This document shows positions 1 through 64,000 of a stretch of DNA of 64,000 nt, piece by piece. The stretch comes from Streptomyces capitiformicae (GTDB lineage: Bacteria; Actinomycetota; Actinomycetes; Streptomycetales; Streptomycetaceae). Numbering within the stretch: position 1 is the stretch's first letter; each line of letters opens with the position of its first letter. Where the stretch lies: positions 3,285,767 through 3,349,766 of the forward strand of contig NZ_CP022161.1 of assembly GCF_002214185.1 (NCBI RefSeq), written 5' to 3'. The notes under the pieces are model-generated. The model was not told the DNA's origin and made no database searches. It saw nothing but the letters and a program-made list of their open reading frames with translations. The position numbers were made by a program, and so were the translations under genes.

Positions 1-267
1 GGCGTCCATCTCGGCCGCGATGATCATCGACAGGGTTGTCTTGCCGAGGCCCGGGGCGCCCGAGAGCAGGACGTGGTCGGCTGTCGCCCCACGCGCGCGT
101 GCCGCCCGCAGAACCAGGTCGAGTTGCTCGCGGACCTTCTCCTGACCGATGAACTCGTCCAGGTCCTTGGGGCGCAGGGCCGCCTCGACGGCCTGGTCCT
201 CACGGTCGGCGACAGAACCCACCAGCCGCTCGGGGGCGGTGTCGTCGGTCGTGTCGTCCCAGTTCAC
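1..267 (-). CDS. ruvB: RuvB Holliday junction helicase (N-terminal part)
   Basis: This is the first 89 codons of the RuvB AAA+ motor that drives Holliday-junction branch migration with RuvA. The start is GTG at 267, preceded by the strong ribosome site AAGGAGAG. The visible sequence runs through the typical RuvB N-terminus ([18 protein letters not shown]) into the Walker A loop GAPGLGKTT. The rest lies beyond base 1. It is the last gene of the leftward ruvC-ruvA-ruvB set, but a 146-bp gap separates it from ruvA. Identification is firm. Confidence 0.95.
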
Positions 268-413
268 TGAAACTCTCCTTGTGGGCGGGGTGCCGGGTTC
301 GCCTGACTCGGCCGGGGGTCCGGGGGTTGTCCCCCGGATGGACACAGCACTGCTGTGCCTCGCGGGTCTCGGTCGGTGTGGGTGGGTTCGTACGGCGTGC
401 TTCAACAGGTGGG
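268..413. other. ruvA-ruvB intergenic gap with two inverted repeats
   Basis: This is an unusually long gap for a ruv operon. It contains an 8-bp perfect hairpin at 319-338 (TCCGGGGG, TTGT loop, CCCCCGGA). A second perfect inverted repeat lies at 343-357, CACAGCA-C-TGCTGTG. The first could act as an RNA stem in the ruvCAB message. The second looks more like a protein-binding palindrome. It does not match the actinobacterial LexA box as I know it. No gene is seen. Confidence 0.5.
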
Positions 414-1019
414 TCAGCGGGCTCTGTTGAGGGTCTGGAGGGCGGCCTTCAGCAACTGACCCACCTGGGGCGTGCCTTCGGCGGCCTCGGCCTGCGGGGC
501 TACGGCGGACACGGCCTCGTCGGCCTCTCGGGTCGCGTAGCCGAGGCCGATCAGGGCAGCGTGGAGCTGGTCGCGCCAGCCGCTGGTGATCGCCGTACCC
601 ACGGCGGGCGCGCCAATGGGTTCGCCCAGCCGGTCCTTCAGTTCCAGGAGCAGCTTCTGGGCGCCCTTCTTGCCGATGCCGGGGACGGCGATCAGGGCTT
701 TCTCGTCTCCGGTGGCGACCGCGCGGCGCAGCGCGTCCGGTGTGTGTACGGCAAGCATCGCCTGGGCCAGCCGGGGGCCCACGCCGCTGGCGGTCTGAAG
801 CAGTTCGAAGACCTGGCGTTCGTCGTCGTCCACGAAGCCGTACAGGGTGAGCGAGTCCTCCCGTACGACGAGGGAGGTGGCGAGTTTGGCGGGCTGGCCG
901 ATCCGGAGGGTGGACAGCGTGTTCGGCGTGCACTGGACGGCCATGCCGACCCCGCCCACCTCGACGACGGCGGCGTCGGGAGCGAGTGCGGCGACCGTGC
1001 CGCTGACGAAGGCGATCAT
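414..1019 (-). CDS. ruvA: RuvA Holliday junction-binding subunit
   Basis: RuvA (201 aa) is the tetrameric DNA-binding platform that loads RuvB onto four-way junctions. The N-terminal OB fold (residues 1-63, [10 protein letters not shown]) is followed by two helix-hairpin-helix motifs, SGVGPRLA (78-85) and PGIGKKGA (113-120). A linker and a C-terminal RuvB-contact domain follow. The length is normal. The ATG at 1019 overlaps the ruvC stop as ATGA, which indicates translational coupling. Identification is certain from these motifs and the neighbours. Confidence 0.97.
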
Positions 1020-1555
1020 GCCGTACGGCCTTTCGTTGCTTTGGCTGTGTGCAGGGCGACGGCCTGTTGGAGGCGGTTCTGGGCGGGGGCGCGCCAGATG
1101 TGGCAGATGGCGAGCGCGAGGGCGTCGGCCGCGTCTGCCGGCTTCGGGGGTGCGTCGAGCCGCAGCAGCCGGGTGACCATGGCGCCGACCTGGGCCTTGT
1201 CGGCGCGACCGCTGCCGGTGACGGCGGCCTTGACCTCGCTGGGGGTGTGCAGGGCGACCGGGATGCCGCGGCGGGCGGCGCACAGCATGGCGACGGCGCT
1301 GGCCTGGGCGGTGCCCATGACCGTCCGGACGTTGTGCTGGCTGAACACCCGCTCCACAGCGACGTATTCGGGGCGGTATGCGTCGAGCCACTGCTCGATG
1401 CCCTGCTCGACGGCGACGAGGCGGTGGCCCAACTCGGCGTCCGTGGGCGTACGGACGACTCCGACGCCGAGCATGGTGAGCGGTCGGCCCGCGACCCCCT
1501 CGACCACACCGACACCGCACCGCGTCAGCCCCGGGTCCACCCCCAGTACGCGCAC
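1016..1555 (-). CDS. ruvC: RuvC Holliday junction resolvase
   Basis: RuvC (179 aa) is the endonuclease that resolves Holliday junctions by symmetric nicking. The four acidic catalytic residues of the family are visible: D7 (VDPGLTRCG), E68 (VAVERVF), D141 and D144 (PADAADALA). The GTG at 1555 is chosen because the conserved VRVLGVDPG strand starts there. Upstream in-frame codons would add 35 residues without homology. It heads the ruvC-ruvA-ruvB run and is separated from yebC by a strong terminator. Confidence 0.96.
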
Positions 1556-1697
1556 GCGCCTCTCCCCTTTTTGCGGCCAAACCGCCGCCGCTCTCGCCGA
1601 CCTGGCTGAGCACCGTCGGGGTTCCTCAATTGATGGTTGCGGTCCGTGGACGGTGATCACTGACTGCCGCCAGGCTATCCGCAGCCACTGACAACAG

Positions 1698-1735
1698 CGG
1701 CGGGCCGGTGGGACGCGTGTCCCACCGGCCCGCCG
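1698..1735. terminator. Strong hairpin terminator after yebC
   Basis: This is a perfect 17-bp GC-rich inverted repeat (1698-1714 with 1719-1735) closed by the 4-nt loop GCGT. It lies 22 bp downstream of the yebC stop. It would end the pdxS-pdxT-yebC transcript before ruvC, with no U-tract, as is usual in Streptomyces. Confidence 0.85.
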
Positions 1736-1757
1736 AAACCACTGTGCCCGCGGAGCG

Positions 1758-2510
1758 CTACGCGTCGACCTTGGCCATCACGTCGTCGCTGACGTCGAAG
1801 TTGGCGAAGACGTTCTGGACGTCGTCGCTGTCCTCGAGGGCGTCGATCAGCTTGAAGATCTTCTTGGCGCCCTCCTCGTCCAGCTCGACCTGCATGGTCG
1901 GGACGAAGTTGGCCTCGGCGGAGTCGTAGTCGATGCCGGCCTCCTGGAGGGAGCTGCGGACCGCGACCAGGTCGGTGGCCTCGCTGAGCACCTCGAAGGA
2001 CTCACCCAGGTCGTTGACCTCCTCGGCGCCCGCGTCGAGCACGACCTCCAGGACGTCGTCCTCGGTCAGCTCGCCCTTGGGGACGATCACGACGCCCTTG
2101 CGGTTGAAGAGGTACGAGACGGAGCCCGGGTCGGCCATCGAGCCGCCGTTGCGGGTCATGGCGACGCGGACGTCGGAGGCGGCGCGGTTGCGGTTGTCGG
2201 TGAGGCACTCGATGAGCACCGCGACACCGTTCGGCCCGTAGCCCTCGTACATGATCGTCTCGTAGTCGGCGCCACCGGCCTCGAGACCGCCACCGCGCTT
2301 GATCGCGGAGTCGATGTTCTTGTTCGGCACCGACTGCTTCTTCGCCTTCTGCACGGCGTCGTACAGCGTCGGATTGCCCTCGAGGTCGACGCCGCCCATC
2401 CGCGCCGCGACCTCGATGTTCTTGATCAGCTTCGCGAAGAGCTTGCCGCGCTTGGCGTCGATCACGGCCTTCTTGTGCTTCGTCGTGGCCCATTTAGAGT
2501 GGCCGGACAT
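1758..2510 (-). CDS. YebC/PmpR family protein
   Basis: This is a 250-aa member of the YebC/PmpR (TACO1) family. It opens with the hallmark [25 protein letters not shown]. It keeps the family motifs [21 protein letters not shown] and [10 protein letters not shown], and ends with an acidic C-terminus. Family members have been described as DNA-binding regulators and more recently as ribosome-associated factors that help translate proline stretches, so the role here is open. The ATG at 2510 has an AAGGAG site. It lies 49 bp downstream of pdxT in the same direction and is followed by a terminator. Confidence 0.95.
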
Positions 2511-2559
2511 CTGCCTGTCTCCTTCGCGTAACCCATCTCTGCAACGAACGCCAGAGATC

Positions 2560-3168
2560 CTACAAGGACTCCGTCGCCCGGCTCGCGCGCACCATGTCGA
2601 CGAACAGCGCGTGCAGCCGGTGGTCGCCGGTCAGTTCCGGGTGGAACGACGTGGCGAGGGCGTTGCCCTGGCGTACGGCGACGATGTGACCGTCGTGCTC
2701 GGCGAGCACCTCGGTCTCGGCGCCCACGGACTCCACCCAGGGGGCGCGGATGAACACGCCCTCCACAGGATCGCCGTCTATGCCCTTGATGTCGACCGCC
2801 GCCTCGAAGGACTCGTTCTGCCGTCCGAAGGCGTTGCGGCGCACGATCATGTCGATGCCGCCGATGGTCTCCTGGCCCGAGCGCGGGTCGAGGATCTTGT
2901 CGGCGAGCATGATCATGCCCGCGCAGGTGCCGTATACGGGCATGCCGTCACGCACGCGCGCGCGTAGTGGGTCCATGACGCCGAAGAGCACGGCGAGCTT
3001 GGAGATGGTGGTGGACTCGCCGCCGGGGATGACGAGGGCGTCCACCTCGGCGAGTTCCTCGGGGCGCCGCACCGGCCTGGCCACGGCGTCCGCCGCGGCC
3101 AGGGCGATGAGGTGCTCCCGTACGTCGCCCTGGAGGGCCAGGACGCCTATGACGGGGGTGTCGCTCAT
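2560..3168 (-). CDS. pdxT: PdxT, glutaminase subunit of PLP synthase
   Basis: PdxT (202 aa) hydrolyses glutamine and channels ammonia to PdxS for pyridoxal 5'-phosphate synthesis. The class I amidotransferase triad is visible: C82 in YGTCAGM, and H176 and E178 in SFHPEL. The oxyanion motif PGGEST is at 48-53. It starts 6 bp after the pdxS stop and lacks a clear ribosome site of its own, consistent with coupling to pdxS. Confidence 0.97.
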
Positions 3169-3174
3169 GGGTGG

Positions 3175-4092
3175 TTACCAGCCCCGGTTCGCGTAGCGCT
3201 CGGCCTCGGGGAGGGTGTCGCAGTTGATGCCGACCATGGCTTCGCCCAGGTTGCGGGAGGCGTCCGCGATGATCTTCGGGTCGTCGTAGAAGGTGGTGGC
3301 CTTCACGATGGCGGCGGCGCGCTTGGCCGGGTCGCCGGACTTGAAGATGCCGGAGCCGACGAAGACGCCCTCGGCGCCGAGCTGGCGCATCAGCGCGGCG
3401 TCGGCCGGGGTGGCGACACCGCCGGCGGAGAAGAGGACGACCGGCAGCTTGCCCAGCTCCGAGACCTCCTTGACGAGCTCGTACGGGGCGCGCAGCTCCT
3501 TGGCGGCGGCGTACAGCTCGTTGTTGTCGAAGCCGCGCAAGCGGGCGATCTCGTTCTTGATCTGGCGGAGGTGGCGGACGGCCTCGACGACGTTGCCGGT
3601 GCCGGCCTCGCCCTTGGAGCGGATCATGGCGGCGCCCTCGGCTATGCGGCGCAGGGCCTCGCCGAGGTTGGTGGCGCCGCAGACGAAGGGGGTGGTGAAG
3701 GCCCACTTGTCGGAGTGGTTGACCTCGTCGGCCGGGGTGAGGACCTCGGACTCGTCGATGTAGTCGACGCCGAGGGACTGCAGGACCTGGGCCTCGACGA
3801 AGTGGCCGATGCGGGACTTGGCCATCACCGGGATGGAGACGGCGTTGATGATGCCCTCGATCATGTCCGGGTCGGACATACGGGCCACGCCGCCGTCCTT
3901 GCGGATGTCGGCCGGGACCCGCTCCAGGGCCATGACCGCGACCGCGCCGGCGTCCTCGGCGATCTTCGCCTGCTCCGGGGTGACGACGTCCATGATCACA
4001 CCACCCTTGAGCTGCTCGGCCATGCCGCGCTTCACGCGGGCGGTGCCGGTCTCGGGGGTCTGGGCGGTGGAGTTGGAGAGCGTGCTGGACAC
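3175..4092 (-). CDS. pdxS: PdxS, synthase subunit of PLP synthase
   Basis: PdxS (305 aa) is the TIM-barrel lyase that builds pyridoxal 5'-phosphate from ribose 5-phosphate, glyceraldehyde 3-phosphate and ammonia. The catalytic lysine is K92 ([10 protein letters not shown]). The phosphate loop GEAGTGN follows K160, the likely second lysine. The GTG at 4092 ([14 protein letters not shown]) is preferred because it follows a GAGG site and gives the usual length. The frame stays open upstream without homology. It forms an operon with pdxT. Confidence 0.96.
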
Positions 4093-4340
4093 GGGTTTGA
4101 CCTCGCTCGGGGAAGAGGGTTTCTGCAAACACCGAGGAAACGGGAGGGGAGCAGGCCACGGCAAGGGCCAATGGGGAGGCGGTGGATCGTTTTCGCCCCG
4201 CGAGGGGCTGCTGCCCTGTCGGCCGCTCACGCCTGCTCGCCGTAGGGGTGGGGGTGTGTGGGCGAGTGCGGGTCCGTTGTGGCTGGTCGCGCAGTTCCCC
4301 TCGCCCCTTGATGGCCCTGCGGGCCAATCCACCGCGCCCG
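4093..4340. other. Intergenic region with a dispersed Streptomyces-type repeat
   Basis: This holds the pdxS leader and, at about 4275-4312, a segment (GTGGCTGGTCGCGCAGTT and onward) of a kind I recall as very abundant between Streptomyces genes. It also holds a short inverted repeat, TGGCCCTGCGGGCCA, near 4312-4326. No coding sequence is seen. The family assignment rests on memory, not on a search. Confidence 0.4.
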
Positions 4341-4886
4341 TCAAGAACCCGCTCGGTCCGCCAGTGCTGTTGGGGGCTCGTCGTCCATTTCGAAGGCCAG
4401 CGGGAAGGGGGCGTGGCCGGCGAGGCGGAACCAGCGGACCTTGCGGTGGCGGCGGAGGGCACGGGCGGCGCGTACGGCGTCGTTGTGGAAGCGGCGTGCC
4501 ATGGGAACGCGGCGCACGGCCTGGGCCAGCTCGTTCGCCGCGTCCTCGCCACCCGGCGCTTCCCGCACCACCTCCACCTGCTGCGCCTCGCCGAACACGG
4601 CCCGCAGCGCCTGGCTCAGCTCGCTCTCGGCGACCTCACGCTGCTCCTCCTCGGCCTGCCGGGCCGCGTGCGCCGCCTCGTAGAGCACGATCGAGGCGGC
4701 GGGGTCGAGCACCCCAGCAGTGGCCAGTTCCTGGGCGACCGAGGCGCGGCGCAGCAGCTGCGCGTCGAGCGCGGCACGGGCGGCGTCGATGCGCGCGTGC
4801 AGTCGGTCGAGGCGTCCGGCGGTCCAGCTCAGGTAGAGGCCGATCGCGAAGAGGACAACCGCGATCCAGATGAGTGTCGAAGTCAC
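4341..4886 (-). CDS. LemA-like single-span membrane protein
   Basis: This encodes about 181 aa with one N-terminal transmembrane helix ([18 protein letters not shown]), then a helical domain resembling the LemA family. The segment [20 protein letters not shown] aligns in style with the LemA signature of coils ending in a DVQLKRR-like run. The C-terminal [10 protein letters not shown] resembles the LemA RRYYNAAV motif. Function is unknown. The GTG at 4886 is chosen because its helix starts cleanly, and a TTG three codons earlier (4895) is possible. It lies 48 bp after pimA in the same direction, so it may be co-transcribed with the mannoside genes. Confidence 0.75.
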
Positions 4887-4934
4887 GGGCCGCAAGGCTA
4901 CCCGTGCCCCACCCGCCCTCCGGCCCCACGCCGG

Positions 4935-6095
4935 TCAGTCCCGAGCCAGGCCCAGCCGTGCCCGCAACCCGACGCGCTCGTCCGCGGCCACCGAGGCGGC
5001 GCCCTCGGTGACCGTTTCGTAGACGCCGAGGATGTCGGCGCCGACCGTCGACCAGTCGAAGCGGCGGACGTGGGCGCTGCCGCGTTCGCGGAGTTCGGTG
5101 CGGCGGGCGGGGTCGCCGAGGAGGCGTAGGGCGGCTGCGGCGAGGGCGTCGGCGTCCTCGTTGGCGAAGAGTTCCCCGGCGGCGCCCTGGTCGAGGACCT
5201 GGGTGAATGCGTCGAGGTCGGAGGCGAGGACCGGGGCGCCCGCCGACATGGCCTCGACGAGGATGATGCCGAAGCTCTCGCCACCGGTGTTGGGGGCGAC
5301 GTAGACATCGACGCTGCGCAGGAAGCGTGCCTTGTCCTCGTCGCTGACCATGCCGAGGAACTGCACACGGGAGCGCATTTCCTTGGGCAGTGTCTCGACG
5401 GCCTCCTCCTCGTCGCCGCGCCCGGCGACCAGCAGACGGGTCTGAGGGCGTTCGGCGAGGATCTTCGGCAGCGCCTTCATCAGCACCGGCAGGCCCTTGC
5501 GGGGCTCGTCGATACGGCCGATGAAGCCGAGCGTGTCGCCCTGCCAGTCGGGGTTGGGTTTGGCCCGGGCGAAGAAGTCCACGTCGACGCCGTTCGGGAT
5601 GACGACCGCGTCACCGCCCAGGTGTTCGACGAGGGTGCGGCGGGCGTACTCGCTCACGGCGATGCGCGCGCTGATCTTCTCCAGCGCGGGCTGGAGGATC
5701 GGATACGCAGCGATCATCGCCCGGGAGCGCGGGTTGGAGGTGTGGAACGTGGCGACGATCGGGCCCTGCGCCGCCCAGCACGCCAGCAGGCCGAGCGACG
5801 GAGAGGCCGGCTCATGGATGTGGATCACGTCGAACGTGCCCTCGTGCAGCCAGCGCCGTACCCGCGCGGCCGAGAGGAAGCCGAAGTTCAGCCGGGCCAC
5901 CGAGCCGTTGTACGGCACGGGGACCGCGCGGCCCGCGGAGACGACGTACGGCGGCAGCGGTGTGTCGTCGTCGGCGGGGGCGAGGACGGACACCTCGTGG
6001 CCGAGGCGGATGAGGTGGTCGGCCAGGTCGCGGATGTGGAACTGGACTCCCCCGGGCACGTCCCAGGAGTACGGGCAGACGATCCCGATCTTCAC
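4935..6095 (-). CDS. pimA: Phosphatidylinositol mannosyltransferase PimA-like (GT4)
   Basis: This is a 386-aa GT-B fold, family 4 glycosyltransferase that should transfer mannose from GDP-mannose to phosphatidylinositol at the inner membrane face. The N-terminus MKIGIVCPYSWDVPGGVQFH is characteristic of PimA. The C-terminal donor domain carries GRIDEPRKGLPVL and the EX7E-type segment GESFGIILVEAM. The GTG at 6095 overlaps the stop of the acyltransferase as GTGA. Order and coupling match the actinobacterial PI-synthase, acyltransferase, PimA operon. Confidence 0.92.
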   Translation of the reverse strand: MKIGIVCPYSWDVPGGVQFHIRDLADHLIRLGHEVSVLAPADDDTPLPPYVVSAGRAVPVPYNGSVARLNFGFLSAARVRRWLHEGTFDVIHIHEPASPSLGLLACWAAQGPIVATFHTSNPRSRAMIAAYPILQPALEKISARIAVSEYARRTLVEHLGGDAVVIPNGVDVDFFARAKPNPDWQGDTLGFIGRIDEPRKGLPVLMKALPKILAERPQTRLLVAGRGDEEEAVETLPKEMRSRVQFLGMVSDEDKARFLRSVDVYVAPNTGGESFGIILVEAMSAGAPVLASDLDAFTQVLDQGAAGELFANEDADALAAAALRLLGDPARRTELRERGSAHVRRFDWSTVGADILGVYETVTEGAASVAADERVGLRARLGLARD

Positions 6096-7078
6096 GCGCG
6101 CCCCGCAGAGTCCGTCGCCGAACCCGTGCCGTCATCCTGCTCGGACGCGGGATCCTGCCGGGACCCCGTCCCGGGACCCTTTGCGGGGTCGAGGTCCGCG
6201 AGCCACAAGCGCTGGAGCATGTGCCAGTCCTCCGGGTGTTCGGCGATGCCGGTGGCGAAGGCGTCTGCCAGCGCCTGTGTCATGACAGACGTCTTTTCCT
6301 CGCGGGTACCTGCCTCGGGTACCTCGATCGGGGGATGCAAGCGTCCCCGCATGACGGGCGATTCGTCGTACCAGAGCGTCGCCGTCAGCAGCAGGGCGCC
6401 GGTCTGCTGGGCGAGGAGGGCGGGGCCGGCCGGCATACGGGTCTTCTCGCCGAAGAAGTCGACCTCGACACCGGAGGCGGACAGGTCGCGGTCGGCGACC
6501 AGGCAGACCAGGCCGCCGTCGCGCAGCCTGCGGGCGAGCGTGCCGAACGCCGTGCCGCCGCTGTGCGGCAGGACCTCCATGCCGAGGCCCTCGCGGTAGG
6601 CGACGAAACGGTCGTAGAGCGTCTCGGGCTTGAGGCGTTCGGCGACCGTCGTGAACGGGGTCTTCAGCTCGGTGGTGACCCAGGCGCCGGCGAGGTCCCA
6701 GTTGGCGAGGTGCGGCAGCGCCAGTACGACGCCGCGGCTGGAGGCCAGGCCGTCGGTGAGGTGGTGCACGTCCTCGGGGGCGAAGCCGGTCCTTACCCGC
6801 TCCTCGCTCCAGGCGGGCAGGCGGAAGGACTCCATCCAGTACCGCAGGTAGGAGCGCATGCCCGCGCGGGACAGCTCACGCAGGCGCTCCGGGCTCGCGC
6901 CGGGCACCACGCGCGCGTAGTTGGCCTCCAGGCGGCGTACGAGGGTGCCGCGCCGCTTCCAGGCGGTGTCGGCGATCGTGTGGCCGAGGCGTACGGCGAC
7001 GGGCTCCGGGAGCTTCTTGACGGTGCTCCAGCCGAGGGCGTAGAGCCCGTCGGTCAGGCGCTCCTGGAGACGGCTCAC
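6092..7078 (-). CDS. PIM acyltransferase (LpxL/HtrB-like, PatA type)
   Basis: This is a 328-aa lysophospholipid acyltransferase of the HtrB/LpxL superfamily. Its position between the PI-phosphate synthase and pimA suggests it acylates mannosylated phosphatidylinositol, as mycobacterial PatA does. The catalytic HX4D motif is seen as HLANWD, and ADRD and GPALLAQQTGA also fit the family. The GTG at 7078 overlaps the upstream stop as GTGA. The C-terminal roughly 30 residues are low complexity (PAKGPGTGSRQDP) and probably disordered. Substrate is inferred from context. Confidence 0.88.
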   Translation of the reverse strand: MSRLQERLTDGLYALGWSTVKKLPEPVAVRLGHTIADTAWKRRGTLVRRLEANYARVVPGASPERLRELSRAGMRSYLRYWMESFRLPAWSEERVRTGFAPEDVHHLTDGLASSRGVVLALPHLANWDLAGAWVTTELKTPFTTVAERLKPETLYDRFVAYREGLGMEVLPHSGGTAFGTLARRLRDGGLVCLVADRDLSASGVEVDFFGEKTRMPAGPALLAQQTGALLLTATLWYDESPVMRGRLHPPIEVPEAGTREEKTSVMTQALADAFATGIAEHPEDWHMLQRLWLADLDPAKGPGTGSRQDPASEQDDGTGSATDSAGRA

Positions 7079-7794
7079 GAGGTGGCCTCGCTGTTCCGCG
7101 GGGCGTCCGTCGGCTCCTGGGCGGCCATTGCGGCGGCCTCCGCCCCCGCCCCCGCCTCTGCCTCCGCCTCCGCCTCCGCGGACTCGCGGCGCACGGTGAC
7201 GACCCGCTGGATCAGCGTGACGAGGCTGCCGACGGCGACGATCCACAGGGCGATGGGCAGCAGGACGTCGATGCCGGGCACGCCGAACGCGTGCAGGCCC
7301 GAGAGGCCGGCCGCGACCAGCGAGATGACCAGCCGCTCGGCGCGCTCCACCAGGCCGTTGACCGCCACCGGCAGTCCGATCGACTCGCCGCGGGCCTTGG
7401 TGTAGGACACCACCTGGCCGCTCGCCAGACAGAAGATCGAGACGGCGCACAGGGCGATGTCGTCGCCCTTGCCCGCGTACCAGAGGGCGAAGCCGCCGAA
7501 GATCGCGCCGTCGGCGACGCGGTCGAGCGTGGAGTCGAGGAAGGCGCCCCAGCGGCTGGAGCGGCCCATCTGCCGGGCCATGTTGCCGTCGACGAGGTCC
7601 GAGAACACGAACAGCGTGATGACGACCGTGCCCCAGAAGAACTCGCCCCGGGGGTAGAAGACCAGCGCACCCGCGATCACTCCGGCGGTGCCGAGGAGCG
7701 TGACCGTGTCGGGGCTGACGCCCCTGCGGATCAGAAACGCGGCGAACGGTGTGAGGACACGCGTGAAGAATGCACGCGCGTACTTGTTCAGCAT
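7075..7794 (-). CDS. CDP-alcohol phosphatidyltransferase (PI-phosphate synthase type)
   Basis: This is a 239-aa integral membrane enzyme joining CDP-diacylglycerol to a polar head group, here most likely inositol 1-phosphate given the PimA neighbour. The CDP-OH-P motif D(x)2DG(x)2AR(x)8G(x)3D(x)3D is visible as DLVDGNMARQMGRSSRWGAF followed by LDSTLDR. Several hydrophobic helices flank it. The ATG at 7794 follows GGGAAGG. The last roughly 35 residues are an Ala/Glu-rich tail coded by a GCC/GAG-like repeat. It heads the operon and is divergent from the EF-G-like gene. Confidence 0.9.
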   Translation of the reverse strand: MLNKYARAFFTRVLTPFAAFLIRRGVSPDTVTLLGTAGVIAGALVFYPRGEFFWGTVVITLFVFSDLVDGNMARQMGRSSRWGAFLDSTLDRVADGAIFGGFALWYAGKGDDIALCAVSIFCLASGQVVSYTKARGESIGLPVAVNGLVERAERLVISLVAAGLSGLHAFGVPGIDVLLPIALWIVAVGSLVTLIQRVVTVRRESAEAEAEAEAGAGAEAAAMAAQEPTDAPRNSEATS

Positions 7795-8113
7795 GGCCTT
7801 CCCGAGGGTCGGTGTCGCCGCGCGGCCCCTGCTGACCACCGGCGGGCCCATCGTAGCCACGCGCGCGCTTGTGCGACCGTCGGGCACCAGCCCACCCACG
7901 TCATGTCCGGAAGGCACCGGTGTCACGCTGGGGTCACCGCGGAGCGTCACCTGGCTCTACCCGGCCCGGGAGGAGGGATCACGTCCTTCGTATGGACGCA
8001 CCGTGACGGGAGTGGAAAGCTCGAAGGACCGCGGGCGTCATCGGAGCCGCCACCGCACGCGGATCCGCATGTCCGCGCCCACAGTGACCTCACCGTGCAC
8101 GGGAGGCAGGATC
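7795..8113. promoter_or_regulatory. Divergent intergenic region
   Basis: This is a 319-bp spacer between the leftward PI-phosphate synthase operon and the rightward EF-G-like gene. It must carry both promoters, but I see no convincing -35/-10 pair and no gene. Confidence 0.4.
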
Positions 8114-10312
8114 ATGGGCGACAAGGCGAACGCACACCCCGGGGCCGCCGGCAGGGCTACGGCGGCCGACCACCCCGCGTCCGTACGGAATGTGGTGCTG
8201 GTCGGCCACTCCGGTTCGGGCAAGACGACTCTGGTGGAGGCTCTCGCGCTGACCGCGGGAGCGGTGAACAGGGCGGGCCGTGTGGAGGACGGCGGCACCG
8301 TCTCCGACTACGACGAGATCGAACACCGGCAGCAACGCTCGGTGCAGCTCTCCCTCGTACCCGTCGAATGGGGCGGATACAAGATCAATCTTCTGGACAC
8401 TCCCGGATACGCCGACTTCGTCGGGGAACTCAGGGCCGGTCTGCGAGCGGCGGACGCGGCCCTTTTCGTCGTCTCGGCGTCCGACGGCGTCGACGGCTCG
8501 ACCCGCATGGTGTGGGAGGAGTGCGCGGCGGTCGGCATGCCCAGGGCGATCGTCATCACGCATCTGGAGTCCGCGCGGGCCGACTTCGAGGAGATGACCC
8601 GGGTCTGCGCGGAGACGTTCGGCGGGGACGACCCCGACGCCGTACTCCCGCTCTACCTTCCGCTGCGCGGCCCGCAGGGACCGGACGGGCACGCGCCCGT
8701 GACGGGTCTGATCGGGCTGCTGTCGCAGAAGCTGTTCGACTACTCGTCCGGCGAGCGCAAGGAGTCCGAGCCCGGCGAGGACCAGCTGCCGGAGATCGAG
8801 GAGGCCCGCAACCGGCTCATCGAGGGGATCATCGCCGAGAGCGAGGACGAGACCCTCATGGACCGCTACCTCGGCGGCGAGGAGATCGACGTCGAGACCC
8901 TCATCGGCGACCTGGAGCGGGCCGTCGCGCGCGGGGTCTTCCACCCCGTGCTGGCCGCCGCCCCCGCGGCCGACGGCGCCCGGCAGGGCATCGGCACGGT
9001 CGAGCTGCTCGAACTCGTCATCGGCGGCTTCCCCACCCCCCTGGAACGTGAGGCGCCCACGGTGACCACACCGGACGGCAAGCCCCGCGAGATCAAGGCG
9101 GCCTGTGACCCGGACGGGCCGCTGGTCGCCGAGGTCGTGAAGACGGCCAGCGACCCCTACGTGGGCCGTATCTCGCTCGTGCGGGTGTTCTCCGGCACCC
9201 TGCGCCCCGACGAGACGGTGCACGTCTCCGGGCACGGGCTCGCCGACCGGGGGCACGAGGATCACGACGTCGACGAGCGGATCGGCGCCCTGTCCGCGCC
9301 GTTCGGGAAGCAGCAGCGGGTGCTCAGCCACTGCATCGCGGGCGACCTGGCGTGCGTGGCCAAGCTGAACCGCGCCGAGACCGGGGACACCCTTTCGGCC
9401 AAGGACGACCCGCTGCTCATGGAGCCGTGGGAGATGCCCGATCCGCTGCTGCCGCTCGCCATCCAGGCGCACAGCAAGGCGGACGAGGACAAGCTCTCCC
9501 AGGGCCTCGCCCGGCTGGTCGCCGAGGACCCGACCATGCGGCTGGAACAGAACCAGGACACCCACCAGGTGGTGCTCTGGTGCCTGGGCGAGGCGCACGC
9601 CGACGTCGCGCTCGAACGGCTGCGCAGCCGGTACGGCGTCCAGGTCGACGTCGTACCACACAAGGTCTCCCTACGGGAGACGTTCGCCGACCGGTCGGCC
9701 GGGCGCGGCCGGCATGTGAAGCAGTCCGGCGGACACGGGCAGTACGCGATCTGCGAGATCGAGGTGGAACCGCTGCCCGGCGGCTCGGGCATCGAGTTCG
9801 TGGACAAGGTCGTCGGCGGGGCCGTGCCGAGGCAGTTCATCCCGTCCGTCGAGAAGGGTGTGCGCTCCCAGGCGGCCAAGGGTGTCGCCGCCGGCTACCC
9901 GCTGATCGACGTCCGGATCACCCTCAAGGATGGCAAGGCGCACTCGGTGGACTCCTCGGACGCCGCGTTCCAGACGGCGGGCGCCCTGGCGCTGCGCGAG
10001 GCGGCGGTCGAGGCGAGGATTCATCTCCTGGAACCGGTGGACGAAGTGTCGGTCCTGGTCGGCGACGAGTACGTCGGCTCCGTCATGAGCGATCTGTCCG
10101 GGCGGCGCGGCCGGGTCGTCGGCACCGAGCAGGCGGGAGGCGGACGCACCCTCGTACGGGCCGAGGTCCCGGAGATCGAGATCGACCGGTACGCCGTCGA
10201 TCTGCGCTCCCTCTCCCACGGCACCGCCCGCTTCGGTCGCCGCTACACACGGCACGAGCCGATGCCGGCCCAGGTTGCCGAACGGGTCCGCGAACAGGCA
10301 AAGGAGAACTGA
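8114..10312 (+). CDS. Elongation factor G-like GTPase (EF-G2 type)
   Basis: This is a 732-aa translational GTPase of the EF-G paralogue group common in actinobacteria. G1 is GHSGSGKTT (31-39), G3 is DTPGYADF, and domains II to V follow, including SVEKGVRSQAAKGVAAGYP of domain IV and LSGRRGRVVGTE of domain V. The classical G4 NKxD is replaced by THLE (ITHLESARADF), as in other EF-G-like proteins, so it may not be a canonical translocase. The ATG at 8114 follows GGGAGG. It is monocistronic with a strong terminator. Confidence 0.9.
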   Translation: MGDKANAHPGAAGRATAADHPASVRNVVLVGHSGSGKTTLVEALALTAGAVNRAGRVEDGGTVSDYDEIEHRQQRSVQLSLVPVEWGGYKINLLDTPGYADFVGELRAGLRAADAALFVVSASDGVDGSTRMVWEECAAVGMPRAIVITHLESARADFEEMTRVCAETFGGDDPDAVLPLYLPLRGPQGPDGHAPVTGLIGLLSQKLFDYSSGERKESEPGEDQLPEIEEARNRLIEGIIAESEDETLMDRYLGGEEIDVETLIGDLERAVARGVFHPVLAAAPAADGARQGIGTVELLELVIGGFPTPLEREAPTVTTPDGKPREIKAACDPDGPLVAEVVKTASDPYVGRISLVRVFSGTLRPDETVHVSGHGLADRGHEDHDVDERIGALSAPFGKQQRVLSHCIAGDLACVAKLNRAETGDTLSAKDDPLLMEPWEMPDPLLPLAIQAHSKADEDKLSQGLARLVAEDPTMRLEQNQDTHQVVLWCLGEAHADVALERLRSRYGVQVDVVPHKVSLRETFADRSAGRGRHVKQSGGHGQYAICEIEVEPLPGGSGIEFVDKVVGGAVPRQFIPSVEKGVRSQAAKGVAAGYPLIDVRITLKDGKAHSVDSSDAAFQTAGALALREAAVEARIHLLEPVDEVSVLVGDEYVGSVMSDLSGRRGRVVGTEQAGGGRTLVRAEVPEIEIDRYAVDLRSLSHGTARFGRRYTRHEPMPAQVAERVREQAKEN

Positions 10313-10327
10313 CCGTTCGGAGCCTGT

Positions 10328-10359
10328 GTGAGCCACCCCGACGTGTCGGGGTGGCTCAC
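10328..10359. terminator. Terminator of the EF-G-like gene
   Basis: This is a perfect 15-bp inverted repeat (10328-10342 with 10345-10359) with a 2-nt centre, 15 bp after the stop codon. Its right arm ends GTGGCTCACG, a string that recurs in the tandem repeats immediately downstream. Confidence 0.8.
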
Positions 10360-10362
10360 GGG

Positions 10363-10582
10363 CGGTGGGTTGGCGGCTCATGGACGGTGGACTCGCGGCT
10401 CATGGACGATGGGGTCGCGGCTCATGGACGATGGACTCGCGGCTTACCGACGGTGGACTCGTGGCTCACGCACGGTGGGTTCGTGACTCACGCACGGTGG
10501 GTTCGTGACTCACGCACGGTGGGTTCGTGACTCACGCACGGTGGGTTCGTGGCTCACGGACGGTGGGTTCCGTGAATGTCCG
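10363..10582. repeat. 22-bp tandem repeat, ten copies
   Basis: Ten head-to-tail units with an exact 22-bp period begin at 10363, 10385, 10407, 10429, 10451, 10473, 10495, 10517, 10539 and 10561. Each starts CGGTGG or CGATGG. Copies six to eight are almost identical and contain the near-palindrome GTGACTCAC. The earlier copies have diverged (CGGCTCATGGA). The period is not a multiple of three, so this is not a protein repeat. The unit resembles the 3' arm of the terminator just upstream. Confidence 0.92.
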
Positions 10583-10625
10583 TTCCTGGCGCCGCGCAAT
10601 GTCCGTGGCTGCGGATACGCTGATC

Positions 10626-10691
10626 ACCTGATCGACAAGTGTGGCTTGATCAGGTCCAGATCGGGTCATGACCTGATCAACAGGTGTGCGG
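10626..10691. promoter_or_regulatory. Paired direct repeat before a membrane protein gene
   Basis: Two imperfect direct repeats start at 10626 (ACCTGATCGACAAGTGTG) and 10671 (ACCTGATCAACAGGTGTG), 45 bp apart. An inverted copy of the core, GATCAGGT, lies at 10648-10655. Three copies of one 8-mer inside 53 bp suggest a regulator-binding region for the gene starting at 10734. Confidence 0.5.
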
Positions 10692-10733
10692 AGCACGGAA
10701 GTCGGGAAAAGCCGCAGGAGCGAGTGTGCGGCG

Positions 10734-12404
10734 ATGGGGGCGGCAGTGGCGGACGGATTCGATTTCACTCCCGGGGCACAGGTGCCGCTGACAGGCACCG
10801 CGGGACAGACGGCGGCGACGTACGCCCTGGCGTCCGCGGCCTACCGGGACAACGAGGTCGAGGAGATCCTCAAGGCCAACAACGACTGGCACAAGTCCAC
10901 GGTCAAGCCGGGCCGCAAGTGGGCGACGATCTTCAAGCCGAACCTCGGGGAGGCGTTCTCCCTGGCCGTGCGGGACCGCATGGTCGGCGCGGGCCGCAAG
11001 CCCCTCATCCAGTCCTTCGGCATGGACCCCCAGGTCGTCGTCGAGCACGCCATGGCGGCGATCAACATCCGCAGGGAGCGCGACAACTGGCTCTCGGCGA
11101 TCATGGTGCTGTGCGGGCTGCTCTTCCTGCCCGGGCTCCTGCTCTGGCTGCTGGTCTTCCAGATCCGCAGTACGGTCGCCAAGCGCGAGGACAAACGGGC
11201 CGGCGCCCTCGCCACCACACTGCTGGTCGCCGTCGGCGCCCTCGCCGTGATCTTCCTGCTCAAGATGCCGTTCACCGGCTTCTGGGCCTGGTACGCGCGC
11301 GCGTGCATCGCGCTGCCCGTCGTCGGCTGGTTCTGGGCCAAGCAGATCTGCGAGCGCACCGCCAAGGACCTGCGGGAGCGCTGGTCCAGCCTGCTGGCCG
11401 GCGGTGGCATCGGCGCCAAGGTACCCGAGGCCGTGCCCGGCAGCCCTGGCGAGACCAAGGCGGAGCAGCTGCGCAAGGAGCTCGCCCGGCTCAGCGCCGA
11501 ACAGCGGTCGAACCTCGTCTTCTACGCCGGCCCCAAGGGCATCCTCGGCATGGGCACCCGCTGGGGCAGCTGGCAGCTCGCCGAGGAGCTGGTGCCGGCC
11601 GACCCCGGCAAGGAGATCCACCCCTTCCGCAGCTGGGACGTCATACGCGCCATCCACGACCAGCTGCGCATGCTGGAGCGCACGCCTCTCAACACCGGTG
11701 GTTTCACGGCCCCTTCCATCAAGCACTGGATCGTCAGCCCCATCGGTGAGGGCGCCGACGCCGTGGCCCGGCCCGAGAGCACCGACGTGGACGCGTACCA
11801 GTACAAGACCCACGCCATACAGGAGATCTGCAACAAGCAGCACTTCGGCAGCGGGAACCGGCACTACCTGGGTGTCCAATGGACGCTCTGGGACGGCCAG
11901 TTGGTGATCACCATGCTGGTCACGGTCACCGTCCTGCACCAGACGCTGCGCATCGAAGTCACCGGCCACGCGCTGGGGCCGGTGCACGGTCTGTTCACGA
12001 CCAAGCCGGCGGCCAAGGAGAAGGAGGTCCAGAAGTCGCTGAGGTTCTGGGAGACCCGGAAGGTGAAGCTCCCCCTGGTCGAGACCGACGAGGTCGTGCG
12101 GCTCGCCGCACGCGCCCCGCTGACCTGGTACCCGCCGCTGCTCAACTGGCTCGGCGGCTCCATGGCCCTGCCGGAACCGTTCGGCCTGCGCCACGCCTGG
12201 GCCGACCAGCCGTGGCGGCACCGGTTCATGGCGGACGACGCGTTGCGGGCGGCCACGCCCGTGCTGCGGGTGGTGCACGCCGCGGCCATCAAGGTGCTCG
12301 AGGACAACGGGGTGGACACGGAGAAGTTCGGGTCGCGGGCGGGGTTCCTCAGCACGGCGGTGCAGGATCCGATGCCCCGCAAGGCGGACCTGTACGAGGC
12401 GTAG
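10734..12404 (+). CDS. Conserved integral membrane protein, function unknown
   Basis: This 556-aa protein is of no family I can name. The first roughly 115 residues look cytoplasmic. Two to three transmembrane helices follow (LSAIMVLCGLLFLPGLLLWLLVF, ALATTLLVAVGALAVIFLL, ACIALPVVGWFW). A large soluble region comes next, with a second hydrophobic stretch (QLVITMLVTVTVLHQTL) near residue 400. The ATG at 10734 follows AGGAG. Upstream in-frame codons would run into the repeat region. It is preceded by the paired direct repeats and followed by a dispersed repeat element. Confidence 0.8.
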   Translation: MGAAVADGFDFTPGAQVPLTGTAGQTAATYALASAAYRDNEVEEILKANNDWHKSTVKPGRKWATIFKPNLGEAFSLAVRDRMVGAGRKPLIQSFGMDPQVVVEHAMAAINIRRERDNWLSAIMVLCGLLFLPGLLLWLLVFQIRSTVAKREDKRAGALATTLLVAVGALAVIFLLKMPFTGFWAWYARACIALPVVGWFWAKQICERTAKDLRERWSSLLAGGGIGAKVPEAVPGSPGETKAEQLRKELARLSAEQRSNLVFYAGPKGILGMGTRWGSWQLAEELVPADPGKEIHPFRSWDVIRAIHDQLRMLERTPLNTGGFTAPSIKHWIVSPIGEGADAVARPESTDVDAYQYKTHAIQEICNKQHFGSGNRHYLGVQWTLWDGQLVITMLVTVTVLHQTLRIEVTGHALGPVHGLFTTKPAAKEKEVQKSLRFWETRKVKLPLVETDEVVRLAARAPLTWYPPLLNWLGGSMALPEPFGLRHAWADQPWRHRFMADDALRAATPVLRVVHAAAIKVLEDNGVDTEKFGSRAGFLSTAVQDPMPRKADLYEA

Positions 12405-12459
12405 TGCGTGCGGCGGCGGGCGACACAAGTTTGCCGCCCCGCCGCCCCTACCCGTCCCA

Positions 12460-12510
12460 TCCCTGGGGCTCCGCCCCAGACCCCGCTCCTCAAACGCCGG
12501 AGGGGCTGAT
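12460..12510. repeat. Dispersed intergenic element of Streptomyces type
   Basis: A hairpin at 12463-12479 (CTGGGGC-TCC-GCCCCAG) is followed by a second weak stem ending GGAGGGGCTGA. I recall this composite as one of the commonest intergenic repeats in Streptomyces chromosomes. Here it sits between convergent genes and may work as a bidirectional terminator. Confidence 0.6.
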
Positions 12511-12512
12511 AT

Positions 12513-13061
12513 TCAGGCCGTCGGCCACGCGTCGGCCAGCATCTTCCTTGTGTCGGCCAGCAGTTGAGGCAGGATCCTCGTGTGGCCGACGACCGGCATG
12601 AAGTTGGTGTCGCCGCCCCAGCGGGGAACGACGTGCTGGTGGAGATGGGCGGCGATGCCGGCGCCGGCGACGGTGCCCTGGTTCATACCGATGTTGAAGC
12701 CGTGCGCGCCGGAGGCGGTGCGCAGGGCCGTCATGGACTGCTTGGTGAGCTCGGCCAGCTCGGTGGTCTCGGGGCCGGTGAGGTCGGTGTAGTCGGCGAC
12801 GTGGCGGTAGGGCACGACCATGAGGTGCCCGCCGTTGTACGGGTAGAGGTTGAGCACCGCGTAGACGTGCTCCCCACGCCTGATGATCAGGCCGTCCTCA
12901 TCCGATTTCGCCGGGATCGAGCAGAACGGGCAGCCGTCGTCGGCCCCAGGACCGGTCGGCTTGTTCTCGCCCTGGATGTACGCCATCCGGTGGGGCGTCC
13001 ACAGGCGCTGGAACGCGTCCTGCGTTCCCACTCCGATCTGCTGCTCCGGCTCACTCGTCAT
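12513..13061 (-). CDS. HIT-family nucleotide hydrolase/phosphorylase
   Basis: This is a 182-aa histidine-triad protein. The HIT motif HxHxH is H139, H141 and H143 in AHLHQHVVPRW. A CPFC pair at 44-47 and NLYPYNGGHLMV agree with the branch related to mycobacterial Ap4A phosphorylase. The likely substrate is therefore a dinucleoside polyphosphate, though this is inferred. The ATG at 13061 (MTSEPEQQIG) is chosen, and an ATG four codons earlier is possible because neither has a strong ribosome site. Confidence 0.9.
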   Translation of the reverse strand: MTSEPEQQIGVGTQDAFQRLWTPHRMAYIQGENKPTGPGADDGCPFCSIPAKSDEDGLIIRRGEHVYAVLNLYPYNGGHLMVVPYRHVADYTDLTGPETTELAELTKQSMTALRTASGAHGFNIGMNQGTVAGAGIAAHLHQHVVPRWGGDTNFMPVVGHTRILPQLLADTRKMLADAWPTA

Positions 13062-13140
13062 GTGGTGCAGCATATGGCTTCGCCTGCTCGCGGCGTGTCG
13101 CCGGGTGCCGGGCCGGGAGGCGCGGGGCCAAGCTGAGGCG

Positions 13141-13802
13141 ATGGACCACGACAGCCGCACACTCCACTGGGAGCAGCGCACGGGACGCGTCCTCGCCGGG
13201 GCATCGGGCCTCTTCCTCACCTCTCCCGCGGTACAGGTGCTGGCCCCGGCCTGCCCTGGGGCCGGCGGGACCTCTGTCTCGCGGTGCCGCTGCTGACCTG
13301 GGCGGTCTTCGCGCTGGACCTACGTGGTGCGCCGGCGGCTCAGCGGCCTCGGCCCACGCCCTTCGTCCGCGCCCACTGGCTGGACACCCTCGTCCTCGTG
13401 CTGCGCCCCCTGCGCCCCCTGCGCATCGTGCAGATCCACGACGCCATACAGCAGCGGCACCACGCCCGGCCCCGGCTCGCGCTGCACGCGCGCGTGGCCG
13501 TCTACGCGGGCCTTTCGGCCACCCTGCTCGGCTTCACCGGCGCCCTCGCGGTCTACCAGCAGGAACACGCGGCGCCGGACGCGACGATCCGGACCTTCGG
13601 GGACGCCGTCTGGTGGACCTGCGCCACGCTGGCGACGGTCGGATACGGCGACGTCGCACCGGTGACACGCCTCGGCCGGTTGACCGCGGTCGGGGTGATG
13701 GCGTGCGGGCCGGCACTGCTCGGGGCGGTGTCGGGGTCGTTCTCGTCCTGGCTGCTCCAGGTGTTCGCCCGCGAGGAAGAGCGAAGGCCCCCGGGGAACT
13801 GA
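13141..13802 (+). pseudogene. Two-helix potassium channel gene with frameshifts
   Basis: The product would be a small voltage-independent K+ channel. The selectivity filter TVGYGD is intact in TCATLATVGYGDVAPVT, and pore and inner helices follow. The reading frame from ATG 13141 (MDHDSRTLHWEQRTGRVLAG) leaves the channel frame near 13250, where one base seems missing. Between about 13319 and 13370 an apparent extra base and a compensating loss scramble the segment that should read DYVVRRRLSGLGPRP. The downstream part could still be translated from a GTG at 13284. This is either a decayed gene or sequence error. It lies between the HIT gene and thrS. Confidence 0.7.
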
Positions 13803-13817
13803 ACTCCCCGGGGGCCT
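13785..13817. terminator. Bidirectional terminator overlapping the channel stop codon
   Basis: A 13-bp perfect stem (13785-13797 with 13805-13817) has a 7-nt loop that contains the TGA of the channel gene. It lies between convergent genes and would serve the channel gene and thrS. Confidence 0.8.
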
Positions 13818-13844
13818 CCTCTCACGCGGACGCGCGGATACGCC

Positions 13845-15824
13845 TCAGATCTGGACGCGGTCCTCGACGACCTTCACGATCTTCGCGATGGCCTCGTCGA
13901 TCGGGATGCCGTTCTCCTGCGAGCCGTCACGGTACCGGAAGGAGACGGCGCCGGCCGCCATGTCCTCGTCGCCCGCGATGACCATGAAGGGCACCTTGGC
14001 CTTCTGGGCGTTGCGGATCTTCTTCTGCATGCGGTCGGAGGAGGAGTCGACGTCGACCCGCAGGCCGGCGGCCTTGGCCTTCTTGGCGAACTCCGCCAGG
14101 TACGGCACATGCGCGTCGCCGATCGGGATGCCGAGGGCCTGCACGGGGGCGAGCCACGCCGGGAACGCGCCCGCGTAGTGCTCCAGGAGCACCGCGAAGA
14201 ACCGCTCGATCGAGCCGAACAGGGCGCGGTGGATCATGACCGGCTGCTGCTTGGAGCCGTCCGCCGCGGTGTACTCCAGCTGGAACCGCTTGGGCTGCTG
14301 GAAGTCGACCTGGATGGTGGACATCTGCCAGGAGCGGCCGATCGCGTCCTTGGCCTGGACGGAGATCTTCGGGCCGTAGTACGCGGCGCCGCCCGGGTCG
14401 GGCACAAGCGGTAGGCCCTGCTTCTGGGCGGCCTGGCGGAGCGCCTCGGTGGCCTCCTCCCACTCCTCGTCCGTACCGATGAACTTCGGGGAGTCGTCGC
14501 GGGTGGACAGCTCCAGCTCGAAGTCGCTCAGGCCGTAGTCGCGCAGCAGCTCCAGGACGAAGGTGAGCAGGGAGTCCAGCTCGCCCGCCATCTGCTCCTT
14601 GGTGCAGTAGATGTGCGAGTCGTCCTGGGTGAAGCCGCGGGCGCGGGTCATGCCGTGCACCACGCCGGACTTCTCGTAGCGGTAGACCGTGCCGAACTCG
14701 AAGAGCCTGAGAGGCAGTTCGCGGTAGGAGCGGCCGCGCGCCTTGAAGATCAGGTTGTGCATGGGGCAGTTCATCGCCTTGAGGCGGTAGTTCTGCCCGT
14801 CGAACTCCAGGGGCGGGAACATGGCGTCCGCGTAGTTCGGCAGGTGGCCCGAGGTCTCGAAGAGCTGCTCCTTCGAGATGTGCGGAGTGTTCACGAACTC
14901 GTAGTCCGCGTCCTCGTGCTTCTTGCGCGAGTAGTTCTCCATTTCCCGGCGGATGATGCCGCCCTTGGGGTGGAAGACGGCAAGGCCGGAACCCAGCTCC
15001 TCCGGGATGGAGAACAGGTCGAGCTCGGCGCCGAGCTTGCGGTGGTCACGCTTCTCGGCCTCGACGAGGAAGTCGAGGTAAGCCTTCAGCTCGTCCTTTG
15101 ACGGCCAGGCGGTGCCGTAGATGCGCTGGAGCTGGGGGTTCTTCTCGCTGCCGCGCCAGTAGGCGGCGGCCGAGCGCATCAGCTTGAACGCCGGGATGTT
15201 CCGGGTGGTGGGCAGGTGGGGGCCGCGGCAGAGGTCCTTCCAGCACAGCTCGCCGGTCTTGGCGTCGAGGTTGTCGTAGATGGTGAGCTCGCCGGCGCCG
15301 ACCTCGGCGTCCGCGCCCTCGGCCGCGTTCGCCGCGTTGCCCTTGAGGCCGATCAGCTCCAGCTTGTACGGCTCGTCGGCCAGCTCGACGCGCGCATCCT
15401 CGTCGTTGGTGACCCGGCGCGCGAAGCGCTGGCCCCGCTTCTGGATCTCCTGCATCTTCTTCTCGATGCGCTTGAGGTCCTCGGGGGTGAACGGCTCGGC
15501 CACGTCGAAGTCGTAGTAGAACCCGTCCTTGACCGGCGGCCCGATGCCCAGCTTGGCCTCCGGGAACAGCTCCTGCACGGCCTGGGCCATGACGTGCGCG
15601 GTGGAGTGGCGCAGGATGTTGAGGCCGTCCTCGGAGGAGATCTCCACGCCCTCGACGGTCTCGCCGTCCTTCACCTCGTACGCGAGGTCCTTGAGCTCAC
15701 CGGCCACGCGGGCCGCGACGACGGTGCGCTCGCCGGAGAAGAGGTCGGCGGCCGTAGTGCCCGTCGTCACCACGCGCTCTTCCCGCTCGGAATCGCGTTG
15801 GATGATCACACGGACGTCGGACAC
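13845..15824 (-). CDS. thrS: Threonyl-tRNA synthetase
   Basis: This is a 659-aa class II synthetase charging tRNA-Thr. The order is an N-terminal TGS domain ([19 protein letters not shown]), an editing domain with the [10 protein letters not shown] zinc-like motif, the catalytic core with [11 protein letters not shown] and [15 protein letters not shown], motif 3 in [13 protein letters not shown], and a C-terminal anticodon-binding domain. The GTG at 15824 follows GGAGAAACC. Length is normal. Confidence 0.98.
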
Positions 15825-15925
15825 CGGTTTCTCCTACCTGAAGGGGCGGCCTGGTCATCTGCTACGGCCTGGGCCATTGGGAAGGATCGTACCGAGCCCG
15901 GGGTCCTGCTCGCGAAACAGATACC

Positions 15926-17173
15926 TCAGTCCCCTCCGCAGGCCTCCTCGAAGAAGTCGAGGTTCTCCTGGAGGGACTTCATCAGCCGGTCCCGCTCGGC
16001 GTCGTCGACCTGCACGGGCGCGATCCCGCCGGCGTCCGCGAGACGCCGGAAGCCGCCCCGGCTCTCCAGCCGCCCGTAGACCCGGACCGGCAGTCCGACG
16101 AGATGGGCCTGGCCCGCGATCCGGTAGGACTCCTCGTCCAGGGTCATGCGGACATGGGGTACCTCAGCCCCGGCGATGACCCGCAGCCGTACGGTCCCCT
16201 CGCCGCGCGGTCCCGACCGGCGCATCCGTACGACGTCCCCGGTGATCCGTACCGGCATCGAGGGTTCCTCGCTCAGATAGCGGGCCCCGGCCTCGCGCAG
16301 GGCGGGCAGGTCGCCGGGCGAGAACTCGACGGGCTCGGCCGGTGTCACGCCACCCCCGGCGACCGGGGCGGCGGGCGCCCACTCGATGGCGATGCGGGCG
16401 CCCTCGGTGCCACGGACGAGGGCGACGAGGGCCTCGGTGAGCTCATGGCTGACCCCGGCTTCGACGGCACCGTCGAAGGCGTCCATGCCGCCGGTGGCGC
16501 GCTGGTAGTCGATGGCCTCGCGGGCGGCGTACAGGGCCTGGTGGAGGCGTACGGTGAGGGGGCGGCCGGTGTCGACGGGGACGAAGGCGGTGAGGCGGCG
16601 GCCGCCGGGGGCGGCTCCGACGAGGACGCCGTCGAGCTGGGCGGCGGCGGGGCGGCGGTGCCGGGCGCCGTAGTAGCCGGCACGCGCGCGTGTGGCCAGG
16701 GCCGCCGCGAGGAGCATCTGGCGGGCGGCCGAGCGCAGCTGGTCCTCGACGGCCCAGGAGGCGGTGCCCGCGGGTCCGGTCGGTACGTCCCGCCACCAGT
16801 GGATCTCGTCGCTGGGCACGGCGAGGCCGACCAGTACGTCACGGGCGGCCGGTGATCCGCTGCGGGAGAGGGCCATGAGGGCCTCGCCGAGCAGGTCGTC
16901 GCTGTCGGGGAAGGCCCGGTTCTCCGGCACGAGCAGGCTCATGCCCCTGCCGCCCGGCCCCGGTGGGGTCCACCGTCCGTAGCGTCCGGCGGCTCCGCCG
17001 CGCCGCTGCCAGCCATGACGGTGCAGTAGGGCGCCGAGGACCGCGGGATCGACCTGGGCGGGGTCGGGCGGCTGGGTCCAGGCGGGCTCGACGGGGTGGG
17101 GCCGTCCCGGGCGTACGGGTTGGTCGATGGGACGGCGTACGAAGTCGCCGTCCTCGGTTGGGCGGTGGGTCAC
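15926..17173 (-). CDS. Conserved hypothetical protein, 415 aa
   Basis: I do not recognise the family. The N-terminal 60 residues are proline/arginine-rich. The middle contains Ala-rich helices (SAARQMLLAAALATRARAGYYG). The C-terminus (GFRRLADAGGIAPVQVDDAERDRL) resembles an OB- or ASCH-like module after an Arg-rich strand region. There is no signal peptide or membrane segment. It starts with GTG at 17173, overlapping the DUF4365 stop as GTGA, so the two proteins are probably made together. Confidence 0.8.
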   Translation of the reverse strand: MTHRPTEDGDFVRRPIDQPVRPGRPHPVEPAWTQPPDPAQVDPAVLGALLHRHGWQRRGGAAGRYGRWTPPGPGGRGMSLLVPENRAFPDSDDLLGEALMALSRSGSPAARDVLVGLAVPSDEIHWWRDVPTGPAGTASWAVEDQLRSAARQMLLAAALATRARAGYYGARHRRPAAAQLDGVLVGAAPGGRRLTAFVPVDTGRPLTVRLHQALYAAREAIDYQRATGGMDAFDGAVEAGVSHELTEALVALVRGTEGARIAIEWAPAAPVAGGGVTPAEPVEFSPGDLPALREAGARYLSEEPSMPVRITGDVVRMRRSGPRGEGTVRLRVIAGAEVPHVRMTLDEESYRIAGQAHLVGLPVRVYGRLESRGGFRRLADAGGIAPVQVDDAERDRLMKSLQENLDFFEEACGGD

Positions 17174-17736
17174 GGCCTTCCTCCCGTTCCGACCCGCGTC
17201 ATGATCTCGCAGAGCGCTCGGTCATCGAATATGCGTGTGGTCGGTATGCGCACGTTGGTGCGACGCCGACCGGTGATCGGGTGTCCGGCGAGGTTGACCC
17301 AGTAGCAGCAGTGCCGCAGGTCGAGCCGGTCGTGGCCGGCCCGCAGCCACTGTTCCCGCGACCTCGGGACGATCATCACGACCAGGATCTTGTGCACCGA
17401 GACGGGTGTACGGGCGAGCTTCGCCAGGTGGTCGTTGTCGAGCGTGAAGGAGAAGAAGCGGCCCGGAGGGTTCGGCGTGACCTGGTAGGTGGCCTTGAGC
17501 TGCACCTTGATGGTGACCTCGTCGTCGACCGTGTGGCCGGGTGAGCCGTGGCTGACGTGCCAGTCGATGCCGTTGTCCGGAAAGGGCTGGGAGAGGGAGC
17601 AGCCGGCCGCGGCCGCGACGGCGTGCAAGTAGCCCACCTGCAGTGTCTCCATGCAGGCGGTGGTGGCGAGGGAGCCGCGATGCGAGGTCGCGTGCTCGGG
17701 CAGCAGCCCGCCCCGCTCGGGCTGCGCTATGGCCAT
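17170..17736 (-). CDS. DUF4365-type protein with PD-(D/E)xK-like core
   Basis: This 188-aa protein resembles the DUF4365 family. The segment NGIDWHV (D58), then EVTIKVQLKATY with E73, Q79 and K81, fits a PD-(D/E)xK nuclease-like fold (D, spacer, E/Q-x-K). The C-terminus, with CCYWVNLAGHPITGR, is conserved-looking. Nuclease activity is inference only. The ATG at 17736 has GGAAGG nine bases upstream, and a TTG two codons earlier is possible. It is coupled to the 415-aa gene and divergent from the exonuclease gene. Confidence 0.75.
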   Translation of the reverse strand: MAIAQPERGGLLPEHATSHRGSLATTACMETLQVGYLHAVAAAAGCSLSQPFPDNGIDWHVSHGSPGHTVDDEVTIKVQLKATYQVTPNPPGRFFSFTLDNDHLAKLARTPVSVHKILVVMIVPRSREQWLRAGHDRLDLRHCCYWVNLAGHPITGRRRTNVRIPTTRIFDDRALCEIMTRVGTGGRP

Positions 17737-17904
17737 GACCAACAGCCTTCCGAATCAGGTATTTCCTCGTGTCGAGCCCCTGAACTGCGCAGACCCGCAC
17801 TTCTGTTGTCTCCTCCCGGCGTACGGCGCAAACAGCCCGGGTATCACCAAACGGGCAGAAGACGGGGCGTCAGCTGCCGTGGGTGAACGAGGAGTTGTGG
17901 ACAC

Positions 17905-18630
17905 ATGACGTGTTGGTACGAGGGGCCCCTGGCGGCGTTCGACACGGAGACGACGGGCGTGGATGTCGAGACCGACCGGATCGTGTCGGCGGCCGTCGTC
18001 GTCCAGGACGCGCCGGGCACCCGCCCCCGGGTGACCCGGTGGCTGGTGAACCCGGGCGTGCCGGTGCCGGAGGCGGCGACGGCGGTGCATGGGCTGACGG
18101 ATGCGCATCTGCAGCGCGAGGGCCGCTGGCCCGCGCCGGTGATGGAGGAGATAGCCAGGGCGCTGGCCGAGCAGACGGCACGGGGCCGTCCCCTGGTCGT
18201 GATGAACGCGCCGTTCGATCTGACGCTGCTGGACCGCGAGTTGCGCCGCCACCGCGCCTCGTCCCTGGACCACTGGTTCGAGACGACGCCTTTGCAGGTC
18301 CTCGATCCGCGGGTCCTGGACAAGCATCTGGACCGCTACCGCAAAGGCCGCCGCACGCTCACCGACCTGTGCGTGCACTACGAGGTGGTCCTGGACGGGG
18401 CGCACGACGCGGCGGCCGACGCGCAGGCCGCGATGGACGTCGTACGCGCGGTGGGGCGCCGTTTCTCGGCCCGGCTCGCCCGTCTCTCCCCCGCCGAACT
18501 GCACACGCTGCAGGCGGTGTGGCACGCGGCGCAGGCGCGCGGTCTGCAGGCGTGGTTCGCGCGCAGCGGCTCGGAGGAGGCGGTGGACCCGGCATGGCCA
18601 CTGCGCCCGGAGCTGCCGGCCGCGGCATGA
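17905..18630 (+). CDS. DnaQ-like 3'-5' exonuclease
   Basis: This is a 241-aa DEDDh exonuclease domain protein. The catalytic acids are visible: D13 and E15 (AAFDTETTGVD), D105 (NAPFDLTLLD), and H167 and D172 (GAHDAAADAQA). It contains only the exonuclease module, so it is a stand-alone nuclease rather than a polymerase subunit. The ATG at 17905 has GAGGAG upstream. It is followed by a short hairpin and tRNA-Val on the other strand. Confidence 0.93.
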   Translation: MTCWYEGPLAAFDTETTGVDVETDRIVSAAVVVQDAPGTRPRVTRWLVNPGVPVPEAATAVHGLTDAHLQREGRWPAPVMEEIARALAEQTARGRPLVVMNAPFDLTLLDRELRRHRASSLDHWFETTPLQVLDPRVLDKHLDRYRKGRRTLTDLCVHYEVVLDGAHDAAADAQAAMDVVRAVGRRFSARLARLSPAELHTLQAVWHAAQARGLQAWFARSGSEEAVDPAWPLRPELPAAA

Positions 18631-18635
18631 AAAAA

Positions 18636-18659
18636 GCCGGTCCGCTCTTGCGGACCGGC
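18636..18659. terminator. Hairpin between exonuclease gene and tRNA-Val
   Basis: A 10-bp perfect stem, GCCGGTCCGC-TCTT-GCGGACCGGC, is preceded by an A-run. Read leftward, the A-run becomes a U-run after the stem, so it also resembles an intrinsic terminator for the tRNA transcript. Confidence 0.8.
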
Positions 18660-18668
18660 CTTACCCGG

Positions 18669-18740
18669 TGGGCGATACTGGGTTCGAACCAGTGACCTCT
18701 TCGGTGTGAACGAAGCGCTCTCCCACTGAGCTAATCGCCC
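18669..18740 (-). tRNA. tRNA-Val (anticodon CAC)
   Basis: This is a 72-nt cloverleaf. The acceptor GGGCGAT pairs with ATCGCCC, the D arm is GCTC-AGTGGGA-GAGC, and the anticodon arm CTTCG-TTCACAC-CGAAG has anticodon CAC. The T arm is ACTGG-TTCGAAC-CCAGT and the discriminator is A. The CCA end is not fully encoded (ACC then G). Confidence 0.97.
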
Positions 18741-18779
18741 GGGAACGCACTGAACAATACAGGTCCCGACGGCTCTGGT

Positions 18780-19238
18780 TCAAACCGCTTGCCCGGGGCC
18801 CGCGAGGTAGGCGAGGAGTCCCCGACGCCCCGCCCGCATCATCAGCGCGTGGTTGGCGCGGAACACGGGCCGCCCCGGCACGGCGAGCCGGCGCATCAGG
18901 GGCTTGCTGACGACGACCTCCTGGTCGTAGCGCGCGAGGGTGCCGGTGCCGTCGGCGGTGAGCGTCCAGCGGGCCCAGCCGTCCAGGTCGCCGGTCATCT
19001 CGATCTCCAGGATCCCGGCCGCCGGGTCGTTGCGCACTTCCCGCGCGGTGAAGGCGAGGTCGTACGGCAGCACGGACCTGATCCGGATGGTGCCGCTGGT
19101 GTCGTCGATCCGGATCACCTCGCGCACCTGGGGCCACCAGTGTGGATAGTCCTCGGCCCGCTGGAGGACGTCGTACACGGCGGTGGGTGGCGCGGGCAGG
19201 GTCCAGAGGCTGCGGAAACGGTAGTGGCACCAGTCCAT
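18780..19238 (-). CDS. SRPBCC (polyketide cyclase/START-like) family protein
   Basis: This is a 152-aa helix-grip protein. The N-terminal APPTAVYDVLQRAEDYPHWW is the typical SRPBCC start, and WARWTLTADGTGTLARYDQE fits the beta-sheet half. The ligand is unknown. The ATG at 19238 is chosen because the motif follows directly. The longer leftward frame upstream is antisense to the next gene. It is monocistronic next to tRNA-Val. Confidence 0.88.
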   Translation of the reverse strand: MDWCHYRFRSLWTLPAPPTAVYDVLQRAEDYPHWWPQVREVIRIDDTSGTIRIRSVLPYDLAFTAREVRNDPAAGILEIEMTGDLDGWARWTLTADGTGTLARYDQEVVVSKPLMRRLAVPGRPVFRANHALMMRAGRRGLLAYLAGPGQAV

Positions 19239-19340
19239 GGTTGAATTCTGCCTGCTCAGAGCCGATCTGTGCGGGATCTGAGTACGTCCTGAGTATCCGC
19301 ACTCATGCTGTACGACGTGACGCGGACCACACTCCGGGAC

Positions 19341-21770
19341 ATGACGCATTTTCCGTCCCCGGCCGAGGAGTTGCGGGTCCTCGACTCCGAACTGCGGCAA
19401 CTCGACGCCCGCCGCACGTTCCTGCTGGCCCGGCGTGCCTGGCTGATCAACGCCCTGTACGGGCAGACCCCCGTGCGGCCCCCCGCGGCCGCCGGGCCGC
19501 CCGCACGCCGCCCCGAGGCATCGGCGCCCAGTGTCCAGAACGTGCTGCTGGTCCTCGGCGGCGTCCTGCTGACCGTCGCGGCGATCGCGTTCACGCTGGT
19601 CAGCTGGGGACAAATGGGGATCGCCGGTCGGGCGATGGTCCTCGGCGCGGTGACGCTGGCGGCGCTCGGCACGCCCTTGGCGCTGCTCCGCCACGGGCTG
19701 CGCTCGACCGCCGAGGCAGTGGCGGGCCTCGGCCTGGCACTGACGGTCCTGGACGCGTACGCCCTGCACGAGGCCGCGCTCACGGACACGGACGGCACGG
19801 GATACGCGGCGGCCGCGGCGGCGGTACTCGCGGGGGTGTGGGCGGCTTACGGACTGGGCATCGCCAAGCTGGTGCCCGCGGAGGGGCGCCCGGCGGTCAT
19901 GTACACCCCGCTCAGCCTGCCTCTCCCCCTCTCCCTCGTTGCGGCCCAACTCCCCCTTTTCCTCTGGTCGTTGGCGGCGAACGCGGGTGCGCACACGGTC
20001 ACGGCCGTGCTGCTGGTGACCGCCGCGGCCGACACCGCTGTCGCACTCCGGGCACGTATCACCCCGGTACGGATCGTCGCCATGGTCGGTGCGTTCGGCT
20101 GGGGTGCCTGGGGTGTTCTGGCGGCCGGGTGGCTCTCCTGGGCCGCCGCGGGCCCGAGCGCCGCCGCCCGTGCGGCGGCGCTCCTCGCCCTCGCCGCGGC
20201 GATCGCCCTGGCGGCCGCGTGGCTCGCTCCGAAGCCGGCCGTGGCCCTTGGCCCCGCGCTGACCGGCGGCCTGCTCACCGTGGCGGCGCTCGGCGGAATG
20301 GCGCGGTCGGTACTGCCCGACGAATGGACGGTCCCCGGTTATCTGCTCTGCGGGGTCGCGCTGTTGGCGGTCGTACGGACCCGGGTGCCCGACCCCGTGC
20401 GCCGAGGCCTCGTCCACGCCTCCGCCGCCGTCCAGGGGCTCGCCCTGCTCACCAGCGTGCCCGCCCTCGCCGTCACGCTGCTGGGCCCTGTCGGCTGGGT
20501 CGGGCGGATCTGGTCCGGCGCGCCCGCGGATGCCCGTACGGCGGTGACCGCCGACCTGCCGTGGCCGCCGAACACGGCTACCGCACCCCTGGTCCTGGCC
20601 GTCGTAGCCGGGGTGCTGGCCCTGACCGGGCGCACCGTGTCCTGGCGGACCCCGGCGCTGATCGGCGCCCTGACGCTGGCCTGGGCGACGGCCCACGTGC
20701 TCCCGGCAGTGCTCGAACTCCCGTATGCGGTGGGGATGGTGACACAGGGAGCCGTGGTCGTGGCAGCACTGGTGTTCGCGGGATCCCCGCGGCCGGCGGC
20801 GACCGAGCCGCTCCGGGCGCCGCTGCCCCTCACCGCCGCCCTTCTGGCCCTCGTCACCTCCCTGAACCTCGCCTTCCTCGCTCTGCCCTCCGAACCGGCG
20901 ACCCTCGCGGTACTGACCGCCGCGACCGTCCTGTTCGCCCTCGCGGCCTGGCGCACGGCCTTCGGCCCCGTCACCGCACCCGCGTCCCTGGTGTACGCCA
21001 CCGCCCTGACCTGCGCGATCGGCGCGTCCGTCGGCTGGGAGCCGCAGCACACGGCTCTACTGGTCCTCACCGTGCCGACCACGGCGGCCCTGCTGGGGGC
21101 ACGCCTCGGTGTCTCGCCGATGACGATCCCGATCGAGGCGACCGGCGCCGCCGCCGGCCTCCTGGCCATCGGTCTCGCGGCCACCGACCCGCCGCTGCTG
21201 TCCGTGACCCTCGCACTCTGCGGCGTCATCACCGCGGGCACAGCCGTACGACCGGACCGCCGCGACATCGGCTACGCGGCCGCCGCACTCTTCGTGCTGG
21301 CCAGTTGGGTGCGCCTGGTGGCCTGGAACGTCGAGGACCCGGAGGCGTACACCCTGCCGATCACGGTCCCGGCGCTGGTCGTCGGCTTTCTCAGGCGCCG
21401 CCGGGACACAACGGTCTCGTCATGGACGGCGTACGCCCCGGGTCTCGCCGCCACCCTGGGCCCGAGCCTGGTCGCGGCCTGGGGCGACGAACACTGGCTC
21501 CGCCCCCTCCTCCTCGGCCTGACCGCCCTCACCGTCACCCTCGTGGGCGCCCACCACCGCCTCCAGTCCCCCCTCCTCCTCGGCGGCACCACCCTCACCC
21601 TGGTCGCTCTGCACGAACTCGCCCCGTACATCGCCCAGGTGGTCGACGCCCTACCGCGCTGGGTCCCTCCTGCCCTGGCGGGCCTGGCCCTACTGGCGGC
21701 GGGCGCAACGTACGAACAGCGCCTACGCGACGCACGGCGAGTACGAGAGGCACTTGGCCGCATGGGTTAG
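19341..21770 (+). CDS. Large polytopic membrane protein, 809 aa
   Basis: This encodes a short coiled N-terminal domain (PSPAEELRVLDSELRQLDA) followed by some twenty or more hydrophobic Ala/Leu/Val-rich segments. Examples are NVLLVLGGVLLTVAAIAFTL and VGMVTQGAVVVAALVFA. I know of similar long actinobacterial membrane proteins of unknown role. The coiled N-terminus before many helices is their usual plan. The ATG at 19341 is preferred to 19305 because the conserved-looking region begins there, though neither has a clear ribosome site. Confidence 0.82.
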   Translation: MTHFPSPAEELRVLDSELRQLDARRTFLLARRAWLINALYGQTPVRPPAAAGPPARRPEASAPSVQNVLLVLGGVLLTVAAIAFTLVSWGQMGIAGRAMVLGAVTLAALGTPLALLRHGLRSTAEAVAGLGLALTVLDAYALHEAALTDTDGTGYAAAAAAVLAGVWAAYGLGIAKLVPAEGRPAVMYTPLSLPLPLSLVAAQLPLFLWSLAANAGAHTVTAVLLVTAAADTAVALRARITPVRIVAMVGAFGWGAWGVLAAGWLSWAAAGPSAAARAAALLALAAAIALAAAWLAPKPAVALGPALTGGLLTVAALGGMARSVLPDEWTVPGYLLCGVALLAVVRTRVPDPVRRGLVHASAAVQGLALLTSVPALAVTLLGPVGWVGRIWSGAPADARTAVTADLPWPPNTATAPLVLAVVAGVLALTGRTVSWRTPALIGALTLAWATAHVLPAVLELPYAVGMVTQGAVVVAALVFAGSPRPAATEPLRAPLPLTAALLALVTSLNLAFLALPSEPATLAVLTAATVLFALAAWRTAFGPVTAPASLVYATALTCAIGASVGWEPQHTALLVLTVPTTAALLGARLGVSPMTIPIEATGAAAGLLAIGLAATDPPLLSVTLALCGVITAGTAVRPDRRDIGYAAAALFVLASWVRLVAWNVEDPEAYTLPITVPALVVGFLRRRRDTTVSSWTAYAPGLAATLGPSLVAAWGDEHWLRPLLLGLTALTVTLVGAHHRLQSPLLLGGTTLTLVALHELAPYIAQVVDALPRWVPPALAGLALLAAGATYEQRLRDARRVREALGRMG

Positions 21771-22000
21771 CTGTTCTGTCCCGGGAGGTTGTGGACGGGT
21801 GAGCCAGGTCTCGGCTGAGGGATCTTGAACAGGTGAGGGCCTTCCGGTTCAAGCCGAGAGTGGGGGAGAAGCCGAGAGTGGGGGAGCGTGCCAGGCGTCG
21901 GGCGGCAGGCGGGACTTTCGCAACACGCCCTAGGAGATGCTGAAACCTCCGACCGCCGACCACCCGGCGGGGAAAGCGTCTGCACAGGCCGGAGCCACAG

Positions 22001-22120
22001 TTCGAGGCGGACCGGGTGCTGGAGGACCAGCAGCCGCACCTGGGGCGGCTGGACTCGTGGGAGTCCTGGCGGCAGTGGCGGGACGCCGTGGTGGGGACCA
22101 CGGTGAACAGCGGTGCAATC
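22001..22120 (+). pseudogene. Orphan coding remnant (C-terminal fragment)
   Basis: For about 40 codons this frame has almost every third position G or C and a protein-like composition (DRVLEDQQPHLGRLDSWESW and RQWRDAVVG). Both features fade on either side. It looks like the tail of a lost gene. I do not recognise the parent. It ends about 40 bp before the tRNA-Gly fragment. Confidence 0.4.
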
Positions 22121-22151
22121 CAACCCGCACGACCACCTCAGGGGCCAGGTA

Positions 22152-22168
22152 TCGTCACCCGCTCCATG
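22152..22168 (+). repeat. tRNA-Gly 3'-end fragment, left copy
   Basis: The 17-mer TCGTCACCCGCTCCATG matches the T-arm/acceptor end of an actinobacterial tRNA-Gly including CCA. It is identical to 25784-25800. It is followed by a hairpin at 22174-22196 (GGCCCAGGTCA/TGACCCGGGCC, one mismatch). Confidence 0.65.
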
Positions 22169-22385
22169 AAGAGGGCCCAGGTCAGTGACCCGGGCCTGTC
22201 TGCGGCGGGCCGGCGCGACACCGCAGGTGCTGTCGGCCGTCCAGACGCTTGGCATTCACTTGGCTCTGGCCGGAGTCGGTGAAGCGACGCGGTCGTCCTC
22301 GGTGAGCCGTGCGTGACATCGGGACCAGGCCGACGGGCTCGTAGGGGGACACACAGCGTCGACGGTCCGGCAGGGAAAGCGCGGA

Positions 22386-22414
22386 GCCCCGGAACGCACG
22401 GTGCGTTTCGGGGC
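22386..22414. terminator. Terminator of the large secreted protein gene
   Basis: A 14-bp stem with one G-U pair (22386-22399 with 22401-22414) lies 18 bp beyond the stop of the leftward gene. Confidence 0.75.
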
Positions 22415-22431
22415 CCTGCCGACGTGGCTGG

Positions 22432-25401
22432 TCAGCGGGTGACCATGACCGCGTCCAGACGCACTGTGGCGCGGCCCGCCGTGCTTCCGGACAGCACCTT
22501 CAGCTGCGCCTTGTGAGACGTGATCTTCGTGCCGAGTGTGTAGGTGAACACCACCTTGCGGTAACTGGTGGCCGAGGCATAGGTGTTCACGGTGCCCACC
22601 GTGGTCCCGTCCACGACGACCGCGAAGCGGCCACCGTTGGGCGCGGCTGTCGCGACGATGCGCAGCTTGGTGCCGTCCGCCGAGAAGGACACGGTGGAGC
22701 CCGGCGCGGCGGACACCCGCTCGGTCTTCGACCAGGCCGAGGTCACCGACTTCGACGCCCAGGTGCCCTTGTAGGTCAGTGCCGAGGACCGGTCGTCGAC
22801 GGGGATGCCGCTGGCCGCGGCGGCGCTCCAGGCCCCGGTCTGGCCCGCGTCGTCGTGTGCGCGCACGTAGAAGCGGTAGGTCAGGCCCGGCTTCGGCGTC
22901 ACCGGGCTGCCGGAGGAACCGAAGACCGCCGACTTCGAGGTGGTACCGGTGCGCCAGGTCTGCAGCGGCCCCAGCGTCCACACGCCCGTGCTACTGCGGG
23001 TGGCGACCTTCCAGCCCACGTCGTACGACGTCACGCCTGCCGTCTTCGCCGTCCAACTGACCGGGATCACGGCGCTGGTCGAGGAGTTGCTGGCCAGGGT
23101 GGGGGCGGTGACGGAGGCCACCGGAGCGGTCCTGCGCAGGGCGACCGTCCCGCTGACGTCCGCCGCCGGAACGCCGGTCACCGCGTCCTTCGCGGAAAGA
23201 GTCCAGGTGTAGGAACCCTCGGCTGCCGCCGTGCCCGAGTCCGTCTTGCCGTTCCACGCCGGAGCGACACCGCCGCCCGAGGCCGTTCCGGTCAGGGTGC
23301 GCACCGAGTCGGTGCCGGACTTGAGGACGAGCGTCCAGGTCACCGGCCGGTTGTACGTCCATTTCGGCGCCCAGCTGTCGGACTTGCCGTCGCCGTTGGG
23401 GCTGAACCCGGTCGGAGCGGAGGCGGCGGTGCGGGACGGGGCACCGGCCCACACGATGTGCGTGACACCGTCGCCGTCCATCCACGCCGCCCAGGGCGCC
23501 TCGCGGTCCACCGCCCACCGTTCGACGGAGGTGCTGCCGACCCCCTTCGGCAGGACGAACAGCTGCCGCGGGGCGGCGCCCGTCACACCCAGGACCTCGG
23601 CGTTCAGGGCGACACCCGTGCCGTCGGGCTTCGTGTAGGTGTAGAGCACGTTCGTGCCGAGGACCGGACGACGGACGGAGGCGTCCACCGTCGTACGGGC
23701 GGTGGTCCCCGTCTTCAGCAGCAGGCCCTGGGTGGAGGCGGTCCCGCAGGTGGTCAGCAGGATCCACGGGCCGCGCACCTGGAGTTGGCCCGGCAGACAG
23801 TCCACCGTCGTCACGGTGGAGACGGCGGCGGTGGCCAGGTCGGTGCGTCGGATCGCCCAACTGGAGATGCCGGTCTTCACCGACGAGTAGAGGGCGCCGC
23901 CGTACAGGGCAACGCCGTCGGGCACGCGCTCGACGGTGCCGGTGGCGACGGTGTAGAGCAGCAGGGTGCCGTTGTTGAGGGTGGTCTTGTCCCGCAGCAG
24001 GAACCGGTCGCCGTCGAAGTCCACGACCTGGTCGAGCGACGTATCCGTCCCCTGGAGGGGGACGCCGGTCAGCGTGCCGTTCGCGTACACCTGGTAGGCG
24101 TCGCCCTGCTCGACCAGCACCCGGTTCCCGGCTGTGGCCAGCGTCCGGTGGACGGTGCCGGTGGAGTAGGCCAGGACACGCGACGGTGTGGTCGCCGAGG
24201 CGCCGGCTGTGCCGATCGTCATACGGGAGGAGAGCAGCACGCCGGTACGCCGTGAGGAGTCGTCCGCGGTGTAGAGGGTGCCGCCGGACAGGGCCAGAGC
24301 GTCGAGTCGTGCCGGGCCGGCGGGGATCGTGCTCGCGTCCCCGTCCACGGTGGACACCCGGCCGTCGGTGAGGGTCTGGACGGCGGCGTCGACGTCCGGC
24401 CGGTACAGCGACGCGCGCATCCGGCCGTCGTCACCCACCGAGATGTCACCGAACGTGCCGTTCAGGTCGGCGGCGGGGGTGGAGCCGTCGCGGGACATCG
24501 CGTACAGCTCGTTGCCGTTCGCGCTCCCCTCGTACCAGGCCAGGGTGTCGTCGCTGATCCACCGGGCCCGGTCGGTGGGCAGGGTGACGGTCGCCGGGCC
24601 GTCCGAGGGTGCCGCCCGCTGCCACTCGGTCAGTTTCGCGCCGTCGATGACCCCGAAACGGGTGGGGGTGAACTCCAGCCCCTGCGGCAGTTCATCGGTG
24701 TCGGGTTCGGCCACGGTGACCGTCGCGCCGGTGGCGAAGTCGACGTAGACGATCCGGTGGCCCCAGGACGGGGCGGTCCGCCGCAGCACCAGCGCGCCGT
24801 CCGCGTCCGACGCCAGCACCTCGTACCGTGCGTCGTTCGACAGCAGGGTGCGGTCGGCGGCGGACGTGCGCAGCACCAGGCGGACGCGGTACTGGGAGTC
24901 GTCGTCGTAGTACGCCTGCTGGAGGAGGATTCCGTCTCCCGCCTGGCCGCGGTACCGCTCGTCGCCCGCCGCGCCCGAGCTGTCGTAGGCGACGGCCAGT
25001 GTCCGCTGGCTGCCCGTGTCGAGGCGGCGCAGGGTGACGTGGTCGGCGAGGCCGCCGTTCGTGGAGGTGGCGACGGCCACGACGGAGTCCTGGACGGACA
25101 CGGCGTCGACGGTGACGCCTTCGCCTGTGTCGGCCAGCGGCCCCAGGTCCTGCGGGGCGCCTCCGGACAGGGAGAGCCAGCCGTGGTCACGTGTGTCGGT
25201 GGCGGGCTTCTGGCTCCAGACGACGGCCTGCCCGGAGCCGGACACCTCGTCGGCCGCCGGCACGGACGTGGTGCGGGCCGGCAGCGAGGTCGTCACCCCG
25301 GCAGCGGCCACGGCAACGGGGGACAGGGCCACAGTGCCCGCGATGGCCAGCGCCCCGGCCAATGTCACGCAAGGGAGGATATGACGTCTGTGAGCCGGCA
25401 T
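22432..25401 (-). CDS. Large secreted beta-propeller/FlgD-like/Fn3-type protein
   Basis: This is 989 aa with a signal peptide (ILPCVTLAGALAIAGTVALS, cleaved near AVAAAG). Residues from about 40 to 560 are repeat-rich beta strands suggesting a TolB/WD-like propeller. A FlgD-Ig-like module follows (TGFSPNGDGKSDSWAPKW, then NGKTDSGTAAAEGSYTWTL). A fibronectin type III-like domain (SYDVGWKVATRSS, LTYRFYVRAHDDAGQTGAWS) and a C-terminal jelly-roll-like domain follow. No enzyme motif is seen. The ATG at 25401 has GAGGGGAAAA. It is the only gene between the two tRNA-Gly fragments. Confidence 0.85.
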   Translation of the reverse strand: MPAHRRHILPCVTLAGALAIAGTVALSPVAVAAAGVTTSLPARTTSVPAADEVSGSGQAVVWSQKPATDTRDHGWLSLSGGAPQDLGPLADTGEGVTVDAVSVQDSVVAVATSTNGGLADHVTLRRLDTGSQRTLAVAYDSSGAAGDERYRGQAGDGILLQQAYYDDDSQYRVRLVLRTSAADRTLLSNDARYEVLASDADGALVLRRTAPSWGHRIVYVDFATGATVTVAEPDTDELPQGLEFTPTRFGVIDGAKLTEWQRAAPSDGPATVTLPTDRARWISDDTLAWYEGSANGNELYAMSRDGSTPAADLNGTFGDISVGDDGRMRASLYRPDVDAAVQTLTDGRVSTVDGDASTIPAGPARLDALALSGGTLYTADDSSRRTGVLLSSRMTIGTAGASATTPSRVLAYSTGTVHRTLATAGNRVLVEQGDAYQVYANGTLTGVPLQGTDTSLDQVVDFDGDRFLLRDKTTLNNGTLLLYTVATGTVERVPDGVALYGGALYSSVKTGISSWAIRRTDLATAAVSTVTTVDCLPGQLQVRGPWILLTTCGTASTQGLLLKTGTTARTTVDASVRRPVLGTNVLYTYTKPDGTGVALNAEVLGVTGAAPRQLFVLPKGVGSTSVERWAVDREAPWAAWMDGDGVTHIVWAGAPSRTAASAPTGFSPNGDGKSDSWAPKWTYNRPVTWTLVLKSGTDSVRTLTGTASGGGVAPAWNGKTDSGTAAAEGSYTWTLSAKDAVTGVPAADVSGTVALRRTAPVASVTAPTLASNSSTSAVIPVSWTAKTAGVTSYDVGWKVATRSSTGVWTLGPLQTWRTGTTSKSAVFGSSGSPVTPKPGLTYRFYVRAHDDAGQTGAWSAAAASGIPVDDRSSALTYKGTWASKSVTSAWSKTERVSAAPGSTVSFSADGTKLRIVATAAPNGGRFAVVVDGTTVGTVNTYASATSYRKVVFTYTLGTKITSHKAQLKVLSGSTAGRATVRLDAVMVTR

Positions 25402-25760
25402 GGATCGTTTTCCCCTCACATATGAGGGCCGGATTATCACACGGAAGGTCGAACGGCTGTCCCACTGGGGTCCGGAGAGCGAAAGCGGTCACGGAGCAGC
25501 AGCATGGCTGCGCCGCGGCGGTCCTCTCACATGGACACCAGAAGCGATCGAGGTCTCTCGTCGTACGCGTCGCGGCGGAGGAGCAGTTGGCGCGCGCCCG
25601 GCCCGGGTTTCGCCAGAGCGCCCGGGGATGTCGTCAGACGCCGGCACTTCACCCACGTGCCCGTAAGGGCGGTCAGCCACGGTCAGCACGGGTGCGCTCC
25701 GAAAGAAGGAATCCGCACAGGTCAGAGCCGTACGGCCCGTCCAGGCGCCGTCGCTTGGCG

Positions 25761-25800
25761 AGCTGGGAGCGCGAGTTCGATTCTCGTCACCCGCTCCATG
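25761..25800 (+). repeat. tRNA-Gly 3'-half fragment, right copy
   Basis: From 25761 the sequence follows a tRNA-Gly from the 3' strand of the anticodon stem (AGCTGGGAGC) through an intact T arm (GCGAG-TTCGATT-CTCGT) to CACCCGCTCCA. No matching 5' half (GCGGGTG, D arm) precedes it. Its last 17 nt equal 22152-22168. Confidence 0.75.
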
Positions 25801-25802
25801 TG

Positions 25803-25833
25803 AAACCCCCCGGGTCAGGGACCTGGGGGGTTT
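25803..25833. terminator. Hairpin after the tRNA-Gly fragment
   Basis: A 14-bp stem with one G-U pair (25803-25816 with 25820-25833) ends in a T-run, TTTCTGTTG. This is how a tRNA terminator would look. Confidence 0.8.
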
Positions 25834-25904
25834 CTGTTGTCCGCACCAGTAGGTGGGGTCGTCGCGCCCAGGAACCGTACGCCGCACACGGTGCGGGCAT
25901 CGCC

Positions 25905-26528
25905 TCAGGCGGGCGTCCGGTCCGGGACACCGGTGCGGTCGGTCGTACCTGCCGACCGCCGCAGCGCGGTTGAGAGCCATGTCAGGGTGGCGCCGACGAC
26001 GATGTGCAGCATGCTCGTGAACACGGAGTCGGGCAGCGCGATCAGGAACGCGAACAGTGGCAGTGCGACGGCATACCCCCATGACGGAATCCTCGGGAAC
26101 CGGCCGGCGCGGATCATCGCCGCCCCGAACAGGGCGCAGCCCACGGCGAAGACGATCGCCGAGCCGATGAGCGCGGGAATGGTGGGGCCCGTCAGCTCCG
26201 CTTCGATGACGTCGTCGTCGATGTAGAACAGCACCAGGTTGGAAGCGAACGCCGCTCCGCCGAACAGACCGAGGCCGATGATGTTCACGAGGTAGGCGGT
26301 TTCTCCGAAGCGGCCGGTGGCGGGGCTCTGCCCTTGGTGGAGCGCGGTGAGGAACGGCAGGGCGAACGCGGGCGAGAGGGCGAGGAGGAGACTGGTCGCG
26401 GCGGTTTCCCCGGTGAACGCCTCGACCAGTGCGGGCAGTGCGATGAGCAGGCCGGACAGCGCCCCGGAGAGGGCGCCGAGGCGGATGAGCCGGGCAGAGA
26501 CGGGCACGGAGCCGAACGACGAGGACAT
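25905..26528 (-). CDS. Small polytopic membrane protein
   Basis: This is 207 aa with about six hydrophobic helices (LIRLGALSGALSGLLIALPA, LVNIIGLGLFGGAAFASNLV, ALIGSAIVFAVGCALFGAAM, VALPLFAFLIALPDSVF). The family is not recognised with confidence, although the layout resembles DUF4386-type proteins. The ATG at 26528 follows GGAGTGG. It is divergent from the two-component genes, which may control it. Confidence 0.8.
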   Translation of the reverse strand: MSSSFGSVPVSARLIRLGALSGALSGLLIALPALVEAFTGETAATSLLLALSPAFALPFLTALHQGQSPATGRFGETAYLVNIIGLGLFGGAAFASNLVLFYIDDDVIEAELTGPTIPALIGSAIVFAVGCALFGAAMIRAGRFPRIPSWGYAVALPLFAFLIALPDSVFTSMLHIVVGATLTWLSTALRRSAGTTDRTGVPDRTPA

Positions 26529-26782
26529 GAGGGCCACTCCGGTTCGTCGAGGAGCAGGTCAGGGCCGAAACGGTAGAGAGCGGCCGGCCTGCGAAGGGAG
26601 GTGCCGAGCGGCGACACCGGCCGCCGGAGGTCACGGGCGCCCGGGCGGCAGCGGCGTGCCGTTCGGCATGTGCCGCTCGGCCGTACCTGGCCGGCCACCC
26701 GACCGGTTTTCTCCCGACGGTGTCGCCCCGCGTGCGGACCCGGCCTAGCCTGGGCTACAGCGTCGGGCGGGCGGGGGTATGC

Positions 26783-27922
26783 ATGGCGGCGTATGTGCCT
26801 GTGCCGTGGGTGTCGCCGCTGTTGTACGGCGCGGTGCTCCTCGGCGGTCTCTACTACCTGGCCGCCGATCTGGGCGACAGTTCCGGGCTGTTGTCCTGGC
26901 GCACGGCCGGCTTCGTCGCCGGGCTCGCGGCGCTGTTAGCTCTGGGAGTGGCAGAACGCCGCCGCAGCGCGGCCCGGGTGCCGCTGCTGCTCGCGCGGTG
27001 CGCCCTGACGGGTGCCGTGGTCGCCCTGGATGCCTCGGAACTGTCCCAAGTCCTGTTCGTTCTACTGCCGTTCACCGCTTACTTCGCGTTCGGCCGTACG
27101 GCGGCGCTCGCGCTGGGAGCGCTGTGCCTGGCCGGGCCGCTCACCGGTTATCTCCTGACGGCCCCCGGCTGGTACCGCGACATGGAGTACGTGTCCGACC
27201 TGTTGATGCTCGGCATCGGCCTGGTGCTGGCGATCTCGATGGCCGCCGTCGCCGTCGGCGAACAGCGGGCGCGACGCGAACTGCAGGAGTACGCCGCGCG
27301 GGTGGCGGAGCTGTCCGCCGCGACCGAGCGCAACCGGCTGGCGCGGGACATCCACGACAGCCTCGGCCACCATCTCACCGCGATTTCCGTGCAGTTGGAG
27401 CTCGCCTCGGAGTTCCGTGAGCTGGACCCGGACGCGGCAGGACGGGCGATGACCGAGGCCAGGCAGTCGGTGAAACTCGCGCTGGGCGACGTCCGGCAGT
27501 CAGTACGCACGCTGCGCGGTGAGGCGGTTCGCCCGTCGCTGTCGGCCGCGCTCGCGGGATGGGTACGCGACGGCGGCGCGGGGCCGCGCGTCACCGTCGA
27601 GGTGCTCGGCGCCGAGGACGGCTACGGCGCGGCGGAGCTGACCGCGTTGTACCGGGCCGCGCAGGAGGGGCTGACCAACGCGCTGCGCCACGCGCGAGCC
27701 TCGCGGGTCTCGGTGGCGGTCCGGTTGACCGAACACGCCGCGCGGCTGGCTGTGGCCGACGACGGTTGCGGCTTCACACCGGCCGAGGCCACGGCCGGAT
27801 TCGGCCTGACCGGCATGCGGGAACGGGTGCACCTCGTGGCAGGAACCGTGGACATCGACAGCGGACCGGGTGAGGGCACCCGACTCACGGTGGTCGTGCC
27901 GCGGGGAGGAGGCGAGAGGTGA
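26783..27922 (+). CDS. NarL-type sensor histidine kinase
   Basis: This is a 379-aa sensor kinase with five or six N-terminal membrane helices and no large extracellular loop. A HisKA_3 dimerisation domain has the phospho-acceptor H191 (ARDIHDSLGHHLTA). The HATPase domain has the N box QEGLTNALRHA, the G1 box ADDGCGF and GFGLTGMRERV. The ATG at 26783 is taken as start because the first helix begins soon after. The stop overlaps the response-regulator start (GTGA). The signal is unknown. Confidence 0.92.
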   Translation: MAAYVPVPWVSPLLYGAVLLGGLYYLAADLGDSSGLLSWRTAGFVAGLAALLALGVAERRRSAARVPLLLARCALTGAVVALDASELSQVLFVLLPFTAYFAFGRTAALALGALCLAGPLTGYLLTAPGWYRDMEYVSDLLMLGIGLVLAISMAAVAVGEQRARRELQEYAARVAELSAATERNRLARDIHDSLGHHLTAISVQLELASEFRELDPDAAGRAMTEARQSVKLALGDVRQSVRTLRGEAVRPSLSAALAGWVRDGGAGPRVTVEVLGAEDGYGAAELTALYRAAQEGLTNALRHARASRVSVAVRLTEHAARLAVADDGCGFTPAEATAGFGLTGMRERVHLVAGTVDIDSGPGEGTRLTVVVPRGGGER

Positions 27923-28569
27923 GCGAGGAGCCGACGGCGGTACGGGTGCTGGTCGTGGACGATCAGCAGCTCATCCGGGACGGCATCGCGGCGCTGCTCT
28001 CGATCCGGCCGGGCATCACGGTCGTCGGCACGGCGGCGGGCGGGCGGGAAGCTGTGGAGAAGGCTGTGGAGCTACGGCCCGACGTCGTGCTGATGGACGT
28101 GCGGATGCCGGAGCTGGACGGCGTCGAGGCCGTCGCCGTGCTGCGTGGCCGGGCGCCGGAGTGCCGGGTGGTGATGCTGACGACATTCGACGACGAGGAG
28201 TACGTGGTTCAGGCGCTGCGGGCGGGTGCCAGCGGCTATCTGCTCAAGGACCTGCCGGCCGAGGAACTCGCGCACGCGATCCGCCTGGCGCACTCGGGAG
28301 TCACCCAGCTCGACTCCTCGGTGGCCGCCCGCCTCGCCGCCGCCCTGCCGCCGCCCGCTCCCGCATCGGCGACGGCCGTCGCCCTCAGCCCGCGCGAGAT
28401 CGACATTCTGCGGCTCGTGGCGCGGGGCCGGACCAACCGGGAGATCGCCACGCAGCTGTATCTCAGCGAGGGCACCGTCAAGAACCACGTCTCCCGCATC
28501 CTCAGCCGCCTCGCCCTGCGCGACCGCACCCAGGCCGCGCTGCGCGCCCGTGACCTCGGCCTGCTGTGA
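27919..28569 (+). CDS. NarL/FixJ response regulator
   Basis: This is a 216-aa DNA-binding response regulator. The receiver carries the acidic pocket (VVDDQQL) and phospho-acceptor D60 (VVLMDVRMPE). The C-terminal LuxR-type HTH reads LSPREIDILRLVARG and NREIATQLYLSEGTVKNHVS. The GTG at 27919 is coupled to the kinase gene. A plausible target is the divergent membrane protein gene at 25905-26528. Confidence 0.95.
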   Translation: MSEEPTAVRVLVVDDQQLIRDGIAALLSIRPGITVVGTAAGGREAVEKAVELRPDVVLMDVRMPELDGVEAVAVLRGRAPECRVVMLTTFDDEEYVVQALRAGASGYLLKDLPAEELAHAIRLAHSGVTQLDSSVAARLAAALPPPAPASATAVALSPREIDILRLVARGRTNREIATQLYLSEGTVKNHVSRILSRLALRDRTQAALRARDLGLL

Positions 28570-28800
28570 AAGCCCGACACCATGCCCGTCCGCGCACGCG
28601 CTCCGCTCACGACCCGCACGACCCGCACGACCCGCACGACCACCCGAGCGCAGAGAAGGGAACCTCCTTTTCCGGCGGCTTCGGCCGTCCCTGACGCCTT
28701 CCTTACGGCGGCCTCACGCCTTTGACGCACTCCGTACGGCGCGGCGCGGCTCGACCCGGCGCGGCTCGACCCGGCGCGGCTCGACCCGGCGCGGCGCGGC
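28570..28800. repeat. Intergenic tandem repeats
   Basis: This convergent spacer holds a 9-bp repeat (ACCCGCACG and variants) at about 28612-28640. It also holds a 15-bp tandem array, TCGACCCGGCGCGGC, with copies starting at 28751, 28766 and 28781. No gene and no clean terminator stem are seen. Confidence 0.7.
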
Positions 28801-29523
28801 TCAGCTCAGCTCGGCGAACGTCTCCACCGCGTGGGTCTTGCCGGTGACCACGATGACGTCGCCCTTCTGAACGACCGTCTCGGCGGTGGCGTAGGTGAAG
28901 TCCTCGCCGGGGCGCTTGATGCCGACGACCGTGATGCCGTACCGGCTGCGGACCTGGCTCCGGCCGAGCGGAACGCTGGTGATGATGTCCGGGGCGACGG
29001 TCTTCACCAGCGCGTAGTCGTCGTCGAACTCGATGAAGTCCAGCATCCGCCCGGTGACCAGGTGGGCGACACGTTCGCCCATCTCGTGCTCCGGCAGGAC
29101 GACGTGGTGGACGCCGAGGCGTTCGAGGATCTGACCGTGTTGGCGGCTGACGGCCTTGGCCCAGATGTTGGGCACCTCGGCCTCCAGGAGGTTGGAGCTG
29201 ACCAGGATGGACGCCTCGACGTCGGAGCCGATGGCGACGACGGCGCTGGTGAACTCGTGCACGCCGAGCTGGCGCAGCACCTCGGGGTCGGTGCAGTCGG
29301 CGACCGCCGTGTGGGTCAGTCCGTCGCTGTACTTCTGCACGAGACGGGCGTCGGTGTCGAGGCCCAGGACGTCCCAGCCGCGGTGCATCAGCTCGTTGGC
29401 GAGCGAATTGCCGAACCGACCGAGGCCGATGACCGCGACCCGCTGGTCCCCGGCGTGCTGGGTGTGCTGGTGGGCCAGGCGCTTGCGGCGGCGTCGGCGC
29501 AGGGAGTGCAGGTAGTTAACCAA
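28801..29523 (-). CDS. TrkA/KtrA-type potassium uptake regulator
   Basis: This is 240 aa. The RCK_N Rossmann domain has the dinucleotide motif GLGRFG (33-38) and the acidic D56 after strand 2. It is followed by an RCK_C domain (VVGIKRPGEDFTYA). It is a cytoplasmic gating subunit for the TrkH-like channel encoded upstream. The TTG at 29523 is taken because it lies 10 bases after GAGGAG, overlaps the trkH stop by 8 nt, and no ATG or GTG lies before the Rossmann motif. Confidence 0.92.
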   Translation of the reverse strand: MVNYLHSLRRRRRKRLAHQHTQHAGDQRVAVIGLGRFGNSLANELMHRGWDVLGLDTDARLVQKYSDGLTHTAVADCTDPEVLRQLGVHEFTSAVVAIGSDVEASILVSSNLLEAEVPNIWAKAVSRQHGQILERLGVHHVVLPEHEMGERVAHLVTGRMLDFIEFDDDYALVKTVAPDIITSVPLGRSQVRSRYGITVVGIKRPGEDFTYATAETVVQKGDVIVVTGKTHAVETFAELS

Positions 29524-30889
29524 TGACGGGTCGCTCCTCGGGCAGTTCGTAGCGGCGGACGCGTTCGCGCAGGGCCAGCGCCGAGACCAGGGTGACCGGG
29601 CCGAGGCGGCCGATGAACATCAGCAGGACGAGGATCAGCTGCCCGGCGTCAGGGAAGTCGGCGGTGATGCCGGTGGACAGCCCGACGGTGGCGAAGGCGG
29701 AGACGGCCTCGAAGAGAACCCCGTCCAGCGGCAGCGAGGTCATGCTGAGCAGAGCCAGCGTTGCGGTCATGACCAGGCCGACGCCGAGCAGCACCACCGT
29801 CAGCGCCTGCCGCAGGCTGTGCGGGGCGAGCCTGCGGCCCAGGACCGTGGAATTGGGTTCGCCGCGCACCTCGGCGATGATCGCGACGGCCAGCACCGCG
29901 AACGTGGTGACTTTGATGCCGCCCGCGGTGCCCGCGCTGCCGCCGCCGACGAACATGAGCATGCAGGTCATCAGGAGCGTGGAGGCGTGCATCGCCCCGA
30001 TGTCGAGCGAATTGAAGCCGGCGGTGCGGGTCATCGTGGAGTGGAAGAACCCGTTCAGGAGCTTCTCGGGCCAGTCGTGCGCCCCGAGGGTGGCCTGGTT
30101 GGTCCACTCCAGCAGACAGGTCAGCAGGGTGCCGACAACGAGCAGGGCGCCGGTGGTGGCCAGCGTCAGCTTGGTGTGGAGGGTCCAGTTGCGGCGGCCT
30201 GTGGTGCGGTGACGGTTGCGGTGGCGGAGCAGTTCCAGGAGGACGGGGAAGCCGAGCCCGCCGAGGATCACGGCCACGGCGACGGGCAGGGTGACCCACG
30301 GGTCCTGGGCGTAGCGGGTAAGGCTGTCGGCGTGCAGGCCGAACCCGGCGTTGTTGAAGGCCGACACGGCGTGGAAGTAGCCCAGGTACACGGCCTCGCC
30401 GATGGAGTTGCCGTAACCGAAGCGGAAGCGCAGGGAGAGAACCGCGCCGACCGCGAGCTCCACGATCAGCGTCGTGCCGGCGACACCGAGCAGCACCCGG
30501 CGCACGTCACCGATGTCCAGGCTCTTGGTCTCCGCCTGCGCGGTGAGCTGGAGCCGCAGCCGCAGCTTCCCGGAGACCAGCAGAGCGAGCAGGGATGCCA
30601 TCGTCATGATGCCGAAGCCGCCGACCTGGATCAGCGCGAGGATCACACCCTCACCGAAGCCGCTCCAGTAGGTGCCGGTGTCCACCACCGCCAGACCCGT
30701 CACACACACGGCCGAGGTGGACGTGAACAGCGCGGTCACCAGCCCGGTGGCCGTACCGTCCTCGGCTGCGACCGGCAGCGCGAGCAGCCCGGTCCCGAGG
30801 GCGATCACGGCGGCGAAGGCCAACACGACCGTACGGGCCGGGTGCGCGGTCAACAGCGACCTGCGCGGATGCGCGGAACGTCCCGCCAC
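29516..30889 (-). CDS. TrkH/KtrB-type potassium transporter
   Basis: This is a 457-aa K+ translocating subunit with about ten membrane helices and four pore-loop repeats. They are seen around TSTSAVCVTGLAVVDTGTYW, AFNNAGFGLHADSL, TRTAGFNSLDIGAM and FATVGLSTGITADF, each with the central glycine expected in the filter. It works with the RCK protein encoded just downstream. There is a short polar N-terminus, then a helix from about residue 18. Confidence 0.93.
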   Translation of the reverse strand: MAGRSAHPRRSLLTAHPARTVVLAFAAVIALGTGLLALPVAAEDGTATGLVTALFTSTSAVCVTGLAVVDTGTYWSGFGEGVILALIQVGGFGIMTMASLLALLVSGKLRLRLQLTAQAETKSLDIGDVRRVLLGVAGTTLIVELAVGAVLSLRFRFGYGNSIGEAVYLGYFHAVSAFNNAGFGLHADSLTRYAQDPWVTLPVAVAVILGGLGFPVLLELLRHRNRHRTTGRRNWTLHTKLTLATTGALLVVGTLLTCLLEWTNQATLGAHDWPEKLLNGFFHSTMTRTAGFNSLDIGAMHASTLLMTCMLMFVGGGSAGTAGGIKVTTFAVLAVAIIAEVRGEPNSTVLGRRLAPHSLRQALTVVLLGVGLVMTATLALLSMTSLPLDGVLFEAVSAFATVGLSTGITADFPDAGQLILVLLMFIGRLGPVTLVSALALRERVRRYELPEERPVIG

Positions 30890-31204
30890 GGCTCCCCTTC
30901 TGCGTACGTCCAGTCCGTCAAGGATTGGTATGGACTTCGTTCGGAGCCCGTCAAACCCCGCGCGGACGTCACCCTACCCGGCTGCAGCTCCCACAGACCC
31001 GTCCAGCCGAAAGGCTCTCCGGCCGCCGCCCGGAGCCCGGTGTCAGGTATCGATGCCAGGGCGCGCCACAAGCGAACGAGGAGCGACGCTCACGACCTGC
31101 TCCGGGGACTGTCCCGGCGGATCCGGTACACGCCGTGCAGGCCGAGTACGACCATCCCACCCACAATCATCGGCCATACGTCTGGGAGCCCTGCGGGAGG
31201 GCGG
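30890..31204. other. Intergenic region upstream of trkH
   Basis: This is 315 bp between trkH and the PucR-type gene, both leftward. It should carry the trkH promoter. The only reading frame of note is the 26-codon one at 31090-31170. Confidence 0.4.
31090..31170 (-). CDS. Possible 26-aa membrane peptide
   Basis: This small frame starts ATG ATT GTG GGT. It gives one hydrophobic segment (MIVGGMVVLGLHGVY) followed by a basic tail (RIRRDSPRSRS), a positive-inside micro-protein pattern. It lies 34 bp downstream of the PucR-type gene on the same strand. No good ribosome site is seen, so it may be chance. Confidence 0.25.
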   Translation of the reverse strand: MIVGGMVVLGLHGVYRIRRDSPRSRS

Positions 31205-32284
31205 TCAGAGGGGTTTCGTCGGCCAGTCGAGCAGCCGGGCGCCGATCACCGCGGTCTGGAGGGTGTAGCGGTGCACCGGGTCGGACGGGTCGGCGCCGGT
31301 GAGTTTGTTGATGCGTTCGAGGCGGTAGGTGAAGGCGCGCACGCTCAGCGACAGCCGCCGGGCCGCCTCCGCGGAGACGCAGCCGGAGTCGAAGTAGGCG
31401 GTGAGGGTGTCGAGGAGTGGCTGGGCGCCGCCGCGGGCCTGGCGCAGTGGGCCGAGGGCGCTCTCCACCAGGTCGGCCATGGCCTGTCGGTCACGGGTGA
31501 GGACGGGGTAGACGAGGAGGTCGGCGGCGCGCAGCACGGGATCGTCGAGTTCCAGGCGATCCGCCAGGTCGAGGGCGTTCAGGGCCTCCTCGTACGACTG
31601 GACGACACCCGCCGGGCCGGCCTGCGGGCGGCCGATCGCGACCTGGCCGCCGCCGGTCGCGGCGAACGCCTGCTTGGCGAAGTGCGCGAGGACGTCGTGC
31701 TGGTCGCCGGGGGCGACGCACACGAGTCGGCCGTCCTTGGTGGTGAGGAGGATGCTGCGGTCGCCGAACCGGCCTATCAGGGCGCGCTCCACCTCCCGAA
31801 GTACCGGGTCGCCCTCGTCGTAGACGGCCGGGCCACGGGCCACGGCGACCGCGTGCTCGTACGACAGCCGCAGCCCGTAGCGTTCCGCGCGCTGGGCGAG
31901 TCGGCCCAGGTCGCTGCGGCCGTACAGCAGGTCGTCGATGAACTCCCGGCGGGCGGCCTCCTCCTGGCGCACGGCGTGCCGCTGGGCCCGTTCGTAGCCC
32001 TCGGCGAACGCGTCGAGAGCCTGTGTGGCGGCGGACAGCACGTCGTCCACGGACACGCCGCTCCCGGTGGGCCAGTGCGCCTGGGTGGCTGCCATGTGGG
32101 CTCCGACCAGGGCGCGCAGCCCGATCCCGGCCTCGGCGGCCTGTTCGCCCAGGGCGCGGCGCGAAGCCAGTTCCTCCCGGGAGAGCCGACGGCCGGTCGC
32201 CGAGGCGTCGGCGAGGACACGGGCGTACCCCTCCAGGTACGCCTCGTATCCCTCGTGCCTCTCGGACACGTCCTGTACCGCCAT
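31205..32284 (-). CDS. PucR-family transcriptional regulator
   Basis: This is 359 aa. The N-terminal half resembles the RsbRD/diguanylate-like sensory region of PucR-type regulators (GIGLRALVGAHMAATQAHW). The middle is a GGDEF-related fold, and the C-terminus is the PucR helix-turn-helix (LLDTLTAYFDSGCVSAEAAR, RLSLSVRAFTYRLERINKL). ATG 32284 is the likely start. Targets are unknown, and the K+ uptake and antiporter genes on either side are candidates. Confidence 0.9.
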   Translation of the reverse strand: MAVQDVSERHEGYEAYLEGYARVLADASATGRRLSREELASRRALGEQAAEAGIGLRALVGAHMAATQAHWPTGSGVSVDDVLSAATQALDAFAEGYERAQRHAVRQEEAARREFIDDLLYGRSDLGRLAQRAERYGLRLSYEHAVAVARGPAVYDEGDPVLREVERALIGRFGDRSILLTTKDGRLVCVAPGDQHDVLAHFAKQAFAATGGGQVAIGRPQAGPAGVVQSYEEALNALDLADRLELDDPVLRAADLLVYPVLTRDRQAMADLVESALGPLRQARGGAQPLLDTLTAYFDSGCVSAEAARRLSLSVRAFTYRLERINKLTGADPSDPVHRYTLQTAVIGARLLDWPTKPL

Positions 32285-32435
32285 GCAAGTCCCCCGAATC
32301 GAATGCGCCGTTGACGTCTTCTTGACGCATGGTCGCAGGAGCGTACTCCGCCCATGCCGGAACCGCTGCCTGTCCCCGGCAAAGAGCGGCGGGTCCGAAT
32401 GGGCCGCCGGACAGGCACCCGGCGGACACGGCGCC

Positions 32436-32474
32436 TACGCTGCCCGTAGGTGTGCCGGGAAGTCCGGTCGGCGG
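32436..32474 (+). promoter_or_regulatory. Promoter-hairpin leader, first copy
   Basis: A TACGCT (-10-like) hexamer is followed by GGTGTGCCGGGAAGTCCGG and TCGGCGG, which can fold as GCCG-loop-CGGC. It is almost the same as the copy before the antiporter gene (32722-32759) but sits 320 bp too early to serve it directly. What follows is only a coding remnant. Confidence 0.55.
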
Positions 32475-32516
32475 CCATGACGGCGCGGCCTCCTCGCCGG
32501 AAAACACGGCACACGG

Positions 32517-32624
32517 CTGATCATCACCCACCCCGACGGCCAGATGCGGTCCGCCCTGCGGCAGATCGGCCCACCCCGGGCCCTCTCCCGTCCTCTGCCC
32601 GATGGGGACGGCGAAACCCGCTGA
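32517..32624 (+). pseudogene. Possible CBS-like coding remnant
   Basis: About 35 codons have strong G/C third positions and read LIITHPDGQMRSALRQIG before a stop. The THPDG string resembles the last strand of CBS domains. With the leader copy just upstream, this may be the residue of a second antiporter/CBS cassette. Evidence is weak. Confidence 0.3.
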
Positions 32625-32721
32625 GATCACATTTCGGGCAGTGCACGATGCCGGAATCCGGCAACGTACGGGGTTCCGTGGCTGCGCGCCAAGAGCCTGT
32701 CAACGCCGCGCAAAGAACGTG

Positions 32722-32759
32722 TACGGTGCCCGCGGTGTGCCGGGAAGTCTGGTCGGCGG
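32722..32759 (+). promoter_or_regulatory. Promoter-hairpin leader of the antiporter gene
   Basis: TACGGT is followed by GGTGTGCCGGGAAGTCTGG and TCGGCGG, with a GCCG/CGGC stem and conserved loop. If TACGGT is the -10 box, the RNA would begin at or just before the hairpin. This is the arrangement of a 5'-leader sensor. It is a candidate cation-responsive RNA element and should be compared with the nhaA-I class. The assignment is not proven. Confidence 0.5.
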
Positions 32760-32798
32760 TCTTGGGAGAGCTCTCTTCGTCGATCGGGGGTCGTGGTC

Positions 32799-34034
32799 AT
32801 GGTGCTCGTCGTGGTCTTCGGGGTGGCACTGCTGATCGCGGTGCTGCTGTCGGGTCTCGCCGCCCGCACGGTGCTGTCGACGTCGCTGCTCTTCCTGGTC
32901 GGCGGCGCGCTCGTCAGTGACGGCTTCCTGGGCTGGATCCACATCACGCCGGACAGCGAGATCGTGTCGGTGACGGCGGACCTGGCGCTGTTCGCGGTGC
33001 TGTTCACCGACGGCATGCACGTGTCCTTCGCCAAGCTGCGCGCGAACTGGCGCAACCCGGCCCGCGCGCTGGGGCTCGGCATGCCGCTGGCGTTCGTCGG
33101 CACGGCGCTGATCACGCACTACCTCGTGGGCCTGGACTGGACGACGTCCTTCCTGGTCGGCGCCGTGCTCGCGCCGACCGACCCGGTGTTCGCCTCCGCG
33201 ATCGTCGGCCGCAAGGAAGTCCCGTCGAAGCTCCGGCAGTTGCTGAACGTGGAGAGCGGCATCAACGACGGGCTCGCCCTGCCGGTCGTGCTGATCCTGA
33301 TCGCGGCGGCCGGACCGACTTCCGGGCACGCCGAGGCGTCCCTGGGGAAGATCGCCCTGGAGCTGGTCCTCGGGCTGGTCTTCGGGATCGTCCTGCCCTA
33401 CGTCGTCATCGAACTCGTACGCTTCCGGCTGCTGGGCGCCGAGCCGAAACTGCAGCCGCTGCTGCCGCTGGCGATCGGCGTGATCCTGTACGCGGTCTGC
33501 CACCTCACCCACGCCAACCCCTACCTCGCCGCGTTCTCCGCGGGCGCCGTGCTCACCGCGCGCTCGCTGGAGGCGAAGGAGGCGTTCGAGCCGCTGGGCG
33601 AGGCGCTGGCGGAACTGGCGAAGTTCGCGGCGCTGCTGGTGTTCGGCGCACTGCTGACGCCCCAGCTGTTCGGTGACCTGTCCTTCGGCGGATACGTGGC
33701 GGTGATCCTGGCCATCGTGCTGATCCGCCCGGCGTCGCTGCTGCTGTCGCTGCTCGGCACCCGGTTCACCCGACAGGAGAAGCTGGTCGCGGCCTGGTTC
33801 GGCCCGAAGGGCTTCGCGTCGGTGGTGTACGGGCTGCTCGTGCTCCAGGCCGGGATCCCGCAGGGCGAGGAGGCGTTCACCCTCATCGCCGTGTGCATCG
33901 CCTTCTCGATCGTCGCGCACAGCTCCACCGACGTGCCGATCGCCCGCCTCTTCCACGTCGACGACCTCACGGACACGTCCTCCGGTGCCGGCACGCCGCC
34001 CGCCGCCAAGGAGGCCGACCGTGTTGGCGCGTGA
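32799..34034 (+). CDS. CPA-family cation:proton antiporter
   Basis: This is 411 aa with about twelve membrane helices and the Na+_H+ exchanger fold. The key motifs are APTDPVFASAIV and ESGINDGLALPVVLIL, where the Asp-containing core is intact. It should exchange Na+ or K+ for H+. The ATG at 32799 is chosen, and a GTG two codons earlier is possible. It is the first gene of a coupled set (CBS protein, micro-ORF, NAD-binding protein) and lies downstream of the hairpin leader. Confidence 0.92.
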   Translation: MVLVVVFGVALLIAVLLSGLAARTVLSTSLLFLVGGALVSDGFLGWIHITPDSEIVSVTADLALFAVLFTDGMHVSFAKLRANWRNPARALGLGMPLAFVGTALITHYLVGLDWTTSFLVGAVLAPTDPVFASAIVGRKEVPSKLRQLLNVESGINDGLALPVVLILIAAAGPTSGHAEASLGKIALELVLGLVFGIVLPYVVIELVRFRLLGAEPKLQPLLPLAIGVILYAVCHLTHANPYLAAFSAGAVLTARSLEAKEAFEPLGEALAELAKFAALLVFGALLTPQLFGDLSFGGYVAVILAIVLIRPASLLLSLLGTRFTRQEKLVAAWFGPKGFASVVYGLLVLQAGIPQGEEAFTLIAVCIAFSIVAHSSTDVPIARLFHVDDLTDTSSGAGTPPAAKEADRVGA

Positions 34035-34443
34035 CCTCGCCGAGCCCTACCCGTACGTCACCACCGACGAGGACGCCGCACACGCGGTCCGGCTGCTGGC
34101 CCGGCACCGGTTACCGGCGCTCCTGGTCGTGGACGCCGACGCCGCGCCGTACGCCCTCGTGCCCTGCGCCCACCTCCTCGGACGACTCGTGTCCGAGGGG
34201 CGGGGCCACGACGAGGCGCCGACGAGGACGGCCGGTCTCACCGTGGCGGACTGGCTGCCTCCCGGCAGCTCCAGCCTCCCGACGGTCGAGGAGGACGCGA
34301 GCCTCACACGGATCGCGGACCTCATCGCACGGACGCACAGCCCGCTGGTCGCCGTCGTCGAACGCGACGGCGACCAGCGGTGGTTGGCGGGCGTGGTGAC
34401 AGCCGCCCGGCTGATGGAACGACTCGCCGGAGGAGAAACGTGA
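34021..34443 (+). CDS. CBS-domain protein
   Basis: This is 140 aa made of a CBS pair. The first half is DLAEPYPYVTTDEDAAHAVR, then LPALLVVDADAAPYALV. The second is SLPTVEEDASLTRIADLIAR, then SPLVAVVERDGDQRWLAGVV. CBS pairs bind adenine nucleotides and often gate transporters, so regulation of the neighbouring antiporter is likely. The GTG at 34021 has AAGGAGG six bases upstream and overlaps the antiporter stop by 14 nt. Confidence 0.9.
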   Translation: MLARDLAEPYPYVTTDEDAAHAVRLLARHRLPALLVVDADAAPYALVPCAHLLGRLVSEGRGHDEAPTRTAGLTVADWLPPGSSSLPTVEEDASLTRIADLIARTHSPLVAVVERDGDQRWLAGVVTAARLMERLAGGET

Positions 34444-34586
34444 ACGGCCCGAAGAGCCGGATGACCGTCGCCGCCGGCGCGGCCGAGCGCGGCCCGGCCC
34501 TCGCCTCCGCCGCCCCGGGAGCCTCGGGCCGTCGGGGATGTGCATCCGTACGTCCTCGTCCTGGCGGGCGGGGAGGGGCCGTATGA
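34440..34586 (+). CDS. 48-aa micro-ORF coupled on both sides
   Basis: GTG at 34440 overlaps the CBS gene stop as GTGA and has a near-ideal GGAGGAG site. Its own TGA overlaps the next gene's ATG as ATGA. The product is basic and Gly/Ala/Arg-rich (VNGPKSRMTVAAGAAERGPA) without a membrane helix or known motif. It may be a real small protein, or a coupler keeping the ribosome moving into the NAD-binding gene. It could also be the remnant of a longer gene. Confidence 0.6.
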   Translation: MNGPKSRMTVAAGAAERGPALASAAPGASGRRGCASVRPRPGGRGGAV

Positions 34587-36517
34587 CGGTGTTCCCGCAA
34601 CCCGCGCGGCGTGTTCCCCGGTCGGGGCACATGATCGTGTGCGGTGACGACGCGCTCGCCGAGCGGCTGGCCGGCGAGCTCACCACGGTGTACCGGGAGC
34701 GGGTCACCCTCGTCGTACCGTCGGCGCCCCGGACTGGCACCGTCGCACGGGCGCGTGCCTCGGCCCTGCTGGGCCAGGTGCAGTCCGTGATCGGGCGTAC
34801 GGACACCGGCCCGGACGCGCCGCGCGTCCTCGAAGCCCCCGACCTGGACGAGAGCGTGCTGGCCGAAGCCGGGGTGCGCGAGGCCGCCGCGCTGGCTCTG
34901 GTCCATGAGGACGACGAGACCAACATCCGCGCCGCGCTCGCCGCCCGTCGACTCAACCCCCGGCTGCGCCTGGTCATCCGGCTCTACAACCGCAAGCTCG
35001 GCCAACGCCTGGAGGAACTCCTCGACCAGGCCGCCGCCCTGGCCGTCCCCGGGCTGGACCCGGCGGCCCTGGACACCTCCACCACCGTCCTGTCGGACGC
35101 GGACACCGCCGCTCCCGCCCTCGCGGCCACCGCCGTCGCGGGCACCAGCAAGGTCGTCCAGGCTGACGGGCTGCTGCTGCGCGCGGTGGAACGCACACCC
35201 CCGGCCGCGGGCGAGGTGGCCGACCCCGGCCTGTGCACGCTCGCCCTGCTGTCGTCGACCACCGACGACCCGGCCGGTGCGGAGGGTTCGGACGCCAGCG
35301 GCCGGGAAGGGCCGACCCTGCTGCCCGACGACGAGACGGTGGCCGCCGCCACCGGACGCGGCACAGTCGTCCTGGAGACCGTCACACACACCGGCACCGC
35401 TCCCCCACCGGGCCGTCTGGCCGGACGAGGGCTGCCGCTCGCCACCCTGTTCTCGGCCCGGCTGCGCTGGTCACTGGCCGGACTGGTGACCTGTGTGCTG
35501 GGTCTGGCCGTCGCCACCTGGCTGACCATCGGCGGTCACCCACTGCACGCCGCCTACCTCACCCTGCTCGACCTCTTCGCCATCAACGACCCCGCCCTCG
35601 ACGAAGCCACGAGCCGTCAGCTGCTCCAACTCCTCGCCGGCTTGGCCGGGCTGCTGTTCCTGCCCGTGCTGCTCGCCGCCGCCCTGGAGGCGTTCGGCAC
35701 CTTCCGCACCGCCTCCGCGCTGCGCCGCCCGCCCCGCTCCCTGTCCGGCCACGTCGTCCTGCTCGGCCTCGGCAAGATCGGCACCCGCGTCCTGTCCCGA
35801 CTGCACGAACTCGGCATCCCCGTGGTGTGCGTCGAGGAGGACCCCGAGGCACGCGGCATCCCCCTCGCCCGCCGCCTGCGCGTACCCACCGTCATCGGCG
35901 ACGTCACCCAGGAAGGCGTCCTGGAAGCCGCCAGGATCGACCGCGCCCACGCCCTGCTCGCCCTCACCAGCAACGACACCACCAACCTCGAAGCCGCCCT
36001 GTACGCACGCTCCGTCAAACCCGACCTGCGCACAGCACTCCGCCTCTACGACGACGACTTCGCCACCGCCGTCCACCGCACCCTGCGCGCCGCACACCCC
36101 CATGCCCTCACCCGCAGCCGCAGCGTCTCCACCCTCGCCGCGCCCGCCTTCGCCGGCGCCATGATGGGCCGCCAGATCCTGGGCGCCATCCCCGTCGAAC
36201 GGCGTGTCCTGCTTTTCGCGGCCCTGAACGTCGCCGGGCACCCACAGCTGGAGGGACGCACGGTCGCCGAGACCTTCCGGCCCGGCGCCTGGCGCGTCCT
36301 CGCCCTGGACACCGCCGCCCCCGACGACCGCCGCCCCGACCTCGCCACCACCCCGGCCCACGACGACACCGAACGCCCCGCCGGCCTCGTGTGGGAGCCA
36401 CACCCCGGGTACGTCCTGCGCCCGCAGGACCGGGTGGTCCTCGCCACGACCCGGCAGGGCCTGGCCGAACTCCTCGGACGACAGCCACGGCTCAGGACAC
36501 GGCCCCCCGACCGCTGA
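34583..36517 (+). CDS. NAD-binding (double RCK/TrkA-N) membrane protein
   Basis: This is 644 aa. An N-terminal TrkA-N-like domain (HMIVCGDDALAERLAGELTT) with EDDETNIRAALAARRLNPRL is followed by two membrane helices (LAGLVTCVLGLAVATWLTIG and LLQLLAGLAGLLFLPVLLAA). Between them is a possible pore-like loop. A second TrkA-N domain has GLGKIGTRVL and TSNDTTNLEAALYARSV. The architecture recalls Ca2+- or nucleotide-gated K+ channels of the RCK class. No TVGYG filter is present, so ion conduction is uncertain. The ATG at 34583 follows GGGGAGGGG. Confidence 0.85.
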   Translation: MTVFPQPARRVPRSGHMIVCGDDALAERLAGELTTVYRERVTLVVPSAPRTGTVARARASALLGQVQSVIGRTDTGPDAPRVLEAPDLDESVLAEAGVREAAALALVHEDDETNIRAALAARRLNPRLRLVIRLYNRKLGQRLEELLDQAAALAVPGLDPAALDTSTTVLSDADTAAPALAATAVAGTSKVVQADGLLLRAVERTPPAAGEVADPGLCTLALLSSTTDDPAGAEGSDASGREGPTLLPDDETVAAATGRGTVVLETVTHTGTAPPPGRLAGRGLPLATLFSARLRWSLAGLVTCVLGLAVATWLTIGGHPLHAAYLTLLDLFAINDPALDEATSRQLLQLLAGLAGLLFLPVLLAAALEAFGTFRTASALRRPPRSLSGHVVLLGLGKIGTRVLSRLHELGIPVVCVEEDPEARGIPLARRLRVPTVIGDVTQEGVLEAARIDRAHALLALTSNDTTNLEAALYARSVKPDLRTALRLYDDDFATAVHRTLRAAHPHALTRSRSVSTLAAPAFAGAMMGRQILGAIPVERRVLLFAALNVAGHPQLEGRTVAETFRPGAWRVLALDTAAPDDRRPDLATTPAHDDTERPAGLVWEPHPGYVLRPQDRVVLATTRQGLAELLGRQPRLRTRPPDR

Positions 36518-37271
36518 AGCGGCCACCGACCAGAACCCCAACAGCGACCTGCCTCGGAGGCATCCCGGGAACATCCCCGGCCTCACCGCGTAGACGCGGA
36601 CGCGGCGCACCGCGCGCAGAGACAACGGACGGCGGCGAGCCGGCACGCCGGACGGGGAGGGCGTGTCCTCGCCGTCCTGTGGTGTGCTCAGTTCCTGTGG
36701 TTCGTGGACGGCGAGCCCGGTCAGCGCACGCGCCGGCCCCGAGGAAGCGAGCGGCTCCGGCAGGACGGCGGCGCCGAGGCTGCCGGCCCAGGCGAAGCCC
36801 GTCCACAGCGAGAACGCGACCGCGACCGGGACCGCCGCCCAGCCCCAGCGCGCCGAGGTCGGCGTCCCCGTCGAGCGTGCGTGAGTCGGCGGCACCCACC
36901 GCGACCAGCAGCCAGAAGCCCGCGGCCGCCAGTAGGGGGACGGTGAACAGGAAGGTCGGAAAGCCTGTGGCGGCCTCGAAGAACGTCCGCATGCCCAACC
37001 CCCGATCAACCCCGTCACGCGACGGCCTCGGCACGGCTCGGCGGCCGGATGCCGGACACCTGCCGGTGCCCGGCATCGAGACCTCTGTCGCGTGCTCCCC
37101 TCGCCCCCCACCCTGCCTGCGTCGACCCTCACCGCATTGCCGGATCCCGGCAGTCTTGACCGGATGGTCCATGCCGGTGCCCCGCTGAGAAGGCGTCAAC
37201 AGGGCCTGGCTCTGCCTCCTCGGAGCCCTGGGCCACGCACTGACCCGGCGTGGCCTCGTGGCGGCGCGTGC
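36518..37271. other. Spacer with decayed NfeD/YqiJ-like gene
   Basis: This is 754 bp between the NAD-binding gene and the SPFH gene. Apart from the frameshifted gene at about 36660-36992 there is no reading frame with coding bias that I can support. Confidence 0.5.
36660..36992 (-). pseudogene. Frameshifted NfeD/YqiJ-like membrane gene
   Basis: From ATG 36992 the frame reads MRTFFEAATGFPTFLFTVPL, then LLVAVGAADSRTLDGDADLGALGLGG. One extra G near 36835 then throws it out of frame, and the next frame continues VAVAFSLWTGFAWAGSLGAAVL. These are the two N-terminal membrane segments of proteins usually encoded beside SPFH/flotillin genes. The C-terminal OB-fold part is not seen. It lies downstream of the SPFH gene on the same strand. 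Confidence 0.6.
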
Positions 37272-38384
37272 TCAATCCCCGGACGTCCGCCCCCGGCGCG
37301 GCACCTGGGGCGACTTCGCGGCCTCGGCCTCCGCCTTGGCGTCGCTCACCGCGGCGGCGGCCTGCTTCCCGGCCTCGTCAGCAGCCGCAGCGGCGTCGAG
37401 GGAAACCGTCGAGCCCGCAGCGAGTTGCGGAATCCGGGTTTCGGCCGACATGTCGTCATGGTCGGCGGTGGCTGCCGCTTCCTCACGTTGCACAGGTTGG
37501 GGAGGGCCTGCCGTCGCCTCGTCACCGAACGCTCGGGTGACGGTCCGAACCGCCTCGGTCAGCTCCCCAGGGATCACCCAGAACGTGTTGTTGTCGCTGC
37601 CTGCCAGGTGCGGGAGCGTCTCGAGGTACTTGTAGGCCAGGACCTTCGGGTCGGCATTGTTGCGATGTACGGCCTGGAAGACGAGCTCCACCGCCTTGGC
37701 CTCGCCGTCCGCCCGCAGGATCATGGCTTGTTGCGCGCCCTGGGCCTCCAGGATGTCCTTCTGCTTCGTGCCTTCCGCGGTAAGGATCTTGGCTTGCCGC
37801 TCCCCTTCGGCGTGCAGGATGGCCGCACGCTTGTCACGCTCGGCCCGCATCTGTTTCTCCATCGCTTCCTTGATGGTGTGCGGTGGATCGATGGCCTTGA
37901 TCTCGACGCGGTTGACCCGGATGCCCCACTTGCCGGTGGCATCGTCGAGGACGGCACGGAGCCGGGAGTTGATCTCCTCGCGCGAGGTGAGCGTCTCCTC
38001 CAGGTCCATGCTGCCGATGACGTTGCGCAGCGTGGTCACGGTGAGCTGATCGATCGCCTGCAGGTAGTCAGCGACCTCGTAGGCCGCCGCCCGCGGGTCC
38101 GTGATCTGGTAGTAGAGCACGGTGTCGATGTTCACCACGAGGTTGTCCTCGGTGATCACCGGCCTGGGGTCGGACGAGTAGACCTGCTCGCGCACGTCGA
38201 GTCTGGTGTTGATGCGGTCCGCCACCGGCACAACCAGATTGAGGCCGGGCTGCAGGGTCCGGCGGTACCGGCCGAACCGCTCGATGTTGTAGCGGCGCGC
38301 CTGCGGGACGATCCGCACTGTGGAGGCCACGAGGAAGACGACAACGATGGCCGCCACAAGAGTGAGGATGACGACGGGATCCAC
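37272..38384 (-). CDS. SPFH/stomatin (QmcA-like) membrane scaffold protein
   Basis: This is 370 aa. An N-terminal membrane anchor (VVILTLVAAIVVVFLVAS) is followed by an SPFH domain (VRIVPQARRYNIERFGRYRR). A long coiled-coil with repeated AEGERQAKIL/ILEAQGAQQA/LRADGEAKAV comes next, then an Ala-rich tail. It forms oligomeric membrane platforms. It pairs with the NfeD gene 29 bp upstream, the classic SPFH-NfeD operon. The GTG at 38384 is the start. Confidence 0.92.
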   Translation of the reverse strand: MDPVVILTLVAAIVVVFLVASTVRIVPQARRYNIERFGRYRRTLQPGLNLVVPVADRINTRLDVREQVYSSDPRPVITEDNLVVNIDTVLYYQITDPRAAAYEVADYLQAIDQLTVTTLRNVIGSMDLEETLTSREEINSRLRAVLDDATGKWGIRVNRVEIKAIDPPHTIKEAMEKQMRAERDKRAAILHAEGERQAKILTAEGTKQKDILEAQGAQQAMILRADGEAKAVELVFQAVHRNNADPKVLAYKYLETLPHLAGSDNNTFWVIPGELTEAVRTVTRAFGDEATAGPPQPVQREEAAATADHDDMSAETRIPQLAAGSTVSLDAAAAADEAGKQAAAAVSDAKAEAEAAKSPQVPRRGRTSGD

Positions 38385-38413
38385 AGTGCCTCCGTTGCTG
38401 TGTGTTCAGCCGT

Positions 38414-38851
38414 TCACGGAAGGAGCTCGCGGGGGTAGACGATGGCCGTGGCGCCTTCGATCTCCATGACGTCGACCAGCGCTCCCACCGGAATCACCAG
38501 GCTTTCGTCGAAGGCGCGGGCGGACCACTCCTCGCCGGACAGTTTGATCAGGCCGCGGGTCGCGGTGACCTCCTGCACGACCTCGGCCCGCTTGCCGATC
38601 AGCGCATCACTGCCCTCGCGTGTGAGGGGTTGCTGTGCCATATGCCGCAGCGCGATGGGACGGACGATGAAGAGGCCCGCTGCCGCGGTTGCCGCGAGGG
38701 CCACCAGCTGGCCGAATAGGCCGATGCCCACACCGGCGACCACGGCGGCGACCAACGCGGCGCCCGCCAGCAAACCGAAGACCAGTGTCAGGGTGAAGAA
38801 CTCCGCGACACCCAGTGCCGCGGCGGCGAGCAGCCATAGGAACCACGGCAT
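38414..38851 (-). CDS. NfeD-like membrane protein
   Basis: This is 145 aa with three to four hydrophobic helices (FLWLLAAAALGVAEFFTLTL, LVFGLLAGAALVAAVVAGVG), then a C-terminal OB-fold (GSDALIGKRAEVVQEVTATR, LIKLSGEEWSARAFDE). This is the NfeD plan. It partners the SPFH protein. The ATG at 38851 has AAGGAGG upstream. Confidence 0.93.
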   Translation of the reverse strand: MPWFLWLLAAAALGVAEFFTLTLVFGLLAGAALVAAVVAGVGIGLFGQLVALAATAAAGLFIVRPIALRHMAQQPLTREGSDALIGKRAEVVQEVTATRGLIKLSGEEWSARAFDESLVIPVGALVDVMEIEGATAIVYPRELLP

Positions 38852-38931
38852 CGAATCGCCCTCCTTCAGGGGCCTTCTCCACCAAGCTACCTCCCGGAAC
38901 GCCGGGCAGACAGACATGGCGGCTGCGGTCC

Positions 38932-41076
38932 TTGAACGGTGAGGGGGACCCGCGCAACCGCTGGACGCTCACCGAGGCCCGCCGCCTGTCGGAACAGCGA
39001 CATCGCAGCCGCGCCCAACAGGGCGGGCCGGCATCGTCCCCGGCCGCGAACGGCCCAGGCCGGGGACAGCGTCCCCGGCCTGGGCCGTCCCCGCAGGGCG
39101 ACCTCGGTGTCCAGGCGCTTCTCGGTGACTGCACCAGGCCGGTGCCCGAGGCCGTGGACGAGAGCGGTCCGGTCCTGCGCCGTATCAGCGGGAACGACGT
39201 CAAGTCCTCGGCCGTGCCCGCACGCACTGTCGCGCTCACCTACGACGGCGGCCCCGACCCCGTATGGACCCCGCGCCTGCTCGACCTGCTGCGCAAGCAT
39301 CATGCGCACGCGACCTTCTTCCTGTTCGGTGCGCAGGCGGCACGCCATCCGGAGCTGGTGCGGCGGATCCTCGCCGAGGGCCACGAGATCGGCTCGAGCA
39401 CGTACACCGGGGCCGACCTCGGTTCGTCGTCGCGTGCGCGCACGGCGATGGAGCTGACACTCACCCAGAAGACCCTCGCCGGCGCGGCGGGCATCCACAC
39501 CAGCCTGCTGCGGATGCCGCTGACGACCCAGGTGGACACGCTGTGCGGCGCCGAGTGGACGGCGGCGCGACGGGCTGCCGCGGACGGCTATGTGCTGGTC
39601 GCCGCGGACCGGCCCGATCGTGATCCCGCGTACGGGACGGTCCGCCAGTTCAGCCAGACGGACCTGGCGTACGAGGAGACGAAGGACCTGCTCGGCAACC
39701 GGCACGCCGACCGGTTCACCACCGTCACGGACGCGCTCGGCATGCCCGCGGCGAACACGCGGGTGTCCGCAGCCGAACGGTGGCAGGGCAAGGCGTTGAT
39801 CTGGACCACGACCGCCGGTCAGGCGTTCACGCACGCCATGACCTGGGTGCTGCTGGCGCTGGGCCTGTTGGGCGTGGTGCGGCTTCTGATGCTGACCGTG
39901 TTCGCCCGCGCCCATGTCCGGCGCCTGACCCGCCTCCGCCCCGGCGCGCCCTGGCTGCGGGAGGTCAACGCACCTGTGACGGTGCTCGTACCGGCGTACA
40001 ACGAAGAGGCCGGCATCGAGTCCACCGTCCGTTCGCTCCTCGCGTCCACGCATCCCTACCTCGAGGTCATCGTGATCGACGACGGCTCGACGGATCAGAC
40101 GGCGGACCTCGCGACCTGGATCGACGACCCCCGGGTGCGGGTGATCCGGCAGCCCAACTCGGGCAAGGCGGCCGCGCTCAACACCGGTCTGGCACACGCC
40201 TCGTACGACATCGTCGTGATGGTCGACGCCGACACCGTCTTCGAGGACGATGCCCTGTACCGGCTCATCCAGCCGCTCGCCCACCCGGCCGTCGGCGCGG
40301 TCAGTGGCAACACCAAGGTGGGCAACCGGCGCGGGCTGCTCGGCAGATGGCAGCACCTGGAGTACGTCTTCGGCTTCAACCTCGACCGGCGGATGTTCGA
40401 GGTGCTGGAGTGCATGCCGACGGTGCCGGGAGCCATCGGCGCCTTCCGCCGGGACGCGCTGCTGGGCGTCGGTGGGGTCAGCGAGGACACCCTCGCCGAG
40501 GACACCGACCTCACGATGGCCCTGTGGCGGGCCGGCTGGCGGGTGGTCTACGAGGAGTCGGCCATCGCCTGGACCGAAGTGCCCACCTCGCTGCGGCAGT
40601 TGTGGCGGCAGCGCTACCGCTGGTGCTACGGCACGCTCCAGGCGATGTGGAAGCACCGCGGAGCCGTCCTCGAAGTGGGCACCGCCGGACGCTTCGCGCG
40701 CCGCGGACTGACGTATCTGACGATCTTTCAGGTAATCCTGCCCCTGATCGCCCCGGTCGTCGACCTGTTCGCGCTGTACGGGGTGCTCTTCACCGATCCT
40801 GTGCGGTCGATGGGGGTCTGGGTCGCCTTCCTCGCCATCCAACTGTTCTGCGCCGGTTACGCGTTGAGGCTCGACAGGGAGAAGCTGCGGACTCTGTGGT
40901 CGATGCCGTTCCAGCTCTTCGTCTACCGGCAGCTGATGTATCTGGTCGTCATCCAGTCCGTGTTCGCCCTCCTGGGCGGCACCCGGCTGAAGTGGCACCG
41001 CATGCAGCGCTCCGGGACGGCTGCCGACCAGCAGCTCAGACAGCCGTCCGCCCCAAGACAGCTGTCGTCGAGGTGA
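38932..41076 (+). CDS. Polysaccharide deacetylase-like/GT2 fusion
   Basis: This is about 714 aa. An N-terminal NodB-like domain (VALTYDGGPDPVWTPRLLDL) is fused to a family 2 processive glycosyltransferase with VLVPAYNEEAGIE, VIDDGSTD, MVDADT, EDTDLTM and QRYRW, plus C-terminal membrane helices. GT2 motifs match poly-GlcNAc synthases, and the fusion resembles Streptomyces MatB. The deacetylase half has lost metal ligands (TYDGGP for TFDDGP, SSTYTG for HTFTH), so it is probably inactive. The start is uncertain. TTG 38932 is a guess, and the usual N-terminal membrane helix is absent. Confidence 0.8.
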   Translation: MNGEGDPRNRWTLTEARRLSEQRHRSRAQQGGPASSPAANGPGRGQRPRPGPSPQGDLGVQALLGDCTRPVPEAVDESGPVLRRISGNDVKSSAVPARTVALTYDGGPDPVWTPRLLDLLRKHHAHATFFLFGAQAARHPELVRRILAEGHEIGSSTYTGADLGSSSRARTAMELTLTQKTLAGAAGIHTSLLRMPLTTQVDTLCGAEWTAARRAAADGYVLVAADRPDRDPAYGTVRQFSQTDLAYEETKDLLGNRHADRFTTVTDALGMPAANTRVSAAERWQGKALIWTTTAGQAFTHAMTWVLLALGLLGVVRLLMLTVFARAHVRRLTRLRPGAPWLREVNAPVTVLVPAYNEEAGIESTVRSLLASTHPYLEVIVIDDGSTDQTADLATWIDDPRVRVIRQPNSGKAAALNTGLAHASYDIVVMVDADTVFEDDALYRLIQPLAHPAVGAVSGNTKVGNRRGLLGRWQHLEYVFGFNLDRRMFEVLECMPTVPGAIGAFRRDALLGVGGVSEDTLAEDTDLTMALWRAGWRVVYEESAIAWTEVPTSLRQLWRQRYRWCYGTLQAMWKHRGAVLEVGTAGRFARRGLTYLTIFQVILPLIAPVVDLFALYGVLFTDPVRSMGVWVAFLAIQLFCAGYALRLDREKLRTLWSMPFQLFVYRQLMYLVVIQSVFALLGGTRLKWHRMQRSGTAADQQLRQPSAPRQLSSR

Positions 41077-41094
41077 TCAGGAGTGGTTCCGCCC

Positions 41095-42288
41095 ATGAAC
41101 GAGTGGCATCGGCAGAACGGAAACGGAGAGGCGCGGGCGCCTCGCGTGATCACGGGCCAGGTCATCACGGGGGACGGGTGGGAACGGGAGACCTTTCCGT
41201 TCCAGGCGCCCCCACAGCCGCCGTCGGACACCTACGGCGCCGCTCCGAGGAACGCGGGCGGCGGCCACCCGTCCAGGACCAGAGCGCCCTGGGTGCGCCC
41301 CAGCCGTCACCGCCGGGTCGCGCGTCTGCTGGTGCTGCTGCTCTGCGCGCTGCTCCTCGCCTCGGGCGGCACATACGCCTGGGCCGACCTCAAGCTCGAC
41401 CGGGCGGTCGACCTCGGCGAGGCCGGGGACCGTCCGCCGCGAGGGAAGGGGACCACGTACCTTGTCGTCGGCTCCGACAGCCGTGAGGGCCTGTCCGAGC
41501 AGGCCAAGAAGGATCTGCACGCCGGCGGTGGCGGCGGCGGCCGTACCGACTCGATGATGCTCCTGCACACCGGTGCCCACGGCACCACGATGGTGAGCCT
41601 GCCCCGCGACTCGTGGCTGACCATCCCGTCGTACCTCGACCCCGACACCGGCAAGCGGCACCGTCCGGCGAAGAACAAGCTGAACGCGGCTTACTCCCTG
41701 GGCGGCGCCCGGCTGCTCGTGCGGACCGTCGAGCTCAACACGGGCATCCGTATCGACCACTACGCGGAGATCGGCTTCGGAGGCTTCGTCGGTGTGGTGA
41801 ACGCCGTCGGCGGCGTGAACATGTGCGTGGACCGGAACATCAAGGACAAGAAGTCGGGTCTCGACCTGAGGAAGGGCTGCCACACCCTGGACGGCGCCCA
41901 GGCGCTGGCGTTCGTCCGCCAGCGGCACCAGGAGGCCCAGGGCGACCTGGGGCGCAGCAGGAACCAGCAGAAGTTCCTCGCAGCGCTCGCCGACAAGGCG
42001 GCGACACCGGGCACCGCGCTCAATCCGTTCCGGGCGTATCCCCTGCTGGGCGCGGCGCTGGACACCCTCGTGGTGGACAAGGACACGGACCCGCGCACCC
42101 TCGTGTCCTTGTTCCAGGCGATGAGGAGCGTCTTGTTGGGAGGTGGCCGGCAGCTCAACGTCCCCGTGGACGGCCGTGGAGTCAGTACGGCGAAGGGCAG
42201 CGCCGTGCGGTGGGACGCGGCGAAGGCGAAGCGGCTCTTCACCGAGCTCCGGAACGACCGGCCGGTGACCGTCGAGGGGAAAGGCTGA
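41095..42288 (+). CDS. LytR-CpsA-Psr (LCP) family glycopolymer ligase
   Basis: This is 397 aa with a cytoplasmic N-terminus of about 75 residues, one membrane helix (LLVLLLCALLLASGGTYAWA) and an extracytoplasmic LCP domain. The domain shows VVGSDSREG, GRTDSMMLLH, VSLPRDSWLTIP, NTGIRIDHYAEIGF and AQALAFVRQRH. LCP enzymes attach polymers to peptidoglycan. It directly follows the GT2 gene (18 bp), so it may anchor that polymer. The ATG at 41095 follows AGGAG. Confidence 0.93.
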   Translation: MNEWHRQNGNGEARAPRVITGQVITGDGWERETFPFQAPPQPPSDTYGAAPRNAGGGHPSRTRAPWVRPSRHRRVARLLVLLLCALLLASGGTYAWADLKLDRAVDLGEAGDRPPRGKGTTYLVVGSDSREGLSEQAKKDLHAGGGGGGRTDSMMLLHTGAHGTTMVSLPRDSWLTIPSYLDPDTGKRHRPAKNKLNAAYSLGGARLLVRTVELNTGIRIDHYAEIGFGGFVGVVNAVGGVNMCVDRNIKDKKSGLDLRKGCHTLDGAQALAFVRQRHQEAQGDLGRSRNQQKFLAALADKAATPGTALNPFRAYPLLGAALDTLVVDKDTDPRTLVSLFQAMRSVLLGGGRQLNVPVDGRGVSTAKGSAVRWDAAKAKRLFTELRNDRPVTVEGKG

Positions 42289-42430
42289 GCAGCCGGCATC
42301 GAACGTCCCGTTCCGGCCCCCGACCGTTCCGGCCCCCGACCGTCGTACGGCGAGCTGGGAGCGGATCTGCGGCAGTTGCCGGATTCCCGTGGGTACCGGG
42401 TGACGGGTCGGCTGCCGACCTCGCTTGTCC

Positions 42431-42859
42431 GTGTGTGACGACAGAGCAGCAAGCGAGACCCCACACCAGTCGAACGCCGCGGCCAAGCCGGTGCGGTGGG
42501 CGGCGGACACGGTGTCGACGATCCGGGAGGGGGCGCGGTTGCGCCTCGACCACTGGGCGACGAGCCTCTGGCACGTCGATCGGATGATCGACGCGCTGCG
42601 GCGGGAGGCAACGCCCTACCCCGCCATGGAGAGCGTGCTGCGCGGTTTCGGGGCGTACGCGGGTGAGGTGATCGTCCGACAGGCGGGCGGCGAGTGGTGG
42701 TCAGCGGGCGGCGACCACGGGATCCGCACCGTCGACGGACGGCTGTGGAATCCCCTCGACGAGGCCCGCCGCTGCTTGTCCGGACAGGGGTCACTGCGGC
42801 TGCTGTGCCGCGATGCGACGGCGGGCGCACCCGAGCCCCGGGATCAGCGGCCCCGGTGA
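42431..42859 (+). CDS. Hypothetical protein, about 142 aa
   Basis: This has good coding bias and a protein-like middle (VDRMIDALRREATPYPAMES, VLRGFGAYAGEVIVRQAGGEWW) and end (WNPLDEARRCLSGQGSLRLL). The layout is reminiscent of small DUF3806-like proteins, but that is only a resemblance. The start is uncertain (GTG 42431 or TTG 42425), since no clear ribosome site is seen. Upstream, a short direct repeat (CCGTTCCGGCCCCCGA) occurs twice at about 42308-42341. Confidence 0.6.
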   Translation: MCDDRAASETPHQSNAAAKPVRWAADTVSTIREGARLRLDHWATSLWHVDRMIDALRREATPYPAMESVLRGFGAYAGEVIVRQAGGEWWSAGGDHGIRTVDGRLWNPLDEARRCLSGQGSLRLLCRDATAGAPEPRDQRPR

Positions 42860-43427
42860 GGTCCGTCAGAGCCCTTCTGAGGTCACCGCCGTCGGTGCGA
42901 AGGATGTGGGGGGCGGCCGGATCCCCGTGCGTGGGCGGAGCCCCGGCCACCCCCGTCCCTCTCCGTTCCGCTCCCGGAGCGGAGGCAGGCGCGGCACGGA
43001 GAGAGGTCTGGGAATGGTGAGTTGCGTCACCCGACTCGGGCCGGACGGTCTTCGTCGGCCCGTCGAGTGCGGACTCGTACTCACACAGCGCACGACCAGC
43101 GCGAAACGTCACCTGAGGCAGGCACATACGGTGGGTCGCGCGCTGGTGTCCGAGCACCGGATCCGCCGGGCATTGATGAGCCGTCACGTTGCCCGGTCCG
43201 GTCCACGTGTCGGCTCAACGTCCGGACGTGGCCGGTCTCTTGGCGTCGCCGCGCGAACCCTCGCACCTTCGGTGACTGTGCGTAGAGGCACCGGTGACAG
43301 CATGAAGGTTTCTGATGCGTTGTGACACTTCTGTGACGACTGACGCTGATCACCATGGGCCGTCGACGCGACCGGAGCACGGCGGACGGCATGAACTCGC
43401 TATGAACCGGTGTGAACGAGGGCAATT
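42860..43427. promoter_or_regulatory. Long intergenic region before the ECF sigma gene
   Basis: This is 568 bp in which I see no supported gene. The last 120 bp are less GC-rich and hold direct TGTGAC repeats (TTGTGACACTTCTGTGACGAC at 43321-43341), a likely promoter/operator zone for the sigma factor operon. Confidence 0.45.
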
Positions 43428-44060
43428 TTGGGCCAGGTACGGCAATCCCGACGCGTACGGGTGCACGACGAAGAACTGGGCGCGGCAGTCGCGCGGGCCC
43501 AGGACGGTGACGAGGCCGCGTTCGCGGTCGCCTACCGGATCGTGCAGCCGGGCCTGCTCGGCTATCTGCGCGGGCTCGTCGGCGACGAGGCGGAGGACGT
43601 GGCGTCCGACGCCTGGCTGGAGATAGCCCGCGACCTCGGACGGTTCAAGGGCGACGGCGCCGGGTTCCGCGGTTGGACGGCGACCATCGCCCGACACCGG
43701 GCGCTGGACCATCTGCGCCGCCAGCGCGTACGGCCCCGCGCGGGAGGGAGCGAACAGGAGGTACTGGACCTGCCCAGCCCGCACAACACGCATGAGCAGG
43801 CCCTGGAGTCCCTCTCCACCGAACGGGCCCTGGAACTGGTCCGCGGGCTGCCGCGGGACCAGGCCGAGGCCGTCCTCATGCGCGTCGTCGTCGGCCTCGA
43901 CGGCCCCTCCGCCGCACGCGTCCTCGGCAAGCGCCCGGGAGCGGTGCGCACCGCCGCCCACCGAGGCCTGAAACGCCTCGCCCGACAGCTGGGCGTCGAT
44001 ACCGAGACGGAGGACGGTGTGACGGATGAGGCTTCCCGGACGCTGGGGGAGTCGAAATGA
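43428..44060 (+). CDS. ECF RNA polymerase sigma factor
   Basis: This is 210 aa. Sigma region 2 is AAVARAQDGDEAAFAVAYRI through DVASDAWLEIARDLGRFKG and FRGWTATIARHRALDHLRRQ. Region 4 is LSTERALELVRGLPRDQAEA through GPSAARVLGKRPGAVRTAAH. The TTG at 43428 (MGQVRQSRRVRVHDEELG) has GAGGG upstream. A GTG at 43461 is an alternative. Its stop overlaps the next gene as ATGA, the usual arrangement for a cognate anti-sigma or accessory membrane protein. Confidence 0.92.
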   Translation: MGQVRQSRRVRVHDEELGAAVARAQDGDEAAFAVAYRIVQPGLLGYLRGLVGDEAEDVASDAWLEIARDLGRFKGDGAGFRGWTATIARHRALDHLRRQRVRPRAGGSEQEVLDLPSPHNTHEQALESLSTERALELVRGLPRDQAEAVLMRVVVGLDGPSAARVLGKRPGAVRTAAHRGLKRLARQLGVDTETEDGVTDEASRTLGESK

Positions 44061-45016
44061 ACAACGACGGTGACATGTCGGCCAGGCAAACGTCAGGCCC
44101 CGTACACCGGATGAATCCAACCGGTCGGACAGGAACGGAAGCGGACATGGGTGAACGGCTGAGCGGCGGCGGAGTTCCAGACCGTCGGCGTGCGCACCCA
44201 GGCGGCGCCGCGTCCGGCCCGCGGTACGTGCGTGACGCCGCCGCACTGGAAACGGCGCTGGCTGCCGCCATACGCGGAGGCGATCTCGACCCCGAGGCCG
44301 AACAGCGGGCCATGGCCGCCTTCCGGGCCGCCCGCGGCGCGCACGCACACCGCGCGCGTACCAGGCGCCGGGACGACTGGCGGGTGCCCGCCGAGCGGCG
44401 TGCCGGGCGCCCGGTGAAGATGACGCTCGGCGTGGTCTTCGCCAGCCTCACGCTGGGTGGTGTCGCGGTCGCGGGCATCGGCTCGGCCGGCTCGTCCGCG
44501 GACGGGGCCGACACCAGGGAAACCACGCACCCCTCGGCGACCACCTCGGGCCGACCCGGAGATGGAGCCCCGTCGGCGTCCTCCCGCGGCCCCGCGCCGA
44601 CGGATGGCCCGGCCCGCGCCCAGGACACCCAGGCCCACTGCCGCGCCTACGAGCAGGTCGAGGACCGCGGCAAGGCGCTCGACGCGAGGGCCTGGCAGCA
44701 GCTCGTCACGGCCGCCGGCGGGAAGAACAAGGTCGCCGCGTACTGCGCCGAGCAACTGGCAGGGGCGACAGCCACACCGAGCGGTCGAGGTGCCACGGGC
44801 AACCCCGGCGAGGGCGCCGCAGACACCGGCAACGACACGGCGGGGAGCACCGGCGCCGCCCGCAACGGCACGCCCGGCAACAACTCCGGCAACAACCCCG
44901 CCGACAACCCCGGCGACAACCCCGCCGACAACCCCGCCGACAACCCCGCCGACAACCCCGCCGACACGGACAACCCGGCAGGCAACGGCCAGACAAGCAG
45001 CGGGAAGGGCCAGTAG
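44057..45016 (+). CDS. Putative membrane-anchored sigma partner protein
   Basis: This is 319 aa with an N-terminal cytoplasmic region containing AALETALAAAIRGGDLDPEA. One membrane helix (KMTLGVVFASLTLGGVAVAG) follows. The extracytoplasmic part has a small conserved-looking segment (HCRAYEQVEDRGKALDARAW through AAYCAEQLAG) with two cysteines. The C-terminus is Asn-Pro-Ala-Asp tetrapeptide repeats from 15- or 12-bp DNA repeats at about 44893-44965. It is coupled to the sigma gene. An anti-sigma role is inferred from position, since no ZAS zinc motif is seen. Confidence 0.7.
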   Translation: MNNDGDMSARQTSGPVHRMNPTGRTGTEADMGERLSGGGVPDRRRAHPGGAASGPRYVRDAAALETALAAAIRGGDLDPEAEQRAMAAFRAARGAHAHRARTRRRDDWRVPAERRAGRPVKMTLGVVFASLTLGGVAVAGIGSAGSSADGADTRETTHPSATTSGRPGDGAPSASSRGPAPTDGPARAQDTQAHCRAYEQVEDRGKALDARAWQQLVTAAGGKNKVAAYCAEQLAGATATPSGRGATGNPGEGAADTGNDTAGSTGAARNGTPGNNSGNNPADNPGDNPADNPADNPADNPADTDNPAGNGQTSSGKGQ

Positions 45017-45296
45017 CCCCCGCGCCCGCCGCTCTGCCCCCGCGCCGTTCGGGGCGTGGCGCTCTCGTTCGCCCACCGTACGCATGCACCTGTGACGTTT
45101 GCAGCGTTCATTTCGATCTACAGATCATGGGGAATTTGAGCATTTCTGATGCTTCTGATGTCGAATATGTGAATGAGTCAGTGTGAATGGCGTCGATGTG
45201 CCGACCTTCCCCGAACGCGCCAGAAGTGATGAATTCCTTGCGCACGGAACGCGTGAGGCGCTGCGCACGGGCAGCGTGCGAACTTGGAGGTTTCGA
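45017..45296. promoter_or_regulatory. AT-richer leader of the graspetide locus
   Basis: Between about 45095 and 45200 the GC content falls clearly below the surroundings (GTTCATTTCGATCTACAG, GATGTCGAATATGTGAATG). It contains repeats of CTGATG and GTGAATG. This is the likely promoter region of the RiPP locus. No gene is seen. Confidence 0.5.
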
Positions 45297-45488
45297 GTGC
45301 GACCGTTCACCCTCAACTACGCCCGCCCCAGGGCGCTTCCGACCGTGGTGACGCCCTATCGATTCGACGAGTCGCTTCAACTGAACGTGCTTCCCGACGG
45401 ACGGCTGGCCGTCAGCGATCCGGACCTCCTCCTGGCGGCCGGTACGACGACGTCCACCGCCGGTTCCCAGACGCACTTCGACGACTGA
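45297..45488 (+). CDS. tgmA: Graspetide (ATP-grasp-modified RiPP) precursor
   Basis: This is 63 aa. The leader begins VRPFTLNYARPR, with the FTLNYAR-type motif of the putative ATP-grasp-modified RiPP family, followed by LQLNVLPDGRLAV. The core ends in a hydroxyl- and acid-containing tail (GTTTSTAGSQTHFDD). Ser/Thr hydroxyls and the two terminal Asp residues are the expected partners for macrocyclic ester bonds. The GTG at 45297 has a perfect GGAGG six bases upstream. It lies 14 bp before the maturase gene. Confidence 0.88.
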   Translation: MRPFTLNYARPRALPTVVTPYRFDESLQLNVLPDGRLAVSDPDLLLAAGTTTSTAGSQTHFDD

Positions 45489-45502
45489 CGATCCGTAAGC
45501 GG

Positions 45503-46453
45503 ATGACCGTACTGATCCTCACGTCCGAGGAGGACGTCACCGCCGACATGGTGGTGGCCAAGCTGCACAAGACGGGGGTACCCGTGATGCGGCTGGACCC
45601 TGCCGACCTGCCGGGCAAGGCCGTGTTGTCCGCGGGTTACTCCCATGGCGACTTCAAGGGTCACCTGTCGGTGAACGGACATGTGCTCAGCATCGGCGGC
45701 CTGCGTTCCGTATGGGTGCGCAGGCCCGGCGAGCCGGCCGCGCACGCGCCACACCCCTCACCATGGCTGACCGCCGAGACCCGTCAGGCACTGTTCGGAC
45801 TGCTCTACTCCGGCTCCCCCCGATGGATGAACCACCCGCGCAACGCCGATCAGGCCCGGCTGAAGCCATGGCAGCTGAGGGTCGCTCATCTCAGCGGCTT
45901 CGCCGTACCGCCGACTCTCATCACCACCTCGCCACGCCTGGCACGGCAGTTCGCCGCGGAGCACGAGAACGTGGTGGTGAAGTCCGCCTCGGGGCCGCCG
46001 CCCGGTGACCCCGCACTGGCTCTGCCCACCACCCTGATCGGCCCCGACACGGACTTCTCCGGCGTCGCGGCCGGGCCGGCGCTGCTGCAGCGGTACGTGC
46101 CCAAGCATGCCGACATTCGTCTGACCTGTGTCGGCACCCGGCTGTTCGCCGCTCGGAAGGTGGCCGAACCCGGCCAGGTCGACGGGCGGTACGGCGACAC
46201 CGGGCACGCCTGGGAGGCGGTCCCGGTTCCCGAACGTGTCGGCAAGTCGGTGTACGAGTACGTCGCCCTTGCCGGACTGGCGTATGCCGCCTTCGACTTC
46301 GCGGAGGAGGACGGTATCTGGTGGTTCCTCGAGTGCAACCAGAGCGGCCAGTTCGGCTTCGTCGAACTGGAGACCGGGCAGCCGATCTCGGAGGCGGTCG
46401 CGCTGTGGCTGTCACAGCGCGAGGCGGACCATCGTGTTCCCCAGTTCCGGTGA
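45503..46453 (+). CDS. tgmB: ATP-grasp ribosomal peptide maturase
   Basis: This is a 316-aa ATP-grasp ligase of the RiPP maturase group (TgmB-like). The N-terminal preATP-grasp domain is MTVLILTSEEDVTADMVVAK. The central lysine strand is ENVVVKSASG, and YVPKHADIRLTCVGTRLFAA is the substrate/ATP region. The C-terminal metal site is AAFDFAEEDGIWWFLECNQSG with the E-x-N motif. It should form ester (or amide) crosslinks between core Thr/Ser and Asp side chains. No methyltransferase partner lies next to it. Confidence 0.9.
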   Translation: MTVLILTSEEDVTADMVVAKLHKTGVPVMRLDPADLPGKAVLSAGYSHGDFKGHLSVNGHVLSIGGLRSVWVRRPGEPAAHAPHPSPWLTAETRQALFGLLYSGSPRWMNHPRNADQARLKPWQLRVAHLSGFAVPPTLITTSPRLARQFAAEHENVVVKSASGPPPGDPALALPTTLIGPDTDFSGVAAGPALLQRYVPKHADIRLTCVGTRLFAARKVAEPGQVDGRYGDTGHAWEAVPVPERVGKSVYEYVALAGLAYAAFDFAEEDGIWWFLECNQSGQFGFVELETGQPISEAVALWLSQREADHRVPQFR

Positions 46454-46521
46454 GACACCCACCCGACAAGCGGCGGCCATCTCACGCCACCGCCCGACAC
46501 CGGCGGGTCCGTGCCCCATCA

Positions 46522-46548
46522 CCCGTCGGACCCAGGGGGTCCGACGGG
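46522..46548. terminator. Bidirectional terminator after the graspetide maturase
   Basis: A perfect 12-bp stem (46522-46533 with 46537-46548) with a 3-nt loop lies between the convergent maturase and LPMO genes. Confidence 0.85.
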
Positions 46549-46564
46549 CGTCCGGTCGCGTGCG

Positions 46565-47236
46565 TCAGCGGAAGTTCACGTCACTGCACAGGAAGTAGGT
46601 CTGGTCCAGGTGCGAGGCCTGCCAGATCGTGTAGACGACGTGGCGTCCGCTGAACCCCGAAGTGCTCACGGGGATCGAGTAGTTCTGGCTGGGCGCATAC
46701 CTGCCGGTGCGGGCGACCAGCTGGAGGTCACTCCACTTCAGCGGCTGGGTGGTGGGGTCGTAACCCTGCCGCGTGACGTAGACCAGGAAGTAGTCCGCGC
46801 CATGGCTGGCCTGGTCGTACAGCTTCACGGTGAAGTTGCTGGAGATGTCCGTCGTCTTCCACGGACCTGCGGCGTCCAGGGAGTTGTAGCGGCCGCCCTC
46901 GCTGCGACCGCCGCTGCACAGTTGCCCGTCGGGGACAACGGCCTGGAAGTTGCCGGCGGAGCCGTTGCGGTAGAGGCCGTTCCAGTTCCACATGGCGTTG
47001 GCGTCGGCCCGCCATGCCTGCCAGCACATGGGGTCCTGCTGGGCCATGGCCGGGTTCAGGTGGTCGTTGCCCCAGCGCTGCCAGCAGCCGTAGTTGCGGG
47101 ATGCCGGGTCGACGACCGAGCCGTGGGCGACGGCGGTGCCGCTCCAGGGGATCAAGCAGAGAAGCACGGCGGTCAGGACGCTCAGAAGGAGCGTCGGACG
47201 TAAACCCATTCGCATGTCATGATCATGCCAATTCAT
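46565..47236 (-). CDS. Lytic polysaccharide monooxygenase (AA10)
   Basis: This is 223 aa. A signal peptide ends TAVA, leaving H38 (HGSVVDPASRNYGCW) as the mature N-terminus that forms the copper histidine brace. NGLYRNGSAGNF, SEGGRYNSLD and RHVVYTIWQASHLDQTYFLC fit AA10. It is a single-domain enzyme without a binding module. The CebR-type site upstream suggests cellulose rather than chitin as target. The ATG at 47236 has an AAGGA site, and ATG 47215 is an alternative. Confidence 0.92.
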   Translation of the reverse strand: MNWHDHDMRMGLRPTLLLSVLTAVLLCLIPWSGTAVAHGSVVDPASRNYGCWQRWGNDHLNPAMAQQDPMCWQAWRADANAMWNWNGLYRNGSAGNFQAVVPDGQLCSGGRSEGGRYNSLDAAGPWKTTDISSNFTVKLYDQASHGADYFLVYVTRQGYDPTTQPLKWSDLQLVARTGRYAPSQNYSIPVSTSGFSGRHVVYTIWQASHLDQTYFLCSDVNFR

Positions 47237-47302
47237 GAATCCTTCTTCCGGGTGTGGGGGTTGCTTCCGGGTAGCGCTGTGGGGGTGTGGGCACTCTCGG
47301 CG

Positions 47303-47316
47303 TGGGAGCGCTCCCA
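47303..47316. promoter_or_regulatory. CebR-type operator
   Basis: The perfect palindrome TGGGAGCGCTCCCA equals the known binding sequence of the LacI-family cellobiose/cellotriose repressor CebR. It lies 67 bp upstream of the LPMO start and in the divergent region shared with the LVIVD protein gene. Confidence 0.85.
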
Positions 47317-47524
47317 ATGCACAGGCTGCGCCTCTCGCTCCGGCCCGACAACCGGTGGATTGCGCCACTTCTCGCGCCCTTGGCGCGTTCGCCGCGGTGA
47401 CGGTTGGACGCGGTGAATACGATCACGTTAACGCGGCGCCACATCCCTTCCCTCACAGGACTGACACAGACTAAGTTGCCCTGGCTGCCCCCCGCGCCCC
47501 TTCACTCTCAGACCAAGGAGAGCC

Positions 47525-49420
47525 ATGGGAAGAGCCATGGGCAGAGCGAAGTTCCGCGTACGTGCCGCGAGTTGTCTCGCGGCGGCGGGCCTCGTCGCCG
47601 GTTCCTTCGCCGGCGTCGCCCGAGCACATGACGGTGTCTCCGCCGACGACGGCGGTATCGACAACGCCGAGGCCACACACGATCACCACAGCCACCAGCA
47701 CGGTGGTGACGAGGGCCATCTCCCCGCCGGCAGTGAGAACGTCCGCCTCGTCGGCAAACTGGGCCTGAAGAACGTCGAACCGGAGAAGATCGCCGACGTC
47801 GGCGTCTTCAACGGGTACGCCTATCTCGCCGCCTGGGGCGGCGCGACCTGCAAGTACAACGGCGTGCACGTGGTGGACATCCGCAAGCCCGCCGCGCCGA
47901 AGGAGGTCGCCTTCATCCAGGCGAAGGAGGGCAGCGCACCGGGCGAGGGCATCCAGACCCTGCACATCGACACCCCGTACTTCAACGGCGACGTGCTGGT
48001 CAGCAACAACGAGAAGTGCAAGGACGCCGCCGGCTTCGGCGGCATGAACATCTACGACGTCAGCGACCCGGCGCACCCCACCCCGCTCGCGGAGGGCGTG
48101 GGCGACAAGACGGTCATGGGCCAGGGCAAGAAGGACGCCAACGACATCCACAGCGTCTACGCCTGGGACGCCGGAGACAAGGCGTACGCGGTCATCGTCG
48201 ACAACGAAGAGGGCCCGGACGTCGACATCGTCGACATCACCAACCCCAAGAAGGCGAAGGTCATCGCGGAGTACGACCTCGACGAGGCGTTCCCGCAGAT
48301 CGTCCAGGACGCCCCGGCCAACCTCACCGAGATCTTCCTGCACGACATGGTCGTCAAGGAGATCGGCGGCCGGCAGATCATGCTCGCCTCCTACTGGGAC
48401 GGCGGCTACGTCACCCTCGACGTGACCGACCCGGCCAAGGCGACCTACCTCGGCGACACGGACTTCGCCGCGCTCGACCCGGAGGCGCTGGAGAGCGGAC
48501 TGGAGGTCGCGCCCGAAGGCAACGCCCACCAGGCCGAGTTCACCCTCGACAACAAGTACGTCATCGGTGCCGACGAGGACTTCGGGCCGTACGCGCTCAC
48601 CGCCCGCAACCTCACCGACGGCACCGAGCTGACGGCGAGCCAGGGCAGCAACACCACGCGCCTGGAGGAGGGCCAGAGCATCACCGGCGACTCGGTCTTC
48701 GCGGGCCGGGCCTGCCCCGGCGACCCGGCGGTGCCCGCCGGTGACCCGAACGCCGTGGACGTCGCCGTCGTCGAACGGGGCGTGTGCACGTTCAGCGAGA
48801 AGGTCGCGAGCGTCATCGCGGCGGGCGGCTACGACGCCGTACTCGTCTTCAACCGCACCGGCACGGACGCCTGCGACCAGGCGCTCGGCATGAGCGTCGA
48901 GGGCGACATCCCGGCCTTCGGCGTCGCACCGCGCGGCCAGGGCTTCGCCCTCTTCGGGCAGTCCTACGACGACGCGGCCTGCCTCGCCGGAACGGGCCCC
49001 GAGCAACTGCCGGTGGCGCTCGGCACCAAGGGCGACCGGCTGGCCTTCTCGTCGTACTTCGACGGCTGGGGCTACGCGCACCTCTACCGCAACGAGAACG
49101 GCAAGCTCACCGAGCTGGACACCTACGCCGTTCCCGAGGCGCACGACCCCGCCCACGCGTCGGGCTCCGGCGACCTCTCCATCCATGAGGTGGCCGTCTC
49201 GGAGAAGCGGGCCGACCTGCTCTACTTCTCTTACTACGCGGCCGGTCTGCGCGTCGCGAAGATCGTCGACAACGAGATCGTCGAGGTGGGCCGGTACATC
49301 GACGAGGGCGGCAACAACTTCTGGGGCGCCCAGGTCTTCGAGTCGGGGGGCAAGGAGTACGTCGCCGCCTCGGACCGCGACCACGGGCTCTACATCTTCG
49401 AGTACACAGGAGAACTGTGA
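47525..49420 (+). CDS. Secreted LVIVD-repeat protein with PA domain
   Basis: This is 631 aa. A signal peptide is cleaved near ARA-HD (34/35). A His-rich segment follows (HDHHSHQHGGDEGH). LVIVD-type repeats come next (GVHVVDIRKPAAPKEVAF, GMNIYDVSDPAHPTPL, DVDIVDITNPKKAKVI, GGYVTLDVTDPAKATYLG). A protease-associated-like insert (VVERGVCTFSEKVASVIAAG) precedes a final repeat set. It is likely a calcium- or metal-linked surface propeller, but function is unknown. The ATG at 47525 follows AAGGAG. Confidence 0.85.
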   Translation: MGRAMGRAKFRVRAASCLAAAGLVAGSFAGVARAHDGVSADDGGIDNAEATHDHHSHQHGGDEGHLPAGSENVRLVGKLGLKNVEPEKIADVGVFNGYAYLAAWGGATCKYNGVHVVDIRKPAAPKEVAFIQAKEGSAPGEGIQTLHIDTPYFNGDVLVSNNEKCKDAAGFGGMNIYDVSDPAHPTPLAEGVGDKTVMGQGKKDANDIHSVYAWDAGDKAYAVIVDNEEGPDVDIVDITNPKKAKVIAEYDLDEAFPQIVQDAPANLTEIFLHDMVVKEIGGRQIMLASYWDGGYVTLDVTDPAKATYLGDTDFAALDPEALESGLEVAPEGNAHQAEFTLDNKYVIGADEDFGPYALTARNLTDGTELTASQGSNTTRLEEGQSITGDSVFAGRACPGDPAVPAGDPNAVDVAVVERGVCTFSEKVASVIAAGGYDAVLVFNRTGTDACDQALGMSVEGDIPAFGVAPRGQGFALFGQSYDDAACLAGTGPEQLPVALGTKGDRLAFSSYFDGWGYAHLYRNENGKLTELDTYAVPEAHDPAHASGSGDLSIHEVAVSEKRADLLYFSYYAAGLRVAKIVDNEIVEVGRYIDEGGNNFWGAQVFESGGKEYVAASDRDHGLYIFEYTGEL

Positions 49421-49772
49421 GCAGCGGGCCCGCTCCTCTGTGAGCAGCGGGCCCGCTCCGGAACGGGACCACTGACAACGCGGGGCCGCGCCGATGCGGG
49501 CGCGGCCCCGCATGTCGCGCTGTGAACGCCTCGGTCGACGGCGGGCCTTCGAGAACGCAGCCCATCCGTTCAGGACGACCGGGCCGGCGCGGATCGCTTC
49601 CGTCAGCGGATCTCGCGCGAAACCACCAGACCGCACGCGCCCGTCGTGCTCTCACAGGCGACGTTTCCCGCGGCCGGCACGGCGCGAGAGCCGGCCGCAC
49701 CTGGCGGCCGGTCCCCGCGCGCGAGCCGCGCCTGCGCCGCTCATCAGCAGCTGGTCCGCCCGATCGCGCGGG
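49421..49772. other. Convergent spacer with duplicated palindrome and terminator
   Basis: The string TGTGAGCAGCGGGCCCGCTC occurs twice (about 49417 and 49439), each holding the palindrome AGCGGGCCCGCT. A strong terminator follows at 49480-49511. The remaining 260 bp up to the ABC gene show nothing I can support. Confidence 0.6.
49480..49511. terminator. Terminator of the LVIVD gene
   Basis: A perfect 13-bp stem (49480-49492 with 49499-49511) has a 6-nt loop. Confidence 0.85.
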
Positions 49773-50540
49773 TCATTTGCTGCTTGTGGCGCCGACGATG
49801 GAGGAGAAGATCATGTCCTGCGCTGTGGTCGGCACATGGAAGAAGCCGTTGTTGCGGCCCAGCCGCAGCACCGCCGCCTCGTCCGCCACGGCCTTGACGT
49901 CTCCCAGGTTGTGGCTGATGAGAATCACCCCGATGCCCTGGTCGCGCAGCTCGTCGACGATATCGAGGACATGACCGGCCTGAGTGACGCCCAGCGCCGC
50001 GGTGGGCTCGTCCAGGAGGACGGCCTTCGGCTTGCCGAGCAGCGCACGGGAGATCGCCACGGTCTGCCGCTGGCCCGCGGACAGGGCTGCGACCGGCGCA
50101 CGCACGTCGGGAACTCGGATGCCCAGTGCGTCGAGCTGGCGTCGCGCCTCCCCGCGCATGCCGCCGTTGTCCATCAACCGCAGCAGGCGGCCCCGGATAC
50201 CGGGGGACCGCCGCTCCCGCCCCAGGAAGAGGTTCTCGGCGACATCGAGGGCGTCGCACAGCGCCAGGTTCTGGTACACGGTCGCGATGCCCAGGCGCTG
50301 AGCGATCTGCGGGTTCCTGATGTGGACGACCTCGCCCTCCCACTTGATGACGCCCTTGTCGGCCGGGGCGACACCCGCGATGACCTTGATGAGGGTGGAC
50401 TTGCCGGCACCGTTGTCGCCCAGTAGGGCCACGACCTCGCCGCTGCGGAGCTCAAGATCGACATCCTCGAGGGCTTGGACTGCGCCGAATCGCTTGGAGA
50501 TCCCGCGCAATGACAGCAGGGGCGGCCCAGTCGCGCGCAT
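49773..50540 (-). CDS. Sugar ABC transporter ATP-binding protein (single-cassette)
   Basis: This is a 255-aa ATPase of the ribose/xylose (CUT2) class but with one cassette instead of two. Walker A is GDNGAGKST (41-49), Q-loop VYQNLAL, signature LSAGQ (153-157), Walker B KAVLLDEPT with E178, and H-loop ISHN. It is encoded divergently from its presumed partners, the binding protein and permease. Confidence 0.93.
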   Translation of the reverse strand: MRATGPPLLSLRGISKRFGAVQALEDVDLELRSGEVVALLGDNGAGKSTLIKVIAGVAPADKGVIKWEGEVVHIRNPQIAQRLGIATVYQNLALCDALDVAENLFLGRERRSPGIRGRLLRLMDNGGMRGEARRQLDALGIRVPDVRAPVAALSAGQRQTVAISRALLGKPKAVLLDEPTAALGVTQAGHVLDIVDELRDQGIGVILISHNLGDVKAVADEAAVLRLGRNNGFFHVPTTAQDMIFSSIVGATSSK

Positions 50541-50689
50541 CTCACCCTCTCCGCCCGATCACGGTGATGCCACCATCTTTCGCCCCTCTCAGGACGGGCG
50601 CAACTCTCAGCCGGATCCGGCACCGACCGGAAAAGAAGATCGGTCATGGCCGGCGAAGAGGAGTTCATGGGAGAGGATGTGATGCGATA

Positions 50690-50702
50690 TTTGTTGACAA
50701 AC
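50690..50702. promoter_or_regulatory. Possible operator between the divergent ABC genes
   Basis: TTTGT-TG-ACAAAC is a small inverted repeat in the only AT-rich part of the divergent region. It is plausible as a ROK- or LacI-type repressor site, but only one half-site pair is seen. Confidence 0.35.
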
Positions 50703-50766
50703 AGGACACGTATGTGAGCCTCAGAGGCTTCCAGACGCTGGACCCGGCCGGAGGAGGGTGTCACCG

Positions 50767-51804
50767 ATGGCGCACCACCACACCGTCCGCAGGCACAGCC
50801 GACCACGGCGCCCCCGGCAGGGGGCCGTGCTCCTCGTGGTGGGCACGCTGCTGCTCGCCTCCGCCTGTGGTGGGGGTCAGGACTCCGCGGAAGACGGCGG
50901 GACGCGGAAGGTCACGATCGGGCTGGTGACCAAGACCGAGACCAATCCGTTCTTCGTGACCATGCGCAAGGCCGCCGCGGACGCGGCCGAGAAGAACGGC
51001 GCCGAGCTCATCGCCCTGGCCGGCAGGTTCGACGGCGACAACGAGGGCCAGGTAGCCGCGATGGAGAGCCTCATCGCCCGCGACGTACAGGGAATCCTGA
51101 TCACACCGTCGAACACGACGGGGGTCCTCGGCGCCATCGCGGAAGCCCGGCGACAGGGCATCCTGGTGATCGCGCTGGACAGCGCCACGGACCCCGAGGA
51201 CGCCGTGGACGCCACGTACGCGACGGACAACGTCAAGGCCGGACGCCTCCAGGGCGCCTACGTCAGGACCGCACTCGCCGACCGGCCCCCCGAGCTGATC
51301 ATGCTGGACGGTACGGAGGGCTCCTCGGTCAGCCAGCAGCGCCACGACGGGTTCCTCGACGGCTTCGGGATCAAGGACGACTCACCGGCGATCCGCGGGC
51401 GGGCGAACACCAACGGCGACCGCAACCTGGCGCAGACCGCGACGGAGAACCTGCTGCAGCGCACGACCGACGTGAACTCGGTCTACACCATCAACGAACC
51501 GGTGGCCGACGGCGCCTCCGCGGCCATCGCCGCACGCGGCCTCACCCGGCAGGTGACCATCGGCACCATCGACGGCGGCTGCGACGGCGTGCGGGCCGTC
51601 AGAGCCGGCAAGTACGCGGCCACCGTCATGCAGTTCCCGGTCAGGATGGCCGAGCAGGGTGTGGACGCGGTCACCGAGTTCGTCGAGAGCGGGAAAGAAC
51701 CGTCCGGCTTCACCGACACGGGCACGGAACTCATCACCGACAAGCCGGTGCGGGGACTGGCGTCACACGACACGGACTGGGGGCTCCAGCGCTGCTGGGG
51801 ATGA
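50767..51804 (+). CDS. Sugar ABC transporter substrate-binding lipoprotein
   Basis: This is 345 aa. The lipoprotein signal ends LASAC with C34. It is a periplasmic-binding-protein-like domain of the ribose-binding group (VTIGLVTKTETNPFFVTMRK, IALDSATDPEDAVDATYATD, QRHDGFLDGF). The ligand is probably a pentose or similar, not determinable here. The ATG at 50767 follows GGAGGAGGG, and GTG 50758 is possible. Confidence 0.92.
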   Translation: MAHHHTVRRHSRPRRPRQGAVLLVVGTLLLASACGGGQDSAEDGGTRKVTIGLVTKTETNPFFVTMRKAAADAAEKNGAELIALAGRFDGDNEGQVAAMESLIARDVQGILITPSNTTGVLGAIAEARRQGILVIALDSATDPEDAVDATYATDNVKAGRLQGAYVRTALADRPPELIMLDGTEGSSVSQQRHDGFLDGFGIKDDSPAIRGRANTNGDRNLAQTATENLLQRTTDVNSVYTINEPVADGASAAIAARGLTRQVTIGTIDGGCDGVRAVRAGKYAATVMQFPVRMAEQGVDAVTEFVESGKEPSGFTDTGTELITDKPVRGLASHDTDWGLQRCWG

Positions 51805-52856
51805 CTTTCGTACGCCGACCGGTGGAAGGAACCAGCACAGGCATGAGATCTCCCGGGACCACGAGCCCCACCGCCGGGCCGGAGCCGGGCGCCGCGCTGC
51901 GGGAGGCACTGCGATACGCCCTGCGCACGCCGACGGTCGGCCCGCTCACCGCCCTGGCGGTCGCCGTCCTCGTCTTCTCGCTCACGACGGACACGTTCAT
52001 GACGCCGGGGAACCTGTCCCTGGTACTGCAGCAGACGATCGTGATCGGCACCCTGGCGCTGGGGCAGTCCCTGATCATCCTCACCGCGGGCATCGACCTG
52101 GCGAACGGGGCCATCACGGTCCTCGGCACGATCGTCATGGCCAAGCTCGTCTTCGAGGGGGGCAACCCCGCGGCGGCACTGCTGCTCGGCCTGGTCGTGG
52201 CGACCCTCCTCGGGCTCGTCAACGGCCTGCTCGTGGCCCGGCTGGGCCTGCCCCCCTTCATCGTCACCCTCGGTGCACTGAGCGTCGTCTACGCCACGAG
52301 CAGGCTCTACTCCGATTCCCGCAGCTATCCGGTGACCAGTGATCTGCTCGACTTCTGGGGACACGGCGTCCACCTCGGCGGCGTACTCGTCACCTGGGGG
52401 ACGTTCCTGCTCCTGGGTCTGTACGCGTACTTCTGGTACGTGCTCGGCAAGACGGGCTGGGGCCGGCACATCTACGCCGTCGGCAACGCGCCCGAGTCCG
52501 CGCGCCTGACCGGCATCAACGTCCGGCGCACCATCCTGTCGGTCTACGTCGTCGCAGGACTCCTCTACGGCATCGCCGCCTGGCAGGCCCTCGGCCGTAT
52601 CCCCAACGCCGACCCCAACGCGTACCAGACCGCGAACCTCGAGAGCATCACCGCCGTCGTCATCGGCGGGACCAGCCTCTTCGGCGGGCGGGGAAGCGTC
52701 GTCGGAACGCTGATCGGAGCGCTCATCGTCAACGTGCTCCGCTCCGGCCTCACCCAGGCGGGCATCGACAGCCTCTATCAGGATGTCGCGACCGGGACCC
52801 TCGTCGTCGTCGCGGTCGGCGTGGACAAGGTCCTGCGCAGAGGCGACACCCGCTGA
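51801..52856 (+). CDS. Sugar ABC transporter permease (BPD_transp_2)
   Basis: This is 351 aa with about ten helices and the CUT2 permease motifs (LGQSLIILTAGIDLANGAIT, GLVNGLLVARLGLPPFIVTL, YAVGNAPESARLTGINVRRT, GGTSLFGGRGSVVGTLIGAL). The ATG at 51801 overlaps the binding-protein stop (ATGA), and ATG 51843 is an alternative. It works with the divergently encoded ATPase. Confidence 0.92.
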   Translation: MTFVRRPVEGTSTGMRSPGTTSPTAGPEPGAALREALRYALRTPTVGPLTALAVAVLVFSLTTDTFMTPGNLSLVLQQTIVIGTLALGQSLIILTAGIDLANGAITVLGTIVMAKLVFEGGNPAAALLLGLVVATLLGLVNGLLVARLGLPPFIVTLGALSVVYATSRLYSDSRSYPVTSDLLDFWGHGVHLGGVLVTWGTFLLLGLYAYFWYVLGKTGWGRHIYAVGNAPESARLTGINVRRTILSVYVVAGLLYGIAAWQALGRIPNADPNAYQTANLESITAVVIGGTSLFGGRGSVVGTLIGALIVNVLRSGLTQAGIDSLYQDVATGTLVVVAVGVDKVLRRGDTR

Positions 52857-52877
52857 CACCGTCGAACAGCAGCACTC

Positions 52878-54152
52878 CTACAGGCGGACGGCGATCAGCG
52901 CGATGTCGTCACGCGCGCCGCCGCTGACTCCGAAGCGGGCCAGCGTCGCGTCCGTGAGGTGGTCGGGGCTGAGGTGGGCGGAGTGGGAAACGGCGTCGCA
53001 CAGGCGGTGCAGGCCCGCGTCGATGTCCTCGCCCCGGCGCTCGATGAGCCCGTCGCTGTAGAGGATGAGGGTGTCGCCGGGCGCGTACGGCAGCTGCGCC
53101 TCGGTCCGGGGGCCGTGTTCGGCGTGCGCGCCGAGGGGCGGGTCGGTGGCCTGGTCGAGGAGGTCACAGGTGCCGTCGGTGTGCAGCAGGACCGGGGGCG
53201 GGTGGCCGGCGCTGCTGTAGGCGATCAGGTGGTCGCCGGGATGGATCACCGCATTGACGGCGGTGGTGGTGAGCGCCCCCTCCACACAGAGGGCGTACCG
53301 GCACAGCACCTCCAGGGCCTGGGCGGGTTCCTCGACGGTACGGGTCGCGGCACTCAGTGCGCTGCGGAGCATGCCCATGACGGCGGCCGCCCCCAGGCCG
53401 TGGCCGACGACGTCGCCGACCGACACCGCGAACGAGCCGCCGGGCAGATCGATCACGTCGTACCAGTCACCGCACACGTTGAGCGAACCCACGGCAGGCA
53501 GATAGCGCACCGCGATGTCGGGGTGCCGGACCAGATCCGGGGAGGTGAGCATCGCTTCCTGCAGGGTGACGGCGACCTGGCGCTCACGGGCGTGGGCCCG
53601 GCGCAGTTCCTCGTTGAGGCGCTGCAACTCCTGGGCCCGGGAGTACAGCTCCGCCTCGAGGGCCTCCAGTTCGACCTTGCTCCCGGAGGCCGGTGCCTCG
53701 TCGTGCGCCTCCTCCCGGCGGGACCGGCGGGAGCGGACGAACTCCGTCACGTCCTCGACCCGGTGGATGATCCAGGCGACGGTCCCGTCGGGGGCGATCA
53801 CCGGGGTGTTGATCGGGGACCACCAGCGCTCCTCGAACGCGCCCGGCCGGTCCACTATGGGGATGTCGTACTTCTGCAGCGCCATCGTGTCGCGTTCCCG
53901 GGTGGTCAGGACCCGGTGCAGGGAGGCGTTGAGGTTGCTCACCCCGTCCGCGTCGGGGTCCGCCGGATTGTCCGGGAAGGCGTCGAAGATGTACGTCCCG
54001 ACCAGGTCCTCCCGGGTACGCCGGGTCGCCCGCAGATACGCGTCATTGACATCGACGATCACCAGATCCGGGCCGAGGACGAGGTACGGACTCGGTGTGG
54101 CGGCGAACAGCGCCGCGTAATCGATCCGCGATGCGACTCTCGACATCTGCAT
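52878..54152 (-). CDS. PAS-SpoIIE (PP2C) phosphatase
   Basis: This is 424 aa. The N-terminal PAS domain is [20 protein letters not shown] to [10 protein letters not shown], followed by a coiled-coil linker ([20 protein letters not shown]). The SpoIIE-type phosphatase domain is [44 protein letters not shown] and [17 protein letters not shown], ending [13 protein letters not shown]. The metal-binding Asp residues are present. It probably dephosphorylates an anti-anti-sigma factor in response to a PAS signal. Confidence 0.93.
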
Positions 54153-54528
54153 GGCTACTGCCCGCCATCCCGAAGCCTGGGATCCCCACCTCTCAATGTA
54201 CGAGTCAGAGGAATCGGCGCACCCGGGCAGGAGTCCGGTGTGCTCTTGGGGCAGCGGGCGGAGGCGTTCCGCAGGGCATCGGGGGCGCCGGGCAGGATCC
54301 CCAGCGTGGTGCCCGGGTGGGCGGTCGGCCGCGTGTCACCGCGCGGTATGAAGTGATCGTGCGCGGCCGACAGCCGGGGCTTTGGCGGACATCACCCGCA
54401 GTGGCCGGCGCTTCCCCGCAGAACTCGCCGACGCCTGGCGCACGGAAGCCGCCCGCGCCCCGGTGTCCCCCTGCGCGGCGGCGCCCACCCGCCGGGCCTG
54501 ACCAGCACGACCGTTGTCCGCCCGAGGC
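54153..54528. other. Spacer without supported gene
   Basis: This is 376 bp between the phosphatase gene start and the DUF418-like gene end, both leftward. It should carry the phosphatase promoter. No reading frame with convincing bias or ribosome site is seen. Confidence 0.5.
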
Positions 54529-55803
54529 TCATCGGACGCGATTCGCCAGTTTGGTGGCGCCGTTGAGCAGGTACTCCAGCGGGCCACGGCGGAAGAAGCG
54601 GGACCAGATCGCCGCGAACAGGGTGGCCCCGAGGACGAAGCAGAGCAGCAGCGTGGCGGAGGCGGACTGCGGCGGGGTGGCAGATTCGCCGGGCAGGGCG
54701 AGGATGACCAGGATGTGGCCCACGTAGAGGGTCAGGGACATGGTGCCGACGGCGATGATCGGAGTCGCCAGCCGGCGCAGCCACGGCAGTCGGTCCAGCG
54801 CCACCGTCAGGCACAGGAGCACGGTGATGGCGATCCCGATGCTGCCGATGAGGTCGAACGTGGAACCGGTGTGCGGCTCGGCTGCCAGCAGCCCCCATGC
54901 GTCGGGGCCCCACAGCCCACTGCCGACCGGCATGTCGAAGGCTCCCGCTGCCATGCCGGGGTCCTTCATGGCGTCGAAGTCCTTCATGTCAGGCATCCCG
55001 GCCATGATCTTCTGGTCGCCGCCGGTCACCCGGAGCACCAGCCACGAGACGCCGTATCCGAACGCGATCAGCGCGGGACCGACCACGGCAAGCCGCCGCC
55101 GCACCGCGCCGGAGGTCAGATCCAGCCGGCCCAACGCCATGCCGGTGACCACGAAGGTCATCCAGGTGATCGCCGGGTAGAGGCCGGTGAGCAGGAGGTC
55201 GAGCACGCCCACGCCGGAGAGTCGCGCGAGCGGGTCGTAGGAGTCGATGGTCTTCACGAGCGACTCGGTGAGCAGCGCTCGGAGGCCGTATGCCAGCTGC
55301 GGTGTGACGACCGCCAGCGCGACCGCGATGGTCGCGAGCGTCCTGGCCCGCAGCCGCAGCAGGGGCAGGGCCAGCAGGAAGTACAGCGCGTAGAAGTTGA
55401 GGATCCCGGCGCCGCCGAAGTTGGTCATCGCCAACGCGGTGCCCAGCACCAGCAGGATCGCGGCCCGGATCACGATCCGGGCCCTCGCCTGCCGGCCGGC
55501 CAGCCCGGTCTTCGGCTCGCGGCGGCCGGCGATCAGCATCAACGAGAACCCGGCGAGGGTGGCGAACAGCGCCGACGCCCGGCCGCTCGCCAGGCCGAGG
55601 AACCAGTCGCCGACGCCGCCCCCGGGTGTCGGAAAGGGGCCGACGTGCACGGCGAACATCCCGAACACGGCCAGTGCACGGGCGAGGTCCACCCCGACCA
55701 GCCGTGCCATGGACGAAGGGCGTTCCGTCGCCGTGCCGGACTCGGGAGCGGATAAGGAACGCGGGGGCGCGGGCGCCTTCTTGGCGGTTTCGATCTCAGT
55801 CAC
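54529..55803 (-). CDS. DUF418/HGSNAT-like polytopic membrane protein
   Basis: This is 424 aa with about ten helices. The N-terminal RLVGVDLARALAVFGMFAVH and following HVGPFPTPGGG match the heparan N-acetyltransferase/DUF1624-like start. The C-terminal VGTMSLTLYVGHILVILAL and GPLEYLLNGATKLANRV match DUF418. It possibly transfers an acyl group to a surface molecule, but the substrate is unknown. The GTG at 55803 is the start. The first roughly 30 residues are polar and low complexity. Confidence 0.88.
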   Translation of the reverse strand: MTEIETAKKAPAPPRSLSAPESGTATERPSSMARLVGVDLARALAVFGMFAVHVGPFPTPGGGVGDWFLGLASGRASALFATLAGFSLMLIAGRREPKTGLAGRQARARIVIRAAILLVLGTALAMTNFGGAGILNFYALYFLLALPLLRLRARTLATIAVALAVVTPQLAYGLRALLTESLVKTIDSYDPLARLSGVGVLDLLLTGLYPAITWMTFVVTGMALGRLDLTSGAVRRRLAVVGPALIAFGYGVSWLVLRVTGGDQKIMAGMPDMKDFDAMKDPGMAAGAFDMPVGSGLWGPDAWGLLAAEPHTGSTFDLIGSIGIAITVLLCLTVALDRLPWLRRLATPIIAVGTMSLTLYVGHILVILALPGESATPPQSASATLLLCFVLGATLFAAIWSRFFRRGPLEYLLNGATKLANRVR

Positions 55804-55883
55804 CGGGACAACGGTGCCGAAGCGCAGTGACGGTCAACCATCCGACGGACTGCGGGAGTTGACCCGCCGGTCGGCCCTTACCA

Positions 55884-55901
55884 CCCCGCCGATCGGCGGG
55901 G
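55884..55901. terminator. Palindromic terminator after the Cse-like operon
   Basis: CCCCGCCG-AT-CGGCGGGG is perfectly palindromic and lies 55 bp beyond the kinase stop, between two leftward genes. Confidence 0.6.
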
Positions 55902-55955
55902 GTCGGTCGGCCGTACACGAGCGTGTGACACCACCCAGGACCCGCCTCCGGCGGA

Positions 55956-57203
55956 TCACTCCGCCGGCAGCCGCAGCTCCGTCTCCGCACCGCCCTCCGG
56001 ACGGTTACGGAAGGTCAGGCGGGCGCCGAGCAGGCGTGCCTGGCCGGTCGCGATGGTCAGGCCGAGGCCGGTGCCGCCGGTGCGGGAGCCCGTGCGGAAG
56101 CGCTGAGGGCCGGAGGTGCGCAGCACGGCGAGCAGATCGGGCGGGAAGCCGGGGCCGTGGTCGCGGACCCGGACCACAGGGCCGTCGATCTCCATCTCCA
56201 CGGGCGGGGCGCCGTGCCGCAGGGCGTTGGCGGCCAGGTTGGCCAGGATGCGTTCGACGCGGCGCGGGTCGGTGGCCACGACCGCGTCGGTCACGACGTT
56301 CACCCGCACGACGTTCACCCGCACGTCGTCGAGCCCGGCGACCGCACGCCGGGCCATCGCGCTCACCTCACGCTCCTCGGTGTCCACCGCCACCTGGGAG
56401 TCCAGCCGGGCCACTTCCAGCACGTCCTCCACCAGCCCGCGCAGCTTCCGCACGCTGCCCGCCACCAGTTCGGACGCCCGGCCGGGCGGCAGCAGACCGA
56501 CCGCCGTCGACATGCCCGCGACCGGCGTGCGCAGTTCGTGCGCGATGTCGGCGGTCACCCGGCGCTCGGCCTCCAGGCGGGCACCGAGCGCGTCCGCCAT
56601 GGTGTTGACGGAGGCGGCGAGCCGGGCGATCTCGTCCCGGCCGTGGGGGCGTACCCGGGCGTCGAGGTCGCCGTCGGCGATGCGTTCCGCCGTACGCGCG
56701 GCGGCCGTGGCCTGCCGTCCCATCCGCACCCCCAGCAACAGTCCGGCCAGGGACACCAGGACGGTGACGGCCGCGCCCGTGCCGAGCAGCGTCCGGTCGA
56801 GCCTGGCCAGGGACTGCTCCTCGCGGGCGTACGAACGGCGGATCGCGAGCACCCTCCGGTCCGAGACCCGGGTCGCCGCCCACAGCACCGGATACCTTTC
56901 CCCGTCCTCCAGGTAGGTCACGCGGACGTCGTTGCGCACGGCCCGTGCCACCGGGCCGGGCAGGTCAGGGGGGTCGAGCCTGGCGTCCGACCTGCGTCCG
57001 TCGGCGTGGTCGTGGGCGGCGCTCACCAGCTCCTGGTCCAGGCCGGAGCGGGCGGTGGCCAGTTGGTGCACGGCGGTGGTCCGGTGCACCAGCACCCCGA
57101 TCGTCCCGGCCACACACAGGGCCGCGGCGGCGACGGCCAGGGCGACCTTCGCCCCCACGCTCAAGGCGGGCGGCCTCAGGTTCTTCACGGCGGGCCGTCT
57201 CAC
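55956..57203 (-). CDS. CseC-like sensor histidine kinase
   Basis: This is 415 aa. A membrane helix (ALAVAAAALCVAGTIGVLVH) is followed by an extracytoplasmic loop of about 90 residues, a second helix (AAVTVLVSLAGLLLGVRM) and HAMP. HisKA has H222 (DIAHELRTPVAG), and HATPase has NLAANALRHG, VRDHGPGFP and GTGLGLTIA. It resembles CseC of the cell-envelope stress system. The GTG at 57203 overlaps the regulator stop. A 15-bp duplication (ACGTTCACCCGCACG at about 56296-56325) gives a VRVNV repeat inside the kinase domain. Confidence 0.9.
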   Translation of the reverse strand: MRRPAVKNLRPPALSVGAKVALAVAAAALCVAGTIGVLVHRTTAVHQLATARSGLDQELVSAAHDHADGRRSDARLDPPDLPGPVARAVRNDVRVTYLEDGERYPVLWAATRVSDRRVLAIRRSYAREEQSLARLDRTLLGTGAAVTVLVSLAGLLLGVRMGRQATAAARTAERIADGDLDARVRPHGRDEIARLAASVNTMADALGARLEAERRVTADIAHELRTPVAGMSTAVGLLPPGRASELVAGSVRKLRGLVEDVLEVARLDSQVAVDTEEREVSAMARRAVAGLDDVRVNVVRVNVVTDAVVATDPRRVERILANLAANALRHGAPPVEMEIDGPVVRVRDHGPGFPPDLLAVLRTSGPQRFRTGSRTGGTGLGLTIATGQARLLGARLTFRNRPEGGAETELRLPAE

Positions 57204-57877
57204 GGGCGCAACTTGTAGCCGAAGCCGCGCACCGTCTCGATCCGCTCCCGGCCGATCTTGGAGCGCAGGCGCTGCACATGGACGTCCACCACGCGGGTGT
57301 CACCGGACCACGCGTAGTCCCAGACCCGCTCCAGGAGCAGGTCCCGGGAGAGCACGTTCCCCGGCGAGGCCGCGAACTCGCTCAGCAGTTTCAGCTCGGT
57401 CGTGGTCAGCGCGAGCGGCTTTCCGCCCCGGTGCGCGGTCAGGGACACCGGGCAGAACTCCAGGTCCCCGAAGCGCAGGCGCGGGCTCTCGGCCGGCTGC
57501 TCGGCGGGTGCCGCCCGGCGCAGCAGGGAGCGGATGCGGGCCACGAGGACCGGACCGTCGAAGGGCTTGGTGACGTAGTCGTCGGCGCCCGCCTCCAGTC
57601 CCATCACCACGTCCACCGGGTCGTTGCGGGCCGAGATCAGCAGCACGGGCACCCCCGACTCCTCGCGGATGCGGCCGGCCAGGCTCACTCCGTTGAGGCC
57701 CGGCAGCATGATGTCGAGGACGGCCACGTCCGGATGGCGTTCCCGGAAGAGCGCGAGCCCGGTCAGGCCGTCGGCCGCGGTACGCACCCCGTAGCCGCGT
57801 TCCTCCAGCGTGAGCCGCGTGGCCTCCCGGATCAGCTCGTCGTCCTCGACCAGCAGCACATCCTGAGCAGCGTGCAT
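57200..57877 (-). CDS. CseB-like OmpR-family response regulator
   Basis: This is 225 aa. The receiver has acidic pocket EDD (11-13), phospho-acceptor D55 (VLDIMLPG) and K in VTKPFDG. The C-terminal winged helix has LTTTELKLLSEFAASPGNVL and DVHVQRLRSKIG. EDDELIREATRLTLE and KPFDGPVLVARIR closely follow CseB. The ATG at 57877 has GAGAGGGA upstream. It is coupled to the kinase. Confidence 0.93.
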   Translation of the reverse strand: MHAAQDVLLVEDDELIREATRLTLEERGYGVRTAADGLTGLALFRERHPDVAVLDIMLPGLNGVSLAGRIREESGVPVLLISARNDPVDVVMGLEAGADDYVTKPFDGPVLVARIRSLLRRAAPAEQPAESPRLRFGDLEFCPVSLTAHRGGKPLALTTTELKLLSEFAASPGNVLSRDLLLERVWDYAWSGDTRVVDVHVQRLRSKIGRERIETVRGFGYKLRP

Positions 57878-57914
57878 CGCGTTCCCTCTCCGACGGTCCT
57901 CTCCTGTGCCGTTC

Positions 57915-58382
57915 TCAGGCATCCGGTACGCCCAGGTCCATATCGTCACTGCCTTTCACCCAGAACGGCGCGGGGGGATGTACGGGGGTAAGGGTCATAC
58001 GGCTGTAGAACGCCACGTCCCCGCGCCTGACCGGATCGCTCAGGACGACGTTGACCCGGTAGCTCCGCGGGTTGCCGTCGGGGCAGCCGGACAGGCAGGT
58101 CACGTCCGTGGAGGTTCCGGTGGCCCGCGCCCGGGACGAGCCCCAGTCCCGCCATGTCAGCTTGTCCAGGGAGACGCGCATGGTCGCTTCGACTTCCGTG
58201 GGGCGCTGCCAGGCCCGGCCGTACCAGTCCGTCATGTACACCGGCCCCGTCCAGGGGATCGTCGTCGCCGCCTTGCCCTCGACCCGCACGCCGCCGTCCA
58301 CCCCGCCGCACCCGGTCAGGCAGACGGTCAGGGATGCGGCGAGCACGGCGCACGGCACGAGTCGGCGAAGCCGCATCCGCAT
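57915..58382 (-). CDS. CseA-like lipoprotein
   Basis: This is 155 aa. The lipoprotein signal RRLVPCAVLAASLTVCLTGC has C25 as the lipid-anchored residue. The mature part is beta-rich (VYMTDWYGRAWQRPTEVEAT). Its place before a CseB/CseC-like pair mirrors CseA, which dampens envelope-stress signalling in the sigE operon. Similarity here is by position and type rather than motif. The ATG at 58382 follows AAGGAG. Confidence 0.75.
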   Translation of the reverse strand: MRMRLRRLVPCAVLAASLTVCLTGCGGVDGGVRVEGKAATTIPWTGPVYMTDWYGRAWQRPTEVEATMRVSLDKLTWRDWGSSRARATGTSTDVTCLSGCPDGNPRSYRVNVVLSDPVRRGDVAFYSRMTLTPVHPPAPFWVKGSDDMDLGVPDA

Positions 58383-58499
58383 CACCTTCTCCTTCCGCCC
58401 GGTGCCTTGACCGCCCTCGCTGTTCGTCCGGCGGGGCCGTCCCGTTGTCGAGCGACCGTCGCACGCCCTGCAGTCTGACCTGCGCTTGTAACAACTGAC

Positions 58500-58528
58500 C
58501 ATCGATGCGTCATCGACATCGATACGTC
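58500..58528. promoter_or_regulatory. Direct repeat in the Cse-like/subtilisin divergent region
   Basis: CATCGATGCGTC (58500-58511) and CATCGATACGTC (58517-58528) are 17 bp apart and differ at one base. Such tandem half-sites suit an OmpR-type regulator and could be the target of the CseB-like protein. Confidence 0.4.
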
Positions 58529-58618
58529 GTCGCCGCACAGCTGACGAACAGCTGTGTATCCGCGTTCCTACCGTCACTCGGAGTCATTGCCACCCGGCAC
58601 TCCAGCCCTGGGGGAACC

Positions 58619-61600
58619 TTGCGCAGAAAAGTGAAGACAGCATGCGTGGCCACGGCCGCGGCGACGGTGGCGGCGGTCCTCACCACGGGACTGACCGGCT
58701 CGGCACAGGCCACGCCCGTACCGGCCGCCGGTCCCGTGGCGGCCGCCGCGAAGGACACGGAATCCGCCGGCACCCACCGCATCACCCTCGTCACCGGCGA
58801 CCGTGTCATCGTCAACGCCAAGGGCCGTGTCGTCGGCATGGAGCGGGCCAAGGGCCGCGAGCGGGTCCCCGTGCAGATGCGGAAGGTCGACGGCCACACC
58901 CTCGTCATACCGACGGACGCCGCCCGGATGATCGCGAGCGGCAGGCTCGACCAGCGGCTGTTCGACATCACCGAGCTCAACAAGGCGGCCAACCGCAGGA
59001 ACCAGCGGGGCGGTCTGAAGGTCATCGTCGGCTACAAGGGCGCGGCCCGCACCGCGAGGACCGACGTCCGAGACGCGGGATTCCTCCGCCGGACCTTCAG
59101 GACCCTGAACCTGGAATCCGTCCAGACGCCCACGAAGGACGCGCCCGAGCTGTGGGACGCCCTCACCAACGGCGACTCGGTCGCCTCGGGCATCTCCCAC
59201 GTCTGGCTCGACGGCGTCCGCAAGGCCAGCCTCGACAAGTCCGTCCCGCAGATCGGCGCGCCCACGGCCTGGGCGAAGGGCTACGACGGCAAGGGCGTCA
59301 AGGTCGCCGTCCTGGACACGGGCGTCGACACGACCCACCCGGACGTCAAGGACCAGGTGATCGCCGCCAAGAACTTCTCCTCGGCCGCCACCACCGGCGA
59401 CCGGCAGGGCCACGGCACGCACGTCGCGTCCACCATCGCGGGCACCGGCGCCAAGTCGGGAGGCAAGTTCAAGGGCGTCGCCCCGGGCGCGAAGATCCTC
59501 AACGGCAAGGTCCTCAACGACGCCGGTGAAGGCGACGACTCCGGCATCATCGCGGGCATGGAGTGGGCCGCCGCGCAGGGCGCCGACATCATCAACCTCA
59601 GCCTGGGCGGCGGCGACACCCCGGGCGTCGACCCGATGGAGGCCACGGTCAACAAGCTGTCCGAGGAGAAGGGCGTCCTCTTCGCCATCGCCGCGGGCAA
59701 CGAGGGCGAGAACGGCGCCAAGACCGTCGGCTCTCCGGGCAGCGCGGCCAACGCGCTCACCGTCGGCGCGGTCGACGGCAACGACAAGCCGGCGGACTTC
59801 TCCAGCCTCGGCCCGACCATCGACGGCGCGATCAAGCCGGACGTGACCGCGCCCGGCGTGGGCATCACCGCGGCCTCGGCCAAGGGCAGCGCGATCGCCA
59901 AGGAGGTCGGCGAGAACCCGGCCGGATACGTGTCGATCAACGGTACGTCGATGGCGACCCCGCATGTCGCGGGCGCCGCCGCCCTCCTCAAGCAGCAGCA
60001 CCCGGACTGGACCTTCAGCGAGCTGAAGTCGGTCCTCGTGGGCTCGGCCAAGGGCGGCAAGTACTCGCCGTATCAGCAGGGTTCGGGCCGCATCCGGGTC
60101 GACAAGGCGCTCGGCCAGAGCGTGGTCGCCGAGACGTCCTCGGTGAGCTTCCCGGTCCAGCTGTGGCCGCACACCGACGACACCCCGGTCACCAGGAAGC
60201 TGACGTACCGCAACCTCGGCACCAAGGACGTCACGCTGGCCCTGTCGGACGAGGCCCGCGACCCCGAGGGCAAGGCGGCCCCGGCGGGCTTCTTCACCCT
60301 CGGCGCGGACAAGGTCACCGTCCCGGCCGGCGGCAAGGCGTCCGTCGACGTCACCGTGAACACCAAGCTGGGCGGCACGCTCGACGGCGCGTACTCGGCG
60401 TACGTGACCGCCACCGGGGGCGGCCAGAGCGTCCGTACCGCGCTGGGCGTCGAGCGGGAGACCGAGGCGTACGACCTCACCGTGAAGTTCGTCAACCGCC
60501 CCGGTCAGAACCCGGTCCACCTCACCACCCTCTACCGGGCCGAGCGGGGCAGCGGCGGCTACACGAACATCTCCGGCGACGACACCGTCACCTTCCGGGT
60601 CCCCAAGGGCCCGTACATCCTGGACTCGCTGAGCATGAAGGACCCGAACTCGGCCGAGGGCGGCGCCGACTGGCTGACCCGGCCCGTGCTGAAGGTCGAC
60701 AAGAACACCACCGTCACGCTCGACCTGAACAAGACCAGGTCGGCCGACATCACCGTCCCGGACGACCGGGCCAAGCCGCTGCATGCCCTGGTGTCGTACG
60801 AGCACGTGCCCGTGGACGTGTGGAACGCCGTCGAGATGCCCTCCTTCTCCGACATACGGCTCGCACACGTCGGCCCGGCGATGGACTCCGGCCTGGCGCA
60901 GACGTGGTCCGGGCAGTGGACCAAGGGCAACGGCGCCGAGTACGACATCGTCGGCGGCGGCGAGGTGAAGAAGGTCGTGGGCAACCGCGTCCACCACTAC
61001 AAGGCGAGCGAGTTCGCCACGGTGAAGGCGGGGTTGGGTGCGTCGGCCTCCGGCAAGACGGGTGTGCTCCAACTGATCCCCGCCGTGCCCTTCGGCTACG
61101 GCCTGCACACCCCGGTGAAGCAGAAGCTGCCCACCACCCGGACGCTCTACCTGTCTACGGGCGAGGGTGCCGAGTGGCACTTCGAAGCCCAGCAGTACTC
61201 CGGGAAGCTGGACCAGGACGGTGCCCCGATCGTCGATGCCGCCTCCACCTCCGGCTCCTCCTACCAGAAGCTCACCGGGGGCAGGACCTACCGGAAGACG
61301 TTCAACACCGCGGTGTTCGCGCCGCGGGTGGTCCCGGAGGAGTCCGGCGTCTTCCACGGCCCCGACGGGATCTCCGGCCGGCTCCCGCTCTTCGCCGACG
61401 GCATGGGGCAGGAGGCGGTCTCGGACCTCACCTCGGTGCGGACGACGCTGTACCGCAACGGCACGAAGGTCGGCTCGCACGCCGCGCCGCTGGACGGCGG
61501 TAAGGCGTTCAAGGTCCCGGCCGGCGAGGCCGCGTACCGGCTCACCACCACGGCCACGCGGAGTGCCAAGGTCCACGCCGCCTCCACCCGGGTCGACGCG

Positions 61601-61951
61601 AGCTGGACGTTCCGCTCGAAGAAGCCCTCCTCCGACCTGCCGACCGAGCTGCCCGTCTCCTCGGTCCGCTTCAAGGCGAAGACGGGTCTGGACAGCCGGG
61701 TCACGGCCGGCCGGACGGTCACCTACCCGGTCACCGTCGAGGGTGCGGCGAGGGGCCGGAACCTCAAGTCGCTGTCGGTGTACGTGTCGTACGACGACGG
61801 CAGGACCTGGAAGAAGACCGACGTCAGGAACGGAAAGATCACCGTCAAGAACCCGGCGAAGGGCAAGGGCATCTCCCTCCGCGCCAAGATCACCGACAAG
61901 AAGGGCAACTCGTCCACGATCTCGGTCCACAACGCGTACTACGGCAGGTGA
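58619..61951 (+). CDS. Large secreted subtilisin-family protease
   Basis: This is 1110 aa. The signal peptide is TACVATAAATVAAVLTTGLT (cleaved near AQA-TP). The propeptide begins HRITLVTGDRVIVN. The S8 domain has the catalytic triad D233 (VLDTGVD), H265 (GHGTHVAS) and S444 (NGTSMATPH). About 600 residues of beta-sandwich domains follow. The TTG at 58619 is chosen because it follows GGGGGAACC and begins the signal peptide. ATG 58505 has no ribosome site. It is divergent from the Cse-like operon. Confidence 0.93.
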   Translation: MRRKVKTACVATAAATVAAVLTTGLTGSAQATPVPAAGPVAAAAKDTESAGTHRITLVTGDRVIVNAKGRVVGMERAKGRERVPVQMRKVDGHTLVIPTDAARMIASGRLDQRLFDITELNKAANRRNQRGGLKVIVGYKGAARTARTDVRDAGFLRRTFRTLNLESVQTPTKDAPELWDALTNGDSVASGISHVWLDGVRKASLDKSVPQIGAPTAWAKGYDGKGVKVAVLDTGVDTTHPDVKDQVIAAKNFSSAATTGDRQGHGTHVASTIAGTGAKSGGKFKGVAPGAKILNGKVLNDAGEGDDSGIIAGMEWAAAQGADIINLSLGGGDTPGVDPMEATVNKLSEEKGVLFAIAAGNEGENGAKTVGSPGSAANALTVGAVDGNDKPADFSSLGPTIDGAIKPDVTAPGVGITAASAKGSAIAKEVGENPAGYVSINGTSMATPHVAGAAALLKQQHPDWTFSELKSVLVGSAKGGKYSPYQQGSGRIRVDKALGQSVVAETSSVSFPVQLWPHTDDTPVTRKLTYRNLGTKDVTLALSDEARDPEGKAAPAGFFTLGADKVTVPAGGKASVDVTVNTKLGGTLDGAYSAYVTATGGGQSVRTALGVERETEAYDLTVKFVNRPGQNPVHLTTLYRAERGSGGYTNISGDDTVTFRVPKGPYILDSLSMKDPNSAEGGADWLTRPVLKVDKNTTVTLDLNKTRSADITVPDDRAKPLHALVSYEHVPVDVWNAVEMPSFSDIRLAHVGPAMDSGLAQTWSGQWTKGNGAEYDIVGGGEVKKVVGNRVHHYKASEFATVKAGLGASASGKTGVLQLIPAVPFGYGLHTPVKQKLPTTRTLYLSTGEGAEWHFEAQQYSGKLDQDGAPIVDAASTSGSSYQKLTGGRTYRKTFNTAVFAPRVVPEESGVFHGPDGISGRLPLFADGMGQEAVSDLTSVRTTLYRNGTKVGSHAAPLDGGKAFKVPAGEAAYRLTTTATRSAKVHAASTRVDASWTFRSKKPSSDLPTELPVSSVRFKAKTGLDSRVTAGRTVTYPVTVEGAARGRNLKSLSVYVSYDDGRTWKKTDVRNGKITVKNPAKGKGISLRAKITDKKGNSSTISVHNAYYGR

Positions 61952-61956
61952 GGCGA

Positions 61957-62047
61957 TGGTTCGCTGAAATGGTTCGCTGAGCTGGTTCGCTGAGCTGGTT
62001 CGCTGAGCTGGTTCGCTGAGCTGGTCACTCAGCTGGTCACTGAGCGG
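61957..62047. repeat. 13-bp tandem repeat, seven copies
   Basis: Units start at 61957, 61970, 61983, 61996, 62009, 62022 and 62035 with an exact 13-bp period. The first five contain TGGTTCGCTGA, and the last two change to TGGTCACTCAGC and TGGTCACTGAGC. The array fills the space between the protease stop and its terminator. Confidence 0.92.
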
Positions 62048-62049
62048 GT

Positions 62050-62082
62050 CGGTCTGCGGGAAGCGTGGCTTCCCGCAGACCG
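62050..62082. terminator. Terminator of the subtilisin gene
   Basis: A perfect 15-bp stem (62050-62064 with 62068-62082) with loop GTG lies directly after the 13-bp repeats. Confidence 0.88.
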
Positions 62083-62174
62083 GCCCGTTGTGCGTTCGGC
62101 GAGGCCCGGTGAGAGATCTGAAAAAAATTCCTGGACCGCGGCAACCCTGTGAGGAGCCTGCGACAACTGGCAAG

Positions 62175-62205
62175 CGGATCCGGTCAGTTCCGGTGACCGG
62201 ATCCG
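62175..62205. promoter_or_regulatory. Inverted repeat upstream of the GH74 gene
   Basis: CGGATCCGGTCA (62175-62186) and TGACCGGATCCG (62194-62205) form a perfect 12-bp inverted repeat with a 7-nt centre, 41 bp before the start codon. It could be an mRNA leader hairpin or a repressor operator. Just upstream, GGCAACC at about 62142 and CGACAAC at 62161 may be parts of an ECF-type promoter. Confidence 0.55.
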
Positions 62206-62245
62206 TCTTCCTCTGGTGAACGGTATGCAAGGAGAACTCCTCCCC

Positions 62246-64000
62246 ATGAACAACCCCACGAACGGCGGACGCCGCGGGCGTCACCGCCGCCGCTGGACCG
62301 CCACCGGTCTGGTGCTCGGCGTGCCCGCCATCGTCGTGCCGTATCTGCTCTTCGCGCAGGAGGACTCGCAGGCCGCGACGGTCGACGGCGACGCCTACTA
62401 CCGGCTGGTCTCCGTGCGCAGCGGCAAGGTGCTGGACGTCAACGGCTTCTCCACCGCCGACGGCACCCGTATTCAGCAATGGACCGACCAGAACACCGCC
62501 AACCAGCAGTGGAGGCTGAAGTCCAAGGGGAACGGCTACTACGAGCTGGTGAACCGCAACAGCGGCAAAGTACTGGGCATAGCGGGCAATTCGACCGCCC
62601 GGGGGGCCGCCGCCGAGCAGCAGACCGACAGCTCCTCCACCTCCCAGGAGTGGCGGATCAGCGATGTCAGCGGTTCCGACGCCGTCACCTTCACCTCCCG
62701 CAGGAGCGGCCAGGTTCTGGACGTTTCCCGAGGCTCCACGGCCCAGGGCGCGGCGGTCATCCAGTATCCCGGCAAGGGCAGCGCCAACCAGCAGTGGAAG
62801 CTGGTGAAAGCGGGCGAGACCCAGACGGCCGGGGCCGGCGGCACGCAGACCACCGCCAAGGCCGGACCGTATATGTGGAAGAACGCCCAGGTGGTGGGCG
62901 GCGGTTACGTCACCGGGCTGGTGTTCAACCAGCGGGAGAAGGGTCTGCTGTACGCGCGCACCGACATGGGCGGCGCCTACCGCTGGGACACCGCGGCCGA
63001 GCAGTGGATCCCGCTGACCGACTGGATCGGTGAGAAGGACTGGAACCTGCTGGGCATCGACTCGATGGCCACCGACTCCGTCGACCCCAACCGGCTCTAC
63101 CTCGGGGCGGGCACCTACACCAACGAGTGGGGGGGCAACGGCGCGATCCTGCGCTCCAAGGACCGGGGCCGCACCTTCCAGCGCACCGATCTGCCGTTCA
63201 AGCTGGGCGGCAACGAGGACGGCCGCGGGGCGGGCGAACGACTCGCGATCAACCCCGCCGACAACAGCACCCTGCTGCTGGGCACCCGCAAGAACGGCCT
63301 GTGGCGCAGCACCGACCACGGCGCGACCTGGAGCCAGGTCTCCTCGTTCCCCGTCAAGGACGGGGCGAGCAGCGGCGCGGGCATCTCCTTCGTGACGTAC
63401 GGCCCGGCCGGCAGCAAGACGATCTACGTCGGCGTCAACGACAGGTCCACCTCCCTCTACCGCTCCACCGACGGCGGCGGCACCTGGCAGGCCGTCTCCG
63501 GGCAGCCCACCGGTCAGATGCCGCAGCACGGCGTGCTCTCCGGTGACGGCTCGCTGTACGTGTCGTACACCAACAACCTCGGACCCAACGGCGTGACGGC
63601 GGGCTCGGTGTGGAAGCACACGCCGGCCGGCGGGACGTGGAAGAACATCTCCCCCTCCCAGGGCGACTACGGGTTCTCCGGTCTGGCCGTCGACCCGCAG
63701 AAGCCGTCCACGGTGATGGTCACCACCCTCGGCCGCTGGTGGCCGGAGGACGAGATCTACCGGACCACCGACGGCGGCGCGACCTGGAAGGCCCTGGCCG
63801 AGAAAACGGTGCGGAGCGCCTACGCCGCTCCTTACGTCGGTACCCACACCGGGCACTGGATGACCGCCCTGGCCATCGATCCCTTCAACTCCGGGCACGT
63901 GCTGTACGGCACCGGCAACGGCATCTTGCGCAGCAAGGACGCCAACGCCACCGACAGCGGCGGCACCAGCCACTGGAGCATGGGCGCCCGGGGGCTGGAG
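62246..64000 (+). CDS. Secreted GH74 xyloglucanase with ricin-type lectin domain (5' part)
   Basis: This is the first 585 codons of a gene that continues beyond the window. A long signal region (WTATGLVLGVPAIVVPYLLF) is followed by a ricin-type beta-trefoil with three QxW repeats (NQQWRL, SQEWRI, NQQWKL). After a short linker comes the GH74 seven-bladed propeller (YVTGLVFNQREKGLLYARTD, MGGAYRWD, ILRSKDRGRTFQRTD, GLWRSTDHGATWSQV). GH74 enzymes cleave xyloglucan. An N-terminal lectin is less usual than a C-terminal CBM. The ATG at 62246 follows AAGGAG at 12 bp. Confidence 0.92.
   Translation, partial: MNNPTNGGRRGRHRRRWTATGLVLGVPAIVVPYLLFAQEDSQAATVDGDAYYRLVSVRSGKVLDVNGFSTADGTRIQQWTDQNTANQQWRLKSKGNGYYELVNRNSGKVLGIAGNSTARGAAAEQQTDSSSTSQEWRISDVSGSDAVTFTSRRSGQVLDVSRGSTAQGAAVIQYPGKGSANQQWKLVKAGETQTAGAGGTQTTAKAGPYMWKNAQVVGGGYVTGLVFNQREKGLLYARTDMGGAYRWDTAAEQWIPLTDWIGEKDWNLLGIDSMATDSVDPNRLYLGAGTYTNEWGGNGAILRSKDRGRTFQRTDLPFKLGGNEDGRGAGERLAINPADNSTLLLGTRKNGLWRSTDHGATWSQVSSFPVKDGASSGAGISFVTYGPAGSKTIYVGVNDRSTSLYRSTDGGGTWQAVSGQPTGQMPQHGVLSGDGSLYVSYTNNLGPNGVTAGSVWKHTPAGGTWKNISPSQGDYGFSGLAVDPQKPSTVMVTTLGRWWPEDEIYRTTDGGATWKALAEKTVRSAYAAPYVGTHTGHWMTALAIDPFNSGHVLYGTGNGILRSKDANATDSGGTSHWSMGARGLE

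Follow-up and report, generated by a model that had tools for sequence, protein, structure and literature searches.

A two-gene prunipeptin-type graspetide locus of Streptomyces capitiformicae with a conserved core and glutamine at precursor position 58

Does a small ATP-grasp locus without a methyltransferase represent a graspetide locus that has lost a gene, or is it complete as it stands, and what product may then be expected from it? The question is raised by two adjacent genes in a stretch of 64,000 nucleotides (the window; C1:3285767-3349766) of the Streptomyces capitiformicae genome, which comprises 10.99 Mb in a single contig (C1). The first gene (45297..45488 of the window, + strand) encodes a precursor peptide of 63 amino acids, VRPFTLNYAR...GTTTSTAGSQTHFDD, with GTG as start codon at 45297 and a stop codon ending at 45488. 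The sequence GGAGGT, read as ribosome-binding site (45286..45291, + strand), is located 5 nt upstream. After a gap of 14 nt follows the second gene (45503..46453, + strand), encoding an ATP-grasp protein of 316 amino acids. Both reading frames are intact, which confirms the observation of a 63-residue FTLNYAR precursor encoded 14 bp before an ATP-grasp maturase and establishes an intact two-gene Streptomyces locus. Residues 1-49 of the precursor would represent the leader and T50-D63 (TTTSTAGSQTHFDD) the core; the monoisotopic mass calculated for the full-length peptide, including Met, is 6887.50 Da.

The precursor is matched over positions 1-63 of 63 by the Pfam family Strep_pep (PF14404) with 115 bits (cut-off 25), and by TIGR04186 (GRASP_targ) with 42.5 bits, also above the cut-off of 25. 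TIGR04187 (GRASP_SAV_5884) aligned to the maturase along profile positions 1-311 of 312 with 343.9 bits, missing the cut-off of 350 by 6 bits; two maturase paralogues encoded in the same genome exceed this cut-off. The original prediction had proposed comparison with the two TIGR models: the precursor passes, but the maturase, although clearly related to TIGR04187, formally remains below the model cut-off. Among solved structures phmmer ranked PDB entry 9BOU, entitled 'Crystal structure of ATP-grasp ligase PruB from Streptomyces coelicolor A3(2)', on top (382.9 bits), and a profile search also placed it first. The enzyme was modelled with AlphaFold2 (mean pLDDT 84.1, 37 sequences), and a Foldseek comparison of the model with known structures again returned 9BOU first (E 1.8e-39, 56% identity, TM 0.82/0.88), followed by AMdnB, MdnC, CdnC, MdnB and PsnB and, more distantly, by RimK and ArgX. 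The graspetide reading of the original prediction is thus supported by a precursor scoring above the PF14404 and TIGR04186 cut-offs, by the 343.9-bit match of the enzyme to the maturase model and by an enzyme model that fits solved graspetide macrocyclases.

The name PruB points to prunipeptin, encoded by pruA-pruB of Streptomyces prunicolor (MIBiG BGC0002725), which likewise combine a small precursor and an ATP-grasp ligase in a Streptomyces strain. Prunipeptin, published by Unno and Kodani in 2021, reportedly derives from a cluster of just two genes and is closed by an ester and an isopeptide bond, one of each. The locus belongs to the prunipeptin-type graspetides, which have already been named and mined genus-wide. 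It is of a known kind, since the prunipeptin family was named and surveyed (six genera with 3,589 members in total, of which 99.53% fall in Streptomyces, according to the available part of PMC11888242) and Strep_pep is listed among the RiPP families dating to a 2009 analysis (available part of PMC8939145). Labels reading 'prunipeptin', in antiSMASH style, appear in the accessible text of PMC13127372, which adds nothing else on this gene pair, and the accessible portions of PMC10787088, PMC9576775, PMC7794033, PMC6511847, PMC12291112 and PMC13003496 contain nothing on this gene pair. An open-literature text search with the graspetide core strings found no paper, the letters 'thfdd' occurring in three papers with titles on other subjects, and a search with 9BOU as term found none either.

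The pair also recurs as a pair. Confirmed loci of this kind numbered 248, and in 79 of the best 80 by enzyme similarity a precursor of the same kind was encoded directly upstream of the enzyme; in the exception (L057) the match was limited to enzyme residues 99-314. Together with the family-model scores this argues that the gene pair is not a chance combination. Starting from the peptide, a maturase start was found behind 53 of 55 precursors detected by PF14404. Among the closest relatives of the enzyme (best 80 of 248), 79 bore Streptomyces in the record name and one was named 'Actinobacteria bacterium OK074'. PF14404 matches were present in 161 of the 295 genomes sampled within the genus, two per genome in 25 cases (at most 20 candidates scored per genome). 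At the level of the class, 22 of 394 genomes had a match, and these belonged to just one of 137 genera (at most 15 per genome scored). A genus-restricted spread is shared with the prunipeptin family as surveyed in the available part of PMC11888242.

The gene neighbourhood is far less constant. Genes neighbouring the pair in the window recur beside only 5 of 40 closer relatives (L026, L030, L033, L035 and L041). Ten neighbouring ORFs were scanned with Pfam and comprise a glycosyltransferase/deacetylase, a LytR-CpsA-Psr protein, two unmatched ORFs, a sigma-70-type factor, an LPMO_10 protein, an LVIVD/PA protein and, from a periplasmic-binding-protein ABC transporter, three components. No protease, RiPP exporter or methyltransferase was recognized by Pfam among these ten, in agreement with the earlier remark that no protease or exporter is adjacent. 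Two Peptidase_C39 proteins are encoded in the same genome, far from the locus. The LPMO_10 gene (lytic polysaccharide monooxygenase; 46565-47368, - strand) is convergent with the locus, and the ORF at 44057-45016, which has no Pfam match and encodes an NPAD/NPGD-repeat tail, overlaps the end of the gene for the sigma-70-type factor (43428-44060).

With respect to the METHYLTRANSFERASE question, a PIMT-type methyltransferase has been tied to group 13 graspetides (PMC13001092 and PMC13097080, as far as their available text goes). The original prediction noted correctly that such an enzyme is absent from the locus, but its view that a methyltransferase often completes this family of loci did not hold. 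Using the two TIGR04188-like proteins of the genome as probes, no methyltransferase was detected in the DNA of any of the 80 related loci including flanks (best 80 of 248; flank shorter than the length sought in 17). As a control, 30 loci of the kind that does carry a methyltransferase were collected through their resemblance to the genome's other precursor, with about 1.5 kb of flank; the full-length probe, at an unchanged threshold, recovered the enzyme in 26 of 30 and also detected the second, partial methyltransferase of the genome. The absence of a methyltransferase is therefore normal for this family and does not reflect a loss. That second protein (C1:2014020-2014718) is PIMT-like, matching TIGR04188 at positions 1-248 of 363 with 272.7 bits (cut-off 380).

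It had also been suggested that the locus may use a methyltransferase encoded at a distance. The genome indeed encodes one protein, and one only, that passes the TIGR04188 cut-off (C1:4760786-4761856; 461 bits), and in principle this enzyme could carry out the final step on the product of the window locus. However, it is located directly behind a maturase and a precursor of its own, the latter ending in GTSTGTNPATNTGNPSDGAGPGGGGGGDQDTGNDSDQ, in a three-gene locus (C1:4759543-4761856) of a TIGR04186 precursor, a TIGR04187 maturase and the TIGR04188 methyltransferase. This locus is preceded by a reading frame for an ATPase domain resembling that of histidine kinases (HATPase_c_2, 39.3 bits). Furthermore, the window core holds only two Asp residues, both likely ring acceptors, and since a third Asp is lacking neither methylation nor aspartimide formation would be expected. 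In view of this, and of the 0/80 and 26/30 counts given above, the distant enzyme was rejected as a partner; its participation appears highly improbable.

Which residues of the core may take part in ring formation was judged from 328 distinct precursors, pooled from database matches (the 120 best out of 179 in one search and out of 238 in another) and all 55 PF14404-found loci, for which no FDD end was required. Residues T51, S53, A55, G56, S57, T59, D62 and D63 are invariant in 328/328, and H60 and F61 are each present in 327. The variable sites are G49 (317), T50 (321), T52 (310), T54 (321) and residue 58. This conservation is found at the protein level. Comparison of the codons of 81 precursors (the 79 loci, the window and the second copy of the genome) yielded, for core codons 49-63, 13,532 synonymous (27.8%) and 2,324 non-synonymous (4.8%) differences in 48,600 pairwise comparisons, versus 20,038 (29.5%) and 20,397 (30.0%) in 68,040 for leader codons 28-48: the core DNA varies while the encoded peptide hardly does. 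The invariant hydroxyl residues T51, S53, S57 and T59 are candidate donors, with D62 and D63 as candidate acceptors. As four hydroxyls face two acceptors, more than one ring placement fits. Rather than acting as a fast-evolving antibiotic, the prunipeptin-type product is likely to fulfil a role that has stayed fixed and conserved in Streptomyces.

The family divides at residue 58: Lys is found in 196, Gln in 92, Ala in 38 and Arg in 2 of the 328 precursors, and the window precursor carries Gln58. In a tree of 130 maturases one branch, marked by a star, divides the enzymes into 77 whose cognate precursors without exception carry Lys58 (77/77) and 53, including the window enzyme, for which position 58 is Gln in 25, Ala in 24 and Lys in 4. 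Four changes suffice to place Lys and non-Lys on this tree, and 0 of 500 shuffles were as low, a result to which near-copies contribute. In a smaller tree of 106 rows the Lys side was again uniform (61/61). These trees are quick ones, supported by SH-aLRT only; in the larger one five rows have long branches, and two of these belong to the four window-side rows with Lys. Both types occur in the genome itself: a second prunipeptin-type pair (C1:7702588-7703755) encodes an enzyme 59% identical to that of the window and a precursor of the Lys58 type with core and end GATTSTAGSKTHFDD. PruB of S. coelicolor (9BOU) sides with the Lys branch, scoring 564.4 bits to a Lys-branch enzyme versus 382.9 to the window enzyme. 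Of the gene families present in at least six loci, all but the pair itself occur in at most one locus of the opposite branch (crude ORF calling).

Judged by this distribution, residue 58 looks like a required donor on the Lys side and like a free position on the window's side, where the four Lys rows speak for a position that may change either way. If position 58 is the cross-link donor in the Lys branch, as its conservation and the bonds reported for prunipeptin suggest (with Lys also in 4 of 53 window-side rows), and prunipeptin forms its isopeptide through Lys58, the window product cannot have the bonds of prunipeptin. Because it has Gln58 where the sister branch has Lys, a Lys lactam would be lacking, and on the same condition both Asp residues of the window core would go to hydroxyls, or one would stay free. 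The latter case amounts to a single ring, in which half of the chemistry has been lost together with Lys58 and the product is a monocyclic lactone with its second Asp free. The mixture of Gln, Ala and Lys at position 58 on the window's side is what may be expected for a residue outside the rings. However, D62 and D63 are invariant in all 328 precursors, including the 132 without Lys58, suggesting that both are still used, and the single ring is considered unlikely, though worth keeping in mind. A lysine-less prunipeptin line with ester-only rings, in which an invariant Thr or Ser takes over from the Lys lactam, is put forward as a tentative reading at clearly less than even odds. The same tentative proposal regards the genus-wide frozen core as that of a conserved endogenous Streptomyces factor with its own upstream element, and not of a weapon.

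The region upstream of the pair was described in the original prediction as richer in AT than its surroundings, and it is: GC content amounts to 47.7% at 45090-45240 versus 70.6% for the window, with a fraction of 0.0002 of the 150-nt stretches of the window being as low. This AT-rich stretch leads into a conserved block of about 64 bases (45195..45258, + strand), typical of the window's branch and present at the same position in most of the loci L018-L052. With up to 4 mismatches allowed, a 19-base piece of it occurs in 31 of 40 upstream regions (the window and 39 relatives) versus 0 of 400 shuffled sequences; it was not found (at least 6 mismatches) in L030, L040, L041, L047, L048, L053, L054, L055 and L056. 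Most relatives sharing the element do not share the window's neighbour genes. In the Lys58 branch this place is taken by another conserved block, GTAAGGAAACCAACCACCCGTTCGATTCGTATAAG. Inside the window's block lies an inverted repeat, CCTTGCGC / GCGTGAGG (45236-45243 / 45251-45258, + strand), with the branch consensus CCTTRCGC-N7-GCGTRAGG. Upstream regions of the window and 29 of the 39 precursor-bearing relatives were aligned, dropping L024, L030, L041, L047, L048, L050 and L053-L056, nearly all for an absent or diverged element; in these 30 sequences GGAGGT is invariant. The repeat is well kept, with 85.4% of cells paired versus 20-56% for slid versions.

Several readings of this element were tried. 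Covariation expected for an RNA hairpin was not significant, as 39 and 45 of 500 shuffles reached the observed values; for pairs with changes on both sides, 239 of 500 did so. An Rfam scan gave one sub-threshold match only, elsewhere and on the opposite strand. With covariation this weak the hairpin reading was dropped, and the repeat is regarded simply as an element of either DNA or RNA. A regulon built on this element was likewise rejected: a 20-base piece occurs in the genome at the locus alone with 0-2 mismatches and at one further site with 3. An upstream ORF conserved from the ATG of the element was discarded as well, the 54-aa ORF of the window (45187-45351) being out of frame with the precursor and that of some relatives in frame. 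We take 45195-45258 as putative locus-specific promoter or operator DNA. Its conservation, together with that of the ribosome-binding site, also bears on the view that the locus is a decayed relic retained by chance. Such a view could invoke the ten neighbouring ORFs without protease, exporter or methyltransferase and the maturase score slightly below the model cut-off, but both frames are intact and the window core conforms to a family core under strong protein-level selection, which makes chance retention hardly credible.

Taken as a whole, the locus is proposed to make a prunipeptin-type graspetide by the following pathway, to which we assign a probability of roughly 0.9. The leader, with its PFTLNYA motif plus the conserved QLNVLPDGRPAVSD block, would bind the ATP-grasp enzyme, which would activate Asp62 and Asp63 at their side chains and close each of them onto a core hydroxyl. 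One or two ester rings would result (minus 18 or 36 Da), with donors among the invariant Thr51, Ser53, Ser57 and Thr59 and no lysine lactam; the product would carry neither methylation nor aspartimide. An unlinked protease would then cut off the leader, most likely after Gly49. The gene pair, homology, the predicted fold, conservation and the lack of a nearby methyltransferase form the basis of this pathway, and from these we infer the ring positions, the cleavage site and a biological role.

Comparison with characterized systems places the locus more precisely. PruB of S. coelicolor is the closest solved structure to the window enzyme by sequence as well as by fold, but belongs to the Lys58 branch; with Gln58 in the window core, a Lys isopeptide would be impossible. 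The group 13 graspetides or graspimiditides (fuscimiditide, amycolimiditide and albusimiditide), which contain Thr-Asp omega-esters (available part of PMC13001092), share with the window locus an actinobacterial TIGR04187-related maturase. Graspimiditide loci, however, have a PIMT-type methyltransferase and a loop Asp, whereas the window locus has neither; a locus of that type is encoded elsewhere in this genome. The methyltransferase marking group 13 (TIGR04188) was absent from the ten ORFs scanned and from the flanks of the 80 relatives (best 80 of 248). The microviridin-type and related enzymes MdnB/MdnC, AMdnB, CdnC and PsnB appear to share the fold, as modelled, and the leader-guided ATP-grasp chemistry with the window enzyme, but are only 21-28% identical to it in structural alignments and act on different cores. 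Their leader motif, PFFARFL for microviridin (available part of PMC8939145), is unlike the PFTLNYA of the window leader.

The analysis corrects a tempting misreading, that of a graspetide locus which 'lost' its methyltransferase, and places the locus in a small two-gene family. New are the near-frozen core and the position 58 that splits the family into two enzyme branches. The difference between Lys and Gln or Ala, in sister enzyme branches acting on near-identical cores, represents a natural experiment on amide versus ester ring formation by an ATP-grasp macrocyclase. The presence of a near-frozen core in over half of the sampled genomes of a genus that diversifies its peptides raises the question of a fixed function of this peptide in Streptomyces.
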